A DNA stretch of 64,000 nt from Gemmatirosa kalamazoonensis. GTDB lineage: Bacteria > Gemmatimonadota > Gemmatimonadetes > Gemmatimonadales > Gemmatimonadaceae. Positions within the stretch are counted from its first letter, which is position 1. Every line of letters begins with the position of its first letter. Shown here piece after piece: positions 1 through 64,000 of the stretch. The position numbers and the translations under genes are program-made. The notes below the pieces were generated by a model that saw only the letters and a program-made list of their open reading frames with translations, had not been told where the DNA came from and ran no database searches. The DNA lies in NCBI RefSeq assembly GCF_000522985.1, contig NZ_CP007128.1, positions 1,410,220 to 1,474,219 of the forward strand, given 5' to 3'.

Positions 1-333
1 GGCTGCGCCGGCGGCATCACCGGCGGCGGCGGCGGCGCGGCGCTGCTGCCTAACGGCACGCTCTACCGGTGGACCCGCGACCGCGCCGGCGCGGACGATC
101 GGCGCACGCTCGTCCGCACCGACACCGCGCTCGCCGCCGACGTCTTCGGCCGGCTCGCTTCGATGCGCTTCCTCGGGATCACGCATCACGAGCCGGGCAA
201 CATGACGTGCTTCGTGCGCGCGCGGACCGACTCCGGCGCGCACGAGGTCTCCTGGCCGTCGAGCGACACCCGCGCGCCGCGCGCCGTGCGCGATCTGTTC
301 CAGCGGCTCCAGACGGCGGCCGGCGGCGCCTAA
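1..333 (+). CDS. C-terminal part of an unknown protein, cut by the left window edge
   Basis: Frame 1 is open from the first base to TAA at 331-333, so 110 residues are visible and the start lies outside the window. The visible part opens with a glycine-rich stretch (GGITGGGGGAA), continues with LYRWTRDRAGADD and a CFVRAR...HEVSW strand pair, and closes with a helix-like VRDLFQRLQ. I do not recognise the family; the layout faintly recalls small secreted emfourin-like domains, which is only a guess. Its TAA stop lies inside a GCCTAAC copy of the overrepresented heptamer. It is convergent with the next gene. Confidence 0.6.
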   Translation, partial: GCAGGITGGGGGAALLPNGTLYRWTRDRAGADDRRTLVRTDTALAADVFGRLASMRFLGITHHEPGNMTCFVRARTDSGAHEVSWPSSDTRAPRAVRDLFQRLQTAAGGA

Positions 334-388
334 CGGCCGAGCGAGACGATGCGCATCGGATGCTCCGGTGGAGGGTCCCGTGAGGAGC

Positions 389-1468
389 TCAGTCGCAGGT
401 CGGCTTCGTCCACAGCGCGGCGCGCGGGCCGCCCTGCAGGCCGAGTGGGAAGTAGTGCCCGACGATCGCGCCGCAGCGGTTCACCTTCACCGCGACGCGG
501 CCGAGCGTCGTGGGCGGGAGCGGCGTCTCGGTCACCGCGCCGGGCGCGATGGTGTACGCGGCCGCAGGCAGCGACACGTACCAGCCGACGACGCGGCCGT
601 AGTCGCTGATGCCGTACGCCGGGTGCGGCAGCACGCGCCCCGACGTGAGCGACGACACGAAGCCGCGCTGCGCGCCGTTCTGCGTGAAGAGGCCGACGAT
701 CGCGCCGCCCGCGTTGATGCCCGTCGCCTTCGAGTCGGTGCTCCCCGGCGGCAGGTTGAACGTGGTGGGCGCCCCACGCCACACGATCGCCGTCGTCGTG
801 CTCCCGCTTCCGAGCAGGCCGTAGCCGACGACCGTGTGGAAGTACACGTCGAGCGCCTCGCCGTGGACGCCGCCGAGCGGCCACGCGAAGGCGGTCTCCG
901 TGGGCCAGATGACCGCATCGCGGCCGCAGCTGCCCACGATCTCGCCGAGGTAGTCGATCGCGTCCGCGCGCGAGCTGCCGGCGCAGAATTCCGGCTCGGA
1001 GAGCGCGCGTGGCGCGAGCCCGGGATGCCGGATCCACGCCGTCGTGTGGCCGTTGCGACGCGTGCTGTATCCCACCACGACGCCGGCGTCGTTGATGCCG
1101 GTCGCGACGGTGCCCGTGTCGCCGGCGAGCGGCGGGAGGTCCTCGAACGTGCCGTCCGTGTGTCGCACGAAGCCGTGCTGACCAGCTGCAGTCGCGTAGG
1201 CCCCCACCACGAGGCCTGCCGTGTTGATGTCGGTCGCCGTGCTCGCGATGCGCCGCGAGATGTCGGTGAGCACGTAGCCGACGTAGCTCGGCGGCGCCGG
1301 CACGTCGACCGCCGACGCCGAAAGCGCCGTCGTGTCGGGGCGCGTCGGGGCCGTTAGGCGCTCCGCCGGCCGCCCGGGCACCGCCGTCACGCGGTCGGGG
1401 TCGCCACACGCGGCGATCAGCACCACCACGATGATCGTGCACGGCAGCGTCAGGGACGTGCGTCGCAT
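389..1468 (-). CDS. HAF-repeat lipoprotein
   Basis: A 359-residue exported lipoprotein: hydrophobic signal to residue 20 with a lipobox ending IAAC, giving Cys21 as the acylated residue. The mature part carries repeated motifs of the HAF type (N-x-x-G-x-V-V-G): about 77-90 (DINTAGLVVGAY), 122-134 (GINDAGVVVGYS), 169-180, about 250-260 (GINAGGAIVG), about 285 and about 330. These short repeats are typical of beta-rich extracellular proteins of unknown function. A longer in-frame start exists upstream at 1544, but the Met at 1468 places the lipobox correctly. The gene diverges from the ECF sigma gene across a 90-bp gap. Confidence 0.8.
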   Translation of the reverse strand: MRRTSLTLPCTIIVVVLIAACGDPDRVTAVPGRPAERLTAPTRPDTTALSASAVDVPAPPSYVGYVLTDISRRIASTATDINTAGLVVGAYATAAGQHGFVRHTDGTFEDLPPLAGDTGTVATGINDAGVVVGYSTRRNGHTTAWIRHPGLAPRALSEPEFCAGSSRADAIDYLGEIVGSCGRDAVIWPTETAFAWPLGGVHGEALDVYFHTVVGYGLLGSGSTTTAIVWRGAPTTFNLPPGSTDSKATGINAGGAIVGLFTQNGAQRGFVSSLTSGRVLPHPAYGISDYGRVVGWYVSLPAAAYTIAPGAVTETPLPPTTLGRVAVKVNRCGAIVGHYFPLGLQGGPRAALWTKPTCD

Positions 1469-1558
1469 CGGTTCCTCCGCGGCGATTGCTCCGTTTTCCG
1501 GCCGGCCCTACCTTCGGCCTCGTGGTGGAGGACGCGACGTCCACTCGCGGATCCGGAC

Positions 1559-2074
1559 ATGACCATCGTGGAGCAGTTGACGCCGGTGCTGTACGACGAG
1601 CTGCGGCGGGTCGCGCACCGTCAGCTCCGGCGCGAGCGCGCCGGCCACACGCTCGGCACCACCGCGCTCGTCCACGAGGCGTACCTCAAGCTCGCCGACC
1701 AGACGCGCGCGTCGTTCGCCGACCGCGCGCACTTCCTCGCCACCGCCGCCGTCGCGATGCGCCGCGTGCTCGTGGACCACGCGCGCGGCCGCGCGCGCGA
1801 GAAGCGCGGCGGCGCGCGCCTTCCCGTCACCCTCGACGAGGAGATCGCGTTAGGCACCGGCGCGGTCGGCTCCTGCGACGCGCTGCTCGAGCTCGACGAC
1901 GCGCTCGCGCGGCTGGGTGACGTCGAGCCGCGGCTCGCGCGCGTCGTCGAGTGCCGCTTCTTCGGCGGTCTCACCGACGCCGAGACCGCCGTCGCGCTCG
2001 GCGTCACGGAGCGCACCGTGAGGCGTGACTGGGTGAAGGCGAGGGGCTGGCTGTACCAGGCGCTGCACTCGTAA
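1559..2074 (+). CDS. ECF-family RNA polymerase sigma factor
   Basis: 171 residues, the usual size for an ECF sigma factor. Region 2 spans about 10-80 with TLGTTALVHEAYLKL and the HFLATAAVAMRRVLVDHARGR segment characteristic of the Sigma70_ECF (PF07638, TIGR02999-like) group. Region 4 contains the helix-turn-helix GLTDAETAVALGVTERTVRRDW near 135-156. The next gene, 19 bp downstream in the same direction, is a Ser/Thr kinase with TPR repeats; this pairing is common in Acidobacteria, Planctomycetes and Gemmatimonadota and suggests that kinase signalling and sigma activity are linked. No anti-sigma factor is adjacent. Confidence 0.9.
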   Translation: MTIVEQLTPVLYDELRRVAHRQLRRERAGHTLGTTALVHEAYLKLADQTRASFADRAHFLATAAVAMRRVLVDHARGRAREKRGGARLPVTLDEEIALGTGAVGSCDALLELDDALARLGDVEPRLARVVECRFFGGLTDAETAVALGVTERTVRRDWVKARGWLYQALHS

Positions 2075-2093
2075 CGGACGAGAGGAGGCCACC

Positions 2094-4937
2094 GTGCAGT
2101 CCATCAGCCGAGGCCAGTGGCAGCGCGTCGAGCGCGTCGTCGACTCCGCGCTCGGGCTGCCGACGGCCGAGCGCACCGCGTATCTCGACGCCGCGTGCGA
2201 CGAGCCGTGGCTGCGCGCCGCGGCCGACGAGTGGCTGCGCGCGTGCGACGACGCCGAGCACTTCCTCCACACGCCGCTCGGCGACGCCGGCGCGTTGCTG
2301 GACGCGGCACCGCACGATGCCGAGGCGCTCGCGCCCGGCACGCGCATCGGGCCGTTCGCCGTCGTGCGCGAGCTCGGGCGCGGCGGCATGGGCACTGTGT
2401 ACCTCGCCGAGCGCGCCGACGGACAGTTCGAGCAGACCGTCGCGCTGAAGCTGATCCGCCGCGGCATGGACACGCCCGAGGCGCGCCGTCGCTTCCTCAC
2501 CGAGCGGCAGATCCTCGCGCGGCTCAACCACCCGCACATCGCCGGGCTCGTCGACGGCGGCGTGAGCGACGACGGGCGGCTGTGGTTCGCGATGGAGTAC
2601 GTCGACGGCACGCCGATCACGCGTCACGCCGACGACCGCGCGCTGGGCATCGACGCGCGGCTGCGGCTGTTCCGCGACGCGGCCGACGCCGTCGGGCACG
2701 CGCACCGGAGTCTCGTCGTGCACCGCGACCTGAAGCCGTCGAACGTGCTCGTGACGGCCGACGGCGTCGTGAAGCTGCTCGACTTCGGCATCGCGCGGCT
2801 GTTAGGCGGCGACGTCGCGCCCGCCGACGAGCCGGTCACCCGCACCGGCGTGCGCCTGCTCACGCCGGAGTACGCGGCGCCCGAGCAGGTGCGCGGCGAG
2901 GGCGTCACCACCGTCACCGACGTCTACGCCCTGGGCGCGCTGCTCTACGAGCTGCTCACCGGGCGCCGCGCGCAGCCGCTCGACCGGCTCACGCCCGGCG
3001 AGATGGAGCGCGTCGTGTGCGAGGTGGATCCGCCGCCGCCCAGCCGCGTGGCGCCGGAGCTCGTGCGTGCGCGGCTCCGGGGCGACCTCGACGCGATCGT
3101 GCTGCGCGCGATGCACAAGGATCCCGCGCGGCGCTACGCGTCGGCCGACGCGCTCGTCGAGGATCTGCGCCGCTTCGCCGTCGGGCTCCCGGTGCAGGCG
3201 CGCCGCGACTCGGTGGGCTACCGCGCCGGCAAGTTCGTTAGGCGGCACCGCGTGGCCGTCGCCATGGGGGCGTTCGCCGGGCTCGCGCTGGTGGGCGGGC
3301 TCGCCGCCACGCTGTGGGAGGCGCGCGCGGCGCGGCGCGAGGCGGCCACGGCGAACGCGGTGACCGGCTTCGTCGTCGGGCTGTTCGAGCAGTCCGACCC
3401 GCACGCGGCGCGCGGGCGCGACGTGACGGTGAAGGACCTCGTCGCGCGCGGCCGCCAGCGCCTCGACACGGCGCTCGTCGCGGAGCCCGAGGTGCGCGGC
3501 CGGCTGCTCGACGTGCTCGGCACGATTCACGTCAACCTCCTGCAGTTCGCGACCGCCGATACGCTGCTCGGACAGTCCGCCGCGCTCGCCCGCCGCCTGT
3601 ACGGCCCACGGCACCCCGCGGTCGCGAAGCGGCTCACCGACTGGGCACGAGCGCTCGCGAGCGCGCAGCAGCCGGCGCGTGCGGACTCCGTGCTGCGTGA
3701 GGCGTTGACGATCGACCGCGCCACGCTCGCGCCCGACGACCCGGAGATCGCGCGCACGCTGTCGATCCGCGGCGAGCTCGCGTTCGACGGCGGACGCTTC
3801 GCGCCAGCCGAGTCGCTCTACCGCGCGGCGCTGCACATCGACTCGACGCGCCTGGGCCGCGGCGACCTGCGTCTCGCGGACGATCTCGACGGCGCGGGTA
3901 TGGCGGCGAAGGAGGGCGGCGCGTACGACCGTGCCGAAGCGAGCTACGAGCAGGCGCTCGCCATCCGCCGCGCGACGCTCGGCCCCGACGACCCGAAGAC
4001 GCTCGCCACCCTCAGCCTCGTCCTGCAGGTGAAGGAGGCGCGCGGCGAGTACCGGAGCGCCGAACGGGTCGCGCGCGACCTGCTCGCGCGCAGCCGCCGC
4101 GTGTACCCGCCCGCGCACACGCAGGTCGTGAGCGCGATGAACGGCCTCACCGTGCAGCTCCGTCACCTCGGCAAGCTCGCGGAGGCGGAGTCGATCAACG
4201 CGCAGGCGATCGCGCTCTACCGCACGCGCTTCCCCCCCGACCATCCGTGGATGATCGCGCCGCTCAACGTCCGCGCGACGCTGCAGCTCGAGCGCGGAAA
4301 CTTCGCCGCCGCCGAATCGGGCTTCCGGCAGGTCGGCGCGATCGCCGCGAAGAGCTTCGGGCCGACCGACGTGTACACGCTGCACTCGTTGGTCAATCGC
4401 GCCGCGGCGGTACGGCTGGAAGGACGACTCGCCGACGCCGAGCTGCTCGCGCGCCGGGCAGTCGCGGAGATGCGTGCGGCGTTCGGTGAGCGAAGCCTGG
4501 AGACGGCGAGCGCGGAGAGCGTGCTCGGCGACGTGCTGCGCGACGCGGCACGCCCCGCCGCCGCCGACTCGGCGTACCGCGCGATGCTGACCGTGCGTCG
4601 CGCGCTCCTCGGTCCGCGCGCGCCCGCCACGTCGGATGCCGCGCTCTCCCTCGCCGACGTTCTCGTGGACGAGGGACGACCGGCGGACGCCGCGGCGCTC
4701 GCGCGCGAGGCGCGCGCGGCTTACGCGCCCCGCGACGTGCCGGACGACACCACGCTTCGCCGCGCCGCTCGCGTGCTCGGTGCGGCGCTCGCCGCGTCCG
4801 GCAATCGGACGGAGGCCGAGCCGCTGCTCGTGGAGGCCGAGCGCGCGTGGGCGACCGACACGAACACGAGCTGGCGCACGCACCGCTCGCGCGACGAGGC
4901 GGCGCGCCGGCTCGCCGCGTTCCGCGCGAAGCGTTAG
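2094..4937 (+). CDS. Transmembrane Ser/Thr protein kinase with C-terminal TPR repeats
   Basis: 947 residues. The kinase domain spans about 82-360: glycine loop LGRGGMGTVYLAERA (94-108), VALKLIRR with the ATP-binding Lys near 119, catalytic VHRDLKPSNVL near 208-218, DFG in LLDFGIARLL near 226-235 and the APE-like TPEYAAPEQVRG. All catalytic residues are present, so the kinase should be active. One hydrophobic segment follows at about 387-408, then a long alpha-helical region of TPR units (TLGPDDPKTLATLSLV and similar) that is predicted to be extracytoplasmic. Probable operon with the ECF sigma gene. It ends in TAG within a GTTAGGC heptamer, 4 bp from the stop of the convergent neighbour. Confidence 0.92.
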   Translation: MQSISRGQWQRVERVVDSALGLPTAERTAYLDAACDEPWLRAAADEWLRACDDAEHFLHTPLGDAGALLDAAPHDAEALAPGTRIGPFAVVRELGRGGMGTVYLAERADGQFEQTVALKLIRRGMDTPEARRRFLTERQILARLNHPHIAGLVDGGVSDDGRLWFAMEYVDGTPITRHADDRALGIDARLRLFRDAADAVGHAHRSLVVHRDLKPSNVLVTADGVVKLLDFGIARLLGGDVAPADEPVTRTGVRLLTPEYAAPEQVRGEGVTTVTDVYALGALLYELLTGRRAQPLDRLTPGEMERVVCEVDPPPPSRVAPELVRARLRGDLDAIVLRAMHKDPARRYASADALVEDLRRFAVGLPVQARRDSVGYRAGKFVRRHRVAVAMGAFAGLALVGGLAATLWEARAARREAATANAVTGFVVGLFEQSDPHAARGRDVTVKDLVARGRQRLDTALVAEPEVRGRLLDVLGTIHVNLLQFATADTLLGQSAALARRLYGPRHPAVAKRLTDWARALASAQQPARADSVLREALTIDRATLAPDDPEIARTLSIRGELAFDGGRFAPAESLYRAALHIDSTRLGRGDLRLADDLDGAGMAAKEGGAYDRAEASYEQALAIRRATLGPDDPKTLATLSLVLQVKEARGEYRSAERVARDLLARSRRVYPPAHTQVVSAMNGLTVQLRHLGKLAEAESINAQAIALYRTRFPPDHPWMIAPLNVRATLQLERGNFAAAESGFRQVGAIAAKSFGPTDVYTLHSLVNRAAAVRLEGRLADAELLARRAVAEMRAAFGERSLETASAESVLGDVLRDAARPAAADSAYRAMLTVRRALLGPRAPATSDAALSLADVLVDEGRPADAAALAREARAAYAPRDVPDDTTLRRAARVLGAALAASGNRTEAEPLLVEAERAWATDTNTSWRTHRSRDEAARRLAAFRAKR

Positions 4938-4941
4938 GCGG

Positions 4942-5466
4942 TCAGACCGACGCCGCGGGGATCACCGGCTCCACGAGCCCGTACAGCTCCGCGAAGCCGT
5001 CCGCCGAGAGATGGTCGCGCATCCACAGCGCGAGCAGGCCGAGCGCGAGGCAGGTGATCGACGCGCCGGGCCCGCCGGGCTGCGTCGCCGCCACGTCCCA
5101 CAGCGTCTCGAGGCGGCTCCCGATCTCGCGCACCTCGCCCGTCGCGCCGCGCAGCGCGGGACGGGGAAAGCGCGGGCGTCCGCCGCCGAGCACGGCGCGC
5201 GCGAGGTCGCCGATCCCCATGCTCACGAAGCCGACGACGCGCAGCACGTCCTCCGCGGCCGGGATCCGGCTGGCGAACGCGGCGAGCCGACGCGACCGCT
5301 CCCACCACGCGAGCGGGTCCGACGCCTCGAATCGCTGCCCGATCGCGTCGAGCTCCCCCCACTGCCGTGGCGAGAGGGCGGCGACACGGGCGAGGAACCG
5401 GTCGGCGCGCGCCTCGCGGGCCGATGTCGGCGACTGGACGGCGGCGGTGACGGGAAGGGTGGTCAT
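4942..5466 (-). CDS. Hypothetical helical protein
   Basis: 174 residues from the ATG at 5464-5466 (MTTLPVTAAV). The frame stays open further upstream, but that part is arginine-rich low-complexity sequence typical of shadow translation, so the shorter start is preferred. The protein is alpha-helical, with motifs RFLARVAALSPRQWGELDAIG, LAWWERSRRLAAF and GFVSMGIGDLARAVLGGG, and a hydrophobic helix near the C terminus (ITCLALGLLALWM). I do not recognise a family. No signal peptide is seen. It is convergent with the kinase gene and precedes a small lipoprotein gene on the same strand. Confidence 0.65.
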   Translation of the reverse strand: MTTLPVTAAVQSPTSAREARADRFLARVAALSPRQWGELDAIGQRFEASDPLAWWERSRRLAAFASRIPAAEDVLRVVGFVSMGIGDLARAVLGGGRPRFPRPALRGATGEVREIGSRLETLWDVAATQPGGPGASITCLALGLLALWMRDHLSADGFAELYGLVEPVIPAASV

Positions 5467-5503
5467 CCTCCCACGACGAGCGCGGGCGGCGCCGTGTTTC
5501 CGG

Positions 5504-5803
5504 TCAGGGGACCTTCCGCGGCGGCTGCGTGTGGTCCGTGTTCGGATCGGGCAGCGTGTCCGACGTGACCTCCGCACAGACGCCGCCGCGGTCGCCGACC
5601 GTCACGCCCGCGCCCGACGGCGGCGCCACGCGCCCGTTGCACCCGCCGGTGCCGTTCCGACCGGCGGTCACGGCCGGCCGGCCGCGCGACCGGGTGGCGC
5701 GGTCGGTCCCCGGGATCTGGCGGAGGCGCGGAATGCCGCACGCGCCGACCAGCAGCAGGGCGGCGGCGAGGCCGAGTGGGCGGAGGCGGACGGCGTGCGT
5801 CAC
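5504..5803 (-). CDS. Small putative lipoprotein
   Basis: 99 residues from a GTG at 5801-5803, chosen because it puts a clean lipoprotein signal at the N terminus (LRPLGLAAALLLVGACG; lipobox VGAC) and has a GGAG purine run about 8 bases upstream. The mature part is Pro/Gly/Thr-rich with two further cysteines (GGCNG and GGVCAEV) that could form a disulfide. No family is recognised. It lies 37 bp upstream of the 174-residue hypothetical gene on the same strand. Confidence 0.5.
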   Translation of the reverse strand: MTHAVRLRPLGLAAALLLVGACGIPRLRQIPGTDRATRSRGRPAVTAGRNGTGGCNGRVAPPSGAGVTVGDRGGVCAEVTSDTLPDPNTDHTQPPRKVP

Positions 5804-5879
5804 GGTGTCGCTCCGTGCGAGAGGGTGCGCATCAAGTATTCGGAAGCCATACGTCTCGCGCCAGAGTCCGCGCGCCGGG

Positions 5880-6395
5880 TCATCGGAGCCGCCGCTCGTA
5901 GCACGTGAACGTCCACCCCGAGTGCGCGCGCTCCCCGTGCGCGACATATCCGCGCCTCTCGTAGAAACGCCGCAGCGCGCCGTTCTCGCACAGCACGTCG
6001 CACCGCACCGCGCGCGCGCCGAGCGCCGCGGCCCGCTCGTCGATCGCCGAGAGGCACCACGCGCCGAGTCCCGCCCCCTGCCGTGCGGGGTCGACGGCGA
6101 GCCGGTTCAGGTACACTGCCGGCAGCGCGGGATCGGGCCACGGGGACGGGTCGTACGGCCGCGGCGGCGACGTCGCGAGCGTGTACGTCGCGACCGGCAC
6201 GTCGTCCTCGCGCACCAGCCACAGCTCGCGCTCCGCCGCGTCGCGCCGCACGCGCTCGATCGGGTATGGCGGGATCCAGTTGCGGAACCCGTCGGCGGCG
6301 AGCCGCGCGCCGGCGGCGGCGAGCAGGCGGGCGACGTCGTCGGCGTCGTGCATCCCGGCGCGTTCGGCGCGCAGTCTCGACGCATCGACCGTCAC
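5880..6395 (-). CDS. GNAT-family N-acetyltransferase
   Basis: 171 residues from the GTG at 6393-6395, whose first bases overlap the TGA of the upstream DinB gene (GTGA), indicating translational coupling. The fold is typical GNAT: N-terminal ADDVARLLAAAG helix, central LNRLAVDPARQGAGLGAWCLS, which is the acetyl-CoA pyrophosphate-binding motif A (R/Q-x-x-G-x-G/A), then RCDVLCENGALRRFYERRGYV, motif B with the usual N...FYER-GF. Closest to small-molecule acetyltransferases; the substrate cannot be read from sequence. Confidence 0.88.
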   Translation of the reverse strand: MTVDASRLRAERAGMHDADDVARLLAAAGARLAADGFRNWIPPYPIERVRRDAAERELWLVREDDVPVATYTLATSPPRPYDPSPWPDPALPAVYLNRLAVDPARQGAGLGAWCLSAIDERAAALGARAVRCDVLCENGALRRFYERRGYVAHGERAHSGWTFTCYERRLR

Positions 6396-6961
6396 GGCAG
6401 CGCCGCCGCCACGGCCTCCTCCGCCTGCTCGAGGTGGCGGTGCTGGTGCGCCGGCAGCGTGACGAGGCAGGCGTACAGGTTGTAGCGCACGCGCGCGTCG
6501 AACGGCGACGTGACGCGGATGCGCTGCAGCGGCGCGCCGTCGGCGTGCCGCACGAGCGCGATCTGCTCGGCCTGCAGCGCGTCGAAGTCGGCGAGCAGCG
6601 TCGCGCGCGGGAGGTCGCCGTCGGGCACGAACGCCGCCGCGGTGCGCACGCGGCCGAAGCGGCGGCGCGCGATGCGCGGCATCGGCCCGGACATCGTCGA
6701 GATGAGCCACCCCACCGGGTCGCGTCGATAGCGCGCCGGCGCCGTCTCGCTCGACGCGCGCCGCTCGGCCAGCGCGCCGCGTACGAGCGGGACGTACGCG
6801 CGCGACGTGAGGTTGAGGTGCGCGACGCATTCCGCGGCCGACCACGCGTCGGCGTGCGGGCGCGCGGCCCACGCGTCGTCGTCCGTCCGGTCGGCGAGGC
6901 GGTGCAGCCGCTCCTGCGCGCGCTCGAACTCGTCGACGATCGCGACGAGCTGCGGGTGCAT
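6392..6961 (-). CDS. DinB-family (DinB_2) protein
   Basis: 189 residues, an all-helical four-helix bundle of the DinB/YfiT-like type. Visible signatures are the first metal-ligand region WSAAECVAHLNLTS near 40-53 (canonical W-s-x-x-e-x-l-x-H-l) and the C-terminal LPAHQHRHLEQAEEAVA (H-x-x-x-H), so a three-His metal site is plausible. Such proteins are often metal-dependent thiol transferases or have unknown roles. The stop overlaps the start of the GNAT gene by 3 bases, so the two are probably one operon. Confidence 0.85.
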   Translation of the reverse strand: MHPQLVAIVDEFERAQERLHRLADRTDDDAWAARPHADAWSAAECVAHLNLTSRAYVPLVRGALAERRASSETAPARYRRDPVGWLISTMSGPMPRIARRRFGRVRTAAAFVPDGDLPRATLLADFDALQAEQIALVRHADGAPLQRIRVTSPFDARVRYNLYACLVTLPAHQHRHLEQAEEAVAAALP

Positions 6962-6967
6962 TTTCTT

Positions 6968-7171
6968 TCAGTGCTCCGGCGTCGTCGGCGAGGCGGGCGC
7001 GGGGGGCGACGGATCCGGGGTTCCGGGGTGCAGCGGCTCCCACGACGGCGGGTCGCTCGCCGGGAAGCTCTCCTCCACCGCCTCGTCGACGGCGCGCTCG
7101 ACCTGGTCGCCGCGGCGCGGCGCCGGCGGTGCGTCGTTCTCGCGGCGCGGCGCGTCGGAAGGATGGGTCAT
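6968..7171 (-). CDS. Small acidic proline-rich protein
   Basis: 67 residues from ATG at 7169-7171. The sequence is acidic and proline-rich, with the core VERAVDEAVEESFPASDPPSWEP. The pattern DE-x-x-E-x-SFPASDPP is a short conserved peptide that recurs in many small bacterial proteins of unknown function. No signal peptide, cysteine or membrane segment is seen. It sits 6 bp upstream of the DinB gene in the same direction and directly downstream of a dispersed repeat copy. Confidence 0.65.
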   Translation of the reverse strand: MTHPSDAPRRENDAPPAPRRGDQVERAVDEAVEESFPASDPPSWEPLHPGTPDPSPPAPASPTTPEH

Positions 7172-7210
7172 GGTCGGGATCCGGTGAGGGAATGGAATGA
7201 GCGCGGGTGC

Positions 7211-7287
7211 GTTGGAATGATACCGCGGCTGTTCGCGTGCATGGCACCTTGGGCGAAGGGGGGGAGCCCCCCTGGATACTAGGTACC
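7211..7287. repeat. Dispersed G-run/C-run hairpin element, copy A
   Basis: Shares the core TACCGCGGCYGTTCRCGYGC, GCATRGCACCTTGGGCGAAG, a run of G, AG, a run of C and TGG...CTAGGTAC with copies at 14445-14547 and 53067-53170 (inverted), and a partial copy at 23029-23066. The G-run and C-run can fold back on themselves. Its right end overlaps the last codons of the DUF4186 gene and supplies that gene's TAG stop (CTAG on the plus strand). Confidence 0.8.
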
Positions 7288-7632
7288 GCGCTCGCGGAGC
7301 CACCGGCCGATCGCGTCGACGACGTGCGCGCGCTCCGCGGCGTCGAGCTCGCGGCCGCGCGGGATGCCGTGCCACTTCTCGAGGCACCCGCGGCAGCACG
7401 TCGCCGTCGCGTGCTGCGCCACGAACACCGGATGCCCGCGATACGGCGTCTGCTTCCCGTCGTTCCGCGGCTCGGCGGGCGCGAGCCGCTTCGCCACGAA
7501 GTCGCGGGCGTGGTCGAGCACCACGTCGAGCCCGCGCGTGCGCAGATACTCGCGGTCGGCGGCGCCGAGTCGGAAGCTGCGGCGGAACGACGAGCCGGCG
7601 AGCGCCCGGAACAGGTCGTCGAGGTCGCGCAC
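7279..7632 (-). CDS. DUF4186 family protein
   Basis: 117 residues from a GTG at 7630-7632 (VRDLDDLFRALAGS). Family landmarks are FRLGAADREYLRTRGLD, the HARDFVAKRL segment, and the C-terminal HPVFVAQHATATCCRGCLEKWHGIPRG, whose CC-x-x-C plus His residues look like a metal site. Function is unknown. The stop codon lies within the dispersed repeat copy A, so the last residues (RERGT) come from the element boundary. The SGNH hydrolase gene ends 5 bp upstream and is probably co-transcribed. Confidence 0.8.
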   Translation of the reverse strand: MRDLDDLFRALAGSSFRRSFRLGAADREYLRTRGLDVVLDHARDFVAKRLAPAEPRNDGKQTPYRGHPVFVAQHATATCCRGCLEKWHGIPRGRELDAAERAHVVDAIGRWLRERGT

Positions 7633-7637
7633 GGTGC

Positions 7638-8231
7638 CTAACGCGTGACGGATGCGGCGATCGCGCGCGCGATCTTCGCGCCCCCGCGCACCGAGGGCTC
7701 GATCGGGTTCGCGTAGTCGGCCGCCTCGGTGCACACGTGGCGCAGCTCGATCACCGGCGCGCCGCGCTCGCGCGCCACGCGCTGCACGGCGTCGTCGAAC
7801 ACGGCGAGCGCGGTCTTCGCGAGGCGGTGGACGGGCGGCCCGAGGTTGCCCTCGTAGATCGTGCAGACCGTCGTCGGCAGCCCGCGCGCGAGCACGGCGT
7901 CGAGCATGCGCCGGTAGCGCGTCTCGAACGCCTCCGCCGCGTCGGCCAGCCAGCCGAGCACCTGGGCGCTGCCGCGCGCCGGTCGGTCGAGCAGGTCGGT
8001 GTGCGCGAGCGCATCGTTGCCGCCGGCGCTCACGACGAGGTGCGTCGCGTCGCCGGGCACCCGCCGCAGCTGACCCGCGACGTGGTCGAGCACCGCGCCG
8101 TCCACCGCCGCGAGCGTCGCCGTCCACCCGGCCGCGAGCGCCGCGCGGAGCTGCGTGACGACGTCGGGGCCCGGACGCACGTACACGGCGTTGTCGAACA
8201 CGGAATCGCCCAAGAGAACGACGTGGCCCAT
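7638..8231 (-). CDS. SGNH/GDSL-type hydrolase
   Basis: 197 residues. Block I GDS is at 8-10 (VVLLGDSVFDN), giving nucleophile Ser10; block III is SAGGND at about 68-73 with Asn72. The C-terminal block reads ADYANPIEPSVRGG, the variant found in many cytoplasmic SGNH hydrolases, where the usual D-x-x-H is replaced by NPIEPS. No signal peptide is present, so this should be an intracellular esterase or lipase-like enzyme. Its TAG stop is part of a GTTAGGC heptamer. It begins 4 bp downstream of the homoserine dehydrogenase-like gene. Confidence 0.85.
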   Translation of the reverse strand: MGHVVLLGDSVFDNAVYVRPGPDVVTQLRAALAAGWTATLAAVDGAVLDHVAGQLRRVPGDATHLVVSAGGNDALAHTDLLDRPARGSAQVLGWLADAAEAFETRYRRMLDAVLARGLPTTVCTIYEGNLGPPVHRLAKTALAVFDDAVQRVARERGAPVIELRHVCTEAADYANPIEPSVRGGAKIARAIAASVTR

Positions 8232-8235
8232 CGCC

Positions 8236-9237
8236 TCAAGCTCGCCGCTGCACCGTCGCCGTCACAAGGTCCGCCAGCATGCCGTACGCGGTCGTCGTCG
8301 GGTCGGGGTCGTGCGACGTCACGGTGAGCCCGCCGGGGAAGACCTCGGCGTCGTAGTGCATCACCAGCGTCGCGCCGCGCACGACGCCGAGCGGGTCGCT
8401 GGCGCCTAACGGCGTGGGGGCGACGCCGGCGCGCAGTCGTCCCGCGTCGTCGCGCGCGACCTCGCCGACCAGGCGCAGCGGCCGTCCCTCGTCGCGCGCA
8501 CGGCGCACGTCGCGCGGATCGAGCGCGCCGATGCCCTCGCGCGCGACGTCGCTCGGGCGCAGGTCGCCGCCCATCAGCACGTTCGCCACCGCGCACAGCT
8601 TCACCGCCGAGTCCCACCCGTCCACGTCGTAGCGCGGGTCCGACTCGGCGATGCCTAACGCCTGCGCGCGCGCCACGCCCTCGGCCACCGACAGCCCGTC
8701 CTCCACCGCCTCGAGCACGACGGTCGCCGTCGACGTGAACACGCCGCGCACGCCGCGCAGCCCGGCGAGCGGCAGGCAGTCGCGCACGAGCGAGAAGACC
8801 GGCGCGCCGTCCATCACCGCGGCCTCGAACAGGTAGCGGCGGCCGGCCGCGCGCGCGAGCGCGTCGAGCTCGCGCCACCCGTGCACCACCGGTCCCTTGT
8901 TCGCCGAGACCGCGTGCGCCCCGGCGCGCAGCGACGCGCGCAGGTAGGCGAGCGCCGGCTGCCCGGCGTGCGGGTCGAGCGCGATCGCCTCGAGCACCAC
9001 GTCGGGCCGCGCCGCGTGCAGCCACGCGTCCACGTCGCCGAGGTCCGCACCGTGCGGCGCGTCCGGGTCCAGCCCGCCCGGGTCTGCCCGCCAGCCCATG
9101 CGCCGCGATGCGACGCCCGTGACGACCCACTCGATCCCGTAGTCGCGCGCGAGCGCCTCGCGGCGGCGCAGCAGCAGCGCGTGCAGCGCGCGGTTGACGG
9201 CGCCGAATCCGAGGAACGCGAGGCGGGTGGGAGGCAT
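8236..9237 (-). CDS. Homoserine dehydrogenase-like oxidoreductase
   Basis: 333 residues. Rossmann motif LGFGAVNRALHALL at about 8-21; SANKGPVV near 112-119 matches the homoserine dehydrogenase (T/S)ANK-x-x-V element with the catalytic Lys; DPRYDVDGWDSAVKLC matches the conserved D-x-x-G-x-D-x-x-x-K segment. There is no C-terminal ACT domain, so it would not be regulated by threonine through that route. The family (hom, PF00742) converts aspartate semialdehyde to homoserine; a catabolic paralogue is possible because no other threonine or methionine genes are nearby. Confidence 0.8.
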   Translation of the reverse strand: MPPTRLAFLGFGAVNRALHALLLRRREALARDYGIEWVVTGVASRRMGWRADPGGLDPDAPHGADLGDVDAWLHAARPDVVLEAIALDPHAGQPALAYLRASLRAGAHAVSANKGPVVHGWRELDALARAAGRRYLFEAAVMDGAPVFSLVRDCLPLAGLRGVRGVFTSTATVVLEAVEDGLSVAEGVARAQALGIAESDPRYDVDGWDSAVKLCAVANVLMGGDLRPSDVAREGIGALDPRDVRRARDEGRPLRLVGEVARDDAGRLRAGVAPTPLGASDPLGVVRGATLVMHYDAEVFPGGLTVTSHDPDPTTTAYGMLADLVTATVQRRA

Positions 9238-9273
9238 CGGCCGTCTCGTGTCGTTTTCGCCGTTCTCGATCGC

Positions 9274-9774
9274 CTAACGGGACACGTCGAACGTCAGCTC
9301 CAGCGTGTCCCCCTCGGGCACCGCATCCCACCGCGCGAACAGCTCCCGCCTCCGCTCGCGGATGCGCGCGAGCTGCTCGTCGGTGATCGGGGGCCCCACG
9401 ACGAACGGACCGTGCTGCGACGCGTGCAGCGCGATCTTGTCGTTCAGATCGGCGGCGGTCCACTCGACGCCGCTCGCGCGCTCGGCGTCGAGGAATCCGA
9501 CGATGAGCTCCGACGGGTCGGTGTCGGCGGGCATGGGGCCGCGCGGCCACGGCGTCCCGAAGTCGGAGAGATCCCATCCCTCGGCGACGAGCCCGTAGAA
9601 GCCGCGCCCGTGGCCGAGGACCGTCTCCACCGCGTAGTGCGTGAGATCGTGCCGCGGGAAGAAGCGCGCCTGCGCGCCCTGCTGCCGCTGCCACGTCGCG
9701 GTGCCGTCGGCACGCGTGCAGGTGAGCGCCGCGGATCCGTCGCGGTGCTTCTTCATGCGAATGGTGAGCGTCAC
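9274..9774 (-). CDS. Hypothetical protein
   Basis: 166 residues from a GTG at 9772-9774 that overlaps the TGA of the VOC gene (GTGA), so translation is probably coupled. Conserved-looking stretches are HDLTHYAVETVLGHGRGFYG, GWDLSDFGTPWPRG and LTFDVSR at the end. The DLTHYAVE...FYGLVAEGW arrangement recurs in small cytoplasmic proteins of unknown function. I do not assign a role. The TAG stop lies in a GTTAGGC heptamer. Confidence 0.7.
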   Translation of the reverse strand: MTLTIRMKKHRDGSAALTCTRADGTATWQRQQGAQARFFPRHDLTHYAVETVLGHGRGFYGLVAEGWDLSDFGTPWPRGPMPADTDPSELIVGFLDAERASGVEWTAADLNDKIALHASQHGPFVVGPPITDEQLARIRERRRELFARWDAVPEGDTLELTFDVSR

Positions 9775-10619
9775 GCGTCACCCATCACGCCGTCGCGCGA
9801 CTGGCCCACCGCGAGCACCGCGCCCGTCGGGTCGACGAACCCGCCGACGCGGCCGACGCCCGGGACCTCGCGGCACGGGAACGACGGCGAGGCGCCTAAC
9901 GCGATCGCCCGCGCCACCGTCGCGTCGACGTCGTCCACCGCGACGTACACCCGCCAGTGCGGGCGCGACGAGGCGCCCGGGGGCGCGTGGAGCATGCCCG
10001 CGGTCGGCGTGCCGCGGCGGAGGAACAGCCAGTAGACCGACCCGTCGAGGAACGCCGCCTCCTGCACGCGCCAGCCGAACACCGCGCGGTAGAACGCGGC
10101 CGCGCGGATCGGGTCGGGGGACGCGAGCTCGTGCCACCACGCCGTGCCCGGCGGCGGCGGCACGTCCGCCGCGACCCCGGGGCGCTCCGGCAGGGAGATC
10201 GGCGCGAGCACGGCGCCGAACGGGTCCTCGATCATCGCGAACCGGCCGACGTTCGGGATATCGGTCGGCGGGATGCACGTCTTCCCCCCCGCCGCCGCGG
10301 CCCGCGCGCACGTCCCGTCGACGTCGTCCACGCACACGTACGAGACCCAGTGCGCCGGCACCCCGAACCGCGGGTCGAGCGGCACCACGCCCCCGAACGG
10401 GTGCGCGCCGGCCTGGATGTACGTGTAGCTCCCGGCCGACCCGACGTGGCGCGCCTCCGTCGTCCACCCGAACAGCGCCTCGTAGAACGCGACCGAGCGG
10501 GCCGGCTCGGCGCTCATCAGGTCGTGCCACACGAAGGGGCCGCTCGCCGGGAGATCGGCGGACGCGTCGAAGAGCGCCGGCTCGTCCGTCTGAACTCTCG
10601 CGGGGTCGGGCGCGGTCAT
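9771..10619 (-). CDS. Two-domain VOC (glyoxalase/bleomycin resistance-like) protein
   Basis: 282 residues from ATG at 10617-10619. Two tandem VOC modules are clear: FVWHDLMSAEPARSVAFYEALFGW (module 1) with IEDPFGAVLAPI, and WWHELASPDPIRAAAFYRAVFGW (module 2) with FVDPTGAVLAVG. Each shows the beta-alpha-beta-beta-beta pattern with possible His/Glu metal ligands. Related two-module proteins are annotated as hydroxylase or glyoxalase-like without known substrate. Coupled by a GTGA overlap to the downstream 166-residue gene. Confidence 0.88.
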   Translation of the reverse strand: MTAPDPARVQTDEPALFDASADLPASGPFVWHDLMSAEPARSVAFYEALFGWTTEARHVGSAGSYTYIQAGAHPFGGVVPLDPRFGVPAHWVSYVCVDDVDGTCARAAAAGGKTCIPPTDIPNVGRFAMIEDPFGAVLAPISLPERPGVAADVPPPPGTAWWHELASPDPIRAAAFYRAVFGWRVQEAAFLDGSVYWLFLRRGTPTAGMLHAPPGASSRPHWRVYVAVDDVDATVARAIALGASPSFPCREVPGVGRVGGFVDPTGAVLAVGQSRDGVMGDA

Positions 10620-10814
10620 CGGCGGTGGCGCGGGTGAGGGTCGAGCCGACGGACGCGTGCAGGCGCTCCACGATGCAGCCGGGCGGTCGGTTGTCAACCT
10701 GGAACGGCCCAGTCCGTCGACCCGACGGTCAAGTTCTGCGGCGGGCAGCCGAGACTCCCGCGGGCGGATGCCGCGATCCGCGCGCTCCCCCGGAACCCGC
10801 TCCTGGCCCCCGAC

Positions 10815-11525
10815 ATGTCTCTCCGCCGACTCGCCGCCGCCGCCCTGCTCGCCGTCGCGTCCCCGCTCGCGGCCGGCGCCCAGGCGACGCTCACGTTCCC
10901 GTCGAGCCTCGCCAACCCGATCGCCGGCGGCTACTACGTGGGCCCCTACGCGCCGGCGACGTTCGTCAGCGCGGTCGGGCAGGCGCGGACGCTGTCGGTG
11001 CTGTGCCTCGACTTCCTGAACGAGGTCTACCTCGGCGACCAGTACCAGGTGAACGTCACGAGCCTCGGCGGCGGCGCGTCGAACCCGGTCGGCGACACCC
11101 GCCACCCGGGCGCGGTCGGCACCTATCGCAAGGCGGCGTGGCTCGGCTCCCTGTTCTCGTCGACGCCGACGACCGGGTGGGGCTCGGTGCAGTACGCGAT
11201 GTGGAACCTGTTCACCCCGACCGAGGCGCCGGACGACGCCGACTCGCCCGGCTACCTCGCGCTCGCCGACCTCGCCGAGTCGCACGACTACGGCGCGTTC
11301 GACTACCAGGGGCGCCACTACGACGCGGTGGACATGTCGCGCTACTGGGTGCTCACCGACGTGAACGCGGAAGGGCGCGCGCTCGGCGGCAAGCAGGAGT
11401 TCATCGCCACGTCCGACATCGCGCTCGGTCCGACGAACACGGTGCCGGAGCCGGGGACGCTCGCGCTCATCCTCACCGGCGCGGCGGCGATCGGCGTCCT
11501 CGCGTGGCGCCGCGCCCGCGCCTGA
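10815..11525 (+). CDS. PEP-CTERM sorting domain protein
   Basis: 236 residues. N-terminal signal peptide MSLRRLAAAALLAVASPLAAGA, followed by a beta-rich secreted domain, and a C-terminal sorting tail at about 209-236: VPEPGTLALI, a hydrophobic segment and basic RRARA. This tail is the exosortase (EpsH/XrtA) recognition signal; no exosortase gene is in this window. The domain contains LCLDFLNEVYLGD and QYAMWNLFTP, seen in PEP-CTERM proteins of unknown role. The 195 bp upstream hold no other gene. The stop overlaps a palindrome shared with the convergent sigma gene. Confidence 0.88.
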   Translation: MSLRRLAAAALLAVASPLAAGAQATLTFPSSLANPIAGGYYVGPYAPATFVSAVGQARTLSVLCLDFLNEVYLGDQYQVNVTSLGGGASNPVGDTRHPGAVGTYRKAAWLGSLFSSTPTTGWGSVQYAMWNLFTPTEAPDDADSPGYLALADLAESHDYGAFDYQGRHYDAVDMSRYWVLTDVNAEGRALGGKQEFIATSDIALGPTNTVPEPGTLALILTGAAAIGVLAWRRARA

Positions 11526-11541
11526 CCGCGCGCGTCAGGCG
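11519..11541. terminator. Bidirectional hairpin between convergent genes
   Basis: An 8-bp perfect inverted repeat, CGCCTGAC (11519-11526) and GTCAGGCG (11534-11541), with a 7-nt loop. It contains the TGA stop of the PEP-CTERM gene and overlaps the TGA stop of the convergent ECF42 gene. No T-tract is present, so it may act as an RNA hairpin or a Rho-assisted end rather than a classic intrinsic terminator. Confidence 0.5.
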
Positions 11542-12818
11542 GTCTTCGCCGCGCATTCGGCGGCGCGGCCGAGCAGCAGGGCGCGCTCGCGGGCGTTCTT
11601 CGTGAGCGACGCGGCGCGCTCGAGCTCCGCGCGCGCCTCGTCGTGGCGGCCGAGCTTCATGAGGAAGTCGCCGCGCACGCTCGGCAGCAGGTGGTAGCTC
11701 GCGAGCGCGCCGTCGGCGACGAGCGCGTCGACGATCGCGAGCCCGGCCGCCGGTCCCGCCGCCATCGACACCGCGACGGCGCGATTCAGCTCCACGATCG
11801 GCGACGGCGTCACGTCGCCGAGCGCGTCGTACAGCCGCGCGATGCGCGCCCAGTCGGTGTCCGACGCGACGCGCGCGCGGGCGTGGCACGCGGCGATCGC
11901 CGCCTGCAGCGTGTAGGCGCCTAACGGCTCGCCGCGCGCCGCGGCGCATGCCTCGGCGCGAGCGAGCGCCGTGAGGCCGCGCCGGATCAGCAGCCGGTCC
12001 CAGCGCGCGCGGTCCTGGTCGAGCAGCAGCACCGGCTCCCCCGACGGCCCCACGCGCGCGCGCAGCCGCGACGCCTGGATCTCCATCAGCGCGACGAGGC
12101 CGTGCACCTCCGGCTCTTCCGGCGTGAGCCCGGCGAGCACGCGCCCGAGCCGCAGCGCGTCCTCGCACAGCTGCGGCCGCACCCAGTCGTCGCCCGCGGT
12201 GGCCGAGTAGCCCTCGTTGAACACGAGGTAGATCACCTGCAGCACGGACGCGAGCCGCGCGTGGAACTCCTCGCCGCGCGGCACCTCGAACGGCACGCGC
12301 TTGTCGGCGAGCGTCTTCTTCGCGCGCACGATGCGCTGCGCCACGGTGGGCTCCGGCACGAGGAACGCGCGCGCGATCTCCTCGGTCGTGAGCCCGCCTA
12401 ACAGACGCAGCGTGAGCGCGACGCGCGCCTCCGTCGACAGCACCGGGTGGCACGCGACGAAGATGAGCCGCAGCAGGTCGTCCCCCACGTGATCGTCGAG
12501 CGCGGCGTCGAGCTCCGGCACGGCCGCCTCCTGTCTCGCCTCGAGCTCCGGCGCGAGCTCCGCGTGCTTGCGGTCGAGCAGCTTGTCGCGGCGCAGGAGG
12601 TCGATGGCCCGCCGCTTCGCGGTGGCCATGAGCCACGCGCCCGGGTTCGTCGGGATGCCCGTCTCGGGCCACTTCTCCAGCGCCGCGACCAGCGCGTCCT
12701 GCGCGAGATCCTCGGCCACGCCCACGTCGCGCACCATGCGCGCGAGTCCCGCGATGAGCTTCGCCGACTCGATGCGCCAGACGGCGTCGATGGTTCGGTG
12801 GATGTCGGCGACGGTCAC
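11535..12818 (-). CDS. ECF42-type sigma factor with C-terminal extension
   Basis: 427 residues, far longer than a simple ECF sigma. Region 2 (about 25-95) contains AEDLAQDALVAALEKWP and PGAWLMATAKRRAIDLLRRDK; region 4 (about 130-185) contains LTLRLLGGLTTEEIARAFLVPEPTVAQRIVRAKKTL. The remaining ~240 residues (DUF6596 plus TPR-like helices, ending HDEARAELERAASL) are the hallmark of the ECF42 group, which lacks an anti-sigma factor and uses the C-terminal domain for control. ECF42 genes sit with YCII/DGPF genes, exactly as here (two copies upstream at 13460-14280). The start is GTG at 12816-12818. Confidence 0.9.
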   Translation of the reverse strand: MTVADIHRTIDAVWRIESAKLIAGLARMVRDVGVAEDLAQDALVAALEKWPETGIPTNPGAWLMATAKRRAIDLLRRDKLLDRKHAELAPELEARQEAAVPELDAALDDHVGDDLLRLIFVACHPVLSTEARVALTLRLLGGLTTEEIARAFLVPEPTVAQRIVRAKKTLADKRVPFEVPRGEEFHARLASVLQVIYLVFNEGYSATAGDDWVRPQLCEDALRLGRVLAGLTPEEPEVHGLVALMEIQASRLRARVGPSGEPVLLLDQDRARWDRLLIRRGLTALARAEACAAARGEPLGAYTLQAAIAACHARARVASDTDWARIARLYDALGDVTPSPIVELNRAVAVSMAAGPAAGLAIVDALVADGALASYHLLPSVRGDFLMKLGRHDEARAELERAASLTKNARERALLLGRAAECAAKTA

Positions 12819-12868
12819 GTCGAGAAATCAGCGCGACCGCGTCGCCGACGGCAAGATCGGCGCGCCTG

Positions 12869-13015
12869 CTGGACTCCACGTACGAGATCTGATCGGACTG
12901 AAGAAGGACTGAAGGACGACTGAAGAGGGACCAACACAAAACGTGTTGTGGGTCCTTCTTCAGTCGCTCTTCAGTCCTCCTTCAGTCCTCCACGGAATTC
13001 GTACGTGGAGTCCAG
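12869..13015. repeat. Inverted array palindrome, unit GGACTGAAG (family F)
   Basis: Left arm 12869-12938: CTGGACTCCACGTACGA followed by three spaced copies of the unit. Short loop with an inner CAACAC/GTGTTG stem. Right arm 12943-13015 is the imperfect reverse complement. The element lies between the ECF42 and DoxX genes, and its right arm encodes the DoxX C terminus (SWTPRTNSVED) and stop. Confidence 0.85.
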
Positions 13016-13437
13016 GACCGGCGCGACGCGAGCACCGCGCGCACTCGCGCGTCGCGCAGCCACAGCCCGCCCCACAGCAGCGCCGCGACGTACGTGGGGA
13101 ACAGCACGTGGCTGAACAGCGGGTTCTCCACGCGCACGTGCGTCGCGATCGCGCCGCCGAGGTAGCCGGTAAGCAGCACCGCGCCGATCACCGACGTGCG
13201 CGGCACCAGGTAGACGGCGAGACACGCGAGCTCCAGCACGCCCACCGTCGTCGCGAGGTGCACCGGCCAGCCGAGCTGCGCGAACGACTGCACCACCGGC
13301 GCGATCACGACCAGCTTGATGACCGCGTCGAACGCGAGGAACGACACCGCGAGCGCGCTCAGCACGCGTCCCACCCACCGCCGGCTCGCGGTGGCCGCGC
13401 CGGCCGCGCCGGCCGCGTGGAGGCCGATGGACGTCAT
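12982..13437 (-). CDS. DoxX-like membrane protein
   Basis: 151 residues with four hydrophobic helices: about 25-50 (VLSALAVSFLAFDAVIKLVVIA), 58-78 (VHLATTVGVLELACLAVYLV), 83-100 (SVIGAVLLTGYLGGAIATHV) and 108-126 (LFPTYVAALLWGGLWL). The FLAFDAVIKL and THVRVENPLFSHVLFP motifs fit the DoxX-like family of inner-membrane proteins, role uncertain. The last ~11 residues are encoded by a palindromic repeat and are unlikely to be conserved. It lies between the two YCII genes and the ECF42 gene, all on one strand, so it is a probable member of that regulon. Confidence 0.85.
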   Translation of the reverse strand: MTSIGLHAAGAAGAATASRRWVGRVLSALAVSFLAFDAVIKLVVIAPVVQSFAQLGWPVHLATTVGVLELACLAVYLVPRTSVIGAVLLTGYLGGAIATHVRVENPLFSHVLFPTYVAALLWGGLWLRDARVRAVLASRRSWTPRTNSVED

Positions 13438-13459
13438 GGTCGGATCTCCGATGAAGGCG

Positions 13460-13822
13460 TTAGGCGGGCTGCGCCGCGTCGGATGCGGGCATCTCGTAGA
13501 GCTGCCGCAGCTCGCACTCCCCGTCGCCGGCCACGGACAGGAAGCGCCGGCACAGCTCCACCGCTTCCTCCTTGCTGCCCGCCCGGATGAGCGCGAAGCC
13601 GCCGACGACTTCCTTCGCCTCGGTGAACGGGCCGTCGCTCACCGTCACCCGGCCGTTCGTCTTCCGCACGCGCGCGCCTAACGCGCTCGGCAGGCATCCC
13701 TCGGTGCCGAGCAGCCAGCCCGACTTGAACCCCTCCTCGATGAGGGCGCCCATCGTCGCCATCTCCTCGGCCGTGGGCGGCGTGTTGCGCTCGGCGTGCT
13801 TGTAGATCGACAGGAATCGCAT
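13460..13822 (-). CDS. YCII-related (DGPF domain) protein, copy 1
   Basis: 120 residues from ATG at 13820-13822. Ferredoxin-like fold of the YCII/DGPF family: MRFLSIYKHAE strand, KSGWLLGTEGCLPSALGARVR, the diagnostic VSDGPFTEAKEVVGGFALI and the closing LCRRFLSVAGDGECELRQLYE. The SDGPF motif carries the conserved Asp. Function is unproven; association with ECF42 sigma factors is established in Actinobacteria and Proteobacteria and suggests an oxidative or antibiotic-stress regulon. Stop TAA lies within a heptamer copy. Confidence 0.9.
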   Translation of the reverse strand: MRFLSIYKHAERNTPPTAEEMATMGALIEEGFKSGWLLGTEGCLPSALGARVRKTNGRVTVSDGPFTEAKEVVGGFALIRAGSKEEAVELCRRFLSVAGDGECELRQLYEMPASDAAQPA

Positions 13823-13839
13823 GGCGTGGGTCCTCGCGG

Positions 13840-14280
13840 TCAGCGGTTCGTGGGCTGCTGCGACTCGATCTGCGCGCGGAGCCGCTCTTCCTGCTCGCGC
13901 AGCTCGGGCGTGAATTCGGCGCCGAAGTCCTCGGCCTCGAACACGGGGCGGATCTCGAGCTCCGCCTCGGTCCCCGGCATCGGGTTCGGGCAGCGCTTCG
14001 CCCACTCGATCGCCTCCGCCATCGACCGCACCTGCCACAGCCAGAAGCCGGCGACGAGCTCCTTCGTCTCGGCGAACGGCCCGTCGATCACCGTGCGCTC
14101 GCCGCTGGTGAAGCGTACGCGGGCGCCCTTGCTGCTCGGCTGCAGTCCCTCGCCGGCGAGCATGACGCCGGCCTTCACGAGCTCCTCGTTGTACTGGCCC
14201 ATCGCCGCGAGCAGCTCGGTGCTCGGCATGTTGCCGGCCTCGCTGTCGGCCGACGCCTTCACAATGACCATGACGCGCAT
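13840..14280 (-). CDS. YCII-related (DGPF domain) protein, copy 2
   Basis: 146 residues from ATG at 14278-14280. Same fold as the neighbouring copy: MRVMVIVKASADSEAG, ELVKAGVMLAGEGLQPSSKGARVRF, diagnostic VIDGPFAETKELVAGFWLWQV, then EAIEWAKRCPNPMPGTEAELEIRP. The C-terminal ~30 residues (ELREQEERLRAQIESQQ) form an added charged helix. The two copies are distantly related to each other rather than a recent duplication. First gene of the likely YCII-YCII-DoxX-ECF42 operon. Confidence 0.9.
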   Translation of the reverse strand: MRVMVIVKASADSEAGNMPSTELLAAMGQYNEELVKAGVMLAGEGLQPSSKGARVRFTSGERTVIDGPFAETKELVAGFWLWQVRSMAEAIEWAKRCPNPMPGTEAELEIRPVFEAEDFGAEFTPELREQEERLRAQIESQQPTNR

Positions 14281-14373
14281 CGTTCGGTCCTCGGATCGGG
14301 GTGGTTCGTCGTGGCTTCCACTGACACGACGAACGGGGGACGGCGGGATCGACACGGGAGGGCGAATTCTACG

Positions 14374-14675
14374 GCGGGACGATCTCACGGCGGGACGACT
14401 GACGGCGGGACGGACAACGGCGGGACGTTCGACGGCGGGATCTGGATGCGTTCAGAGGGATCCGGTCGGCGTCGGATTGGTACCGCGGCCGTTCACGCGC
14501 ATAGCACCTTGGGCGAAGGGGGGGGAGCCCCCCTGGCACCTAGGTACGGGCCGGTCATCCCGCCGTGGATCGTCCCGCCGTGGATCGTCCCGCCGTGGAT
14601 CGTCCCGCCGTGGATCGTCCCGCCGTGGATCGTCCCGCCGTCAGTCGTCCCGCCCTAGACGTCCCGCCGTGAGAT
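14374..14675. repeat. Large inverted structure: arrays of ACGGCGGGACG around the 103-bp element, copy B (family D)
   Basis: This gene-free stretch (14281-14677) holds left-side units of ACGGCGGGACG plus 3-4 spacer bases (about 14374-14440), the conserved 103-bp core at 14445-14547, and right-side inverted units of CGTCCCGCCGT (about 14564-14675; six near-identical copies of ATCGTCCCGCCGTGG). The whole can fold into a giant hairpin. The same organisation, in opposite orientation, is at 52845-53285. No ORF in it has credible coding character. Confidence 0.9.
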
Positions 14676-14677
14676 CG

Positions 14678-15325
14678 TCAGTCCGGCGTCCAGCGCGGCA
14701 CCCCCGTGAACAGCCCGTCCACCACGCCCACCCGGTGCGCGAGCCACACGCCGAACGCCACGCTCACCGCGCCCGAGGCCATGCGCAGCCCGCGCTGCAG
14801 CCCGTGGATGCGCGGCGCCGCGAGCACCGCCGGCGCTGCGACGAGCAGCGTCACGAGCGCCATGCCCACCACCGTCCCCGCGCCGAACACGAGCAGGTAG
14901 ACCACCGCCCACCGCGGGTCGTCGATGAGGGGCAGCACGAGCAGCGTCGCGCCCGCGGAGCCGGCGAGGCCGTGCACCACGCCGACGAGCAGCGGCCGCA
15001 GCTCCGTGAGCCGTCCCGGCGTCGGCCGCACGTCGAGCAGGTTCATCGCGCCGAGCAGCACGAGCATCGCCGCGACTGCCAGCTCCAGCGAGAGGCCGAG
15101 CCGCGGTGTCAGCGCGAGGCGGAACAGGATGATCGCGCCCCCCACGCCGAGGAGCGTGACCGTGTGGCCGAGCCCCCACAGCACGCCGATCCCGCACGCC
15201 CGTCGCACCGAGCGCTCGCGGCTCACGATCGTCGTCACCGCCACGACGTGGTCCGGATCGGTCGCGTGGCGCATGCCGAGCAGGAGACTCGTGACGAACG
15301 CGGCGAGCAGCGTGAACGCGGGCAT
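14678..15325 (-). CDS. NicO/UreH-like nickel-cobalt transporter family membrane protein
   Basis: 215 residues from ATG at 15323-15325. About six hydrophobic helices. Helix 1 carries GMRHATDPDHVVAV, the H-x4-DH signature of NiCoT/NicO permeases, and the following HTVTLLGVGGAI segment supplies a further His. LLVGVVHGLAGSAGATLLVLP repeats a His-containing helix. Family members export or import Ni(II)/Co(II); no nickel enzyme or riboswitch is nearby to fix the metal. The C terminus (FTGVPRWTPD) abuts the repeat structure to its right on the coding strand. Confidence 0.85.
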   Translation of the reverse strand: MPAFTLLAAFVTSLLLGMRHATDPDHVVAVTTIVSRERSVRRACGIGVLWGLGHTVTLLGVGGAIILFRLALTPRLGLSLELAVAAMLVLLGAMNLLDVRPTPGRLTELRPLLVGVVHGLAGSAGATLLVLPLIDDPRWAVVYLLVFGAGTVVGMALVTLLVAAPAVLAAPRIHGLQRGLRMASGAVSVAFGVWLAHRVGVVDGLFTGVPRWTPD

Positions 15326-15497
15326 CGGGGCAGGGTGCGCGGCGCGGGCGAAGGGCCGCGGAATATACGCGGGCGCCGCCGACCGGCCTTCACGAACGCG
15401 TGGCTCCGGCGTCATCCACGATACCGGGGCGGCTCGCGTCGGGGCCCGCGTGCCGCGCGGTGTTCACATCGTTGGAGCTACATCACAGGAGCACGAC

Positions 15498-16064
15498 ATG
15501 TCACGCACGACGCTCGCTCTCGCACTCGCCGGTCTCCTCGCGGCGGCGCCCACGCTCGACGCGCAGCCGCCCGCCGGTTCACCACCGGCCACGCAGCCGC
15601 CCGCCCGCCAACGGCGCCCGATGCCGCGCCGCCTCGACCGGGCCGCGGATCGGCCGGGCTTCGGCGGCCCCGGCGGCCGTGGCGCCCGTGGCGGGATGAT
15701 GGGCTTCCCGATGGGGGGCGCCTCGTCGCTCGCCGAGCGGCTGCTCGGCCAGACGGGCGAGCTGCGGCTCACCGACCAGCAGGTGGTGCGGCTCGCCGCG
15801 ATCGCCCGTCGCGCCGACGACCGCCGCCGCGCCCTGCGCACGCGGATGGACTCGCTCCGCACCACGCTCCGCGCCGACACGACGGCCCGCCGACGCGGCT
15901 TCCGGCCCGGTGGCCCGGGTTTCCCTGGCGCAGCCGGCGGCCCACTCGCCGCCGACCTGCAGCGCATGCGCGACCAGGCCCGCGCCGATCTGCGCGACGC
16001 GCTGTCCGTCCTCACGCCCGACCAGCAGGCGCAAGCCTGGGAGATGCGGTCGCTGCGGCGGTAG
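15498..16064 (+). CDS. Spy/LTXXQ-like periplasmic protein
   Basis: 188 residues from ATG at 15498, preceded by AGGAG at a good distance. Signal peptide MSRTTLALALAGLLAAAPTLDA, then a Pro/Arg/Gly-rich linker (about 25-75) and a helical domain with two LTXXQ-type motifs, LRLTDQQVVRLAAI and LTPDQQAQAWEM, separated by a helical Arg-rich hairpin (RADDRRRALRTRMDSLR). This is the pattern of Spy/CpxP-like periplasmic chaperones that respond to envelope stress. Function is inferred from fold only. Confidence 0.8.
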   Translation: MSRTTLALALAGLLAAAPTLDAQPPAGSPPATQPPARQRRPMPRRLDRAADRPGFGGPGGRGARGGMMGFPMGGASSLAERLLGQTGELRLTDQQVVRLAAIARRADDRRRALRTRMDSLRTTLRADTTARRRGFRPGGPGFPGAAGGPLAADLQRMRDQARADLRDALSVLTPDQQAQAWEMRSLRR

Positions 16065-16076
16065 AACGCGAGGAGC

Positions 16077-16150
16077 GAGGGCAGGAGGGCAGGAGGGCAG
16101 GAGGGCAGGAGAACCGTTAGGCTCTCCTGCCCTCCTGCCCTCTTGCCCTC
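16077..16150. repeat. Inverted array palindrome, unit GGGCAGGAG (family C, copy 1)
   Basis: Left arm 16077-16112 is four tandem units; a 10-nt loop contains GTTAGGC; right arm 16123-16150 is three inverted units. It fills the space between the Spy-like gene and the DUF4142 stop (16151), so it could work as a terminator hairpin for both convergent genes. Confidence 0.9.
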
Positions 16151-16804
16151 TTACTTCTTCAGCGTCTTCTCCTTGATGTCCTTCGCCTTCGTGAGGTGCT
16201 GCTGAACCTTGCCGGTCGCCTTCTCGAGCGCGGCGCGGAGGTCGGCGTTGGTCGTGTTCTTCGCCGCGTCCTGCAGCTTGTCGAGCACCTTCTGGTGACC
16301 GTCGATCTCGTGCTCGATGAAGTCCTCGTCCCAGTCGGCGCCGGCGGCCTTGTCGGTGAGGTCCTTCATGTGGTCGCGCGCATCGTTCAGCAGGTCGTGC
16401 GCGGCGCCGGTCGCCGTGTCGGCGGTCGCGTTCAGCTTGCCGGCGAGCGCCTGACCGTCCTTCAGCATCGCCTCGTGGTCGGCGACGAGCTGACGCGCGA
16501 ACGCCTTCACGGTGGGGTTCGTCGCCTTCTTCTCGGCCAGGCGCGCCTCGGCGATCTCGCTCGAGTTCGCGGCCGTCGTGTAGCCGAAGATCGACGGCTC
16601 GGTCCAGCCGCCGGTCGCCGCCGCCGAGTCCGTCCGGGCCACGGTACCGGCCGCCGAATCGCTGCGAACCGCCGCGGCCGAGTCCGCGCGGGCCTGTGCG
16701 CTATCCGCCGCGCGGTCGCCCTTCGCGCAGGCGAGCCCGACGAGCAGTAGCGCCGTCGTGGAGAGGCGGGGGATCCGCCCTATCATCGAGTTCCGATCGT
16801 GCAT
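16151..16804 (-). CDS. DUF4142 lipoprotein
   Basis: 217 residues from ATG at 16802-16804, chosen because a perfect AGGAGG lies 5 bases upstream; longer in-frame starts lack this. N-terminal signal TTALLLVGLACAKGD (probable lipobox Cys, slightly non-canonical), Ala/Ser/Asp-rich linker to about residue 70, then the ferritin-like helical DUF4142 domain: EIAEARLAEKKATNPTVKAFARQLVADHEAMLKD with HE/HD pairs (FIEHEIDGHQKVLDKL). Periplasmic, role unknown, often stress-induced. Confidence 0.88.
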   Translation of the reverse strand: MHDRNSMIGRIPRLSTTALLLVGLACAKGDRAADSAQARADSAAAVRSDSAAGTVARTDSAAATGGWTEPSIFGYTTAANSSEIAEARLAEKKATNPTVKAFARQLVADHEAMLKDGQALAGKLNATADTATGAAHDLLNDARDHMKDLTDKAAGADWDEDFIEHEIDGHQKVLDKLQDAAKNTTNADLRAALEKATGKVQQHLTKAKDIKEKTLKK

Positions 16805-16923
16805 CTCGTCCTCCTGTGAGGGGGTGTTGCATCGTCGCGCGGGGCGCAATCGCCATGCCCTCTGCTGTGACGCTTCGCACAGAGACGCTTGCACATCCGA
16901 CGGCGCTCGGGGCGGCGCCGGCG

Positions 16924-17075
16924 ATGCGGCGCTGACGATGCTGCGCCGTGAAGCGCAAACGGCGTCTCACCCCGCGGTACGGCGCCGTACTGCGCGGTTC
17001 AGCGATGTGAGCGTCGCTAGCGCGGCATCGCGCCGTACCGCCAGCGCCGTATCGCCCGCGCCGCGCGCGGCGCCG
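16924..17075. repeat. Degenerate palindromic stretch with GGCGCTGACGAT-type units
   Basis: The 280-bp gap 16805-17084 holds the promoter and SD of the DUF4142 gene at its left, and at its right short inverted pieces such as GTACGGCGCCGTAC and GCGGCGCTGACGATG versus CCAGCGCCGTATCG. These resemble, more degenerate, the unit seen at 35625-35740. I see no gene here. Confidence 0.45.
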
Positions 17076-17084
17076 TTACACGCC

Positions 17085-18062
17085 TCAGAATTCCCCGATC
17101 ATCCCGATCTCGGTCTCCAGCCGCTGCCCGAACTTCTCCTCGACCGCTCGCTGGGCGATCGCGATCAGCTCGCGCACATCGGTCGCCGTGGCCGTGCCGG
17201 CGCGGTTCACGATGATGTTCGCGTGCATCGGCGAGATCTGGGCGCCGCCGTGGCGGAAGCCCTTCAGGCCGGCCTGGTCGATGAGCCGCCCGGCGCCGAC
17301 GCCCTCGATCTTCTTGAAGATCGATCCCGCGCTCGGGTGGACCTGCAGCCATGGATGCCGCGCGCCGCGCCACGACAGGTTCTCGTGGAGGATGCGGTTC
17401 ATCCGGTCGGGGTCGCCCCGCTCGAGGCGGAACGTCGCGGTCAGCACGATGTCGCGCCGGTGATGGAACACGGTGTCGTCGTAGCCGAACTGCACGTAGT
17501 CCGCGTCGACCGTCTTCCGCTCGTTCTCCTCGCTGAGGATGTCGCACCGCTCGAACACCTCGGCGATGAACATCGTCCGCTCGCGCTCGGGCGCCGGCGA
17601 CAGGAAGTGCAGGTTCTGCCAGACCGCCCCGCCAACGGTGCTCGGGATCCCGATGTAATGTTCGAGCCCGCTCCACCCGCGCTCGACCGCCTCGAGGATG
17701 AGGTCCTGCATGACGGCGCCGCTCTCCGTCCAGAGCTCGCACGTGGTCTTCGCGGCATCGGGAAGGAAGCGGTGGCGGCGGGCGACGTTGTGGATGACGA
17801 GGCCGCGGTACCCCTTGTCGCCGACCAGGATGTTGGCGCCGAGTCCGAGGACGAAGTACGGGACCTGCAATGCCCGGGCGGCGAGGACCGCGTCCGCCAG
17901 CTCGTCGGCGGTGGTGACGTCGACGAACGCGTCCGCCGGACCCCCGATCCTGAAGGTGGTGTATTGCGCGAGCGGCTCGGCTCGGCGGATGCGTCCGCCG
18001 AGGGCGGGCCCGAGGCGTACGACCAGCTCGTCGATCGTGTGTGTCGCTACTGTAGTGGCCAT
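17085..18062 (-). CDS. murB: UDP-N-acetylenolpyruvoylglucosamine reductase
   Basis: 325 residues from ATG at 18060-18062 (MATTVATHTIDEL); an upstream in-frame Met at 18113 adds a non-conserved stretch. MurB reduces UDP-GlcNAc-enolpyruvate to UDP-MurNAc with NADPH and FAD in the cytoplasm. Landmarks: TTFRIGGPADAF (36-46, FAD site), GLGANILVGDKGYRG, HYIGIPSTVGGAVWQN, SAGSIFKKI (catalytic Ser as proton donor), GLKGFRHGGAQISPMHANIIVN, and LETEIGMIG with the C-terminal Glu. No other division or wall gene is adjacent. It diverges from the M16 protease gene. Confidence 0.93.
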   Translation of the reverse strand: MATTVATHTIDELVVRLGPALGGRIRRAEPLAQYTTFRIGGPADAFVDVTTADELADAVLAARALQVPYFVLGLGANILVGDKGYRGLVIHNVARRHRFLPDAAKTTCELWTESGAVMQDLILEAVERGWSGLEHYIGIPSTVGGAVWQNLHFLSPAPERERTMFIAEVFERCDILSEENERKTVDADYVQFGYDDTVFHHRRDIVLTATFRLERGDPDRMNRILHENLSWRGARHPWLQVHPSAGSIFKKIEGVGAGRLIDQAGLKGFRHGGAQISPMHANIIVNRAGTATATDVRELIAIAQRAVEEKFGQRLETEIGMIGEF

Positions 18063-18118
18063 ATGGTCGGCGTAAGGAAATCGGCGGCCGGTCCCTTTCA
18101 AAGTCCGATCCACACGTC

Positions 18119-19537
18119 ATGAGGAAGTCAGTCATCCGCCGGCTCGCCGTCGCGCGGCTCGCCGCCGCGGCCCTCACGCTGCTCGCCGCGCCGGCGTTCG
18201 CGCAGACGCGCGCGGAGCTCGAGAAAGTGATCCGTCGGCAGGTGCTGCCCAACGGGCTCGAGGTCATCGTCGTCGAGAACCACGGCGTGCCGATCGCCAC
18301 CGTGGAGATCGACGTGAAGAACGGCGCGTTCACCCAGTCGCCGGACTACGCGGGGCTCGCGCACATGTACGAGCACATGTTCTTCAAGGCGAGCAAGGAC
18401 TACCCCGACCCCGAGCAGTTCACCCAGCGCGCCACGGAGCTCGGCGCGCAGTTCAACGGGTCGACCAAGGAAGAGGTGGTGAACTACTACCTCACGCTCC
18501 CCGCCGACTCGGCGAAGGCCGGCATGCGCTTTCTCGCGTCGTCGCTGCGCGCACCGCTCTTCCGCGACGACGAGCTGGCGGCGGAGAAGGAAGTCGTGCT
18601 CGGCGAGTACGACCGCAACGAGGCGGGGCCGGGGTTCGCCTTCTCGCAGAAGATGACCGAGCTGCTCTACCCGGGGCAGTTCAGCCGCAAGAACACCATC
18701 GGCGACCGCGAGGTGCTGCGCACCGTGACGCCGGCGAAGATGCGCGAGATCCAGACGCGCTACTACCTGCCGAACAACTCCGCGCTCGTCGTGACCGGCG
18801 ACGTCACGCCCGACTCGGTGTTCGCGTGGGCGCGGGCGTTCTACGGCGACTGGGAGAAGGGCCCCGATCCGTTCGTGGCGAACCCGATTCCGCCGATCCC
18901 CGCGATCCCGCAGAGCCAGGGCGTCATCAGCGAAGCGCCGGTGAGCGCGGTGACGGTGCTGATCCAGTGGCAGGGGCCGAGCGTGCGGAAGGATCCGGCG
19001 AGCACGTATGCGGCCGACGTGTTCAGCGACGCGTTGAACAGCGAGGACTCGCGCTTCCAGAAGCGGCTCGTCGACAGTGGGCTGTGGCAGGGCGTCGTCG
19101 TGAACTACTACACGCTCGACCAGAACGGTCCCATCTCGATCAGCGGCCAGACGAGCCCCGACAAGCTGCGCCGCGCGCTCGCCGCGCTCTACGACGAGAT
19201 CGCGAAGACGGACGACCCCGGATACTTCTCGGCCGATGAGCTGAAGCGCGTGAAGGCGCAGCGCGCGGTGGAGAGCGCGTTCGGCGCGGAGCGCACGAGC
19301 GGGCTGACGCACACCGTCGGCTTCTGGTGGGCGGTGGCGGATCTCGACTACTTCATGGGGTACGTGGACAACATGGCGATGCAGACGCCGGAGGATCTGC
19401 GCCGGTACGCGGCGCGCTACATCGTCGGCAAGCCGCGCATCGCCGGCGTGCTCCTGTCGCCGCAGGCGCGCGCGTCGTTAGGCCTGAAGGAGACGGACCT
19501 CGTGGGGCCGGCCTCCACGTCGAGGACGACGCCGTGA
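18119..19537 (+). CDS. M16 family zinc metalloprotease, catalytic subunit
   Basis: 472 residues. Signal peptide to about residue 29 (LTLLAAPAFAQ). The zinc motif H-x-x-E-H is H82-M-Y-E85-H86, and the third ligand E163 (EKEVVLGEYDRNE) lies at the canonical 76-residue spacing, so the subunit should be catalytically active. Two M16 half-domains follow (RYYLPNNSALVVTGDV, then a C-terminal domain). Being exported, it is a periplasmic or outer-membrane-facing peptidase. The stop overlaps the GTG of the next gene (GTGA), the usual arrangement for heteromeric M16 pairs. Confidence 0.92.
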   Translation: MRKSVIRRLAVARLAAAALTLLAAPAFAQTRAELEKVIRRQVLPNGLEVIVVENHGVPIATVEIDVKNGAFTQSPDYAGLAHMYEHMFFKASKDYPDPEQFTQRATELGAQFNGSTKEEVVNYYLTLPADSAKAGMRFLASSLRAPLFRDDELAAEKEVVLGEYDRNEAGPGFAFSQKMTELLYPGQFSRKNTIGDREVLRTVTPAKMREIQTRYYLPNNSALVVTGDVTPDSVFAWARAFYGDWEKGPDPFVANPIPPIPAIPQSQGVISEAPVSAVTVLIQWQGPSVRKDPASTYAADVFSDALNSEDSRFQKRLVDSGLWQGVVVNYYTLDQNGPISISGQTSPDKLRRALAALYDEIAKTDDPGYFSADELKRVKAQRAVESAFGAERTSGLTHTVGFWWAVADLDYFMGYVDNMAMQTPEDLRRYAARYIVGKPRIAGVLLSPQARASLGLKETDLVGPASTSRTTP

Positions 19538-20919
19538 CGCGCCATCTACTCGCCGCCCTCATCGCGCTGACGGGCTCCGTCGCGCACGCGCAGCGAGCGT
19601 GGAGCGTGGAGCGTGGAGCGTGGCAGGTTCGCGAAAGCGCTCCACGCTCCACGCTCCACGCTCCACGCTCGGCCGTCGCGGCCGATACGAGCACGCAGTC
19701 GTTCGACGTCGGCGGCGTGAACGTCATCCTCCGCCGCGTCACGGCGAACGACGTCGTCGCGGCGAACCTCTATCTGTTAGGCGGCACGCGGCTCGTCGGG
19801 TTCGACAAGGCGGGGATCGAGCCGTTCCTGCTGCTGGCGAGCGAGCGCGGGACGACGGGCTATCCGCGCGACCTGCTGCGCCGCCGCATGGCGGAGCTCG
19901 GGACGCAGGTGGGGCCCTCGGCGGACCAGGACTGGACCACGTTCGCGCTCCGCGCCACGGGCGAGACGTTCGATTCCACGTGGGCGATCTTCGCCGACCG
20001 CGTCATGCGCCCGACGCTCGACTCGGGCGAGGTGGAGCTCGTGCGGTCGCAGCTGCTGAACGGCGTTAGGCAGCGCCGCGACGACCCCGACGCGCTGCTC
20101 GAGTACCTCGCCGACTCGGTCGCGTACGCCGGCCACCCGTACGGCGTGGAGCCGAACGGCACCGAGCAGTCCATCGCGCGCATCACGCTCGCCGACCTGC
20201 GCCAGTTCCAGCGCGAGCGCATGGTGACGTCGCGCATGCTGCTCGTCGTCGTCGGCAACGTCAGTCGGCCGCAGGTGGAGCGGCTCGTCGGCGCGACGCT
20301 CGCGAAGCTGCCGCGCGGCGACTTCCGGTGGGCGCCGCCGCCGCCGCCCGCGGCGTTCACGCCGACGCTCGTCACCGAGACGCGCTCGCTGCCGACGAAC
20401 TACATCCTCGGCTACTACGCCGGGCCGCCGGCCACGGGACGCGACTACCACGCGCTGCGCATCGCGACGGCGGTGCTCACCGGTCGGTTGTTCAGCGAGA
20501 TCCGCGCGAAGCGCAACCTCACCTACGCCGTGGACGCGCCGTTCATCGACCGCGCGCAGACGGCGGGCGGGCTCTACGTCACGACGGTGGATCCGAACAC
20601 GACGCTGCGCGTGATGCGCCAGCAGATCGCGGAGCTGCAGAACGGCTGGGTCACGCCGCGCGGGCTCGAGCAGGTCGTGCAGCAGTTCATCACCGAGTAC
20701 TTCCTGAAGAACGAGACGAACGCCGACCAGGCGAACCAGCTCGCGCGCGCCCAGCTCTACCAGGGCGACTGGCGCCACGCCGTGCAGTTCGCCGACGAGC
20801 TGCGCCAGGTCACCCCCGACGACGTGCGCCGAGTGCTGCGCACGTACATCAAGAACGTGCGGTTCGTGTACGTGGGGGATCCCAGCAAGCTGGATCGCAG
20901 CGTCGTCGCGGGCTTCTGA
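19534..20919 (+). CDS. M16 family peptidase-like, non-catalytic partner
   Basis: 461 residues from the GTG at 19534-19536. Signal peptide TRHLLAALIALTGSVAHAQ. There is no H-x-x-E-H motif, but the substrate-binding R/Y region SEIRAKRNLTYAV is present, the normal feature of the inactive M16 subunit, which forms the clamshell with the catalytic one. Directly after the predicted cleavage site, residues about 21-48 are encoded by a palindromic GAGCGTG array (SVERGAW ... APRSTLHAPRS) that is absent from the family. DVGGVNVILRRV then begins the conserved domain. Confidence 0.9.
   Translation: MTRHLLAALIALTGSVAHAQRAWSVERGAWQVRESAPRSTLHAPRSAVAADTSTQSFDVGGVNVILRRVTANDVVAANLYLLGGTRLVGFDKAGIEPFLLLASERGTTGYPRDLLRRRMAELGTQVGPSADQDWTTFALRATGETFDSTWAIFADRVMRPTLDSGEVELVRSQLLNGVRQRRDDPDALLEYLADSVAYAGHPYGVEPNGTEQSIARITLADLRQFQRERMVTSRMLLVVVGNVSRPQVERLVGATLAKLPRGDFRWAPPPPPAAFTPTLVTETRSLPTNYILGYYAGPPATGRDYHALRIATAVLTGRLFSEIRAKRNLTYAVDAPFIDRAQTAGGLYVTTVDPNTTLRVMRQQIAELQNGWVTPRGLEQVVQQFITEYFLKNETNADQANQLARAQLYQGDWRHAVQFADELRQVTPDDVRRVLRTYIKNVRFVYVGDPSKLDRSVVAGF
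19595..19670. repeat. Inverted array palindrome, unit GAGCGTG (family A, copy 1), in frame in an M16 gene
   Basis: Left arm 19595-19623 (four tandem heptamers), 18-nt spacer, right arm 19642-19670 as the exact 29-bp reverse complement. It is read through in frame just after the signal peptide of the M16 partner. The unit lacks stop codons in all six frames. Confidence 0.95.
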
Positions 20920-21034
20920 GTCGGGGTCGTCTTCTGCTCGGCCCGCCGGCGGGTAGATTCGTGCCCGCCGCCGGGCGGCCGCCCCACGGAGGGACGGGGC
21001 GCCCGCGGACGACGACCCACGCGGAGCTCCGACC

Positions 21035-21769
21035 GTGTCCATCGACAAGAAGTGGCAGGCCACCGTCGACGGCGGCATCACCGACGCCGCGTGGGACGAG
21101 TACGACCAGACCATCCAGAGCGCGGTCGCCACGTACAACCAGAAGTTCGCCGGCACGGCCCAGTTCCAGGCGGTCGACTGGCGGTGGGTCAAGGCCATGC
21201 TCTGGACCGAGAGCGGCGGCCCGACGAACGAGTCGTGGAAGACCCGCCCACTGCAGATCGGCAACGCCGGCGACCCTGCGTTCCGGGTGCTGCAGACCGG
21301 CGCCGAAGGGTCGACGGAGGTCATGGAGGCCGATCTGTTCCAGGCCCTGAAGGCCGGGCGGATCAACGAGCCCGCGATCAACGTCCGCGCGGCCGTCGCG
21401 TACCTCTTCACCCGCCTCGCCAAGTTCGCCGAGCAGTCCGTGCTCGATCCCACCGACAAGACGGTGCGCGAGTACACCGTCGCCCCCGGCGACACGCTGT
21501 GGTCGATCGCGCGCCGGCTGGGCACGACCCAGGAGGAGCTGCAGGACAGCAACCCGGCGGCGCGCGGCGGCATCAAGCCCAAGCAGGTGCTCAAGTACCG
21601 CAAGGCGGCCAAGAAGCTCGTGATCGTCGGCTGGCGCCCCGCGACCGCGGGAGAGATCGCGGCGCGCTACAACGGCGGCGGCGACGCCGCGTACGCCGAG
21701 AAGCTGACGTACGTCAAGGACGAGCTCTTCCCCAAGCTGGTGCGCAAGAACGCCGCGGTCGTACCGTGA
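21035..21769 (+). CDS. Lysozyme-like (SLT-type) protein with LysM domain
   Basis: 244 residues from GTG at 21035-21037, with GGAG upstream. The N-terminal domain (about 1-135) is lysozyme-like: WRWVKAMLWTESGGP places the probable catalytic Glu at 59, followed by RPLQIGNAGDPAF, resembling the LMQI-type motif of lytic transglycosylases. A LysM peptidoglycan-binding domain spans about 145-190 (YTVAPGDTLWSIARRLG...). There is no signal peptide. The next gene, overlapping by one base (TGATG), is a periplasmic lipoprotein. A leaderless wall hydrolase with a coupled lipoprotein resembles secreted effector-immunity pairs; a phage or injection-system origin is possible but no such genes are in the window. 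Confidence 0.8.
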   Translation: MSIDKKWQATVDGGITDAAWDEYDQTIQSAVATYNQKFAGTAQFQAVDWRWVKAMLWTESGGPTNESWKTRPLQIGNAGDPAFRVLQTGAEGSTEVMEADLFQALKAGRINEPAINVRAAVAYLFTRLAKFAEQSVLDPTDKTVREYTVAPGDTLWSIARRLGTTQEELQDSNPAARGGIKPKQVLKYRKAAKKLVIVGWRPATAGEIAARYNGGGDAAYAEKLTYVKDELFPKLVRKNAAVVP

Positions 21770-22272
21770 TGCCGTTAGGCAGCGGGCGGCGCCTCGCGGC
21801 CGTGCTCGTCGCCGCGTCCGCGGCGTGCGCCGCGTGCACCGGCGGCTCGAGGACGCCGGCCGGCGCCGGCGAGCCCGGAGCGGGCGACCGGGCAGCGCTG
21901 CACGACGCGCTGCGCGCGGCGGGCGTGCTCGACTCCGCGCGGCAGCTCGTGCATCTCACCCACGTCTGCGACCTCGTGATCGGCGGCGCACGCTACCCGG
22001 TCGCCGACGTGATGGAGCTCGTGCGCGGCGCCACGACGCCGCGCGGCGTCAACCGGATCGTGGTGCTCGACGGCGCGCGGCGACCGGTACGGACCGTCGC
22101 GTACACGACGGAGCGACCGCTGTACTGCGTCGGCGACCGGCTCGTGGTGTACGGCGACCTCGCCGTCGACGGGGTCGAGCCGTCGGGCAACGTGCTCCGG
22201 TTCGCCGACGCGGGGCGGTCGGTCACCGTCGAGCACGTGGATCCGAACGCGCTGCCGGGCTCCGCGTTCTGA
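21769..22272 (+). CDS. Small lipoprotein coupled to the lysozyme-like gene
   Basis: 167 residues from ATG at 21769-21771, sharing one base with the upstream TGA. Signal sequence LAAVLVAASAACAACTGG contains a lipobox-like AAC. The mature part has Cys residues in THVCDLVIG and PLYCVGDRLVV that may form a disulfide, and a compact beta-rich body. I do not recognise the family. Its position suggests either a partner or an inhibitor (immunity protein) of the preceding wall hydrolase; this is inference from context. Confidence 0.75.
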   Translation: MPLGSGRRLAAVLVAASAACAACTGGSRTPAGAGEPGAGDRAALHDALRAAGVLDSARQLVHLTHVCDLVIGGARYPVADVMELVRGATTPRGVNRIVVLDGARRPVRTVAYTTERPLYCVGDRLVVYGDLAVDGVEPSGNVLRFADAGRSVTVEHVDPNALPGSAF

Positions 22273-22369
22273 CCGTCCGGACCAGGCGCGACCTCCGGCG
22301 GCCCCGCGACGCGAGCGCACGCGTCCTGCACTAAGGCACCCTCCCAAACGACGTACACGCGGAGGCTGC

Positions 22370-22714
22370 ATGCGCTCTCGACAGAATACAGTCCCTCATC
22401 CGGTGCCGGGCGACGCGGCGGGGCGGGCGACGCGCCGGGCGCCGGCCCGCGGTCGCGGCGGACGCCGACGGACCCGGGCGGTCGATCTCGTCCCGCACCC
22501 GCCGCTGCTGCACGGCTCGCCGGAGGCGCTCTACCGGGCCGAGAAGGCACGCCGCGCGCACGCCCCCGACGACGCGGTCATGATCGAGGCGAAGCGCCTT
22601 TACGACGAGGCCATCGCCGAGACGGGGAAGAAGCGCGCCGGCATGCGGAGCGCCGTCGTCCCACCGTCGCAGCGCCGCGGCGCCACGGCCGCCGAACCGG
22701 CCGGCGAGGGCTGA
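22370..22714 (+). CDS. Small hypothetical basic protein
   Basis: 114 residues from ATG at 22370, with GGAGG four bases upstream. The first ~38 residues are basic and disordered (Arg/Pro/Gly-rich); the middle (PPLLHGSPEALYRAEKARRAHAPDDAVMIEAKRLYDEAIAE, split here as a helix of about 40 residues) looks folded. No family, signal peptide or membrane segment is recognised. It is followed by a strong palindrome that probably ends transcription. Confidence 0.5.
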   Translation: MRSRQNTVPHPVPGDAAGRATRRAPARGRGGRRRTRAVDLVPHPPLLHGSPEALYRAEKARRAHAPDDAVMIEAKRLYDEAIAETGKKRAGMRSAVVPPSQRRGATAAEPAGEG

Positions 22715-22725
22715 CCGGAGCGCGG

Positions 22726-22753
22726 GCAGCACCGACGACGTCGTCGGTGCTGC
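22726..22753. terminator. Perfect 28-bp palindrome between convergent genes
   Basis: GCAGCACCGACGAC followed directly by its exact reverse complement GTCGTCGGTGCTGC, with no loop base, between the small hypothetical gene (+) and hisIE (-). Just beyond it a CGTCAGCGCTGC unit is tandemly repeated into the hisIE 3' end. It is probably a bidirectional terminator or a young palindrome of the array type; there is no T-tract. Confidence 0.6.
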
Positions 22754-22767
22754 CGTCAGCGCTGCCG

Positions 22768-23436
22768 TCAGCGCTGCCGCTGCGCGAGCACGGCGCGCAC
22801 GTCGTCGAGCGACAGGCCGAGCGCGCGCAACGCGACGAGCGTGTGGTACACGAGGTCGGCGGCCTCCTCCGCCGCGCGCGGCGCGTCGCCGTCGGCGCAG
22901 GCCACCACCAGCTCGGCCGCCTCCTCGCCCACCTTCTTGAGGCGGAGGTTCCGGTCCGCGAGCAGCCGCTGCGTGTAGCTGGGCCGCTCCGCGTCCGAAT
23001 GGTTAGGCGCCCCGGTCGACTCGGCGGAACCATGGGCGAAGGGGGGGGAGCCCCCCCTGGTACCTGATCCCGCGCGCGCCGCGATCGTCGCGTCGAGCGC
23101 GCCGAGGACGTCGGCGCCGAGCGCCGGATCGCCGAAGCACGACGTCGTGCCCGTGTGGCACGCCGGCCCGGCGGGCGCCACGCGCGCGAGCACCGCGTCG
23201 CCATCGCAGTCCGCGGCGAGCGACACCACGCGCTGCACGTTGCCGCTCGTCGCGCCCTTGTGCCATAGCCCGCGCGAGCGCGAGCGGTAGTGCATCTCGC
23301 CCGTCGCGAGCGTGCGATCGAGGGCCTCGCGGTCGGCGTGCGCCACCATCAGCACGACGCCGGTGCGTGCGTCCTGCGTCACGACGGTCACCACGCCGCC
23401 GCCTTTCTCGAAGTTCAGCGAGTCGATGTCCAGCAT
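22768..23436 (-). CDS. hisIE: Bifunctional phosphoribosyl-AMP cyclohydrolase / phosphoribosyl-ATP pyrophosphatase
   Basis: 222 residues, catalysing steps 2 and 3 of histidine synthesis. HisI part (1-~120): [18 protein letters not shown] (49-66) and zinc/magnesium residues in C77-D-G-D, C93 and C100. HisE part (~155-222): [23 protein letters not shown] with the Mg-binding E-x-x-E and the [11 protein letters not shown] motif. The linker at about 125-138 ([12 protein letters not shown]) is encoded by a copy of the dispersed G-run/C-run element, so the fusion linker was lengthened in frame. It is separated from the rest of the his operon by an ADOP permease gene. Confidence 0.93.
23029..23066. 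repeat. Dispersed G-run/C-run hairpin element, partial copy D inside hisIE
   Basis: Carries CCATGGGCGAAG, a run of G, AG, a run of C, and TGGTACCT, matching the hairpin half of copies A, B and C. It lies in the HisI-HisE linker and keeps the reading frame. Confidence 0.8.
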
Positions 23437-23485
23437 GCGGCCAATCTAGACGCTCGCCGATCGAACCGCAGAGGACGCGGAGGAG

Positions 23486-23597
23486 TGCCTCTTCGTGTTG
23501 AACCACGGAGGACACAGAGGACACGGAGGAAACCAACAAGAAGCGGTTCTCCTCTGTGTCCTCCGTGCCCTCTGTGGTTCAAGAAGCGAGGCACTTC
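23486..23597. repeat. Inverted array palindrome, ACCACGGAGGACACAGAGG type (family G)
   Basis: The left arm contains GTGCCTCTTCGTG, TTGAACCACGG and tandem GGACACAGA-type units up to about 23529; the right arm from about 23551 is the reverse complement, ending in TTCAAGAAGCGAGGCACTTC. It fills most of the 191-bp gap between hisIE and the ADOP permease gene. Related ACCACAGAGGACACAGAGG sequences are known as scattered repeats in several phyla. Confidence 0.85.
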
Positions 23598-23627
23598 CTC
23601 GGCACCCACCGCCGCTCGACCATGGAG

Positions 23628-26033
23628 TCAATTCCCGCGCAGCACGCTCGCCGGCGCCACGCGGCCGGCTCGCCGCGCCGGGATCCAGCTCGCCAGCACG
23701 CTCACCGCGGCGAGGAAGCCGACGATCGCCGCGTACGTCGCCGGATCGTGCGGCGTGACGGCATACAGGTACGGCGCGAGCAGTCGGCTCGCCGCCAGCG
23801 CCCCCGCCGTGCCGACGGCGACGCCCACCACGACGCCGCGCAGCGTGCCGTTCACCACGAGCGCGACGACCGAGCGCGCCGGTGCGCCGACGGCGAGGCG
23901 GATCCCTACCTCGCGCGTGCGGCGATTCACCGCGCGCGCGGCCACGCCGTACGTGCCCACGGCCGAGAGCACGAGCGCCATCGCGCCGAACAGCACCACG
24001 AGCGCGGTGCGGAATCGCTCCTCGGCGAACGAGCGGCGCACGCGCGCCTCCATCGACTCCGCGTCGCCGACGAGGAACGCCGGGTCCACCTCGCGCACCG
24101 CGGCGCGCACGGCCGCGGCCACCGACGCCGGGTCGCCGCGCGTGCGCAGCACGAGATCGGGCACGTCGATGTCCTGCGCGAGCGGCACGTAGATCGACGG
24201 CCGTGCCTCGCCGGCGAGCGTGCTCACCTTCACGTCGGCCACCACGCCGACGATCGTGCGCCACGCGCCCTGCCATTTCACCTGCTTGCCCAACGCGCTC
24301 TCCGTCGGGAAGTCGCGGCGCGCGGCCGACTCGCTGATCACCGCGACGAGCGGCGCGCCCACGCGGTCGGCGTCGCCGAGCGAGCGGCCGGTGAGCACCG
24401 GGATGCCCAACGTCGCGAAGTAGTTCGGCGTCACCGTGCGCTGCTCCAGCTCGTGCTTGTGCGCCCCGCGCTCGGCGTCGCTCTCGCCCGGCAGCAGGAC
24501 GGGACTGCTGCTCGACCGGCCCGAGAACGGGGGCGACGTCGCCATCGACACGGCGGTCACGCCCGGGATCGCGCGCACGCGCGGCACCACGCGCGCCTGG
24601 AACGCGCGCAGCCGGAGCGAGTCCTCCCAGTACTTGCCGCGCATCATCACCGGAACGGTCAGCACGCCTTCCGCGCGGAATCCCGGGTCGACGCTCGACA
24701 GCGCCTGCAGCGAGCGTGACAGCAGCCCCGCGCCGACGAGCAGCACCATCGACAGCGCGAGCTCCGCGGCGATGAGCACGCGCTGCAGCCGCCCGCGCCC
24801 GTCGGCCACGTGCCCGGCGCGCAGCAGCGCCGCCGGCCCCGCGTCGGCGAGCGTGAGCGCCGGCACGATGCCGAACAGCAGCGCCGCCGCCGCCGCGGCG
24901 AGGAACGAGACGCCCAACACCCGCGCGTCCACGTGCACGGCGCCGAGCCCCGGGATGCGCGGCGGCGCGAGCGCGACGATCACTCTCGTGCCCCAGAGCG
25001 CGAGCAGCGCGCCGAGCGCCGCGCCCCCGGCCGAGAGCAGCGCGCTCTCCGTGAGCAGCTGTCTGACGAGCCGTGCGCGGCTCGCGCCGAGCGCCGTGCG
25101 GGCGCTCATCTCCGCGCCGCGGCTCGCCGCCTCGCCGAGCAGCAGCGTCGCGACGTTCACGCACGCAACGAGCAGCAGCAGCCCGACGGCGCCTAACAGG
25201 AGCAGCAGCGGCGCCCGCACCGCGCGCGTCTCGTCGCGCACGAAGTCGGTCACGCGCGCCCCGCGGTGCGCCTCGGGGTCGCCGGCGCCTAACAGCCGCT
25301 CCGCCTCGAGCGCCGCCTGCGCTTCCGTGACGCCCGGGCGCAGCCGGCCGAGGGCGAAGAAGCTGTGGTTGTGCTTCCCGACGTCGCCCAGCTGCTGGCC
25401 GGCCGGAATCCAGAACGGCGCGCCCGGCTTGCCGCGCGCGAGCGTGGTCCCCGGCGGCAGCACGCCGACGATCTCGTAGGGCCCGTCGTCGAACTGGAGC
25501 GCGCGCCCGATCACGTCGCGGCGCCCGCCGAAGCGCGCCTGCCACGCGTCGTAGCTCAGCATCGCGACGTGCGGCCCGTTCGGCACGTCCTCGCCCGGCA
25601 GGAACGTGCGGCCGAGCACCGGCCGCACGCCGAGCAGCTCGAAGAGACCCGGGCTCACGCGCGTCCCCACGATCTCTTCGAAGCCGCTCGTCGTGGTGAG
25701 CACGCGCCGGAACCCCGACCACGCGCCCACCGCGGTGAACGACGTCTGTTGTGCGCGCCACGCGATGAAGTCGGTGTAGTCGAGCGTCATCTGGTCCCAT
25801 GACGCGGCCAGCAGCATGCTCGTCTTCCGCGTCGCGTCGGTCTGCCAGACGGAGAGGATGCGCCCACCGTCGCGGTACGGCAGCGACCGGAAGAGCACCG
25901 CGTCGACCACGCCGTAGATCGCCGTGGCGGCGCCGATGGCGAGCGCGATGGTCGCGAGCGCGACGGCCGTGAACGTGCGCCGGCGGCGGAGCGACCGCAC
26001 GGCGAAGCGGAGATCGGCGAGGAGCGTGCGCAT
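23628..26033 (-). CDS. ADOP-family ABC transporter permease (MacB/FtsX-like)
   Basis: 801 residues. N-terminal LLADLRFAVRSLRRRRTFTAVALATIALAIG leads into the first transmembrane helix, then a MacB-type periplasmic core domain (DAVLFRSLPYRDGGRILSVW, ATRVSPGLFELLGVRPVLGR), an FtsX helix block (~270-400), a second periplasmic core and a second FtsX block ending ASWIPARRAGRVAPASVLRGN. This duplicated layout without an adjacent ATPase is the acidobacterial duplicated orphan permease (ADOP) family; substrate unknown. It interrupts the his genes between hisN and hisIE. Confidence 0.9.
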   Translation of the reverse strand: MRTLLADLRFAVRSLRRRRTFTAVALATIALAIGAATAIYGVVDAVLFRSLPYRDGGRILSVWQTDATRKTSMLLAASWDQMTLDYTDFIAWRAQQTSFTAVGAWSGFRRVLTTTSGFEEIVGTRVSPGLFELLGVRPVLGRTFLPGEDVPNGPHVAMLSYDAWQARFGGRRDVIGRALQFDDGPYEIVGVLPPGTTLARGKPGAPFWIPAGQQLGDVGKHNHSFFALGRLRPGVTEAQAALEAERLLGAGDPEAHRGARVTDFVRDETRAVRAPLLLLLGAVGLLLLVACVNVATLLLGEAASRGAEMSARTALGASRARLVRQLLTESALLSAGGAALGALLALWGTRVIVALAPPRIPGLGAVHVDARVLGVSFLAAAAAALLFGIVPALTLADAGPAALLRAGHVADGRGRLQRVLIAAELALSMVLLVGAGLLSRSLQALSSVDPGFRAEGVLTVPVMMRGKYWEDSLRLRAFQARVVPRVRAIPGVTAVSMATSPPFSGRSSSSPVLLPGESDAERGAHKHELEQRTVTPNYFATLGIPVLTGRSLGDADRVGAPLVAVISESAARRDFPTESALGKQVKWQGAWRTIVGVVADVKVSTLAGEARPSIYVPLAQDIDVPDLVLRTRGDPASVAAAVRAAVREVDPAFLVGDAESMEARVRRSFAEERFRTALVVLFGAMALVLSAVGTYGVAARAVNRRTREVGIRLAVGAPARSVVALVVNGTLRGVVVGVAVGTAGALAASRLLAPYLYAVTPHDPATYAAIVGFLAAVSVLASWIPARRAGRVAPASVLRGN

Positions 26034-26099
26034 GGGGCAGGGGATGAGGTCCGCCGTTCGACAGTGTGCGCAGGCGTATCGTTGCGTCGGCGCGCCGGT

Positions 26100-26873
26100 C
26101 TATGCGCCGAGCCGCGCGCGCACCTCCGCCGCCAGCGCCGCGTTCGTGGCGATCGCGCTCCTGCCGAACGCCGTGCGCCGCCCCTCCCAGTCGGTGAACG
26201 CGCCCCCCGCTTCCTCCACGATCGGAAGGAAGCACGCCGTGTCCCAGTCGCCGACGACCGCGTCGAGCATCGCCTCGGCGCGACCCGTGGCGACGAGCAG
26301 GTAGCCGTAGCAGTCGCCCCACGAGCGCGCGAGCCCGGCGGCGTCGGACAGGCGGCGCCACGCGTCGCGGCGGTCGGGGCGGTGCGTGAACTTCTCGTCC
26401 GTCGTCAGCACCGTCGCCGTGCCTAACGACGCGACGTCCGACACGCGGCACCGGGCGCCGTTCCACCAGCAGCCCGCGCCCGGCGCCGCGGCCACCAGCT
26501 CGCGCACCGCGGGGAAGTATGCGGCGCCGGCGAGCACGTCGTCCCCCGCCGCGACGGCGACGAGCGTCCCCCACAGCGGCACGCCGCGCACGAACGTCTT
26601 CGTGCCGTCGATCGGATCGATCACCCACCGGCGCGCCGCATCCGCCCGCGTGATCCCTTCCTCCTCGCCGAGTATCCCGTCGTCCGGAAAGCGCTCGGCG
26701 AGCCACGCGCGCGCCGCCGCCTCCGCCGCGCGGTCGGCGATCGTCACCGGCGAGCCGTCGCCCTTCGTCTCCACGCGCAGCGCGGAGCGGAAGTGGCGCA
26801 GCGCCACGTCGCCGGCGACGCGCGCGACGTCGGCCGCCGCGTACATCAACGACTCGGAGGGGAAGTCACGCAT
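26100..26873 (-). CDS. hisN: Inositol monophosphatase-family histidinol-phosphatase
   Basis: 257 residues from ATG at 26871-26873. IMPase-family motifs: ILGEEEG (67-73), WVIDPIDGTKTF (83-94, metal-binding Asp86 and Asp89) and WDTACFLPIVEEAGG near 218-232. The position at the end of the his operon, and the absence of a HisB phosphatase domain here, support dephosphorylation of L-histidinol phosphate (HisN type) rather than inositol phosphate. A longer ORF upstream only reads through the GAGCGTG array. Confidence 0.88.
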   Translation of the reverse strand: MRDFPSESLMYAAADVARVAGDVALRHFRSALRVETKGDGSPVTIADRAAEAAARAWLAERFPDDGILGEEEGITRADAARRWVIDPIDGTKTFVRGVPLWGTLVAVAAGDDVLAGAAYFPAVRELVAAAPGAGCWWNGARCRVSDVASLGTATVLTTDEKFTHRPDRRDAWRRLSDAAGLARSWGDCYGYLLVATGRAEAMLDAVVGDWDTACFLPIVEEAGGAFTDWEGRRTAFGRSAIATNAALAAEVRARLGA

Positions 26874-26881
26874 GGGAGAGT

Positions 26882-26962
26882 GAGCGTGGAGCGTGGAGCG
26901 GGGAGCGTGGAGCGTGGAGCGCGCGACGGTGCTCCACGCTCTACGCTCCCCGCTCCACGCTC
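26882..26962. repeat. Inverted array palindrome, unit GAGCGTG (family A, copy 2), hisF-hisN junction
   Basis: Left arm 26882-26920 contains five to six units (one variant GAGCGGG), loop GCGCGACGGT, right arm 26931-26962. The right arm encodes the end of HisF (MASVERGA and stop), the left arm lies between hisF and hisN. Confidence 0.93.
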
Positions 26963-27723
26963 GCCATGCGAACCGGAAGGCCCGCATCGCGCATCGTGTC
27001 CTTCAGCGCCGCCACGGTCGTCAGCCCGTCGTGCAGGATGCCGGCGACGAGCGCCGCGTCGGCGTGGCCGTCGACGATCGCGTCGCGTACGTGCGTCGCG
27101 TCGCCGGCGCCGCCGGACGCGATCACCGGCACGTCCACCGCGTCGGCGACGGCGCGCGTGAGCGGGAGGTCGTAGCCCGTGCGCGCGCCGTCGCGGTCGA
27201 TGCTCGTGAGCAGGATCTCGCCGGCGCCGCGGCGCACGCACTCCGCCGCCCAGCTCACGGCCTCGAGCTCCGTCGGCTGCCGGCCGCCCTTCACGTACAC
27301 GCGGAACATGCGCGCCGCGTCGTCCCACTTCGCGTCGATGCTCGCCACGACGCACTGCGCGCCGAACCGGTCGGCGCTCTCGGTGAGCACGGCCGGGCGA
27401 TCCACCGCGGCGGAGTTGATGCTCACCTTGTCCGCGCCCGCCCGCAGCGCGCGCGCGACGTCGTCCGCCGAGCGCACGCCGCCGCCGATGGTGAGCGGCA
27501 CGAACAGCCGCTCCGCCGTGCGCCGCGCGACGTCGAGCAGCGTGGCGCGCTCCTCGGCGCTCGCCGAGATGTCGAGGAACGTGACCTCGTCGGCGCCCTC
27601 GGCCTCGTAGCGCGCCGCGAGCTCCACCGGATCACCGACGTCGCGCAGGTTCACGAACTGCGTGCCCTTCACGACGCGCCCGCCCTTCACGTCGAGGCAG
27701 ACGATGAGCCGCCGGGTCAGCAT
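26941..27723 (-). CDS. hisF: Imidazole glycerol phosphate synthase, cyclase subunit
   Basis: 260 residues, a (beta/alpha)8 barrel that condenses PRFAR with ammonia from HisH to give IGP and AICAR. Catalytic Asp11 (IVCLD) and Asp130 (ASID) are at the canonical positions. Phosphate sites include TIGGGVRS and ASGGAGDATHV. The last residues SVERGA are encoded by the GAGCGTG array. Fifth-step enzyme, lying between hisB and hisN. Confidence 0.95.
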   Translation of the reverse strand: MLTRRLIVCLDVKGGRVVKGTQFVNLRDVGDPVELAARYEAEGADEVTFLDISASAEERATLLDVARRTAERLFVPLTIGGGVRSADDVARALRAGADKVSINSAAVDRPAVLTESADRFGAQCVVASIDAKWDDAARMFRVYVKGGRQPTELEAVSWAAECVRRGAGEILLTSIDRDGARTGYDLPLTRAVADAVDVPVIASGGAGDATHVRDAIVDGHADAALVAGILHDGLTTVAALKDTMRDAGLPVRMASVERGA

Positions 27724-27808
27724 GAGCGTGGAGCGTGGAGCGGGGAGCGTGGAGAGGAGTCATGCATCGGCGGAGTGCTCCACGCTCTGCGCTCCACGCT
27801 CCACGCTC
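27724..27808. repeat. Inverted array palindrome, unit GAGCGTG (family A, copy 3), hisB-hisF junction
   Basis: Left arm 27724-27754 starts right at the hisF initiation codon (upstream of it on the coding strand); right arm 27777-27808 encodes the C terminus of HisB (QSVERGAQSVEHS). The stop of hisB lies in the loop. Confidence 0.93.
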
Positions 27809-28338
27809 TGCCTGAGTGACACCGAGCCCTTGGTGGAGAACACCGCCCCGCTCTCCACGAGCGCGTCACGGAGCGCGAGGCCCAACGCCTTGAACGCCGC
27901 CTCGACAATGTGGTGACGGTCCCTGCCGCGCAGCACGCGCACGTGCAGCGTCGCGCGCGCGTTGTCGGCGAACGACCGCATCCAGTGGTCGTACAGCCCG
28001 CTGGGCAGCGGCCCCTCGTACCACGGGCGACCGCCGATGTCGATCGACACGTGCACGAGCGCGTCGTCCATCGGGATCGTGCGGTCGCCGTAGCGCGCCG
28101 CCGTCGCCGGCGCGAACTCGGCCAGCGCGGCGCCGAACGCGATGCCGACGTCCTCGATGAGGTGGTGCCTGAGATCCCCGCGCGCCCGCACCGTGAGGTC
28201 CACGCCCGCATAGCGCGCCAGCGTCACGAGCATGTGGTCGAGGAACGGCACGCTCGTGTCCACCGTCGCGGCGCCGGTGCCGCGCGTCAGCTCGACGCGG
28301 ATCTGTGTCTCGCGCGTCTCGCGCACGATCGTCGTCAT
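27760..28338 (-). CDS. hisB: Imidazoleglycerol-phosphate dehydratase
   Basis: 192 residues, monofunctional IGPD without the N-terminal phosphatase domain found in enterics. Landmarks: FLDHMLVTLARYAGVDL, the Mn-binding DLRHHLIEDVG, DDALVHVSIDIGGRPW, and DRHHIVEAAFKALG, the second His pair. The last ~16 residues (QSVERGAQSVEHSADA) come from the GAGCGTG array and extend beyond the usual C terminus. It begins 4 bp after the hisA stop. Confidence 0.95.
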   Translation of the reverse strand: MTTIVRETRETQIRVELTRGTGAATVDTSVPFLDHMLVTLARYAGVDLTVRARGDLRHHLIEDVGIAFGAALAEFAPATAARYGDRTIPMDDALVHVSIDIGGRPWYEGPLPSGLYDHWMRSFADNARATLHVRVLRGRDRHHIVEAAFKALGLALRDALVESGAVFSTKGSVSLRQSVERGAQSVEHSADA

Positions 28339-28342
28339 GTCG

Positions 28343-29062
28343 TCACTCGTCGTTGTATTCGTCGAGCACCGCGCGGGGATCGATCGCGCCCGTGTACAGT
28401 GCCATGCCCACCACCGCGCCCCACACGCCGCGGTCGTCGAGCGCGCGCAGGTCGTTCATCGAGCCCACGCCCCCGGACGCGATCACCGGCACGTCCGACG
28501 CGTCCACCACGTCCTCCATGAGCGGCAGGTCGGTGCCCAACATCTGCCCCTCGCGGTGCACCGCGGTGACGAGCAGCCCGGCGAGCGGCACGCCGTGCAG
28601 CTCCTCGACGAGGTCGATCACGTTGCGCGGCAGCGTGTGCTGCCAGCCGCGCGTCACCACGCGCCGCTCGCGCACGTCGGCCGCGAGAACGATCTGTCCC
28701 GGGTAGCGCGCCGCGAGCTCGCCGAGCCAGTCGGGGTCCTCCACGCCGCGCGTCCCGACCACCACCGCGGTCGCGCCGTAGCCGAGGATGCGGTCCACCG
28801 CGTCCTCGTCGCGCACGCCGCCGCCGACCTGCACCTCGTCGACGCCGCCGTGCCGCAGGATCTCCTCCACGACCGACGCGTTGGAGCCGCGTCCCGTGGC
28901 CGCGTCGAGATCCACGACGTGCAGGCGATGGAAGCCCAGCCGCGACCACTCGCGCGCCACCGCGAGCGGATCGTCGAGTCGCACGCGCTCGTCCGCGTAC
29001 TCGCCGCCCACGAGCTGCACGCACGCACCGTCGCGCAGGTCGACCGCCGGGATGACTAACAT
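28343..29062 (-). CDS. hisA: Phosphoribosylformimino-5-aminoimidazole carboxamide ribotide isomerase
   Basis: 239 residues from ATG at 29060-29062. (beta/alpha)8 barrel with catalytic Asp8 (MLVIPAVDL) and Asp128 (VLAADVR), phosphate-binding VGGGVRD and ASGGVGSMNDL. It catalyses the Amadori rearrangement of ProFAR to PRFAR. The upstream frame is open through hisH and part of hisC because of the high G+C content; that long ORF is not a fusion. It starts 2 bp after the hisH stop. Confidence 0.95.
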   Translation of the reverse strand: MLVIPAVDLRDGACVQLVGGEYADERVRLDDPLAVAREWSRLGFHRLHVVDLDAATGRGSNASVVEEILRHGGVDEVQVGGGVRDEDAVDRILGYGATAVVVGTRGVEDPDWLGELAARYPGQIVLAADVRERRVVTRGWQHTLPRNVIDLVEELHGVPLAGLLVTAVHREGQMLGTDLPLMEDVVDASDVPVIASGGVGSMNDLRALDDRGVWGAVVGMALYTGAIDPRAVLDEYNDE

Positions 29063-29064
29063 GC

Positions 29065-29736
29065 TCAATCGGGACTCGGGACTCGGGACTCGGGACTCGA
29101 GCGCGACGACGAGTCCCGAGTCCCGAGTCCCGAGTCCCGAACGCTCTCCACGAACGCCTTCACGAACGCCAGTCCCGGCGCGCTGCTCTTCTCCGGGTGG
29201 AACTGCACGCCGACCACGTTGCCTTGCCTGACCGCGGCGGGGAAGCGGTCGCCCTCGTGCTCGCTCCACGCCGTCACCGGCGCGTCGTCGTCCGGGCGAC
29301 ACACGAAGCTGTTCGCGTAGTACGCCACGCCGAGCCCCGACGCCGCGAACAGCGGGTCGCGCGCGTCGTCGATCGCGTTCCACCCGATCTGCGGCACGCG
29401 CGCCGCGTCGAGTCGCGTCACGCGGCCGGGGATGACGCCGAGCCCCGCGCCGGGGCCCTCGTCGCTCGCGTCGAACAGCAGCTGCATCCCGAGGCAGATG
29501 CCGAGCGCGGGCAGGCCGGCGCCTAACGCGTCGCGCACCGCGTCGCGTCCCGGCGCCAGCCGCTGCGCCGCGGCCTGGAACGCGCCGACGCCCGGCAGGA
29601 TCAGCGCATCGGTGTTCTCGACGGCGCGCGCCGCGTCGGTCTCCACGCGCACCTCGGCGCCCGCTGCCTCGAGCGCCTTCGCGAGCGAGTGCAGGTTGCC
29701 GGCGCCGTAGTCGAAGAGCGTCACGCGCGTCGTCAT
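29065..29736 (-). CDS. hisH: Imidazole glycerol phosphate synthase, glutamine amidotransferase subunit
   Basis: 223 residues. Class I amidotransferase: nucleophile Cys81 (GICLGMQ), His180 and Glu182 (VQFHPEKSS), N-terminal LFDYGAGNL. Supplies ammonia to HisF. Conserved sequence ends at FVESV near 199; residues ~200-223 (RDSGLGTRDSS..., PESRVPSPD) are encoded by the GGGACTC palindrome and form an added tail. The ATG overlaps the hisC stop (ATGA). Confidence 0.95.
   Translation of the reverse strand: MTTRVTLFDYGAGNLHSLAKALEAAGAEVRVETDAARAVENTDALILPGVGAFQAAAQRLAPGRDAVRDALGAGLPALGICLGMQLLFDASDEGPGAGLGVIPGRVTRLDAARVPQIGWNAIDDARDPLFAASGLGVAYYANSFVCRPDDDAPVTAWSEHEGDRFPAAVRQGNVVGVQFHPEKSSAPGLAFVKAFVESVRDSGLGTRDSSSRSSPESRVPSPD
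29070..29139. repeat. Inverted array palindrome, unit GGGACTC (family B, copy 1), end of hisH
   Basis: A perfect 30-bp inverted repeat, arms 29070-29099 and 29110-29139, each four tandem heptamers, with a 10-nt loop. It is translated as the C-terminal tail of HisH and ends 7 bp before the hisA start codon. Confidence 0.96.
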
Positions 29737-30886
29737 GGCGCCTCCCGAAGCGCATCGGCCAGCGCGTCGAGCAGCGCACGCTGCACCGGCTCCGGCCCGA
29801 CCGCGAGGCGCAGCGCGTCGCCGCCGCTCGCCGCGAGCGCGGGCACCACGCGCGGCAGCCCGCGGAACACCCGCGCGCCGACACCGCGCGCGCGCAGCCG
29901 CGCCGCGACCGCCGCGGCGTCGCGCACCGGCACGAACGTGAAGTTCGCGACCGACGGCGACGGCGACAGCCCCAACGCGCGGAGCCCCGCCTGCAGTCGC
30001 TCGCGCTGCGCCACCGCCTCCGCGGCGCGCGCGCGCGCACCCACGGCAGCCCGGCGTCCAGCGCGGCGAGCGCCGCCTTCTCCGCGGGGTACGTCACCTT
30101 GAACGGGCCGCGCGCCTTCTCCACCTCGCGCACGACCGCCGCGTCGCCCACGCCGTAGCCGACGCGCAATCCAGCGAGCCCGAACGCCTTGCTCATCGTG
30201 CGCAGCACGAGCACCCGCTCCCACCCCGGCGCTTCGGGCGTGAACACCTCGGCGCGCGCGGCCGGATCGGCGAGCACGAACTCGGCGTACGCCTCGTCGA
30301 GGATGACGAGGCCGCGCGCACGCTCCACCACGCGCCGCACCGCGTCGCGCGCGACCGGCGTCGCGGTCGGGTTGTTCGGCGAGCAGAGGTAGATGATGCA
30401 CGCGTCGGTCGCGAGCAGCGCGTCGGCGTCCACCGCGTAGTCGTCGCCGGCGAGCGGCACGCCCACCGGCGTGAGGCCGTTCGCGCGGGCGTACACCGGC
30501 ACCATCGAGAACGTCGGCGCGGCATGCGCGAGCACGCCGTTCGGCTGCGCGAACGCGCGCACCGCGCAATCGAGCACGTCGTCCGACCCGCACCCGGTGA
30601 CGATCTCCTCGGGACGCACGCCCGCATACTCCGCGAGCGGCGCCTTCAGCTCGGCGTTGTACAGGGCGGGGTAGTGCGCCACCGTCGCGGTGAGCGCGGC
30701 CGCGCGCAGCGCGTCGAGCGCCGCCGGTGGCGCGCCCCACAGGTTCACCGTGTCGCTCACGTCGACGGCGCACGGCGACGTGCCGGGCGCGTAGAGAGGG
30801 ATCTGCTCGTAGCCGGGGCGTGTCGGTAACCCACCCTGAGCGTGGAGCGTGGAGCGTGGAGCGTCGAGTGTCGCCTTGTCCATCAT
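29733..30886 (-). pseudogene. hisC: Histidinol-phosphate aminotransferase, frameshifted
   Basis: Class II PLP aminotransferase of the his pathway. The ATG at 30884-30886 overlaps the hisD stop. Residues ~4-17 (KATLDAPRSTLHA) come from a GAGCGTG array; the conserved part starts at YEQIPLYAPG and includes CSPNNPTA and the PLP Lys in RTMSKAFGLAGLRVGYG. At the GC-dinucleotide run 30024-30040 the frame breaks: LPWVRARA in one frame must join AAEAVAQRERLQAGLRA in another, which continues to the stop at 29733 with a normal C terminus. Loss of one GC dinucleotide explains it. It may be a sequencing error, a true mutation or slippage; without HisC the strain would need another aminotransferase. Confidence 0.85.
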
Positions 30887-30925
30887 GAATTGTCCTCCAC
30901 GCTCTCCGCTCCTCGCTCCACGCTC
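30838..30925. repeat. Inverted array palindrome, unit GAGCGTG (family A, copy 4), hisD-hisC junction
   Basis: Left arm 30838-30868, loop with the overlapping hisD stop and hisC start, right arm 30895-30925. It encodes both the C terminus of HisD (PSVERGAESVEDNS) and the N terminus of HisC. Confidence 0.93.
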
Positions 30926-32460
30926 GGCTCGGCGTTCCGGATGCGTTTGGCCGCGGAGTTGAGGGCGTGCCGCTTCATGTGCGCGTGCTTCGGTTTGAGC
31001 CACGCCCGCGCCGCGGCGGCGTGTCCCGGCAGGCCTTCGGCGTCGGCGAGGCGGCCCACGTCGTACGCGAGCCGGTCGGCGGCGCGCGGCGACACGCGCT
31101 GGTACGTCGTCCACCGCACGAAGTCCAGCGTCGACAGCCCCGAGTACGAGCGCGCGAGCCCGCCCGTCGGCAGCACGTGGTTCGCGCCCGTCATGTAATC
31201 GCCGTACGCCACCGAGCTCGTCTCGCCGAGGAACACCGTACCCGCGTTGCGGAGCCGGGCGAGCACCATCGAGATCTCCGGCTCGCCGATGGTGAGCAGC
31301 AGATGCTCGGGCGCGTACTCGTTCGCGAACGCCACCGCCTCGTCGTACGTCTGCGCCACGAGCACGCCCCCCTGGCCGGCGAGCGCGCGCTCCACGATCG
31401 CGCGGCGCTCCGCGTCGGGCACCTGCTCGGTCAGCGCGGCGGTCACCTGCTCGGCGGTCTCGTCGCCGATCGCGACGCACACGACGGCGGTCATCGGGTC
31501 GTGCTCCGCCTGGGCGATCATCTCGCGCGCGACGAGCGCCGGGTCGGCGGTGTGGTCGGCGAGGACGAGCAGCTCGCTGGGGCCCGCGGGCGAGTCGATC
31601 GCGCACACGCCGGCCACCTGCAGCTTCGCCTCGGCGACGTACGCGTTCCCCGGCCCCACGATGCGATCGACGCGCGGCACCGTCGCCGTGCCGTAGGCCA
31701 TCGCCGCGATCGCGCCCGCGCCGCCTAACGCGAACACCCGATCCACCTCGGCCAGCGCGGCGGCGGCGAGCACCACGCTCGACGGCAGCCCGTCCTCGCT
31801 CGGCGGCGAGCAGAGGACGATCTGCTCGACGCCCGCGACGCGCGCCGGCACCACGCCCATGAACACGGAGCTCGGATACGCCGCGCGTCCGCCCGGCGCG
31901 TACACGCCGACCCGCTTCAGCGGATCCGGGCGGCGTCCGACGACGATGCCGCGCTCCGGCTCGACCTCGGTCGCCTTCGGCCGGAACGCGGCGTGGACCG
32001 TCGAGATGTTGCGGATCGTGCGCTCCATGGCGCGCCGCAGCCCGGCGTCCATCCCTTCCAGCGCGGCGCGCCACTCCTCGCGCGGCACCTCGATCGAGGG
32101 CAGCGTCGCGCGGTCGAGCTCCCGCGCGAGCGCGACGAGCGCCGCGTCGCCGTCGCGCCGCACGCGCTGCACGATCTCCGCCGTGCGCGCGCGCACCGCG
32201 TCGTCGCTCGACGTGCTGCGGTCCGTGAGCCGGCGGCGATCCTCGGCGCCTAACGAATCGACGCGGCCCGTGAAGCGCAGTCGGGACTCGGGACTCGGGA
32301 CTCGGGACTCGGGGGAGCCGTCGGAAGACAGCGGCACGCCCGACTCCGCGTCGGCCGCGTGCAGGTCGGCGTCGACGCCGGCGGACACGAACCTCGCGTC
32401 GTCATCCCGAGTCCCGAGTCCCGAGTCCCGAGTCCCGGACGTCGTGTCGCGCTCTCTCAT
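30883..32460 (-). CDS. hisD: Histidinol dehydrogenase
   Basis: 525 residues, about 90 longer than usual. It oxidises L-histidinol to L-histidine in two NAD-dependent steps. Core landmarks: GVYAPGGRAAYPSSVFMGVVPA, the metal/substrate region AIDSPAGPSELLVLAD, IAQAEHDPMTAVVCV, and EYAPEHLLL near the catalytic His/Glu. The ATG at 32458-32460 overlaps the hisG stop. Residues ~9-62 are encoded by a GGGACTC palindrome with its long loop, and the last ~14 by a GAGCGTG array; both extensions are additions to an intact core. Confidence 0.94.
   Translation of the reverse strand: MRERDTTSGTRDSGLGTRDDDARFVSAGVDADLHAADAESGVPLSSDGSPESRVPSPESRLRFTGRVDSLGAEDRRRLTDRSTSSDDAVRARTAEIVQRVRRDGDAALVALARELDRATLPSIEVPREEWRAALEGMDAGLRRAMERTIRNISTVHAAFRPKATEVEPERGIVVGRRPDPLKRVGVYAPGGRAAYPSSVFMGVVPARVAGVEQIVLCSPPSEDGLPSSVVLAAAALAEVDRVFALGGAGAIAAMAYGTATVPRVDRIVGPGNAYVAEAKLQVAGVCAIDSPAGPSELLVLADHTADPALVAREMIAQAEHDPMTAVVCVAIGDETAEQVTAALTEQVPDAERRAIVERALAGQGGVLVAQTYDEAVAFANEYAPEHLLLTIGEPEISMVLARLRNAGTVFLGETSSVAYGDYMTGANHVLPTGGLARSYSGLSTLDFVRWTTYQRVSPRAADRLAYDVGRLADAEGLPGHAAAARAWLKPKHAHMKRHALNSAAKRIRNAEPSVERGAESVEDNS
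32281..32436. repeat. Inverted array palindrome, unit GGGACTC (family B, copy 2), in frame at the start of hisD
   Basis: Left arm 32281-32313, right arm 32406-32436, 32 of 33 positions complementary, loop of about 92 nt. It is read in frame as the N-terminal extension of HisD (TSGTRDSGLGTRD and PESRVPSPESR). Confidence 0.94.
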
Positions 32461-33347
32461 GGCATCAGCCTCTCGATGCGCGTCACCAAGATCCCCTCGC
32501 CGCCGAGGGCCTTCAGTTGGGCGATGGTGCGGTAGATCGTCGCCGCGGCGACCACCGCGTGCACCGCCACGTGCGTGCCGCCGTTCATGATGTCGATCAC
32601 GGTGGGGCCCGAGATGCCGGGGAGCACCTCCTTCACGCGGTCGAGCGCCGCGCGCGGCACGTTCGCCATCACGTACCGGCGGTCGCGCGCGCGGAGCACC
32701 GACGCGAGCGCCGCGACCAGCTCGTCGAGCGCGCGCGCCTTGTCGCTCGCCGTCTCGCCCGCGGCGGGCATCGTGCCCGGCGTCGCGATGAGCCGCGCGC
32801 TCGACTCGAGCACCGTCGCGACCTCGCGCAGCCCGTTCACCTTCAGCGTCGAGCCGGTCGACGTGAGGTCGACGATGACGTCGGCGATGCCGAGGTGCGG
32901 GGCGATCTCCACCGCGCCGGAGATCGGTACGACCGTCGCCTCGCGTCCGAGCGACGCGAAGAAGCGCGTCGTCACGCGCGGGAACACCGTCGCCACGCGC
33001 ACCGCCCGCCCGTCGTGCACGCCGAGGTCGTCGGCCGTGTGCACCGCACTGTCCTCGCGCGCCGCGACGACGATGCGGCAGCGGCCGAAGCCGAGGTCGA
33101 GCAGCGCGTCGAGCGGCCGCTCGCTCTCGCACACGAGGTCCCACCCCGTGACGCCGGCGTCCGCCGCGCCGTCGGCGACGAACTCGGGGATGTCGGCGGC
33201 GCGCACGAAGATGGCCTCGAACTCGCCGCCGAGCGACGCGGTGAGCGCGCGGTCGCCGCGGACGCGTACCTCGAGCCCGGCGTCGTTGAACAGCTCGCGG
33301 GCGTCGTCGGCGAGGCGCCCTTTGTTAGGCAGTGCGATGCGTAGCAT
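32457..33347 (-). CDS. hisG: ATP phosphoribosyltransferase, long form
   Basis: 296 residues, the long (HisG_L) type with a C-terminal ACT-like regulatory domain, so no HisZ partner is needed. First committed step of histidine synthesis. Landmarks: MLRIALPNKGRL, the PRPP-binding DVIVDLTSTGSTLKVNGL, and the C-terminal domain VMANVPRAALDRVKEVLPGISGPTVIDI with VAVHAVVAAATI, where histidine feedback inhibition acts in characterised long-form enzymes. An attenuator with leader peptide lies immediately upstream. Confidence 0.95.
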   Translation of the reverse strand: MLRIALPNKGRLADDARELFNDAGLEVRVRGDRALTASLGGEFEAIFVRAADIPEFVADGAADAGVTGWDLVCESERPLDALLDLGFGRCRIVVAAREDSAVHTADDLGVHDGRAVRVATVFPRVTTRFFASLGREATVVPISGAVEIAPHLGIADVIVDLTSTGSTLKVNGLREVATVLESSARLIATPGTMPAAGETASDKARALDELVAALASVLRARDRRYVMANVPRAALDRVKEVLPGISGPTVIDIMNGGTHVAVHAVVAAATIYRTIAQLKALGGEGILVTRIERLMP

Positions 33348-33353
33348 GGATCA

Positions 33354-33391
33354 CGAAAAACGAAAAAGCCCGCCGATGGAGATCGGCGGGC
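33354..33391 (-). terminator. Intrinsic terminator of the his attenuator
   Basis: On the minus strand: 10-bp perfect stem (33382-33391 with 33368-33377, arms GCCCGCCGAT and ATCGGCGGGC), loop CTCC, followed by TTTTTCGTTTTT. It lies only 7 bp before the hisG start codon, a place where a terminator only makes sense as a regulated one. It is the only T-tailed intrinsic terminator I found in the window. Confidence 0.9.
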
Positions 33392-33467
33392 CGCTGCGAA
33401 CGAGCTCGGACGCTCGGGTGACTCGTCGTCGGTCACCCACGCGCACGCGCGTCGCCGCGGCCCGCCG
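33384..33467 (-). promoter_or_regulatory. Antiterminator pairing region of the his attenuator
   Basis: On the minus-strand RNA, CGGCGGGCCGC (from 33467-33457, right after the His codons) is the exact reverse complement of GCGGCCCGCCG (33394-33384), whose 3' part is the 5' arm of the terminator. The two pairings are mutually exclusive. Between them, GGGTGAC/GTCACCC (33415-33421 with 33432-33438) can form a separate small hairpin close to the leader stop codon, possibly a pause hairpin. Confidence 0.8.
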
Positions 33468-33531
33468 GGCCGTGACGATGATGCACGTGATGATGGTGGT
33501 GCGCGCGGACGATCGACATGGCTCGCAACAT
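33433..33531 (-). CDS. hisL: his operon leader peptide
   Basis: A 32-codon frame from ATG at 33529-33531 (or 28 codons from ATG at 33517-33519) to TGA at 33433-33435. Codons 11-20 read HHHHHVHHRH: eight histidines in ten codons. It is the first reading frame upstream of hisG, about 85 bp before it, and is followed by the antiterminator and terminator. His starvation would stall the ribosome on these codons, free the antiterminator strand and permit transcription into hisG. The Shine-Dalgarno sequence is weak for both starts. Too short and unusual to be found by similarity. Confidence 0.88.
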   Translation of the reverse strand: MLRAMSIVRAHHHHHVHHRHGPAGRGDARARG

Positions 33532-33553
33532 AAGCGCGGGCTCGGCCTTGCGG

Positions 33554-33569
33554 AAGAGCGGTCGCTCTT
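33554..33569. promoter_or_regulatory. Palindrome in the divergent hisL-HU promoter region
   Basis: AAGAGCG-GT-CGCTCTT, a 7-bp perfect inverted repeat 23 bp upstream of the hisL start and 59 bp upstream of the HU start. It could be an operator or a hairpin in one of the two 5' leaders. I cannot define -35 or -10 boxes with confidence. Confidence 0.35.
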
Positions 33570-33627
33570 GTGAGACTGCCGCGCTCGTTCGAGCACATCA
33601 TCTCATCTCGAGTCTCTCTACCGTCCC

Positions 33628-33921
33628 ATGAACAAGTCGGAGCTCATCCAGTACGTCGCCGACGAGGCCGAGCTGTCGCGCGTGAAGGCCGCCTCGATCG
33701 TGAACCTCCTGTTCGATCCCACGAGCGGCGTCATCGCGAAGAGCATCAAGAAGGGCGAGGTCGTCACGCTCACCGGCTTCGGCACGTTCGAGCAGCGCAA
33801 GCGCGGCGCGCGGACGTTCCGCAACCCCCAGACCGGCGCCCCCGTGAAGGCGAAGGCGAGCAAGGTGCCCGCGTTCCGGGCCGGCGCGACGCTGAAGGGG
33901 ACCGTCAAGGGCGGCAAGTGA
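33628..33921 (+). CDS. hup: HU-family DNA-binding protein
   Basis: 97 residues: MNKSELIQYVADEAELSRVKAASIVNLLFD helix pair, GEVVTLTGFGTFEQRKR beta arm start, RTFRNPQTGAPVKAKASKVPAFRAGATLK with the conserved R-N-P-x-T at the DNA-intercalating tip. Nucleoid-associated dimer that bends DNA. It is transcribed divergently from the his operon and followed by a structured gap before the cupredoxin gene. Confidence 0.95.
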   Translation: MNKSELIQYVADEAELSRVKAASIVNLLFDPTSGVIAKSIKKGEVVTLTGFGTFEQRKRGARTFRNPQTGAPVKAKASKVPAFRAGATLKGTVKGGK

Positions 33922-33962
33922 GCGCGCGCTGGCACGCTGCGTGAACTGCCCCCGATTGCTTT

Positions 33963-34005
33963 GGCGTCCCCGAGCCGATTAGGATTCCCCCCTGCTGGGG
34001 ACGCC
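33963..34005 (+). promoter_or_regulatory. Hairpin between HU and cupredoxin genes
   Basis: GGCGTCCCC (33963-33971) and GGGGACGCC (33997-34005), a 9-bp perfect stem with a 25-nt loop. It either ends the HU transcript or forms part of a 5' leader of the cupredoxin gene, whose start is 61 bp further on. It does not match a riboswitch I know. Confidence 0.4.
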
Positions 34006-34065
34006 CAGCGACCTGAGGGCCTGCACGGTGTGGGTCCGGAAGAGTACGGCTTAGGAGGCCTCTCG

Positions 34066-34593
34066 ATGCGTTTCTACGCGTATGCGTTTGCTGCCAGCGC
34101 CCTCGTGCTCGGGGCGTGCGGCGGTGGTGACAACAAGGCCGCGGACACGTCCGCCGCGGCGGCTCCGGCGGCGACGCCCGACACGACGGCGGCTGCGACC
34201 GCCGCGCCCGCGACGTCCACGACGGCGGCTGGCACGGCCACGGCGGCGCCCATCACGGGCAACACCGTCGAGGTGAAGATGATCGGCGACGCGCAGGGGT
34301 ATCGCTTCGACCCCGCGAACGTCACGATCAAGAAGGGCGACGGCGTGAAGTTCACGATGGTCTCGGGCGGCCCGCACAACGTCGCCTTCGACCCCGCGGG
34401 CATCCCCGCCGGCGCCGACGCGCAGCTCGACGCCAACATGTCCGACAAGATGGCCGAGCTGTCGAGCAACATGAAGACGAACCCCGGTGATGCGATCACC
34501 GTCTCGTTCGCGAACGTCCCGGCGGGCACGTACAACTATCACTGCACGCCGCACCTCGCGATGGGGATGAAGGGCACGATCACGGTCCAGTAA
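34066..34593 (+). CDS. Plastocyanin/azurin-like copper lipoprotein
   Basis: 175 residues from ATG at 34066, with AGGAGG 7 bases upstream. Lipoprotein signal AASALVLGACGGG (lipobox LGAC), Ala/Thr-rich linker to about 68, then a cupredoxin fold: GYRFDPANVTIKKGDGVKF, His ligand in SGGPHNVAFD, and the C-terminal loop YNYHCTPHLAMGMKG with Cys, His and Met ligands of a type 1 copper site. A membrane-anchored periplasmic electron carrier; partner not evident in the neighbourhood. Confidence 0.93.
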   Translation: MRFYAYAFAASALVLGACGGGDNKAADTSAAAAPAATPDTTAAATAAPATSTTAAGTATAAPITGNTVEVKMIGDAQGYRFDPANVTIKKGDGVKFTMVSGGPHNVAFDPAGIPAGADAQLDANMSDKMAELSSNMKTNPGDAITVSFANVPAGTYNYHCTPHLAMGMKGTITVQ

Positions 34594-34634
34594 GACCGCC
34601 GGACCACGATCGATCGCACGACTGCACGAACGCC

Positions 34635-34666
34635 GAGCGCCGGAGCCCACGCGGGTTCCGGCGCTC
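34635..34666 (+). terminator. Hairpin after the cupredoxin gene
   Basis: GAGCGCCGGA and TCCGGCGCTC, a perfect 10-bp stem with a 12-nt loop, 42 bp after the stop. No T-tract follows (CTCGTCGTC), so termination strength is uncertain. Confidence 0.6.
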
Positions 34667-34703
34667 TCGTCGTCTCCGTCCACGCCGCGCCCGCCTGTGC
34701 TGC

Positions 34704-35627
34704 ATGCTCCGCCTCGGACTCTGCTGCCTCTTCGTCGATGCGCCGATCCAGTTCCGCACGGCGACGCACAAGCACGTCGCCACGCTCGGCCCCGACGGCG
34801 GGCGCGCGTACCTGTCCGGCGCGGCGCGCGCGAATGCGGACGCGCTGCGGCGCGCCGTGGAGCGGTGCCACGCCCTCGGCATCGGCGCGTTCCGCATCAC
34901 GAGCGGCATCCTGCCGCTCGCCACGCATCCGATCTCCGGCTACACCGTCGCGTCGCTCGACGACGGCGCGACGATCGGCCGCGCGTTCGAGACCGTTAGG
35001 CCGCTCGCCCGCGCGCTCGACGTGCGCCTGAGCTTCCACCCCGACCAGTTCGTCGTGCTGAACTCGGAGCGCGAGAGCGTGCGCGACGCGTCGGCGCGCG
35101 AGCTGGAGTTCCAGTGCGAGGTCGCGGAGGTCGTCGGCGCGGATACGGTCACGCTCCACGCGGGCGGCGGTGCCGGCGGCAAGCCCGCCGCGCTCGACCG
35201 CCTCACGCGCACGATCGACACGCTGTCCGACCGCGCCCGCGCGCGCCTCGCGCTCGAGAACGACGACCGGATCTTCACGGTCGAGGACCTGCTGCCGATA
35301 TGCGTGCGTACCGGGGTTCCGCTCGTCTACGACGCGCACCACCACCGCTGCAACCCCGACGCGCTCACCGTCGACGAGGCCACGGACCGCGCCGCCGCGA
35401 CGTGGGCGGTGCGCGACGCCGCGCTCGGCCCGCACGCGCACGAGCCATGGTTCCACATCTCGTCGCCGCGCGACGGCTGGGGCGCGCCGAACCCGCGCCC
35501 GCACGCGGACTACATCGACCCGGCGGACGTGCCGGACGCGTGGCGGGACCTGACCCTCACGGTCGACGTGGAGGCGAAGGCGAAGGAGCGGGCGGTGCTG
35601 GATCTTATGGAACGGCTGCGGCGCTGA
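34704..35627 (+). CDS. uvsE: UV damage endonuclease
   Basis: 307 residues, the usual length of UVDE. TIM-barrel endonuclease that nicks 5' of UV photoproducts using a metal centre. Landmarks: LGLCCLFVDAPIQFRTAT, LSFHPDQFVVLNS (metal His), VTLHAGGGAGGKPAA, RLALENDDR (metal Glu), VYDAHHHRCN, HISSPRDGWG, HADYIDP and the C-terminal DVEAKAKERAV with the modified-Lys-type motif. It stands alone; no other repair gene is adjacent except the ligase 2 kb downstream on the other strand. Confidence 0.93.
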   Translation: MLRLGLCCLFVDAPIQFRTATHKHVATLGPDGGRAYLSGAARANADALRRAVERCHALGIGAFRITSGILPLATHPISGYTVASLDDGATIGRAFETVRPLARALDVRLSFHPDQFVVLNSERESVRDASARELEFQCEVAEVVGADTVTLHAGGGAGGKPAALDRLTRTIDTLSDRARARLALENDDRIFTVEDLLPICVRTGVPLVYDAHHHRCNPDALTVDEATDRAAATWAVRDAALGPHAHEPWFHISSPRDGWGAPNPRPHADYIDPADVPDAWRDLTLTVDVEAKAKERAVLDLMERLRR

Positions 35628-35740
35628 TGCGGCGGCGCTGATACGGCGGCGCTGGGACCGCGGCGCTGATACCCCGCGTTACCAGCGCCGCCGTATCATC
35701 GCCGCCGCATCAGCGCCGAGGTATCAGCGCCGCCGCATCA
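35625..35740. repeat. Inverted array palindrome, unit CTGATACGGCGGCG (family H, copy 1)
   Basis: Left arm 35625-35678 has four units (one beginning inside the uvsE stop codon region: CTGATG), right arm 35679-35740 has five inverted units (CGCCGCCGTATCAT, CGCCGCCGCATCAG and variants). It occupies the gap between uvsE and the next gene and could act as a terminator. Confidence 0.9.
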
Positions 35741-35778
35741 GGTGCGAGCGGAACGAACTTCGCTATACCTTCCCCCCG

Positions 35779-37614
35779 ATGTCCGCCCCCACGTACCCGA
35801 CGCCGGTCCGCCACACCGGCTCGTTCCGCGTCCCGCGCGAGGAGCTTGGGAGCGGCGCGTCGCGCACGCAGCTCAGCGCGATGTGGGCCGCCGCCCGCGC
35901 CCGCAACGCGCTCCGACGCCGCTGGCCACTCACGTCCGCGTGCGCGGCCGCGCTCGTGCTCTCGCTCGTCACCATCACGTTGCTTCCGCGGCAGGCCGCG
36001 CGGCTCGCGAACCTCGCGCTGCCGCGCCCCGGCGAGAAGGTCGACACGCTCGCCCTCGCGGCCGACGCCGCGGCGGCGCGGGCGGCGTTCACGACCGCCG
36101 ACTCCGCGCTCCAGGCGAAGCGCGGCGCCGCGGCCCGCGCGCGCGCCGCGGAGATCGCCGCGATCCAGGCCCGGCGCGCCGCCGAAGCGCTCGCCGCCGG
36201 CGGCGTCGCGCGGCGCGACTCGCTGTCCGCCGCCGTGGCCGACCTCGACCGGCTCGTGGCGCGTGCCCAGACGTCGCCGCTTCCCACGTCGTATCGCGCG
36301 CTCGCCGAGGCGCCGGGTGTGCGCGAGGATCCGCGCACGCGCGTCCTCGTCGACTCGCTCGACGACATCGAGCGCGAGCGCGAGGCGTTCGGCGTCGTGA
36401 GCGGCGTCGACCCGGTGTACGTACAGCTCACGAACGCGATCAACCGCTTCGGCCGCGGCATCATGGCGATCGCCGACGCGCGCCGCACCGCGCTCCACGA
36501 CCAGCTCGCGGCGCTCGGCGATCCGTCCGCCGCGCCGACACCGACGCAGGTGCTGCCGTCGGAGGCGCTCCCGGCCGATTCCGCCGCGCTCGCGGCGCGG
36601 GCGCCCGTCGCGATCGACACGGCAGCGGAGATCGCCGCCACGCAGGCGACACAGCTCCGTCGCGACTCCGTGGAGGCGAAGCTCACCGCGGCCCGCGCGA
36701 AGAACCTCGCCGTCGACCGACGCGTCGAGGCGGCACGCGCGCGCGCGAACGTCGACGCGCCGCCGTCGGCGATGCTCGTCGCCGCGTTCGCGCTCGCCCT
36801 CGTCATCGGCTTCGCGGTGATGCTCGGCGCCGAGGTGAAGCGGCCGCGCGTCGCCGATGCGCGCGAGGCGGAGCGCGTCTCGCGCACGCGGGTGCTCGCC
36901 GTCGTGCGCCCGGAGTCGTCGATCTCCGACCGCGCGCGCCGGGCCGCCGACGTCGAGATCGGGGGGCTCATCGACTCGTCGATCGAGAGCTACCGCATGC
37001 TGTACCTCAGCCTCGCGGCGACCGGCGCGGCGATCCCCGTCGTCGCGGTCACCGGCGACGATCCCGCGATCGCCGCGACCGTCGCCGCGAACGTCGCCGC
37101 CGTCGCCGCGGAGGACGGCCGCAGCACGCTCGTCGTCGACGAGGACATGGGGCGCGGGCTGCTCTCCACCGCGTTGGGCGTGCGCAATCGGACGGGGCTC
37201 TCCGACCTCGCGCGCTCGAACCTCCCGCTCGCCGAGGCGATCGTGCCGGTGACGGTGGGGCGCGGCCTCACCATCGACGTCGTCCCCGCCGGCGTCGCGC
37301 CGCCGCCGCCGCACGTGGCCGCGACGACCGCGAGCACGCCGGTGCCCGTCGTCAGCTCGGTGCTCGACGCGCTGCGGCTCGACCTCGGCCGCCTCACGCG
37401 CCGCTACGACTTCGCCGTGTTGGGCATGCCGCCGAGCGAGGCCGAGGCCGACGCGCGCGGCTTCCGCATCGCCCCCGACGTCGTCGTGTGCGCGCGCGCG
37501 GGCCACACGCCGCTCGCCGGCCTCGCGCGCGAGGTCGAGCGGCTGCAGCAGGCCGGCGCGCGCGTGCGCGGCCTCGTGCTGTGGGACGACGAGCGGCCGT
37601 CGCTCGACGAGTAG
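35779..37614 (+). CDS. Wzz-type membrane protein fused to a degenerate BY-kinase-like domain
   Basis: 611 residues. First transmembrane helix about 51-68 (TSACAAALVLSLVTITLLP), a long Ala/Arg-rich coiled-coil region (~85-325), second helix about 333-354 (SAMLVAAFALALVIGFAVMLG), then a cytoplasmic P-loop-like domain. The order matches polysaccharide co-polymerases with a fused tyrosine kinase. The Walker A site reads VTGDDPAIAATVAANVA, lacking the GK(S/T), while the Walker A' equivalent LVVDEDMGRG survives; no C-terminal Tyr cluster is seen. It is therefore likely an inactive kinase fold used as a scaffold in exopolysaccharide export. No wzx/wzy genes are nearby. Confidence 0.75.
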   Translation: MSAPTYPTPVRHTGSFRVPREELGSGASRTQLSAMWAAARARNALRRRWPLTSACAAALVLSLVTITLLPRQAARLANLALPRPGEKVDTLALAADAAAARAAFTTADSALQAKRGAAARARAAEIAAIQARRAAEALAAGGVARRDSLSAAVADLDRLVARAQTSPLPTSYRALAEAPGVREDPRTRVLVDSLDDIEREREAFGVVSGVDPVYVQLTNAINRFGRGIMAIADARRTALHDQLAALGDPSAAPTPTQVLPSEALPADSAALAARAPVAIDTAAEIAATQATQLRRDSVEAKLTAARAKNLAVDRRVEAARARANVDAPPSAMLVAAFALALVIGFAVMLGAEVKRPRVADAREAERVSRTRVLAVVRPESSISDRARRAADVEIGGLIDSSIESYRMLYLSLAATGAAIPVVAVTGDDPAIAATVAANVAAVAAEDGRSTLVVDEDMGRGLLSTALGVRNRTGLSDLARSNLPLAEAIVPVTVGRGLTIDVVPAGVAPPPPHVAATTASTPVPVVSSVLDALRLDLGRLTRRYDFAVLGMPPSEAEADARGFRIAPDVVVCARAGHTPLAGLAREVERLQQAGARVRGLVLWDDERPSLDE

Positions 37615-37638
37615 GGCAACTACGACGGCGCGGGCGAT

Positions 37639-37720
37639 ACGGCGCTGACGATACGGCGCGATGGTGCGCTCGCATCGCGAGCACCGCCTAACCACGCAGC
37701 ACGGCGCCGGTCAGCGCCGT
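37639..37720. repeat. Degenerate inverted element with ACGGCGCTGAC arms (family H, copy 2)
   Basis: ACGGCGCTGAC (37639-37649) and GTCAGCGCCGT (37710-37720) pair perfectly, with GATACGGCGC units inside. Lies between the Wzz-like gene and the convergent ligase gene; may be a shared terminator. Confidence 0.65.
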
Positions 37721-37724
37721 TGAA

Positions 37725-39476
37725 TCAGCCCCCGGCGAGCGCGCGGACGGCTTCGAGCGTGTCGATCTCGTCCACCGGCTTGTCGTCGCGGATGCGCACG
37801 ATGCGCGGGAAGCGCAACGCGTAGCCGGCCTTGTGCCGCGTCGACGGCTGCACGATGTCGAACGTCACCTCGAGCACGACCTCGGGCCGCACGAGGTGGA
37901 AGCGACCGAACTTCTGCACCGTCAGCGCGTGCAGCCGCTCGCTCAGCGACGCGATCTCCACGTCGGTCAGCCCGCCGTACGCCTTGCCGACGTTGAGCAG
38001 CGTCGGGTCCGTCTCCGATGCGCGCACCGCGAACGTGTAGTCCGAGAGGACCTTCGCGCGCCGTCCGTGGCCGCGCTCCGCGCCGGTGATCACCACGTCC
38101 AACGTCGCGAGCGCCTTCTTCAGCTTCACCCACAGCTTGCCGCGCCGCCCCGGCGTGTACGGCGACGCGAGCGACTTCGCGATGATCCCCTCGTTCCCCG
38201 CGGCGCGCGCACCCGCGAACGCGGCCTCCAGCGCATCGGCCGTCGACACGAGCGCGTTGGGCGCCAGCCGCGCGTGCGGTCCGGGCCAGTCGAGCGACGC
38301 GAGCCGCTCGCGCCGCCGCGCGTACGGCTCGTCGATGACGAGCGCGCCGTCCCACGCGAGCGCGTCGTACGCCACGAATTGCACGGGCACCTCGGCCAGC
38401 ACCGCGTCGTCCGGCGCCTTGCGCCCGAGCCGCCGCTGCAGCGCCTTGAACGGCAGCGCGCGCGCCGGATCCGCCGGGTCGTACGCCAGGAGCTCGCCGT
38501 CGAGAATCAGACCGCCGTCCTCCACGCTCCACGCTCCACGCTCCACGCTCGCTCCGTCGGACGAGGCGGCGAGCGTGGAGCGTGGAGCGTGGAGCGCCGA
38601 GAGAGCCGCCACGACCTCCGGGTAGCCGCGCGTGATGTCGTCGAGCGTGCGCGAGTAGAGCGCGACGCGCACGGAGCCCTCCGGCCCGGGGCCGATGTGC
38701 GCCTGGCAGCGGATGCCGTCGTACTTGTCCTCCACCGCGAACGGCGTCGGCAGCGCGTCCGTGATCTCCTCCGCGGTCGCGAGCGGCGAGGCGAGCATGA
38801 AGCCTAACGGATGGAACAGCGACAGCCGCGCGTCGGCCAGCCGTCCCTCGCGCGCGAGCACCGCCACCTCGCCGACGTCGCCCCGCAGCAGGTTCGCGTG
38901 GCGCACGAGCTCCAGCGGCTGCCCGAACGCGGCGGCGACGGCCTCCTCCACCTGCGCCTCCTTCAGCCCGATCCGCAGCTCGCCGCTGCCTAACAGCAGC
39001 TTCACGGCGTACTGCGCCTCCGCGCCGCCGAGCGACGCGAGCAGCTCGCGCACGAGCGCGCGCTTCGCCGTGCTCCCCGACGTCGCCGCGATGCGCGCGA
39101 ACTCGTCGGCCACCCACGTCAGCGACACGCCGCTCGAGGGCTGGTCGGCGAACAGCTCGCGCGCGAGGTCGCCGAGCTCCCCGGCGTCGACCGCGCGCGC
39201 GTGCAGCGCGTCGGCGTCGAGCCCGGAGAGCGCGACGAGGGCATCGAACACCGCGCGGCCGCCCACCTGCGTCGTGCGCATGTCGTGGCGCGGGAACACG
39301 AGCCCCGACAGGAACCGCGCCGCGACGGCGAGCGCGTCGCCATCGAGCGTCGCGAGGTACGCGGCGAGCGCCGCGCGCTTCTCGAGCCGCTTCGTCGTCG
39401 CCCGCACCGCATCGGCAGCGGCGGTCCACGCGTGAAACCCGTCCGGCTGCACTGGCACCTCGCGCTCGGTGGTCAC
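37725..39476 (-). CDS. ATP-dependent DNA ligase
   Basis: 583 residues from GTG at 39474-39476, overlapping the TGA of the BTAD gene (GTGA). Layout: N-terminal DNA-binding domain (~1-215), nucleotidyltransferase core with motif I EDKYDGIR (Lys251 adenylated), motif III YSRTLDDITRGYPEV (274-288), motif IIIa LDGELLAYD (325-333), motif IV EGIIAKS and motif V WVKLKK, then an OB domain. It resembles the ligases that accompany an Lhr-like helicase and an exonuclease. Residues ~294-321 (HAPRSTL ... SVERGAWSVE) are an in-frame GAGCGTG palindrome between motifs III and IIIa. Confidence 0.92.
   Translation of the reverse strand: MTTEREVPVQPDGFHAWTAAADAVRATTKRLEKRAALAAYLATLDGDALAVAARFLSGLVFPRHDMRTTQVGGRAVFDALVALSGLDADALHARAVDAGELGDLARELFADQPSSGVSLTWVADEFARIAATSGSTAKRALVRELLASLGGAEAQYAVKLLLGSGELRIGLKEAQVEEAVAAAFGQPLELVRHANLLRGDVGEVAVLAREGRLADARLSLFHPLGFMLASPLATAEEITDALPTPFAVEDKYDGIRCQAHIGPGPEGSVRVALYSRTLDDITRGYPEVVAALSALHAPRSTLAASSDGASVERGAWSVEDGGLILDGELLAYDPADPARALPFKALQRRLGRKAPDDAVLAEVPVQFVAYDALAWDGALVIDEPYARRRERLASLDWPGPHARLAPNALVSTADALEAAFAGARAAGNEGIIAKSLASPYTPGRRGKLWVKLKKALATLDVVITGAERGHGRRAKVLSDYTFAVRASETDPTLLNVGKAYGGLTDVEIASLSERLHALTVQKFGRFHLVRPEVVLEVTFDIVQPSTRHKAGYALRFPRIVRIRDDKPVDEIDTLEAVRALAGG
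38520..38596. repeat. Inverted array palindrome, unit GAGCGTG (family A, copy 5), inside the DNA ligase gene
   Basis: Arms 38520-38550 (CTCCACG units) and 38571-38596 (GAGCGTG units), loop GCTCCGTCGGACGAGGCGGC. The order of arms is inverted relative to copy 1. Read in frame in the nucleotidyltransferase domain. Confidence 0.94.
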
Positions 39477-42319
39477 GAGCCGGCGCGCGCGGGGCGCGCC
39501 GCGATCGCCGCGCTGCCGCACGCCTCGTCGAGGAGCCGACGCGGCGCGGGGTCCGCGGACGCCCACGCGGCACGCGCGAAGCTGCACGCGGACTCCGCCT
39601 CGGTCGTCGCACCGGCGAGTCGGGCGACCCGCGCGCGCTCGATCGCGAACACGACCTCCATCGGCGTGAGGAACGCCGCCAGCGGCTCGCGCAGCACCGG
39701 GAGCGCGTCGCGCGCCCGTCCCGCGGCGGCGAGCAGCCGCGCCCGCGTCAGCCGGTCGAGGTAGCAGGTCGCGCAGAGCGTGTCCGGCAGCATCGTGAGC
39801 TCGCGGAGCGCCAGCGCGCTGTCGCCGCGGGCGAGCGACCGGTGTGCGCGCGCCGCGGGCTCGTCGTACGCGGCGAGCGCCGACCCACGGGCCGCCCGCT
39901 CGAACGCGTCGATCGACGCCGTGTCGGCGTTCGCCGACCACCACGCCAGCGCGTGCCGAGCCAGGTCGGGGCGACTCCGCGTCCACGCCGCGAAGCGCGC
40001 CCGCGCTGCGGTCGACGGCACGGCGCCGAGGTACGCGAGCTCCGCGAAGATCAGGGCGTCCCGGGGGCCGAGCGTGGTCACCGCCTCGGCGAGGTGCCCG
40101 CGAAACGCGAGCTGTTCGGCGAGTCGCTGACGCATGAACCGCACGTCCGCGAACAGCGGATAGTCGCTCGGACGCCCGGCCGCGAGCAGGCGCCCCACGC
40201 GCGTCGCGGTCTCCGCCGGATCCGGCCACCGGCGCAGCGTGGTCCGGGCCGAGACGAGCGCGTCGGTCGCGGCGGTATCGAGCAGCCGGGTCGTCTCCTC
40301 GGCCGCCGCGGCCTGCGGGTCGAGCAGGCGGATGACGAGCCGGACCCCCCGGTGCGCCGCCTCCATGGGGTTGAGCGCGAGGTAGCGCGTCGCGTAGCCC
40401 TCCGCGCTGTCGGGCCCGTGCAGGTTCAGCGCGAGCTCCACCGGATGGATGTACGCGGGCGCGAAGGCCGAGTCGAGCAGGATCGCGCGGTCGAAGTGGG
40501 ACAGCACCCGCTGCTCGGGCTGCCCGACCTCCGGACCGAAGCCGAAGTGGTAGCCGGCCTCGCCGAGCTGGAACCACGCCTCCGGGTCGCCGGGATAGCG
40601 CGCCACCGCCGAGTCGAGCGTCGCGAACAGCCGCCGCGTCGCGCGCCACGCCGTGAGCGCGTCGGCGGTCGAGGTGGCCGCCGCGCTCAGGGAGTCGGCG
40701 AGCACCAGCAGGCTGTCGTGCGGGCTCAGCCCGTGGTTCAACGCCCCGGCGCGGAGCAGATACTGCGCGGACGCGGGATCGGTGCTCACCCGCTGCCAGG
40801 CGAGCACCTGTCCCAGACGGCGCAGCGGCAGCGCGAACGTGGAGTCGGCGGCGACCGCGGCCTCGTAGTGCACCCGGGCCGAATCCCATCGCGTCCGACG
40901 GAAGTGCTGCTCGCCGAGCAGAAAGGCCTTCAGCGCATCGAGCGAGCGGAACTGCCCGAGCGACCCCTCACGCGCGGCGGCGAGCGCCACGCGGGTGGAG
41001 AGCACGCGCAGCACCGCGACCGTGAGCGAGTCCGTCAGCCGGTCCATCCGCGTGATCGCGTCCCGGCGGGTGACCTCGGCCACGACGCGCGAGCGGCTCA
41101 CGTCGAGCACCACCGCGCGCACGCGCACCGAGTCGGCGCCCGAGCGGATGAGATCTCCGAACACGGCGAAACCCGCTCCGGTGGCGCGGCCGAGCGCGGT
41201 GACCGATGCGCGCTCCGGTCGGTCCGGGAGCCGTCCGATCGCGACCGATGGCGACACGGTGCGCAGCGGCCCGGCACCGTCGAGGTTGCGCGACAGGACG
41301 TCGACCATCCCCTCGCGCCAGTAGCCGAGGTGGGGGTCGAGCACCTGGAACGGCGCCACCACCACCGTGGCCTGATCGACCGGACCGCCGAGCGACGGGG
41401 CGATGAGACGAGCCGCGGAGCTTCCGGTCAACGCCAGCGCCACCGCGCCCACGACCGCCGCCGGCACGAGCAGCCTCCGCCGGGCGGATGTCGCGGAGCC
41501 GATCGGAGCTGGCAGGGAAGCGTCGACCGACACAGGCGGCAGCGCCGGAACTGGGGGCGCGGCCGTCGTGGCTCGCGGCGGGGTCTCGCGCCGCGCCGGC
41601 GTCGTCTCTCCCTCGCGCTGTCGGAGCCGTTCGGCGAGCGCGGCGACGGCGGGGTCGGGCGAGATGTCCAGCTCCTGGCGCATCAACGCGTCGTGCACCC
41701 GAGCGTGCTGCAAGGCGGCCGGGATGTCGCCGGCGCTCGCCAGGGTGCGCATGAGCCCGAGCGCCGCCCGCGCGCCGAGCGGGTCGAGCACCGACAGCCG
41801 GCGCCACCAGCCGGCGGCGACCTCGCAGTCGCCGCGCGCCTCGGCCTCGGTCGCCAGGACGTCCAGCGTGTCGAGGACGCGGCGCCGGATCCGGGCGCGT
41901 TCCTCCTCCACCCATCGCTCGAACTGTGGCGCGCCGCTCAGCGCGAAGCCATCGAGGAACGGGCCGCGGTAGAGCGTGACGGCGTGCTCGGGGCGGTGGC
42001 CGTGCACCGCCGCCCGGAACTCCGCCAGGTCGCTCGAGATCGCCGTCGGGTTGAGTCGCAGGTCGATCGAGCCGAGCGTCGGCTCCTCCACGCGGACGTC
42101 GCGGCGCAGACGAAACAGCGCCTGCCGGAGCGAGTTGCGCCCCTGCTCCTCGCCGGCGTCCGGCCAGAAGAGCGTCACGAGCCGGTCTCGCGAGATCCCA
42201 TCCTCCCCGGCGGCGGCGAGAACGGCCAGGAGGGCGAGCACGCGGCGCTGCATGCCGGCGTGCACCGGCACGCCGTCTCGGTCGAGCGAGAGGCCCCCGA
42301 GGGTGCGTAAGCGCAGCAT
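39473..42319 (-). CDS. BTAD/SARP-type transcriptional regulator with transmembrane helix and TPR tail
   Basis: 948 residues. N-terminal OmpR-like winged helix (LRLRTLGGLSLDRDG; DRLVTLFWPDAGEEQGRNSLRQALFRLRRD, ~1-95), bacterial transcriptional activator domain (~97-232, TLYRGPFLDGFALSGAPQFERWVEEERARIRRR), Pro/Ala linker, one transmembrane helix 283-300, a TolB/FlgO-like part (VVVAPFQVLDPHLGYWREGMVDVLSRNL) and C-terminal TPR-type helices. It would be a membrane-tethered DNA-binding regulator of the CadC/SARP kind. Three direct heptamers lie just upstream of its start. It is coupled to the ligase gene by a GTGA overlap. Confidence 0.88.
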   Translation of the reverse strand: MLRLRTLGGLSLDRDGVPVHAGMQRRVLALLAVLAAAGEDGISRDRLVTLFWPDAGEEQGRNSLRQALFRLRRDVRVEEPTLGSIDLRLNPTAISSDLAEFRAAVHGHRPEHAVTLYRGPFLDGFALSGAPQFERWVEEERARIRRRVLDTLDVLATEAEARGDCEVAAGWWRRLSVLDPLGARAALGLMRTLASAGDIPAALQHARVHDALMRQELDISPDPAVAALAERLRQREGETTPARRETPPRATTAAPPVPALPPVSVDASLPAPIGSATSARRRLLVPAAVVGAVALALTGSSAARLIAPSLGGPVDQATVVVAPFQVLDPHLGYWREGMVDVLSRNLDGAGPLRTVSPSVAIGRLPDRPERASVTALGRATGAGFAVFGDLIRSGADSVRVRAVVLDVSRSRVVAEVTRRDAITRMDRLTDSLTVAVLRVLSTRVALAAAREGSLGQFRSLDALKAFLLGEQHFRRTRWDSARVHYEAAVAADSTFALPLRRLGQVLAWQRVSTDPASAQYLLRAGALNHGLSPHDSLLVLADSLSAAATSTADALTAWRATRRLFATLDSAVARYPGDPEAWFQLGEAGYHFGFGPEVGQPEQRVLSHFDRAILLDSAFAPAYIHPVELALNLHGPDSAEGYATRYLALNPMEAAHRGVRLVIRLLDPQAAAAEETTRLLDTAATDALVSARTTLRRWPDPAETATRVGRLLAAGRPSDYPLFADVRFMRQRLAEQLAFRGHLAEAVTTLGPRDALIFAELAYLGAVPSTAARARFAAWTRSRPDLARHALAWWSANADTASIDAFERAARGSALAAYDEPAARAHRSLARGDSALALRELTMLPDTLCATCYLDRLTRARLLAAAGRARDALPVLREPLAAFLTPMEVVFAIERARVARLAGATTEAESACSFARAAWASADPAPRRLLDEACGSAAIAARPARAGS

Positions 42320-42328
42320 GGAGCGGCA

Positions 42329-42357
42329 GTTAACGCGATGGTAACAGAGCTCTAACG
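42329..42357 (+). promoter_or_regulatory. Three direct heptamers at 11-bp spacing, candidate BTAD/SARP operator
   Basis: GTTAACG (42329-42335), GGTAACA (42340-42346) and TCTAACG (42351-42357), each separated by exactly 4 bp. SARP regulators bind such direct heptamers on one DNA face, with the last repeat about 8 bp before the -10 box; here TACTGT (42367-42372) is 9 bp downstream, facing the lipoprotein/surface-protein operon. The first repeat is 10 bp from the BTAD start codon, so self-regulation is also possible. Confidence 0.6.
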
Positions 42358-42522
42358 CCGGGCGGCTACTGTGTCGGCCGCCGTCCTGGGGCGCAAGCGA
42401 CGCTCCAGCAAGCGCGCGGCCACTCGGCCGTAGCCGACGGCTCCGGATTCCCGCCGCGGCCCCACCTGCCGGACCAGCCGGCGCCGCGGCCCCGTCTCAC
42501 GTGCTCGTCTGGAGAGCCCCTC

Positions 42523-42822
42523 ATGCAGCACCGCCGTCTCGTCGTGTCGGCCGCGTTCCTCGCGGTCGGCGTCCTCGGCGCCCTCGCCGCCTGCGACTCC
42601 AAGAAGGACGCCGCAGCGCCGACCGCGCCCGTCTCCACCCCCGCGCTCTCGGCCAGTCCGAACGTCGCCACCGCGATCGGCGAGCGCGTCGCGTCGGTCT
42701 GCCGCGGCTACCAGCGCGAGCAGGCCCGCGTCGCCGCCGAGCTGGCGAAGGCGCCGAAGGACGCCGAGCTGTCGCGCCAGGCGACGGCGATCGCGTCGAT
42801 GATTCGCACCACCTGCGAGTGA
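42523..42822 (+). CDS. Small lipoprotein
   Basis: 99 residues. Signal LVVSAAFLAVGVLGALAACDS with lipobox LAAC (Cys24), Ala/Pro-rich linker, and a helical domain with two cysteines (SVCRGYQREQARVAAEL and IRTTCE) likely to pair. No family is recognised. It lies 14 bp upstream of the giant MBG-repeat gene and probably shares its promoter. Confidence 0.78.
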   Translation: MQHRRLVVSAAFLAVGVLGALAACDSKKDAAAPTAPVSTPALSASPNVATAIGERVASVCRGYQREQARVAAELAKAPKDAELSRQATAIASMIRTTCE

Positions 42823-42836
42823 GAGGGCCGCGTCGC

Positions 42837-45800
42837 ATGCGCTTCTCTCTTAGCCGCCTGCTCTCGGTCCTGACCGCCGTCGTCGTGTACGGCGCGCCGG
42901 TCGCCGGCCAGCAGGTCGAGCCGCCGCAGCCCGCGCAGCCCGCGTCCCCCGCGCTGCCGGCCCCGTCGCAGGCACCCGATACGTCGCACCTCCCGCCCCC
43001 GCCGCACGACGGTCGTCCCAAGGGTCCGCCTCCGGCGGACTCCGTGCGACTAGCTGCCGGGACGTCCACTCCGAGCTCGCCCATCGAGACCGCGCCGGCA
43101 GCGAGCACGGGCAAGGCGCTCGTCTACTGCCCCCCGTCGGACGCCACGGGGTGCGGCGCGATCGTCGCCGCGCTGAGCGGCACCTTCCCCGTCGGCGTGG
43201 AGCGCGGATACGACGGCAGCGCCGGCACCGTCGATCTCGCGTCCGCGGATCTGTCGCGGTACGCGCTCTTCGTGATCCCGTCGCTCGCCGATGGCGGCGC
43301 CGCTCGGCCGTACGACCTCCTGCGCTCGACCGCCATCGCCGCCCGGCTGAAGGACGGTGTGACCGGGCGCGTCGCCGTCTGGTCCGGCACGCCCGACCTC
43401 GGCGCCAGCGACCGGCCGTCCAAGGACCGGCTCCTCGTCGGCCTCGCCCGGTGGGCGGCGGCGACGTTCGAGACGCGCGGCACGACCGGACTCGTCGCGC
43501 TGCAGGATCTTTCCGACGACGCCACCACGCGCTACGGCTGGCTCGCCGGCATCTCGGCCGCGGTGGTCGGCGCCGACGCGGCGCTCGCGTCGCACGCGAG
43601 CGTGACCGGCCTGACGGCGGCCGGCGAGGCCGTCGTCGGGTCGGGCGCCCCGACGCTCGCGTACGACAACATGGCCAGCTACGGCCTCACGTTAGGCGCC
43701 GGCGCACCGGCGGGTGAGGAGGTCGCCGCCCGCGGCGCCGACGGCTCGAAGGCGGTGCTCGTAACGTACGTGCCCGCGGCGGTCGCCGGCGTGTCGGCGT
43801 CGCGCGCGATCGGCGCGTTCGGAGCGGCCAATCTGCTGGCGGGCGTCGGGACGACCACGTACAGCTACGCGCAGTACGTGACGTACGGGCGCGGCACGTA
43901 TCAGCTCTACGCCTACGCCTTCACCGGCACGATCAATACCGGCTCCAACTACGTGACCTGCGGCAGCATGGCGTTCACGGACGCCGCCAGCGGCGCCGCA
44001 GTCGCCACCGGCACCGCGCTCTACGCGTCGAGCGGCAGTCCGTGGTTCTACGCGCCGTCGCAGGCGCCGTACATCTCGTCCACGCTCTATCCGCTCGGCA
44101 CGTACACGCTGCGTGCGGCGTTCCAGCCGGCCGCGGTCGGCTGCGACTACCAGGCGAGCAGCACGACGATGTCCCTGATCGTCAGGCGCGGCGCGCGCTG
44201 GCAGTCGCAGCAGATCGACGGCGCCCCGACCACGTCGACCTACGTGACCGCCGGGGCGACGCACACGGTGAGCGCCGTCGCGCTCGACGAGCTCGCGAAC
44301 GCGCCGATGGCGAGCAGCCCGACGCTGGTGTACGTGTACGAGGAGGTGCCGAACGGCTCGTGCTGGAACGGCTACTACTACTACACGTGCACCACCTGGC
44401 AGTACGTCGGCCAGACCACCGTCAACACCGACGCGACGGGGAAGCTCACCTACTCGTACGCGATCCCGGCGAACACGACGCACACGTACATCTTCGAGGC
44501 GCGTACCCGCGACGACGACACCTACGCGGGCGAGTGGACCTACTTCTATCTGTACCCACGCACCGCCACGACGGCGAGCATCGGTGCGAACCCGGCGAAC
44601 GGCTCGGCGTTCGGCCAGACGGTCGCGTTCTCGACCACGGTGACCGGCGCCGGCGGCACGCCGACCGGCACCGTCTACCTCAAGGTGGACAACAGCTACG
44701 TGGTGGCGCAGCCGCTCGTGAACGGCAGCGCGACGCTGTCCTACGCCGGCATGTCCAGCGGCGTGCACACCGTCAGCATCTACTACCTGGGCGACGCCAC
44801 CTACGCGCAGACCGGCACCGCGGGCAGCACGTCGCAGAGCATCACGTACACCGTCGGCAAGGCCACGCCGATCGTGACGTGGAGCGCGCCCGCCGCGATC
44901 ACCTACGGCACCGCGCTCTCCGGCACGCAGCTGAACGCGACCGCGTCGGTCCCCGGCACGTTCACGTACAGCCCCGCCGCCGGCACCACGCTCGGCGTCG
45001 GCGAGGACCAGCCGCTCACCGTCACGTTCACGCCGACGAACACCACGAGCTACGAGACGGTCACGAAGACCGTCACCATCGACGTGGCGCAGGCGACGCA
45101 GACCATCACGTTCGCCGGCGCGCCCGCGAGTGCGGTGTACGGCGCCACGTTCGACGTCACCGCGTCGGCGTCGTCGCAGCTGCCGGTGGCCGTGCAGGCG
45201 AGCGGCGCGTGCACCGCGAGCGGCCCCACGGTGACCATGAGCGCCGGCACCGGCACGTGTACGCTCACCGCGACGCAGGCCGGCAACGCGAGCTACGCCG
45301 CCGCGGCGCCCGTCACGCTCACCACGACGGCCGCGCGCAAGACGACCGCGATCACGCTCGACGCGTCCGCCGCGACCTACGACGGTGCCGCGCACGCCGC
45401 GACGGCCTCGACGCCGGAGCTCGGGGCGGCCGGCATCGCGATCACCTACGACGGCGCGGCCGCCGCGCCGACGGCCGCCGGCAGCTACGCCGTGGTGGCC
45501 ACGCTCACCGACGCGAACTACCAGGCGCCCAACGCGACCGGCACGCTCGTCATCGGCAAGGCGACGGCGACGCTGACGCTCGGCGCGCTGAGCGCGACGT
45601 ACGACGGCGCGGCGAAGGCGGCCGCCGTCACGACCTCGCCGGCCGGGCTCACCGGCGTCGCCGTCACGTACGACGGGGCTTCGGCGGCACCCTCGGGCGC
45701 GGGGAGCTACGCCGTCGTCGCGACGCTCGCGAACCCGAACTACCAGGCGACGAACGCCACCGGCACGCTGGAGATCGGGAAGGCATCGTCGACCGTCACC

Positions 45801-48767
45801 GTGACGTGCAGCCCGGCGTCGGTCGGCTACGACGGTACCCCGAAGACGCCGTGCACCGCGTCGGTCGCGGGCGCGGGCGGCCTGAGCCAGTCGCTCACGC
45901 CGACGTACGCGGCCAACACGAACGTCGGCACGGCGACGGCGACCGGCACGTTCGCGGGTGAAGCGAACCACCTCGGCAGCACGAGCACCGCGACGTTCAC
46001 CATCACGAAGGCGACGCCGGCGATCGCCTGGAACGCGCCGGCGGCGATCACGTATGGCGCGGCGTTAGGCGCCGCGCAGCTGAACGCCACGGCGAGCGTG
46101 CCGGGTTCGTTCGTGTACTCGCCGGCGGCGGGCGCGCTGCCTAACGCGGGCGACGCGCAGTCGCTGTCGGTCACGTTCACGCCGACCGACGCCGCGAACT
46201 ACACCACCGCCACGGCGACGGTCACGATCGACGTGCGCAAGGCGCCGTCCGTGGCGACCGTGACCTGCCCGGCGTCGGTGACCTACGACGGCACCGCGCG
46301 CACGCCCTGCTCGGCGACCGTCACCGGTGCCGGCAACTTCTCGGCGACGCCCGCCCCGACGTACGCGAACAACACGAACGCCGGGACGGCCACGGCGAGC
46401 GTGAGCTACGCCGGCGACGCGAACCACGAGGCGAGCTCCGGCAGCGCTACGTTCGCGATCGAGAAGGCCGCGTCCGCGGTCGTGGTGAGTTGCCCGGCGA
46501 CCGCGGTGTTCACCGGGGCCGCGCTGGCGCCGTGCACCGCGGCGGCGAACGGGGTCGGTGGTCTCGCCGCGTCGCTCGCGCCGACGTACGCCGCGAACAC
46601 GAACGTCGGCACCGCCACCGCGAGCGCGGCATTCGCGGGCGACGCCAACCACGTCGGCAGCAGCGGCAGCGCGACGTTCGGCATCACGAAGGCGCCGGCT
46701 GCGGTCACGGTCTCGTGCCCGACCGCGCCGCTCACGTACGATGGCAGCGCGCAGACGCCGTGCACCGCGAACGTCGCCGGCGCCGGTGGCCTGAGCCGGT
46801 CGCTCACGCCCGCCTACTCGGGCAACACGAACGTCGGCGCCGCGACGGCGACCGCCGCCTTCGACGGCGACGCGAACCACGACGCTGCCACCGGGAGCGC
46901 CACGTTCTCGATCGCCAAGGCGCCCGCCGCGGTGACCGTGACGTGCGCGTCGGCGACGCAGACCTACGACGGCACACCGAAGACGCCGTGCGCCGCGACG
47001 GTCACTGGCGCGGGCGGGCTGAGCGCGGCCGTGACCCCCGTGACCTACACCGCCAACACGAACGCCGGCACGGCGAGCGCCGGTGCCGCCTTCGCCGGTG
47101 ACGCGAACCACGATCCGGCGAGCGGCAGCGCGACGTTCACGATCGGCAAGGCCGCGTCGAGCGTGGCCGTGAGCTGCCCCGCGTCGGTCGTCTACACCGG
47201 CGGTGCGCTCGCGCCGTGCACGGCGGCGGTGAGCGGACCGGGCACCGTCACGGGCGCGGCGGCGCTCACGTACGCCGCGAACACGAACGCGGGGTCGGCG
47301 TCGGTGAGCGCGAGCTATCCGGGTGACGCGAACCACGACGGCAGCGCGGGCACCGGCGGGTTCACCATCGCGAAGGCCCCGTCCACGGTGACCGTCACCT
47401 GCACGCCGGCCACGCTCACGTTCGACGGCACGGCGCGGACGCCGTGCGCCGCGCGCGCCACCGGTGCGGGCGGGCTCGACGTCGCCGTGTCGCCGCTGAC
47501 GTACGCGAACAACACGAACGTCGGCGCGGCGAAGGCGAGCGCCGCGTTCGCGGGCGACGCGAACCACGATGGGAGCGCGGGCGCGGGCGGCTTCGCCATC
47601 ACCGCCGCGGCCACCACCGCGTCGCTCACCGTCTCGCCGAGCTCCCAGCAGTACAGCGACCAGGTGACGCTGACGGCGAAGCTCTCGCCGGCCGCGCTCG
47701 GAACCGTCGCGCCGGCCACCGGCGTGACGTTCAAGATCGCCGGGCAGACCGTCGGCACCGCGACGCTCGCGCCCGCGGCGGGCGGGCTGGTGGGCACGCT
47801 CGTCGTCACGTTAGGCACGTCGCTTCCGCCCGGCGTGAAGGCGGTGACCGCCGACTTCACCGGCGTGAATGCGAACTTCACCGTGAACTCGGCTTCCACG
47901 TCGTTCACCGTCGCGCCGGAGGACGCCCGCGTCACGTACACGGGCGCCACCTACGCGTCCACGGCCGGCGTGAACAGCACGACTGCCGCGGTGACGCTCA
48001 GCGCGACCATCATGGACGCCACCGCCGCCGCCGGCGACCCGGCGTACGACGCGAGCGCCGGCGACGTGCGCAACGCGAGCGTGCGCTTCGTCGATCGCGC
48101 GAGCGGCGCGACGCTGTGCTCGGCCCCCGTGGGACTCGTGTCGTCCGCGGACACCAAGACCGGCACCGTGTCGTGCAACTGGTCGGCGAGCCTCGGCAGC
48201 CAGGAGAGTGCCACCTGGACCGTCGGCGTCGTCGTCGATGGCTTCTACGCGCGCAACAGCGCGGACGACAACACCGTGGTGACCGTCGCTCTGCCGATCG
48301 GCGGCATGATCAGCGGCGGCGGCTTCCTCGTGAACTCGGCGTCGGGCGGCCAGTACGCCGGACAGGCCGGGCTGAAGACGAACTACGGGTTCAACGTGAA
48401 GTACAACAAGCAGCTCACGAACCTGCAGGGGAGCCTCAACGTCATCGTCCGCAACGGCGGTCGCACGTACCAGATCAAGGCCAACTCGATGACGTCGCTC
48501 GCGACGGACGCGGTGAACACGCCGTACACGGCGCAGTTCGCGGCCAAGGCGAGCATCCAGGACATCACCGATCCGACCAACGTGATCGCCGTGGACGGCA
48601 ACGCCACCCTCCAGGTGACGCTCACCGACCGCGGGTCGCCCGGTTCGAATGACTCGCTCGGCATCGCCGTGTTCAACAAGAGCGGCGGGCTGTGGTTCGC
48701 GAGCAACTGGAACGGCACGAAGACCGTCGAGCAGACGATCGGCGGCGGCGACGTGGTCGTGCGGTAG
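42837..48767 (+). CDS. Giant secreted MBG/Ig-like repeat protein
   Basis: 1976 residues from ATG at 42837. Signal peptide MRFSLSRLLSVLTAVVVYGAPVAG, Pro-rich linker, an N-terminal globular region (~80-330, KALVYCPPSD...), a Tyr-rich beta region (~340-560), an Ig-like domain (~580-665, PANGSAFGQTVAFSTTVTG), MBG-type domains (~670-980) and seven ~75-residue units (~983-1591) with V-T/S-C, YDGT-x-x-TPC, NTN-x-G-x-A and GDANH landmarks. Each unit has two cysteines ~15 residues apart. The C-terminal ~155 residues (GGGFLVNSASGGQYAGQAG...) form a separate beta domain often found at the end of such proteins. Probable surface adhesin or matrix protein; no sorting tail is seen. Confidence 0.88.
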   Translation: MRFSLSRLLSVLTAVVVYGAPVAGQQVEPPQPAQPASPALPAPSQAPDTSHLPPPPHDGRPKGPPPADSVRLAAGTSTPSSPIETAPAASTGKALVYCPPSDATGCGAIVAALSGTFPVGVERGYDGSAGTVDLASADLSRYALFVIPSLADGGAARPYDLLRSTAIAARLKDGVTGRVAVWSGTPDLGASDRPSKDRLLVGLARWAAATFETRGTTGLVALQDLSDDATTRYGWLAGISAAVVGADAALASHASVTGLTAAGEAVVGSGAPTLAYDNMASYGLTLGAGAPAGEEVAARGADGSKAVLVTYVPAAVAGVSASRAIGAFGAANLLAGVGTTTYSYAQYVTYGRGTYQLYAYAFTGTINTGSNYVTCGSMAFTDAASGAAVATGTALYASSGSPWFYAPSQAPYISSTLYPLGTYTLRAAFQPAAVGCDYQASSTTMSLIVRRGARWQSQQIDGAPTTSTYVTAGATHTVSAVALDELANAPMASSPTLVYVYEEVPNGSCWNGYYYYTCTTWQYVGQTTVNTDATGKLTYSYAIPANTTHTYIFEARTRDDDTYAGEWTYFYLYPRTATTASIGANPANGSAFGQTVAFSTTVTGAGGTPTGTVYLKVDNSYVVAQPLVNGSATLSYAGMSSGVHTVSIYYLGDATYAQTGTAGSTSQSITYTVGKATPIVTWSAPAAITYGTALSGTQLNATASVPGTFTYSPAAGTTLGVGEDQPLTVTFTPTNTTSYETVTKTVTIDVAQATQTITFAGAPASAVYGATFDVTASASSQLPVAVQASGACTASGPTVTMSAGTGTCTLTATQAGNASYAAAAPVTLTTTAARKTTAITLDASAATYDGAAHAATASTPELGAAGIAITYDGAAAAPTAAGSYAVVATLTDANYQAPNATGTLVIGKATATLTLGALSATYDGAAKAAAVTTSPAGLTGVAVTYDGASAAPSGAGSYAVVATLANPNYQATNATGTLEIGKASSTVTVTCSPASVGYDGTPKTPCTASVAGAGGLSQSLTPTYAANTNVGTATATGTFAGEANHLGSTSTATFTITKATPAIAWNAPAAITYGAALGAAQLNATASVPGSFVYSPAAGALPNAGDAQSLSVTFTPTDAANYTTATATVTIDVRKAPSVATVTCPASVTYDGTARTPCSATVTGAGNFSATPAPTYANNTNAGTATASVSYAGDANHEASSGSATFAIEKAASAVVVSCPATAVFTGAALAPCTAAANGVGGLAASLAPTYAANTNVGTATASAAFAGDANHVGSSGSATFGITKAPAAVTVSCPTAPLTYDGSAQTPCTANVAGAGGLSRSLTPAYSGNTNVGAATATAAFDGDANHDAATGSATFSIAKAPAAVTVTCASATQTYDGTPKTPCAATVTGAGGLSAAVTPVTYTANTNAGTASAGAAFAGDANHDPASGSATFTIGKAASSVAVSCPASVVYTGGALAPCTAAVSGPGTVTGAAALTYAANTNAGSASVSASYPGDANHDGSAGTGGFTIAKAPSTVTVTCTPATLTFDGTARTPCAARATGAGGLDVAVSPLTYANNTNVGAAKASAAFAGDANHDGSAGAGGFAITAAATTASLTVSPSSQQYSDQVTLTAKLSPAALGTVAPATGVTFKIAGQTVGTATLAPAAGGLVGTLVVTLGTSLPPGVKAVTADFTGVNANFTVNSASTSFTVAPEDARVTYTGATYASTAGVNSTTAAVTLSATIMDATAAAGDPAYDASAGDVRNASVRFVDRASGATLCSAPVGLVSSADTKTGTVSCNWSASLGSQESATWTVGVVVDGFYARNSADDNTVVTVALPIGGMISGGGFLVNSASGGQYAGQAGLKTNYGFNVKYNKQLTNLQGSLNVIVRNGGRTYQIKANSMTSLATDAVNTPYTAQFAAKASIQDITDPTNVIAVDGNATLQVTLTDRGSPGSNDSLGIAVFNKSGGLWFASNWNGTKTVEQTIGGGDVVVR

Positions 48768-48790
48768 GGCGACCGTCGACCGACGTACGG

Positions 48791-48821
48791 ACGGCCGCGG
48801 GGGCATTGCCTCCGCGGCCGT
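48791..48821 (+). terminator. Hairpin after the MBG-repeat gene
   Basis: ACGGCCGCGG (48791-48800) and CCGCGGCCGT (48812-48821), a 10-bp perfect stem with an 11-nt loop, 23 bp after the stop; followed by TCGCGTTAGGC without a T-tract. Confidence 0.6.
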
Positions 48822-48918
48822 TCGCGTTAGGCGGCCGGGCGCGCGCCGTCTCCGGCGAATGTGACGCGCGATGCCGGCCGACGGGTCATGCAAGAATCAC
48901 CCTTTTCCCGGTGCGCTT

Positions 48919-50370
48919 ATGAGACCATGCCTCGTCCGATCCGCGATCGTCCCGCTCGTCCTCGCCCCGTTCGCCGCCGGCGCCCAGCTCGTGACGCCGA
49001 AGACGGTGCCGGTCCGCCAGGGCGAGCAGTTCGAGATCTTCCCGGCCGCTCGCGCCGGCATGGCCGGCGTCCGCCTCGCGCTCGACGACACGCTCGCCGA
49101 CCCGTTCGCGAACCCCGCGCGGGCGACGTGGGTCGGCGCGCCCGTCATCTTCGGCGCGCCGTTCTTCCACTCGCTGTCGCGCGGTGGCGGCGGACGCACG
49201 ATGCCGCTCGGCGCCGCCGGGGCTCGGGGCCACTGGGGCGCCGCGGGGGCGGTCGCGTTCCAGCAGCTCGACCGCGCCGGCCCGACGTGGAACCTGCCGA
49301 CGAGCGAGCGTACGGCGATCAACCGCTACGCCGCCGGTGCGCTCGCGCGGCGCGCCGGGGCGTGGTCGTTCGGCGGCGGCGCGTTCGCCGCGAGCCTCGG
49401 CGCGGTCGACGGCGTGGACCAGCTCTACGCCGGCAGCGACCGCATCGAGCAGGACGGCAGCCTGCTCGACGTCCGGCTCGGCGCCACGCGGCAGTGGCAG
49501 GACGGGCGCGCGCTCGACCTCGTGCTCGTCCACAACCGCACGGACGTCACGCACGACGTGCACTACACGACGTTCACGTGGAACGCCGCGACGCGCACGC
49601 AGGACCGCGCCGAGCGCGGGGAGCACAACGTCGACCGCACCCACATCTGGGGCGCGCACGGGCGCTTCGTGCAGCCGTTCGGCGTCGACGGGTGGCGCGT
49701 CGGCACGCAGCTCACGGTGAACCGGCTGTCGCACCCGAAGATCCCGAACTACACCGTCATGAACATCCCGCGCGATCCCGGGACCACCTACGCCGGGGAC
49801 GTGGGGCTCGGGCTCGCGCGCCTCGTCGGGCGGTCGTCGTTCGGGGTCGACGTCGTGTACGAGCCGATGACGAGCGCGACGTGGGCGACGGCGGCGCACG
49901 ACACGACGGGCGGCGCCGGACGGCCGATCGTGCGGACCGGCGAGCGGACCGTCGACAACCGGTTCCGCTTCGGCAACACGCACCTGCGGCTCGGCGTGGG
50001 ACGCGCCGCGGCGCCGCGCGACAGCGGCTCGTCGTTCGGCTACGAGCTCGGGCTCGGCCTGTACGCCATCGACTACGTGCTGCGGCAGACCGACCACGTG
50101 CGCGGCACGTTCCGCCGGCAGCACGAGCAGTGGGTCGAGTGGACGCCGACGTTCGCGCTCCAGTGGCGTCGCCGCGAGTTCGACCTGCGCTACTCGTTCC
50201 GCGTCACCTGTCAGGGAGCGGGGGACTGCCTGCCGCTGCCGCAGGGCGACGACGTCACCGTCGCCGCGCCGAGCACCGGCGGCGTCATCGTCGCGCCGAG
50301 CGCCCCGCTGCGGTTCGATGGCGGGCGCGCGTCGGTGCACCAGTTCGCGATCGTGGTCCCGATCCGTTAG
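48919..50370 (+). CDS. Exported beta-barrel-like protein
   Basis: 483 residues from ATG at 48919 (MRPCLVRSAIVPLVLAPFAAGAQL), which puts the signal peptide at the N terminus; an upstream in-frame Met at 48871 does not. The mature sequence alternates polar and hydrophobic residues with many Gly/Arg/Asp turns, as in outer-membrane beta-barrels (LDLVLVHNRTDV, FELRYSF-like strands, ending VHQFAIVVPIR). No family is recognised. It follows the giant surface protein in the same direction and could serve its export or anchoring; that is inference. The stop TAG is the first of three GTTAGGC copies. Confidence 0.72.
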   Translation: MRPCLVRSAIVPLVLAPFAAGAQLVTPKTVPVRQGEQFEIFPAARAGMAGVRLALDDTLADPFANPARATWVGAPVIFGAPFFHSLSRGGGGRTMPLGAAGARGHWGAAGAVAFQQLDRAGPTWNLPTSERTAINRYAAGALARRAGAWSFGGGAFAASLGAVDGVDQLYAGSDRIEQDGSLLDVRLGATRQWQDGRALDLVLVHNRTDVTHDVHYTTFTWNAATRTQDRAERGEHNVDRTHIWGAHGRFVQPFGVDGWRVGTQLTVNRLSHPKIPNYTVMNIPRDPGTTYAGDVGLGLARLVGRSSFGVDVVYEPMTSATWATAAHDTTGGAGRPIVRTGERTVDNRFRFGNTHLRLGVGRAAAPRDSGSSFGYELGLGLYAIDYVLRQTDHVRGTFRRQHEQWVEWTPTFALQWRRREFDLRYSFRVTCQGAGDCLPLPQGDDVTVAAPSTGGVIVAPSAPLRFDGGRASVHQFAIVVPIR

Positions 50371-50403
50371 GCGGCGCCGTTAGGCGGCGCCGTTAGGCGG
50401 CGT
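50366..50403. repeat. Three tandem copies of GTTAGGCGGCGCC
   Basis: A 13-bp unit repeated at 50366, 50379 and 50392 (third copy slightly altered at its end). The first supplies the stop codon of the barrel-like gene. It is the only place where the overrepresented heptamer is tandemly amplified. Confidence 0.9.
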
Positions 50404-50420
50404 GGGAGACGGCCCGCCGG

Positions 50421-51071
50421 TCAGTCGCGCCGGCGGGTCGCCACGAGCCCGAGGCCGAGCGCCGCGCTCGCGAGCAGCGCCAGCGGTACGGGCTCCGGCG
50501 TGACGACGGCGAGGGCGTTCGTGCCCATGCGCACGTTGTCGAGATCCACGTGGCCGCCCGACGACTTCCAGTCGGCGTCGACGTGGATGAACGCGAGGTG
50601 CGACAGCACCTGCATGAACAGCGCGTGCGACACCGGCGCGCCCGCGCTGCCGTCGAACCGCGCCATCTCCCAGCCGTCCTCGGAGAGCGGGACGACGTAC
50701 GTGTCCCACCACGTCTCCGGCGCGTCGAAGCGGTACTGCAGGCGCGTCGTGCCGTCGGAGATGAGGAGCGTGGGGTGGAGCACGTCGTTCGCGTCGGACA
50801 CGCGCAGGTCGAGCGACAGGCTGCCGCCGTAGTAGCTCGACTTGTCGCCGAGGTACTCCTCCGGCGCCCAGTACGCGTTCCAGCCGTATGCGTCGGACGT
50901 CTGCACGAACCCGTCCGAGAGGAACGTCGCGGCGCGGTTGCCGCCGCCCGTCCCGTACAGCTCACCGATGCGCCACCCGTCGCTGCCGTTGTTGAACGAG
51001 CTCGACTGCGCCGAAGCGACGCTCGTCAGGAGACTGCCGAGGACTGCGACCGCCAAGGTTCGCTTCTGCAT
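50421..51071 (-). CDS. PEP-CTERM protein with laminin-B-like domain
   Basis: 216 residues from ATG at 51069-51071. Signal peptide KRTLAVAVLGSLLTSVASAQ, then a jelly-roll domain of the laminin B type: SSFNNGSDGWRIGELYG, AYWAPEEYLGDKSSYYGGSLSLDLRV, VDLDNVRMGTNAL. The C-terminal tail TPEPVPLALLASAALGLGLVATRRRD is a PEP-CTERM sorting signal. Likely an exopolysaccharide-associated secreted protein. A near-palindrome CGAAAACGTTTCG lies 84 bp upstream of the start (51155-51167). Confidence 0.88.
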   Translation of the reverse strand: MQKRTLAVAVLGSLLTSVASAQSSSFNNGSDGWRIGELYGTGGGNRAATFLSDGFVQTSDAYGWNAYWAPEEYLGDKSSYYGGSLSLDLRVSDANDVLHPTLLISDGTTRLQYRFDAPETWWDTYVVPLSEDGWEMARFDGSAGAPVSHALFMQVLSHLAFIHVDADWKSSGGHVDLDNVRMGTNALAVVTPEPVPLALLASAALGLGLVATRRRD

Positions 51072-51245
51072 CGAGCCTCCACCGCGCGGAGGGGTGTGAA
51101 GGAACGGCCGGTGCCACGTCGGGCCTGCAAGGTAGCGCGGCCGAGTACGTCGCACGAAAACGTTTCGCGACCGCGGCGTGACTCGTGTCACACGCGCGCA
51201 CCCGCGTACGCACGAACGCAGGCGCCGACGAGCCGGGCCGTGGCT

Positions 51246-52280
51246 TCAGAGCGCGAGGCCGAGCTGTCCCTCGTCCGGCTCCGTCGTCGGCGCGAGCTCG
51301 TCCGTCTGCGGATGATCGGCGAGGTGCTCGGCGTCGATGCCTAACGATCGCAGGTGCTCGGCGAACTTGTGCAAGCCGTGCACCGTGTAGACCTTCCGCG
51401 CCCCGCTCTCCGTCGCCGTCCGTACCAGCTCGTCGAAGTCCGCGTGATCGGAGAGCGGCAGCACGAGGTCGAGGTCCTTGTAGATGTTCCACGCCCCCGG
51501 ATGCAGCGCCCATCCGGTGAGCAGGCACGTGCGCTTCGCCGGGAGCTTCTGCACCATCGGCGCCTTGCGCGTGTTCGGCGTCGTCAGCAGCACGCGGCGC
51601 GCGTTAGGCACCTGGAGCTCGGCGCGTCGATAGCGCGACCACGAGCCCGGGCCCGGGAACGGGTGGCCGAGCGCGACGTGCAGGTCGCACAGGTTCGCGA
51701 TCGCGCCGTGCACGGCGACGTCGTAGCCCGCGCGCACGAGGTGCCACAGCGCCTCCTGTCCCTTGCCCAACGCGTACGCGAGCACCACCGGCACCGCCCC
51801 CTCCGCGAACGCCGCGTCGACGAACGCGTACAGCCGCGCGATCAGCTCCTCGTCGGGCGGGAACCGGTAGCGTGGCTCGCCGAACGTGCACTCCATCACC
51901 AGCTCGTCGACGCGCGGGATCTCGGCCGGCGGCGAGAACGGGTTCGCGCGGAGCTTGAAGTCCCCCGTGTACGCCGCGCGGCCCTCCGCCGACTCGCTCA
52001 CGATCATCGCGCTGCCGAGCGCGTGCCCCGCCGGCGTCAGCGTCACCCGCGCCTCGCCGATGCCTAACGACTCGCCGTACGGGAGCCGCACCGCCTCGCG
52101 CGCCCCGCGCCGCGCCTCGTGCAGCGCCGCCGTCTCCGGCGTGCACAGGATGCGCTCGGCCGCGGTGCAGTGATCGCTGTGCGCGTGCGACACGAATACC
52201 GTACCCGGCGCCGTGCGCGCATCGAGGTGCAGGCCGGCCGCGGGCAGGTACAGGCCGTGAGGGGTCCGGGTGACGAGCAT
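51246..52280 (-). CDS. Ligase-associated metallo-beta-lactamase-fold exonuclease
   Basis: 344 residues. Metallo-beta-lactamase fold with VSHAHSDHCTAAE (H-x-H-x-D-H, residues ~31-36), PAGHALGSAMI, AYTGDFKLRANPF and LPLSDHADFDELV, followed by VYTVHGLHKFAEHLRSLG; this order fits beta-CASP/SNM1-like nucleases and the ligase-associated DNA damage response exonuclease family (TIGR04122-like). Its usual partners are an ATP-dependent ligase, an Lhr-like helicase and a phosphoesterase; the ligase is 12 kb away on the same strand and the others are not in the window. Confidence 0.88.
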   Translation of the reverse strand: MLVTRTPHGLYLPAAGLHLDARTAPGTVFVSHAHSDHCTAAERILCTPETAALHEARRGAREAVRLPYGESLGIGEARVTLTPAGHALGSAMIVSESAEGRAAYTGDFKLRANPFSPPAEIPRVDELVMECTFGEPRYRFPPDEELIARLYAFVDAAFAEGAVPVVLAYALGKGQEALWHLVRAGYDVAVHGAIANLCDLHVALGHPFPGPGSWSRYRRAELQVPNARRVLLTTPNTRKAPMVQKLPAKRTCLLTGWALHPGAWNIYKDLDLVLPLSDHADFDELVRTATESGARKVYTVHGLHKFAEHLRSLGIDAEHLADHPQTDELAPTTEPDEGQLGLAL

Positions 52281-52386
52281 GAAGCCGGGTGCGGCGGAAG
52301 CGAGAACGGCGGCGGATGATGCGGGCCGTCCACTCCGCAGGTTCGAGTCCGCCGTAGCCGCGTCCGCCCGTTAGAATGTCCCCGAC

Positions 52387-52821
52387 ATGTGGTCCGACAC
52401 CTTCCTCTCGCTCGAGCGCGCGCACTTCTATCGCATCGTCGTGTGGGGCGCGGCGTGCGTCGTCGTCGGCACGGCGCTGCTCGCGCTCGCCGTCGCGCGG
52501 CGGCAGCGGGTGCCGCTCGTGCGCCACTTCGCACTCCAGACCGCCGGCTGGGGCGCCGTCGACGTCGCGCTCGCCCTGCTCGCGCTTCGGCAGCTCCGTC
52601 TCCCCGACTATGCCGCGGCGACGCGATTCGACCGCTTCGTCTGGTGGTCGCTCGGCATCGACCTCGGCGGCGTGGCGGTCGGCGCGACGCTCGCCCTCGC
52701 CGGCTGGCTCCTCGGCCGGCGGCTCGGCGCCGTGGGTGCGGGGCTCGGCGTCGCGGTCCAGGGGCTCGCGCTCGCGGCGATCGACCTCGTGGTGATCGGG
52801 CAGATCGGCGCGAGCGTGTGA
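52387..52821 (+). CDS. Small integral membrane protein
   Basis: 144 residues with four hydrophobic helices: about 17-36 (IVVWGAACVVVGTALLALAV), 48-67 (LQTAGWGAVDVALALLALRQ), 85-110 (WWSLGIDLGGVAVGATLALAGWLLG) and 115-137 (AVGAGLGVAVQGLALAAIDLVVI). The sequence around ERAHFYRIVVWG and QTAGWGAVDVALAL is typical of the DUF6992-like membrane proteins; function unknown. It diverges from the exonuclease gene; downstream lies a large repeat structure. Confidence 0.8.
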   Translation: MWSDTFLSLERAHFYRIVVWGAACVVVGTALLALAVARRQRVPLVRHFALQTAGWGAVDVALALLALRQLRLPDYAAATRFDRFVWWSLGIDLGGVAVGATLALAGWLLGRRLGAVGAGLGVAVQGLALAAIDLVVIGQIGASV

Positions 52822-52844
52822 GGGTATACTGCGGGCGGCACGGC

Positions 52845-53285
52845 GGGACGATCTCGTGCGGGACGATCGACGGCGGGACGTCTACGGCGGGACGATCGAC
52901 GGCGGGACGTCTACGGCGGGACGTCTACGGCGGGACGTCTACGGCGGGACGTCTACGGCGGGACGACTTGCTGCGGGACGACTTGCTGCGGGACGATCGA
53001 CGGCGGGACGATCGACGGCGGGACGATCGACGGCGGGACGATCGACGGCGGGAACACCGGCGGCGCGTACCTAGGTCCCAGGGGGGGCTCCCCCCCTTCG
53101 CCCAAGGTGCCATGCGCGGCTTGCGCACGAGTACCAATCCGACGCGGACCGGATCCCGCTGAACGCATCACCATGCCGCCGTTCGACGTCCCGCCGTAGA
53201 CGTCCCGCCGTAGACGTCCCGCCGTCGATCGTCCCGCCGTAGACGTCCCGCCGTCGATCGTCCCGCAGCAAGTCGTCCCGCCGTT
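52845..53285. repeat. Large inverted structure: arrays of CGGCGGGACGATCGA around the 103-bp element, copy C (family D)
   Basis: The 478-bp gap 52822-53300 holds no gene. Left: about 13 units of a 15-mer (CGGCGGGACGATCGA or CGGCGGGACGTCTA variants, 52845-53055). Middle: 103-bp core 53067-53170 in inverted orientation relative to 14445-14547. Right: about seven inverted units (GTCCCGCCGTAGAC) to 53285. The whole stretch is a giant potential hairpin. Confidence 0.9.
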
Positions 53286-53300
53286 CCCCTCCTCCCTCTC

Positions 53301-53786
53301 ATGGCCGAACAGACCCTCGACCTCCGCCACCTCCCGAAGCCGGCCGCCTACGACGAGCTGGCCGAGCAGATCGACGCCGTCCTCGCCGGGGTCGACGATC
53401 CCATCGCCGCCATGGCCACCGTGAGCTGCCTCGTGCACCACGCGTTCGGCCACCTGTGGACCGGCTTCTATCGCGTGGTGGAGCCCGACCGGCTGCTCCG
53501 GGTCGGCCCGTACCAGGGGACGCTCGGCTGCCTCGACATCGCGTTCGGCCGGGGCGTCTGCGGCACCGCGGCGGCGGAGCGGCGCACCGTCGTCGTCGAG
53601 GACGTGAACGAGTTTCCCGGCCACATCACCTGCGACGCCCGGTCGCGCAGCGAGATCGTGGTCCCCGTCGTCGACCGGAGCGGGACGCTCGTCGCGGTCT
53701 TCGACGTCGACTCCGAGTACCCCGGCGCGTTCGACGACGACGACCGCGCGGGGCTGGAGCGGCTGCTCGGCTGGTTCGCGCGGTGA
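53301..53786 (+). CDS. msrC: Free methionine-(R)-sulfoxide reductase (GAF type)
   Basis: 161 residues. GAF-domain enzyme reducing free Met-R-sulfoxide with thioredoxin. The three conserved cysteines are C77, C87 and C111, spaced 10 and 24 residues apart exactly as C84, C94 and C118 of the E. coli enzyme; surrounding motifs are VGPYQGTLGCLDIAFGRGVCG, DVNEFPGHITCD and SRSEIVVPVV. Cytoplasmic; oxidative damage repair. It begins right after the large repeat structure. Confidence 0.94.
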   Translation: MAEQTLDLRHLPKPAAYDELAEQIDAVLAGVDDPIAAMATVSCLVHHAFGHLWTGFYRVVEPDRLLRVGPYQGTLGCLDIAFGRGVCGTAAAERRTVVVEDVNEFPGHITCDARSRSEIVVPVVDRSGTLVAVFDVDSEYPGAFDDDDRAGLERLLGWFAR

Positions 53787-53928
53787 CGGCTCCCGGGCGC
53801 GGGCCAGTCCCCCGGCGTACACGGAAACGTCGGGAACGGCCGGAAACTACGGATGGCCGTGGGGGTCTGATTACGCGACTCTGTCCCCGTCCGCCGTTTC
53901 TCGTAGTTTCCGCTCTTTCGGTGCACCC

Positions 53929-54555
53929 ATGACGACCGGATACTCGGACCGCATCAACCACGCGCTCGCGTTCGCGGCGAAGCACCACGACCAGGAGGTC
54001 CGCAAGGGGACCCGCCTGCCGTACTTCACCGCGCCCGCGAACGCCGCCGTCATCCTGACCCGCTATGGGCAGGACGACGTGACCGTGGTCGCCGCGATCC
54101 TGCACGAGGCGGTGGAGGACTACCTCCGCGATGGTCTGAGCGAGGACGCCGTCCGGCACCGCCTCGAGGACAAGTTCGGCCCCGACGTCCTGACCGCGGC
54201 GCTTGGCGCGGTGCGCCGCCGCTTGGACGATGATGGCGTCGAGCTGTCGCATGAGGAGCAGAAGCTCGACCACCTCGACCGACTCGCTTCCGCGTCCGAT
54301 CGGAGCCGCTGGGTGCTCGCCGCGCACCAGGTGCACGAGGGGAGCACGCTGCTCACCGACCTCCGGCGCACCGCGTTCCCCGACGCCGTCTGGCACCGCT
54401 TCGCCGAGGGGCGGGAGACCAAGGTGCGCTGGTACCGGCAGGTGAGCGACCGGCTCGAGGCGGCCGGCTTCACCGGCGCCATCGCCGCCGAGCTCCGCTC
54501 CGTCGCCGACGCCCTCGAGCCGTTCGCCGTCGACGGCGTCCGCGCCGTGCGCTGA
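53929..54555 (+). CDS. HD-domain protein, (p)ppGpp hydrolase-like, with altered metal site
   Basis: 208 residues. The order HALAFAAKHHDQEVRKGTRLPYF (residues 11-33) and VAAILHEAVEDYL (54-66) matches the HD hydrolases related to SpoT/Mesh1. The usual HD pair is H59-E60, and the His expected in PYF-x-H-P is Ala35 (FTAPAN), so the classic Mn site is changed. The C-terminal half is helical (LRRTAFPDAVWHRFAEGRETKVRWYRQVSDRL). The nucleotide specificity cannot be told; a diverged or inactive enzyme is possible. Confidence 0.8.
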   Translation: MTTGYSDRINHALAFAAKHHDQEVRKGTRLPYFTAPANAAVILTRYGQDDVTVVAAILHEAVEDYLRDGLSEDAVRHRLEDKFGPDVLTAALGAVRRRLDDDGVELSHEEQKLDHLDRLASASDRSRWVLAAHQVHEGSTLLTDLRRTAFPDAVWHRFAEGRETKVRWYRQVSDRLEAAGFTGAIAAELRSVADALEPFAVDGVRAVR

Positions 54556-54582
54556 CCCGACGGCTCGACCCGACTCGTCCGC

Positions 54583-54611
54583 GGCGCCCGCCAGCTCTCC
54601 TGGCGGGCGCC
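54583..54611 (+). terminator. Strong hairpin after the HD-domain gene
   Basis: GGCGCCCGCCAG (54583-54594) and CTGGCGGGCGCC (54600-54611), 12-bp perfect stem, 5-nt loop, 27 bp after the stop. No T-tract. Confidence 0.65.
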
Positions 54612-54657
54612 GTTGCGCATCCGGCGGCTCCGCAGTCCTCCGAGTGCGCTCCCGACT

Positions 54658-54676
54658 TGTAAACCATTCGTTTACA
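54658..54676. promoter_or_regulatory. TGTAAAC-N5-GTTTACA operator-like palindrome upstream of susCD
   Basis: Perfect 7-bp inverted arms in a short A+T-rich island (54657-54700), unusual in this G+C-rich region, 174 bp before the SusC start. The half-site TGTAAAC is like LacI/GalR-type operators, though the 5-bp spacer is longer than their usual central CG. No regulator gene is adjacent. Confidence 0.5.
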
Positions 54677-54849
54677 TGTTCGTGCCGGGTGGTTTGATTG
54701 TCAGGTCTCCCAACAACCCGTCGGACGAGCCCGTAAACCGGCGAGTCCCCGAGTCCCGGGCGTCGGAGTCACGGCGCCCCAACCCGCCGCCGTCGCCGTT
54801 CCCTTCCGTGACGGCGGGTGTTCATCCCGTCAGAGGTTTGCCAACGTCC

Positions 54850-57800
54850 ATGAGAGGTTCCATTCTCCGGCGCCCGCTGCTCCGTAGCGGGTTCGCCGCC
54901 GTCCTGCTCGTCGGAGGTGCCGGCGTCGCCGGTGCCCAGCAGGCGACCATCAGCGGCCAGGTGACTGCCGCCGGCACCGCCCAGCCCCTCCCCGACAGCC
55001 GCGTCTACGTCGTCGGCACCACGCTGATCGCGACGACGAACGCCGAGGGCCGCTACTCGATCCGCGGCGTCCCCGCGGGCCAGGCCCAGGTCCGCGTCAT
55101 CCGCGTCGGCTACACGGAGCAGAAGAAGCCCGTCGCCGTGTCCGCCGGCCAGTCGCTGACCGTCGACTTCTCGCTGTCGCCCTCCGTCGTGCAGCTGTCG
55201 GAGATCGTCACCACCGCCACCGGCCCGCAGCGCCGCGTGGAGCTCGGCAACTCGGTCGCCTCGCTGCCGAACGTCGGCGAGCACGTCGCCGAGGTCCCGA
55301 CGCACAACGTGAGCGACCTGCTCGTCGGCAAGGTGGCCGGCGTGAACGTCCTCCCCGGCTCGATGACCGGCACGGCGGGCACGATCCGCCTCCGCGGGCT
55401 CAACTCGATCTCGCTGAGCAACGCGCCGATCTGGATCGTCGACGGCGTGCGCTTCAACGCGGGCTCGGTGGGTGTGCCGACGGGCGGCCAGCGCACGACG
55501 CTCCTCTCGAGCCTCGCGCCGGACGACATCGACAACATCGAGATCGTGAAGGGCCCGTCGGCGGCCACGCTGTACGGCACGGACGCGGTGAACGGCGTCA
55601 TCATCGTCACCACCAAGAAGGGCCGCGCCGGCGGCGCGCAGTGGAACTGGTTCGGCGAGACGGGCGCCATCAAGGACAAGGCGGACTACCCGCTCTCGTA
55701 CATGATCTGGGGCCACTCGCCCACCGCGACCACGGTGCAGCGCCGCTGCGAGCTCACGCAGATCTCGGCGAAGACCTGCATCCAGGACAGCATCACGACG
55801 TTCAACCCGCTGAACGTCGCGGCGTACTCGCCGATCCAGACCGGCAACCGCAAGCAGTTCGGCGGCCAGGTGAGCGGCGGCACGGAGAAGGTCCGCTACT
55901 TCTCGAGCGGCGGCTGGGAGGTGGAGGAGGGCCCGGTGCGCCTCCCCGACTCGGAGCTCGCGCGCCTGCAGTCCGCGAACACGCCGATCCGCGAGGAGTG
56001 GAAGAAGCCCGAGATGCTCGGCCGCACGAACGTCCGCGGCAACATCAACGCGGCGGTGAACGACAAGTTCGACCTCAGCGTGCAGTCGTCGTACATCAAG
56101 ACGAACCAGCGGCTCACGCAGACGGACAACAACTCCTGGTCGATCTTCTACCAGGCGGCGATGAACCCCGGCTTCAACGGCGCGGGGCCGAGCCGTACGA
56201 ACAAGGACGCGCTGGGCCGTGACCTGAACGGCAACGCGAGCTACGTCTACGGCGACATCTTCCAGGACGTCGTCGTCGAGGACATCCAGCGCATGCTGGG
56301 CAGCGTGAACGGCAACTACCGCCCGTTCTCGTGGCTGCAGGCCGATGGGAACATCGGCGTGGACCTCTCCGACCGCCGCGACGGCGAGGTGTGCCGCTTC
56401 AACGAGTGCCCGCCGTCGGGCACCACGCGCCTCGGCTACGCCACGAGCCAGCACTCGAACGACCGCAACCTCTCGGCGAAGCTCGCCGCCACGGCGACGT
56501 GGTCGGCGCGCGACTGGGCCAACCTGAAGACGACGGTCGGCGCGGACTACACGAACATCGAGGGCGAGAACACGAACAGCTCCAGCCAGCAGCTGCCGCC
56601 GGGCGCGCAGACGGTCGGCGCGGGCGCGGTGCAGTTCGGCGGCAACGGGCTGCCGTCCGCCACGAAGACGCTCGGCTACTACGTGCAGGAGCAGATCTCG
56701 CTGCGCGACCGCATGTTCGTCACGCTCGCCGCGCGCTCCGACAAGAACAGCGCGTTCGGCGTGAACTACAAGAACGCGATCTACCCGAAGGCGCAGCTCG
56801 CGTGGGTCATCTCCGACGAGCCGTTCTTCCCGCACTACTCGTGGCTGAACAGCCTCCGGCTGCGCAGCGCGTACGGCAAGGCGGGGCAGAACCCCGGCGC
56901 CACGGCGGCGCTGTACACGTACTCGTCGCGCGTCGTGAACGTCGTCTCCTCGTCGAACGGCCAGTCGGGCACCGACACGCCGGGCCTCCGCGCCGCGGCC
57001 GTCGGTAACCCGAACCTCCGGCCGGAGTCGGCGACCGAGGTCGAGGCGGGCTTCGAGAGCCAGCTCTTCAACCGCGTCAGCGTCGACTTCACGTACTACA
57101 CGCGCCGCTCGCAGGACGCGCTCATCTCGCGGCCGATCGCGTCGTCGTCGGGTGCCTCGACGCTGAGCGTGCTGCAGAACCTCGGCTCCATCGGCAATCA
57201 GGGGCTCGAGCTCTCGGTGAACGCGACGCTCGCCAGCACGCGCAACTTCGGCTGGGACCTCGGCGTCATCGGCGCGCACAACACGAACAAGATCCGCACG
57301 CTCGGCACCGAGAACGGCGTCCCCGTGCCGGACATCGGCACGGGCACGCAGCGCAACGCGGTCGGCTACCCGATCAACGCGTGGTTCGTGCGCGACCGGA
57401 AGTGGTCGGACGCGAACGGCGACAACATCCTCACGGTCGACGAGATCTCGGTCGACACGGCGTACCACTTCCTCGGCGCCTCGCAGCCGACGTACACCGC
57501 GTCGCTGACGAACGGCTTCGACTTCCTGAACAGGAAGCTGCGCGTCCGCGCGATGTTCGACTACAAGGGCGGCTTCTACGTCTTCAACGACAACGCCCAG
57601 TTCCTCTGCGCGAACAACGCGGCCGTGGCGGCGCGCTCGAACCCGAACGCCCCGCTCCGCGATCAGGCGGACTGCCTCGCGCAGCGCGTCACGGTGCCGA
57701 CCACGTCGTCGGGCTACATCGAGAACGGCGCGTTCATCCGCTTCCGCGAGCTCTCGGCCACGATCGGGGTGCCGAACCGCTACCTCCGCCTCGTGCACGC

Positions 57801-57963
57801 GAGCAACGCGAACCTGAGCCTCGGCGCGCGCAACCTCGCCGTGTTCACGAAGTACCGCGGCCAGGATCCGGAAGCCAACTACTCGACGGGTGACGTGCAG
57901 ACCGGCTTCATGGCCTCGGCGCCGCGCTCGTACTACACCGCCCGCCTCAACCTGTACTTCTGA
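54850..57963 (+). CDS. SusC/RagA-family TonB-dependent outer-membrane receptor
   Basis: 1037 residues from ATG at 54850, preceding the signal [20 protein letters not shown]...AGAQQ. A carboxypeptidase-regulatory-like domain (~31-110, [25 protein letters not shown]), plug (~125-250, [40 protein letters not shown]), then the 22-strand barrel ending TARLNLYF. It imports a large nutrient, probably a glycan or peptide, together with the SusD-like lipoprotein that overlaps it by one base (TGATG). No glycosidase or peptidase in the same operon indicates the substrate. Confidence 0.93.
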
Positions 57964-59372
57964 TGTCGCGCGATAGACTCACCACGAAGACGCTGCTGGC
58001 GCTCGGCGCCGCGGCGGGCCTCGCCGGCTGCGGCGTGCAGGACCAGCTGCTCGAGCCGCAGCAGCCCGGCCTCATCACGCCGGAGGCCGTGCAGGCCGCC
58101 GGCGCCACCGGCGCCCAGGCGCTCTACGTCGGCGCGTTAGGCGCCCTCCAGAGCTGGACCGGCGGCGGCGGCAACGGCAACAGCCAGAACCTCTGGATCT
58201 ACTCGGACCTCGTGACCGACGTGTGGAAGGTGACCGACACCTTCACGCAGCGGATCGACATGGACCGGCGCCAGATCGCCAACCTCGACGCCGAGGTCAC
58301 CGGCGCCTACAACGTCGCGCAGCAGTCGCGCGGCCGGTTCCGCGAGGCGCTCAACTCGCTGAAGGCGCTCATCCCGAACGAGCCGGAGAAGCAGGGCGAG
58401 ATGTACTTCGCCATGGGCCTCGAGGAGCTCACGGTCTCCGAGGACTTCTGCAACGGCATCCCGTTCGGTGAGGTCGTCAACGGCGTCATCACCTACACGA
58501 AGCCGATCACGAACGCGGAGGGCTTCCAGCTCGCCATCGCGCACCTCGACTCGGCGATCGCGCTCGCGTCGGGCACGAACGCGCTGTCGGTGAAGGTGCG
58601 CACCGCCGCCACGATCGCGAAGGCGCGCGCGCAGGTGGACCTCGCCCAGTTCTCGGCCGCCGCGCAGACGGTCGCGAACGTCCCGACGAGCTACCAGTAC
58701 ACGCTCACGTTCTCCCAGACCACCCAGAGCAACACGATCTGGACGGTCAACGCGTCGAACCCGTCGTCCGCCCGCGTCGCGGTCGGCGACAGCGTGACGC
58801 TCGCCAACGGCGTCGAGGTCCGCATCCGCAACGCGATCCCGTTCGGCTCCGCGAAGGACCCGCGCGTGCCGACCACGGGCTCGTACAAGGACAACACGCG
58901 GACCGGCTTCGACGGCCAGACGCCGTGGGTCGGACAGCTCATCTGGTCGACGCGCGAGGCGCCGGTCGTGCTCGCGTCGGGCATCGACGCGCGTCTGATC
59001 GAGGCCGAGGCGAAGCTGAACAACAACGACATCACCGGGATGATGACGACGCTGAACGCGCTGCGCACCAGCGCGCAGACGCTCGGCGCGTTCTCCGTCC
59101 CCGTGATGGCGCCGCTCGCGACGCCCGCCAGCAAGGAGGCCGCGATCGACCTGCTGTTCCGCGAGAAGGCGTTCTGGCAGTTCGGCCGCGGCATGCGCCT
59201 CGGCGATCTCCGTCGTCTCATCCGGCAGTACGGCCGCACCGAGGACAGCACGTTCCCCGAGGACGGCTTCCACAAGACGCCGTTCAAGTTCGGCGACGAC
59301 GTGAACCTCCCGGTGCCGGACGCCGAGAAGACGAACCCGAACTTCAAGGGCTGCATCGACCGGAAGGCCTAA
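57963..59372 (+). CDS. SusD/RagB-family outer-membrane lipoprotein
   Basis: 469 residues. Lipoprotein signal [16 protein letters not shown] (Cys23). SusD features: helical TPR-like scaffold ([34 protein letters not shown]), [10 protein letters not shown], and the C-terminal [45 protein letters not shown] typical of the family. Caps the SusC receptor on the outer face. The TAA stop lies in a GCCTAAC heptamer, immediately before a family C palindrome. Confidence 0.93.
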
Positions 59373-59377
59373 CGGCC

Positions 59378-59473
59378 GAGGGCAGGAGGGCAAGAGGGCA
59401 GGAGGGCAGGAGACCTTATGGCGCTCCTGCCCTCCTGCCCTCTTGCCCTCCTGCCCTCCTGCCCTCCTGCCCT
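59378..59473. repeat. Inverted array palindrome, unit GGGCAGGAG (family C, copy 2)
   Basis: Left arm 59378-59412, loop ACCTTATGGCG, right arm 59424-59473 (longer, five to six inverted units). Lies between susD and the ADOP permease and could end the susCD transcript. Confidence 0.93.
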
Positions 59474-59547
59474 GGGTCTTCCGACCCTTGCAACCCTCGT
59501 GGGCCGGACGCTATCAAAGCGGCGACCATCACGAGAGGGCTTGGGTC

Positions 59548-61977
59548 ATGCTCGACGATCTCCGACTCGCCGTGCGCGCGCTCGCGAAGGCGCCGGCGTT
59601 CGCGCTCGCCGCGGTGCTGTGCATCGCGCTCGGCATCGGCGCGAACACCGCGATCTTCAGCGTCGTCGACGCGGTGCTCCTGCGGCCGCTGCCGGTGCGC
59701 GATCTCGACCGCATGGTCGTGATCCGCGAGGACCTGCCGAAGCTCGACCTGCTCGACGCGGAGCTGGACCCGCCGAGCACCCTGGAGCTCGCGACGCGCG
59801 GCGACCTGTTCGAGCGCGCGGCCGGCGTGGCCGAGACGCGCGTGAACCTCACGACCGACGCCGCGGAGCCGGCGCGCGTCGGCGCGGCGCGCACGCTCGG
59901 CGACTACTTCCAGCTCCTCGACGCGCATCCCGTCGTCGGGCGGCTGTACGCGGCCGACCAGTCGCGCGACGGGCGCCACCGCGTCGTCGTGCTGTCGTAC
60001 GGGTTCTGGCGCGACCGGTTCGGCGGCGACCGCGCAATCGTCGGCCGCACGCTCCATCTCAGCGGCACGCCGTACGAGGTGATCGGCGTCGCCGGCCCCG
60101 AGCTGCGCTACCCGCGCGCGGCCGAGGTGTGGATGCCGTATCCGGTGGACTCCACGACGCAGTCCCAGCACGGCGTGCTGGTGATGAAGGTCGTCGCGAA
60201 GCGGCGCGCCGACGTCTCCGCGGAGCGGCTGCGCGACGCGCTCGCGCGACAGGGGCGCGCGTGGGGCGAGGCGCTGGCCGGCAACGGCGGCGGGAACGAC
60301 TTCGCCCGGTCGCTCGTCATCCGTCCCGTGCCGCTCACCGCGTTCCTCGCCGGCGAGCTGCGGCCGATCGTGCTCCTGCTCGCCGGCGCCGTCGGGCTCG
60401 TGCTGCTCATTGCGTGCGCGAACGTCGCGTGCCTGCAGCTCGTGCGCGCGACCGGCCGCGTGCGCGAGCTCGCGGTGCGCGCCGCGTTGGGCGCCGGCTC
60501 GGCGCGCCTCGTGCGCCCGCTCGTCGCGGAGAGCGCCGCCGTCGCCGCGATCGGTGGCGCGCTCGGCGCGGCCGGTGGCGCGGTCGCCGTCGCGGCGCTC
60601 GCGCGCTGGGGACCGGCGCAGTACCCGATGCTCCGCGACGCGCGCCTCGACCCGCTCGTGCTGCTGTTCGCGTTCGCGCTCGCCGCCGCGTCGGCGCTGC
60701 TGTTCGGTGTCGCGCCCGCCGTGCGCGCATCGCGCGTGGACCCGCAGGACGCGCTCCGCGCCTCGGCGCGCGGCACGTCCGCTGGAGCGGAGCGGCACCG
60801 CTTCCTGCAGGGCGCGGTGGTCATGCAGGTCGCGCTCGCGCTCGCGCTGCTGCTCTCGTCGGGGCTGATGATCCGCAGCCTGTCCCGTCTCATCGCCACC
60901 GATCCCGGATTCCGCGCCGAGCGCGTGCTGACCGCGCAGGTGGCGCTGCCGCCGCGCGTCTACCAGCAGGCGGCGGTCGCGCCGTTCGTCGACCGCCTGC
61001 TCGAGCGGCTGCGCGCGGTGCCGGGCGTGCAGGCGGTGGGCATCGCCGCGTCGCTGCCGTTCGTCGGCAGCGGCACCGCGAGCAGCTCGCCGTTCGAGGT
61101 CGTCGGCCGCGCGCCGGACGCGAGCGGCGAGAAGCCGCACGCGAACTTCAACATGGTGAGCGACGACTACTTCCGCGCGATGGGGATGACGCTGAAGGCC
61201 GGCCGCGCGTTCGCCGCCACCGACGCCAAGGGCGCGCCGCCGGTCGTGGTCGTCGACGAGCAGCTCGCGCGGCAGTTCTTCCCCGGTGAGAGCGCGATCG
61301 GCAAGCACCTGCGCCAGCTCGGCGGCGTCGGCGACGGGGACCTCACGATCGTCGGCGTCGTCGGCGACGTGACGCCGAAGGAGCTCGGCCAGGAGCGGCA
61401 CGCGACGATCTACTACACGTACCGCCAGACGATGACGCCGTCGTTCGGCGTGGCGGTGCGCGGCGTGCTGCCGCCGGCGTCGTTCGCCGGTGCGCTGCGC
61501 GCGATCGTCGCGGAGCAGGACCGCCAGGTGCCGGTGTACGACGTGCGCCCGATGCGCGAGCGCGTCGACGAGTCGTTAGGCGCTCGGCGGCTCGCGGTGT
61601 GGGTGCTCGGCGCGTTCGCGGCGCTCGCGCTCACGCTCGCGCTGCTCGGCATCACGGGAGTGCTCAGCTACACCGTGAGCCAGCGCGCGCACGAGCTGGG
61701 AATCCGTCTCGCCATCGGCGCGCAGCGCGGCGACATCGTGCGCCTCGTCGTGCGGCAGGGCGCGACGCTCACGCTCGCCGGCCTCGGCGCGGGGCTCGCG
61801 CTGTTCCTCGCCGGCGGACGACTGCTCGCCGCCGCGCTGTACGGCGTGGGGCCGCACGACCCGGCGACGATCGTCGCGTCGGCGACGCTGTTAGGCACCG
61901 TCGCGCTGGTCGCGAGCTGGCTGCCGGCGCGGCGTGCCGCCCGCGCGGATGCGACGTCCGTGCTTCGTCAATCGTGA
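59548..61977 (+). CDS. ADOP-family ABC transporter permease (MacB/FtsX-like)
   Basis: 809 residues from ATG at 59548, which follows GAGAGGG at a suitable distance. [45 protein letters not shown] starts the first transmembrane helix; two MacB periplasmic domains and two FtsX blocks follow ([56 protein letters not shown]), ending [21 protein letters not shown]. Same architecture as the permease at 23628-26033 but clearly diverged. No ATPase gene is adjacent, as usual for ADOP. Substrate unknown. Confidence 0.92.
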
Positions 61978-61983
61978 CGGGCC

Positions 61984-62021
61984 GTGTCCGGGAGCGGACA
62001 CCGTTGTCCGCGGCCGGACAC
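61984..62021. promoter_or_regulatory. Two tandem GTGTCCG-N4-CGGACAC palindromes, candidate activator sites
   Basis: GTGTCCG-GGAG-CGGACAC (61984-62001) and TTGTCCG-CGGC-CGGACAC (62004-62021), centres 20 bp apart on the same helix face. They lie 75-110 bp upstream of a sigma-54-like promoter, the distance used by enhancer-binding proteins. Confidence 0.55.
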
Positions 62022-62094
62022 CGCGCGCCGCGCCGCGTCGCGCGCGCGGGTGCCTAACTGCTTGCGGCGCGGCGACTAACGCCACGTCGGCGGG

Positions 62095-62111
62095 CGGCAG
62101 GCGACTTGCCA
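62095..62111 (+). promoter_or_regulatory. Sigma-54-like promoter
   Basis: CGGCAGG-CGAC-TTGCCA: the invariant GG (62096-62097) and GC (62108-62109) are 10 bp apart as needed, and 9 of the 11 fixed consensus positions of TGGCACG-N4-TTGC match. Transcription would start near 62121, about 50 bp before the outer-membrane protein gene. Confidence 0.55.
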
Positions 62112-62173
62112 TCGGCGGTCGCGGCGGGCGCTGCTCCGCGCGCCCGCGCCGTCCACCCGAGCGACTCCCGCCG

Positions 62174-62773
62174 ATGCACGCACTCCGCCTCCCCGCCGCC
62201 GCCCTGCTGCTCGTCCCCGTCGCCGCCCGCGCGCAGCGCGCGGCCCCGGACTCGCTTCCGTTCAGCCCTGGCCAGTGGGGCATCGAGGCCGGTGTCGGCG
62301 GCGGCGGGAGCGTCGGCGCGCTGAAGTTCCTCTCGCGCGCGACCGCGCTCGCCGCGAACCTCGCCGTCAACTACAACACGCGCACGACCGACCCGCAGCT
62401 CGCGAGCGTGCCCGTCAGCGAGTTCTCGAACACGTTCGTCACCGCCACCCTCGGCGTCCGGCATTACTCGCCCGTGGCCCGCAGCATCGGCGCGCTGTTC
62501 ACGGTGGGCGCGGCGCTCAGCCGGCAGTCCAGCCACGCGAACCCCGGCGACATCCGCGGCCACGAGACCGACGTCGGCGCGTTCGGTGAGGTCGGCCTGA
62601 GCTACTTCGTGCTGCCCCGGCTCACGCTGAACGGAACCTACGGCCTCACGGTGCAGCACCAGGACGGCGCGCAGCTGCAGAATCTGCTCAACTCGCAGGT
62701 CAGCACCGTGAAGACGCACGGCTGGCTGGTGCAGACCACCGGCGTGCGGGCGACGGTCGGCATCTTCTTCTGA
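62174..62773 (+). CDS. Small outer-membrane beta-barrel protein
   Basis: 199 residues from ATG at 62174. Signal peptide MHALRLPAAALLLVPVAARA. Amphipathic strands with aromatic girdles (FVTATLGVRHYSP, LFTVGAALSRQSSH, GEVGLSYFVLPRLTLNGTYGLTVQHQDG) end in RATVGIFF, with the C-terminal Phe recognised by the BAM machinery. About eight strands, OmpA/OmpW-like in size. Preceded by a sigma-54-like promoter with two upstream palindromes. Confidence 0.82.
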   Translation: MHALRLPAAALLLVPVAARAQRAAPDSLPFSPGQWGIEAGVGGGGSVGALKFLSRATALAANLAVNYNTRTTDPQLASVPVSEFSNTFVTATLGVRHYSPVARSIGALFTVGAALSRQSSHANPGDIRGHETDVGAFGEVGLSYFVLPRLTLNGTYGLTVQHQDGAQLQNLLNSQVSTVKTHGWLVQTTGVRATVGIFF

Positions 62774-62787
62774 TCGGGACAGGCCGC

Positions 62788-62822
62788 GTGCGGGGACGCG
62801 CGGATCTCGCGCGCCCCCGCAC
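62788..62822 (+). terminator. Hairpin after the outer-membrane protein gene
   Basis: GTGCGGGG-A-CGCGCG, loop GATCT, CGCGCG-C-CCCCGCAC: 14 paired bases with one mismatch, 15 bp after the stop. No T-tract. Confidence 0.55.
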
Positions 62823-62873
62823 CGTGGCGTATGCTCCCGGACGCGTACGGCACTCGTCGCCCATCCGACTCCG

Positions 62874-64000
62874 GTGCAGCCAGCCTTTCGGTCCTTCCGT
62901 CTTCACGTGGCGCTGCTGTCGTTCGCGCTGCTCGCGGTGCTCGGCGCCGCTCCAGCCGCGCAGGCCGCGCCGTCACGACTCGCGGTGACCGTCACGGTGA
63001 CCGGCGCCGGCGCAGGGACGGGCACGATCGCCAGCAACCCGTCCGGCATCGACTGCCGCATCTCGGCCGGCACCGCGACCGGCACGTGCTCGGCGAGCTT
63101 CGCCGAAGGGACGGTGGTGACGCTCATCCCCACCGGCTCCGCATCCGGCAGCTTCACCGGATGGAGCGGCGGCTGCTCGGGCAACGCGAACTGCACGCTG
63201 ACGCTCCCCACGACACCGGGGTCGGTGAGCGTCGTCGCGACGTTCGCCGCGAGCACGAACGCGGCGGTCGCGGTCGCCGGCGCGGGCACGGGCAGCGGTC
63301 GCGTGACGAGCGTGCCCGCCGGCATCGACTGCACCGTGACGAACGGCGTCGCGAGCGGCGCCTGCAACATCCTGTTCCCGTTAGGCGGGCCGGTGACGCT
63401 CACCGCCGCGGCGGCGTCGGGCAGCGCGTTCGGCGGCTGGGCGGGCGCGTGCAGCGGCGCGGCGACGTGTCAGATCCAGCTCACCGCGAACGCGAGCGTC
63501 ACCGCGACGTTCAACCGCGCGACCGGCGGCACGACGTCGACGCTCACCGTCACCGGCGCGGGTACCGGCTCCGGAACCGTGGCGAGCGTCCCGTCGGGGA
63601 TCTCGTGCACGATCGCGGCGGGGGTCGCGAGCGGTACCTGCTCGGCGAGCTTCGCCGCGGGCAGCGTCGTGACGCTCGTGCCGACGGGATCGGCGAGCGG
63701 CAGCTTCACCGGCTGGAGCGGCGCGTGCGTCGGCACCGCGAACTGCGTGGTGACGATGCCCGCCGCGGGCGGCACCGCGACGGTGTCGGCCACGTTCGTT
63801 CTGAGCACGAACGCGGCGATCGTCGTCGCCGGCGCCGGCAACGGCGGCGGGCGTGTGACGAGCGCGCCGGCGGGGATCGACTGCGGCGTGACCAACGGCG
63901 CGGCGAGCGGCGCGTGCAACATCCTGTTCCCGTTAGGCGCCACGGTCACGCTCACGGCGACGGCGCAGCCGGGAAGCGGGTTCGCCGGGTGGAGCGGCGC
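62874..64000 (+). CDS. Secreted protein with divergent InlB B-repeats, cut by the right window edge
   Basis: 375 codons are visible from GTG at 62874-62876 (VQPAFRSFRLHVALLSFALLAVLGAAPAAQA, a signal peptide); no stop before the edge. The body consists of ~80-residue units with G-x-G-x-V-x-S-x-P-x-G-I-x-C, G-x-C, VTL-x-P/A and F-x-GW-x-G, the divergent InlB B-repeat (Flg_new_2) pattern, each with four cysteines likely paired. Two unit types alternate A-B-A-B, and both A units and both B units are nearly identical in DNA, showing duplication of an A-B pair. Probably a long surface adhesin. Confidence 0.85.
   Translation, partial: MQPAFRSFRLHVALLSFALLAVLGAAPAAQAAPSRLAVTVTVTGAGAGTGTIASNPSGIDCRISAGTATGTCSASFAEGTVVTLIPTGSASGSFTGWSGGCSGNANCTLTLPTTPGSVSVVATFAASTNAAVAVAGAGTGSGRVTSVPAGIDCTVTNGVASGACNILFPLGGPVTLTAAAASGSAFGGWAGACSGAATCQIQLTANASVTATFNRATGGTTSTLTVTGAGTGSGTVASVPSGISCTIAAGVASGTCSASFAAGSVVTLVPTGSASGSFTGWSGACVGTANCVVTMPAAGGTATVSATFVLSTNAAIVVAGAGNGGGRVTSAPAGIDCGVTNGAASGACNILFPLGATVTLTATAQPGSGFAGWSG

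Follow-up and report, generated by a model that had tools for sequence, protein, structure and literature searches.

Attenuation of the histidine operon through the leader peptide gene hisL is the textbook case of the gamma-proteobacteria. The locus described here lies ahead of hisG in a 64-kb stretch of DNA from a soil-dwelling member of the Gemmatimonadota (the window, by which we mean the whole stretch analysed). It resembles hisL of Escherichia coli and Salmonella in its run of His codons, in its mutually exclusive antiterminator and terminator and in its site before hisG. The sequence itself is unrelated: scanning of the window against Rfam at strict and permissive settings gave no match at gathering score, no his leader at E-values up to 10, and no T-box or riboswitch. 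Two further differences are that hisL is led by a Shine-Dalgarno sequence whereas the leader here is apparently leaderless, and that the antiterminator strand (region 2) falls here within the codons of a conserved GPTGRG motif.

Predictions of attenuators with a histidine leader also exist for Firmicutes (PMC9413887) and for the regions before hisS and hisZ in bacilli (PMC2965389). As described in the accessible text of these papers, they likewise place a His-rich peptide, a terminator and an antiterminator before his genes; they belong to other phyla, and that text reports no leaderless layout. Attenuation of this kind has long been known, and leaderless examples have been described elsewhere. 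The transcript of Sinorhizobium meliloti trpL has its 5' end at the leader ATG and undergoes transcription attenuation (PMC7298713); it is leaderless like the element here, and differs in concerning tryptophan in an alphaproteobacterium. The ilvBNC attenuator of Corynebacterium glutamicum, with three hairpins and a discussed leaderless translation initiation (PMC11857589), differs in concerning branched-chain amino acids in the Actinobacteria. In mycobacteria, short leaderless poly-cysteine ORFs are described as sensing the amino acid (Canestrari 2020, as cited in PMC13236596), and these share the leaderless leader ORF with cysteine as the amino acid; no conserved terminator hairpins were found for the Mycobacterium cys leaders (PMC1262725). 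What appears to be new, among the open-licence literature, is a candidate leaderless histidine attenuator that is conserved throughout a class and occurs in myxobacteria too. An earlier note on this DNA had been aware of no his attenuation in Gemmatimonadota, and this agrees with our search of open-licence papers, among which none joined attenuation, leader peptide, histidine and Gemmatimonadota.

Organization of the region ahead of hisG

The intergenic region is 280 nt long and separates hisG (33347–32457, minus strand) from a divergent HU-family gene (33628–33921, plus strand), the latter named from its sequence. The operon opens with hisG, which has its ATG at 33347 and scored above the curated NCBIfam cut-off of TIGR00070. 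The remainder of the operon, hisD, hisC, hisH, hisA and hisB, extends on the minus strand from about 32290 (approximate start) to 27760. The products of hisD and hisH exceeded their NCBIfam cut-offs (TIGR00069 and TIGR01855), the hisA (TIGR00007) and hisB models scored slightly under theirs, and hisC was assigned by reading of frames, being spread over two of them. The hisC frames break at a GCGCGCGCGC run (about 30,020–30,060 of the window, minus strand), an apparent frameshift that may be a sequencing slip or real.

All parts of the putative attenuator are on the minus strand. The leader peptide ORF (MSIVRAHHHHHVHHRHGPAGRGDARARG; 33519–33433) has 28 codons and a stop, and includes the regulatory His codons (33501–33472), read directly as HHHHHVHHRH; 8 of these 10 codons specify His, a tandem array of cognate codons, predicted to be translated, directly before the operon. 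Just past the His run, within the leader codons for a P-A-G-R motif, lies region 2 (CGGCGGGCCGC; 33467–33457), the 5' strand of the antiterminator and the exact 11-nt complement of region 3 (GCGGCCCGCCG; 33394–33384), which is common to the antiterminator and the 5' arm of the terminator. The duplex of regions 2 and 3 has an energy of −34.4 kcal/mol. Constrained folding also gave a hairpin 1:2 (TCGTC-A-CGGCCC/GGGCCG-C-GGCGA; 33478–33452), which would occlude region 2 as long as no ribosome is held upstream, and an internal hairpin (GGGTGAC...GTCACCC; 33438–33416), which holds the leader stop codon, is nested in the antiterminator fold. Between the leader and hisG is an intrinsic terminator (33392–33367) of −21.1 kcal/mol, GGCCCGCCGAT-CTCC-ATCGGCGGGCT, with 11 pairs of which 8 are G-C. 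Its T-tracts, TTTTT CG TTTTT (33367–33356), occupy 33367–33363 and 33360–33356, and hisG starts 8 nt beyond the second of them. On direct reading all coordinates that the earlier note had given for the His codons, the 11-nt pairing and the terminator were correct. Its remark that this is the only T-tailed terminator in the window holds roughly, as one other hairpin (9217–9250, plus strand), with a poor tail (TCGTTTTCGC), passes the threshold used.

In the six frames of the window, a density of at least 6 His in 10 codons occurs at a single place, which is the leader, and none of 30 random windows matched to it in base composition reached 7 His in 10 codons. Across the 7.5-Mb genome an H3-x-H2 pattern gave 6 matches compared with 3 for the reversed control pattern. 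Because such matches arise by chance elsewhere in the genome, the His run alone is weak evidence, and it is the combination of parts that carries the case. The other genomic matches that were read proved to lie in long G+C-rich frames with no T-run nearby and were rejected as leaders. The fold of the 184-nt leader was better than those of 199 of 200 dinucleotide shuffles (z −3.06).

Leader, terminator and promoter in relatives

HisG was present in 272 of the 395 Gemmatimonadota genomes searched, and the comparison set consisted of the 157 hisG loci with at least 250 nt of upstream sequence. A leader was called when a short frame with at least 4 His among 12 codons lay no more than about 300 nt ahead of hisG, and 127 of these 157 loci had one. 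By family (numbered f1 to f11), leaders were called in 83 of 85 loci of f1, the family of the window, 5/5 of f4, 25/28 of f5, 5/5 of f7 and 1/1 of f8; the corresponding counts were 8/20 for f2, 0/1 for f3, 0/6 for f6, 0/1 for f9 and 0/5 for f11, which is in another class. As a control, a His-rich frame at a similar threshold was present in only 2 of 87 sequences of 500 nt before other amino-acid genes. Among the loci without a called leader, two proved on reading to have one that falls just short of the threshold (HHYTHTSH in L039 and HHHGH in L160), and in L031 the leader is decayed (YHHR). In most of the f2 and f6 loci without a called leader, and in the f3 locus, another open frame ends 5–14 nt before hisG, and hisG is therefore not the first gene there. 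In f2 and f6, genomes whose HisG is divergent (40–49% identical) mostly have no leader and carry hisG directly 3' of another open frame, possibly hisZ. Judged from sequence, his attenuation would be near-universal in this group, which is distant and has been little studied, and myxobacteria would share it.

Between leader and hisG, 122 of the 127 leader loci have a T-tailed hairpin stronger than −10 kcal/mol. Among the 32 loci in which no leader was called, 5 have such a hairpin; two of these are truncated contigs and three resemble weaker leaders. These G+C-rich hairpins with long T-tracts often stand 40–120 nt before hisG and therefore suit transcription termination rather than sequestration of the hisG start, which makes it quite improbable that stalling acts instead by altering how accessible the hisG start or Rho sites are. 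The scarcity of a Shine-Dalgarno signal before hisG (25/127 loci) and the existence of actinobacterial Cys leaders without terminators (PMC1262725) are in keeping with such control through translation or Rho.

The peptide itself is conserved in relatives, including the GPTGRG that follows the His run, as might be expected if the leader encoded a small His-rich protein with a function of its own, such as metal binding, and the hairpin were an ordinary terminator of that gene. The conserved GPTGRG codons are, though, the antiterminator strand, the peptide differs where the terminator differs, and the frame is mostly absent where another gene precedes hisG in the operon; taken with these observations, a small protein of this kind is highly improbable.

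Aligning the relatives on the leader ATG exposed promoter elements, whereas a scan of the window alone with the sigma-70 consensus had given no promoter. A TAnnnT motif 5–12 nt before the leader ATG was present in 94 of 127 loci and in 6% of shuffles. The two-element promoter TTGAC-N16-18-TAnnnT, ending 5–10 nt before the leader ATG, was present in 85 of 127 loci and in a fraction of 0.0002 (0.02%) of shuffles, with a spacer of 17 in 71 of the 85; the same two-element test applied before hisG itself gave 0/127. In the window the −10-like TATGTT (33532–33527, minus strand) is clear and stands 7 nt ahead of the leader ATG. The −35-like TTCCGC (33555–33550, minus strand), 17 nt ahead of the −10, is weak, being a poor match to TTGACA; the nearest relatives, L033 and L034, have TTCCxx at equal spacing, and most other relatives have TTGAC.

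A Shine-Dalgarno-like motif preceded the leader in just 9 of 127 loci, and a TAnnnT about 12 bp upstream of the start codon has been described as a sign of leaderless genes in bacteria (PMC3160421). The leader looks leaderless because TTGAC-N17-TAnnnT stands just before its ATG in most relatives and Shine-Dalgarno motifs are almost absent; the arrangement expected of a leaderless attenuator, a −10 ending about 6–7 nt before the leader start and no Shine-Dalgarno sequence, agrees with this, TTGAC-N16-18-TAnnnT being present in 85 of the 127 relatives. We infer that transcription starts at or within a few nt of the leader ATG (33519), and translation of the leader most probably begins at the extreme 5' end of the mRNA. 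The earlier note had described a 32-codon frame of hisL type. The ATG at 33531 is indeed in frame, and together with the poor −35 of the window it would suit a leader that was Shine-Dalgarno-led from 33531 with its promoter further upstream. We consider this unlikely: the promoter elements of the relatives end 5–10 nt ahead of the 28-codon start, few loci have a Shine-Dalgarno-like motif, and 33519 is the likelier start because 33531 falls inside the predicted −10. The attenuation part of the earlier description is kept, with a leader that is probably of 28 codons and leaderless, unlike that of E. coli hisL. Such a form would need no Shine-Dalgarno sequence and would leave no untranslated leader.

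In a close relative, G244 (locus L267; HisG 82% identical), neither a leader nor a terminator is present before hisG, and a promoter-like segment resembling that of the window (TTTCGCAAGGGCG... CATCTTGCGGGC) abuts the hisG ATG. The whole attenuator appears to have been deleted in this genome. Natural variants are at hand, including this relative that apparently lacks the leader through loss.

Antiterminator pairing and predicted mechanism

The segment of the leader after the His codons pairs better with the terminator 5' arm of its own genome than with those of others (−24.7 within genomes compared with −22.5 between genomes), and 0 of 20000 permutations were as good. When one sequence was taken per genus, the energy difference in favour of the own arm was −2.4 kcal/mol across 27 genera of f1 and −2.9 when all 68 groups were included, with a genus-level permutation p of median 0 and maximum 0.002. 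The terminator stem itself showed compensatory changes (GG/CC, GA/TC and AG/CT). A triple co-variation count of dinucleotides in the terminator 5' arm, the 3' arm and region 2 was not clean, region 2 often being G-U paired, and we relied on the duplex-energy permutation test for this reason. Exact matches of at least 7 nt between region 2 and the terminator occurred in 36% of genomes and in 12% of shuffles.

The complementarity of region 2 and terminator is partly a by-product of G+C richness, as G+C-rich DNA forms stems easily and mono-shuffled region 2 still yields duplexes of −20 kcal/mol. A chance resemblance of the whole is nevertheless scarcely credible, being excluded by the conservation over genera and families, the co-variation and the promoter.

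Constrained folding gave the two structures as mutually exclusive and dependent on the position of the ribosome. With a ribosome placed at the His codons, the terminator 5' arm paired mostly with region 2 in 117 of 121 genomes; moving the ribosome to the stop codon lowered this number to 63 of 121, pairing dropping by at least 0.3 in 54 genomes and rising in none. In the window, stalling at His gave the antiterminator until the terminator 3' arm appeared, and a ribosome at the stop codon gave the 1:2 hairpin and the terminator. The unconstrained pre-terminator transcript of the window, with no ribosome, favoured antiterminator over terminator, a point against the model. Region 2 ends 24 nt before the leader stop codon in the window, which is also the median over genomes; a ribosome at the stop codon therefore leaves the core of region 2 uncovered, and the 1:2 hairpin must sequester it. 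This reliance on hairpin 1:2 departs from the textbook layout.

The sequence and its comparison with relatives show that all the parts are present, are conserved and co-vary, and they give the direction in which the fold switches. In the light of this the hisG-D-C-H-A-B operon is very probably controlled by ribosome-mediated transcription attenuation, with charged tRNA-His as the signal that is sensed. This supports the reading of his attenuation made in the earlier note: relatives that might have lacked His-rich frames or the alternative stems have the frame in 127 of 157 loci and the terminator in 122 of 127, and the pairing is stronger within genomes than between them.

For the operation of the switch, we infer the transcription start, the leaderless initiation and the response to histidine as follows. 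RNA polymerase would start at or beside the leader ATG and the first ribosome would load on the leaderless 5' AUG. When His-tRNA is short, the ribosome would stall at the His codons, hairpin 1:2 would be blocked and region 2 left free; region 2 (33467–33457) could then pair with region 3 (33394–33384) before the terminator 3' arm is made, allowing read-through into hisG. When His-tRNA is plentiful, the ribosome would continue to the stop codon, region 2 would be masked, or refolded as 1:2 behind the ribosome, and the terminator (33392–33367 and its T-tracts) would form and stop transcription. With leaderless initiation in an attenuator, 70S loading on the nascent 5' AUG would become part of the timing of the switch.

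Myxobacterial and leuA counterparts

Besides Gemmatimonadota, a HisG scan of named genomes returned three Eisenbacteria MAGs and members of the Myxococcaceae/Archangiaceae with 67–71% identity; the labels of some records (Kuenenia, Comamonas) appear wrong for their HisG. A His-rich leader, mostly of the type HHHHAHHR, was present in all myxobacterial loci (L279–L341), including that of Myxococcus xanthus, and a strong terminator, mostly of the GGCCCGTC type, was present in all of them except L324, in which the best hairpin was −5.2 kcal/mol. A few nt ahead of its leader ATG, M. xanthus carries TTGACG-N17-TACTCA. When HisG was placed in a quickly built tree, the myxobacterial sequences grouped within the Gemmatimonadaceae branch, and support for this was moderate (86 and 82–87). 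Transfer of the his operon across phyla together with its attenuator is a likely explanation. As M. xanthus, a laboratory organism, carries the same kind of element, the attenuator should be directly testable there.

A candidate counterpart was found upstream of leuA, near 257,400 of contig C3, in the genome of the window (L254; about 257,254–257,430, minus strand). Here TTGACC-N17-CAAACT-N7-ATG leads to a leader peptide of the Leu/Ile/Val type, MQRHAVLLLTSALGRLIGRGLSCLGGRSE, and to a terminator, GGCCCCTCCC...GGGAGGGGCC, of −31 kcal/mol; GGGAGG, which encodes LGG in the leader, can pair with CCTCCC. The element looks like a leaderless attenuator of the Leu/Ile/Val type, and similar leuA-type leaders were found in G025 and G015. 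Upstream regions of trpE gave no convincing Trp leader.

The his element makes a well-supported regulatory RNA for the amino-acid genes of Gemmatimonadota, for which we found no earlier report in open-licence papers. We lean slightly towards a wider reading, in which leaderless leader-peptide attenuation would be the standard control of amino-acid operons in the class Gemmatimonadetes (his where hisG is first, with a leu/ilv counterpart), the his attenuator having moved with its operon into Myxococcaceae and possibly Eisenbacteria. If this is true, one complete and leaderless RNA switch functions in more than one phylum.

Leaders of branched-chain type, with terminators, were also seen in G328, G008 and G336. 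In the genome of the window, leuA and an ilvB are on a separate 1.1-Mb contig (C3; 1,106,233 bases), and his and trpE are on the 5.3-Mb contig.
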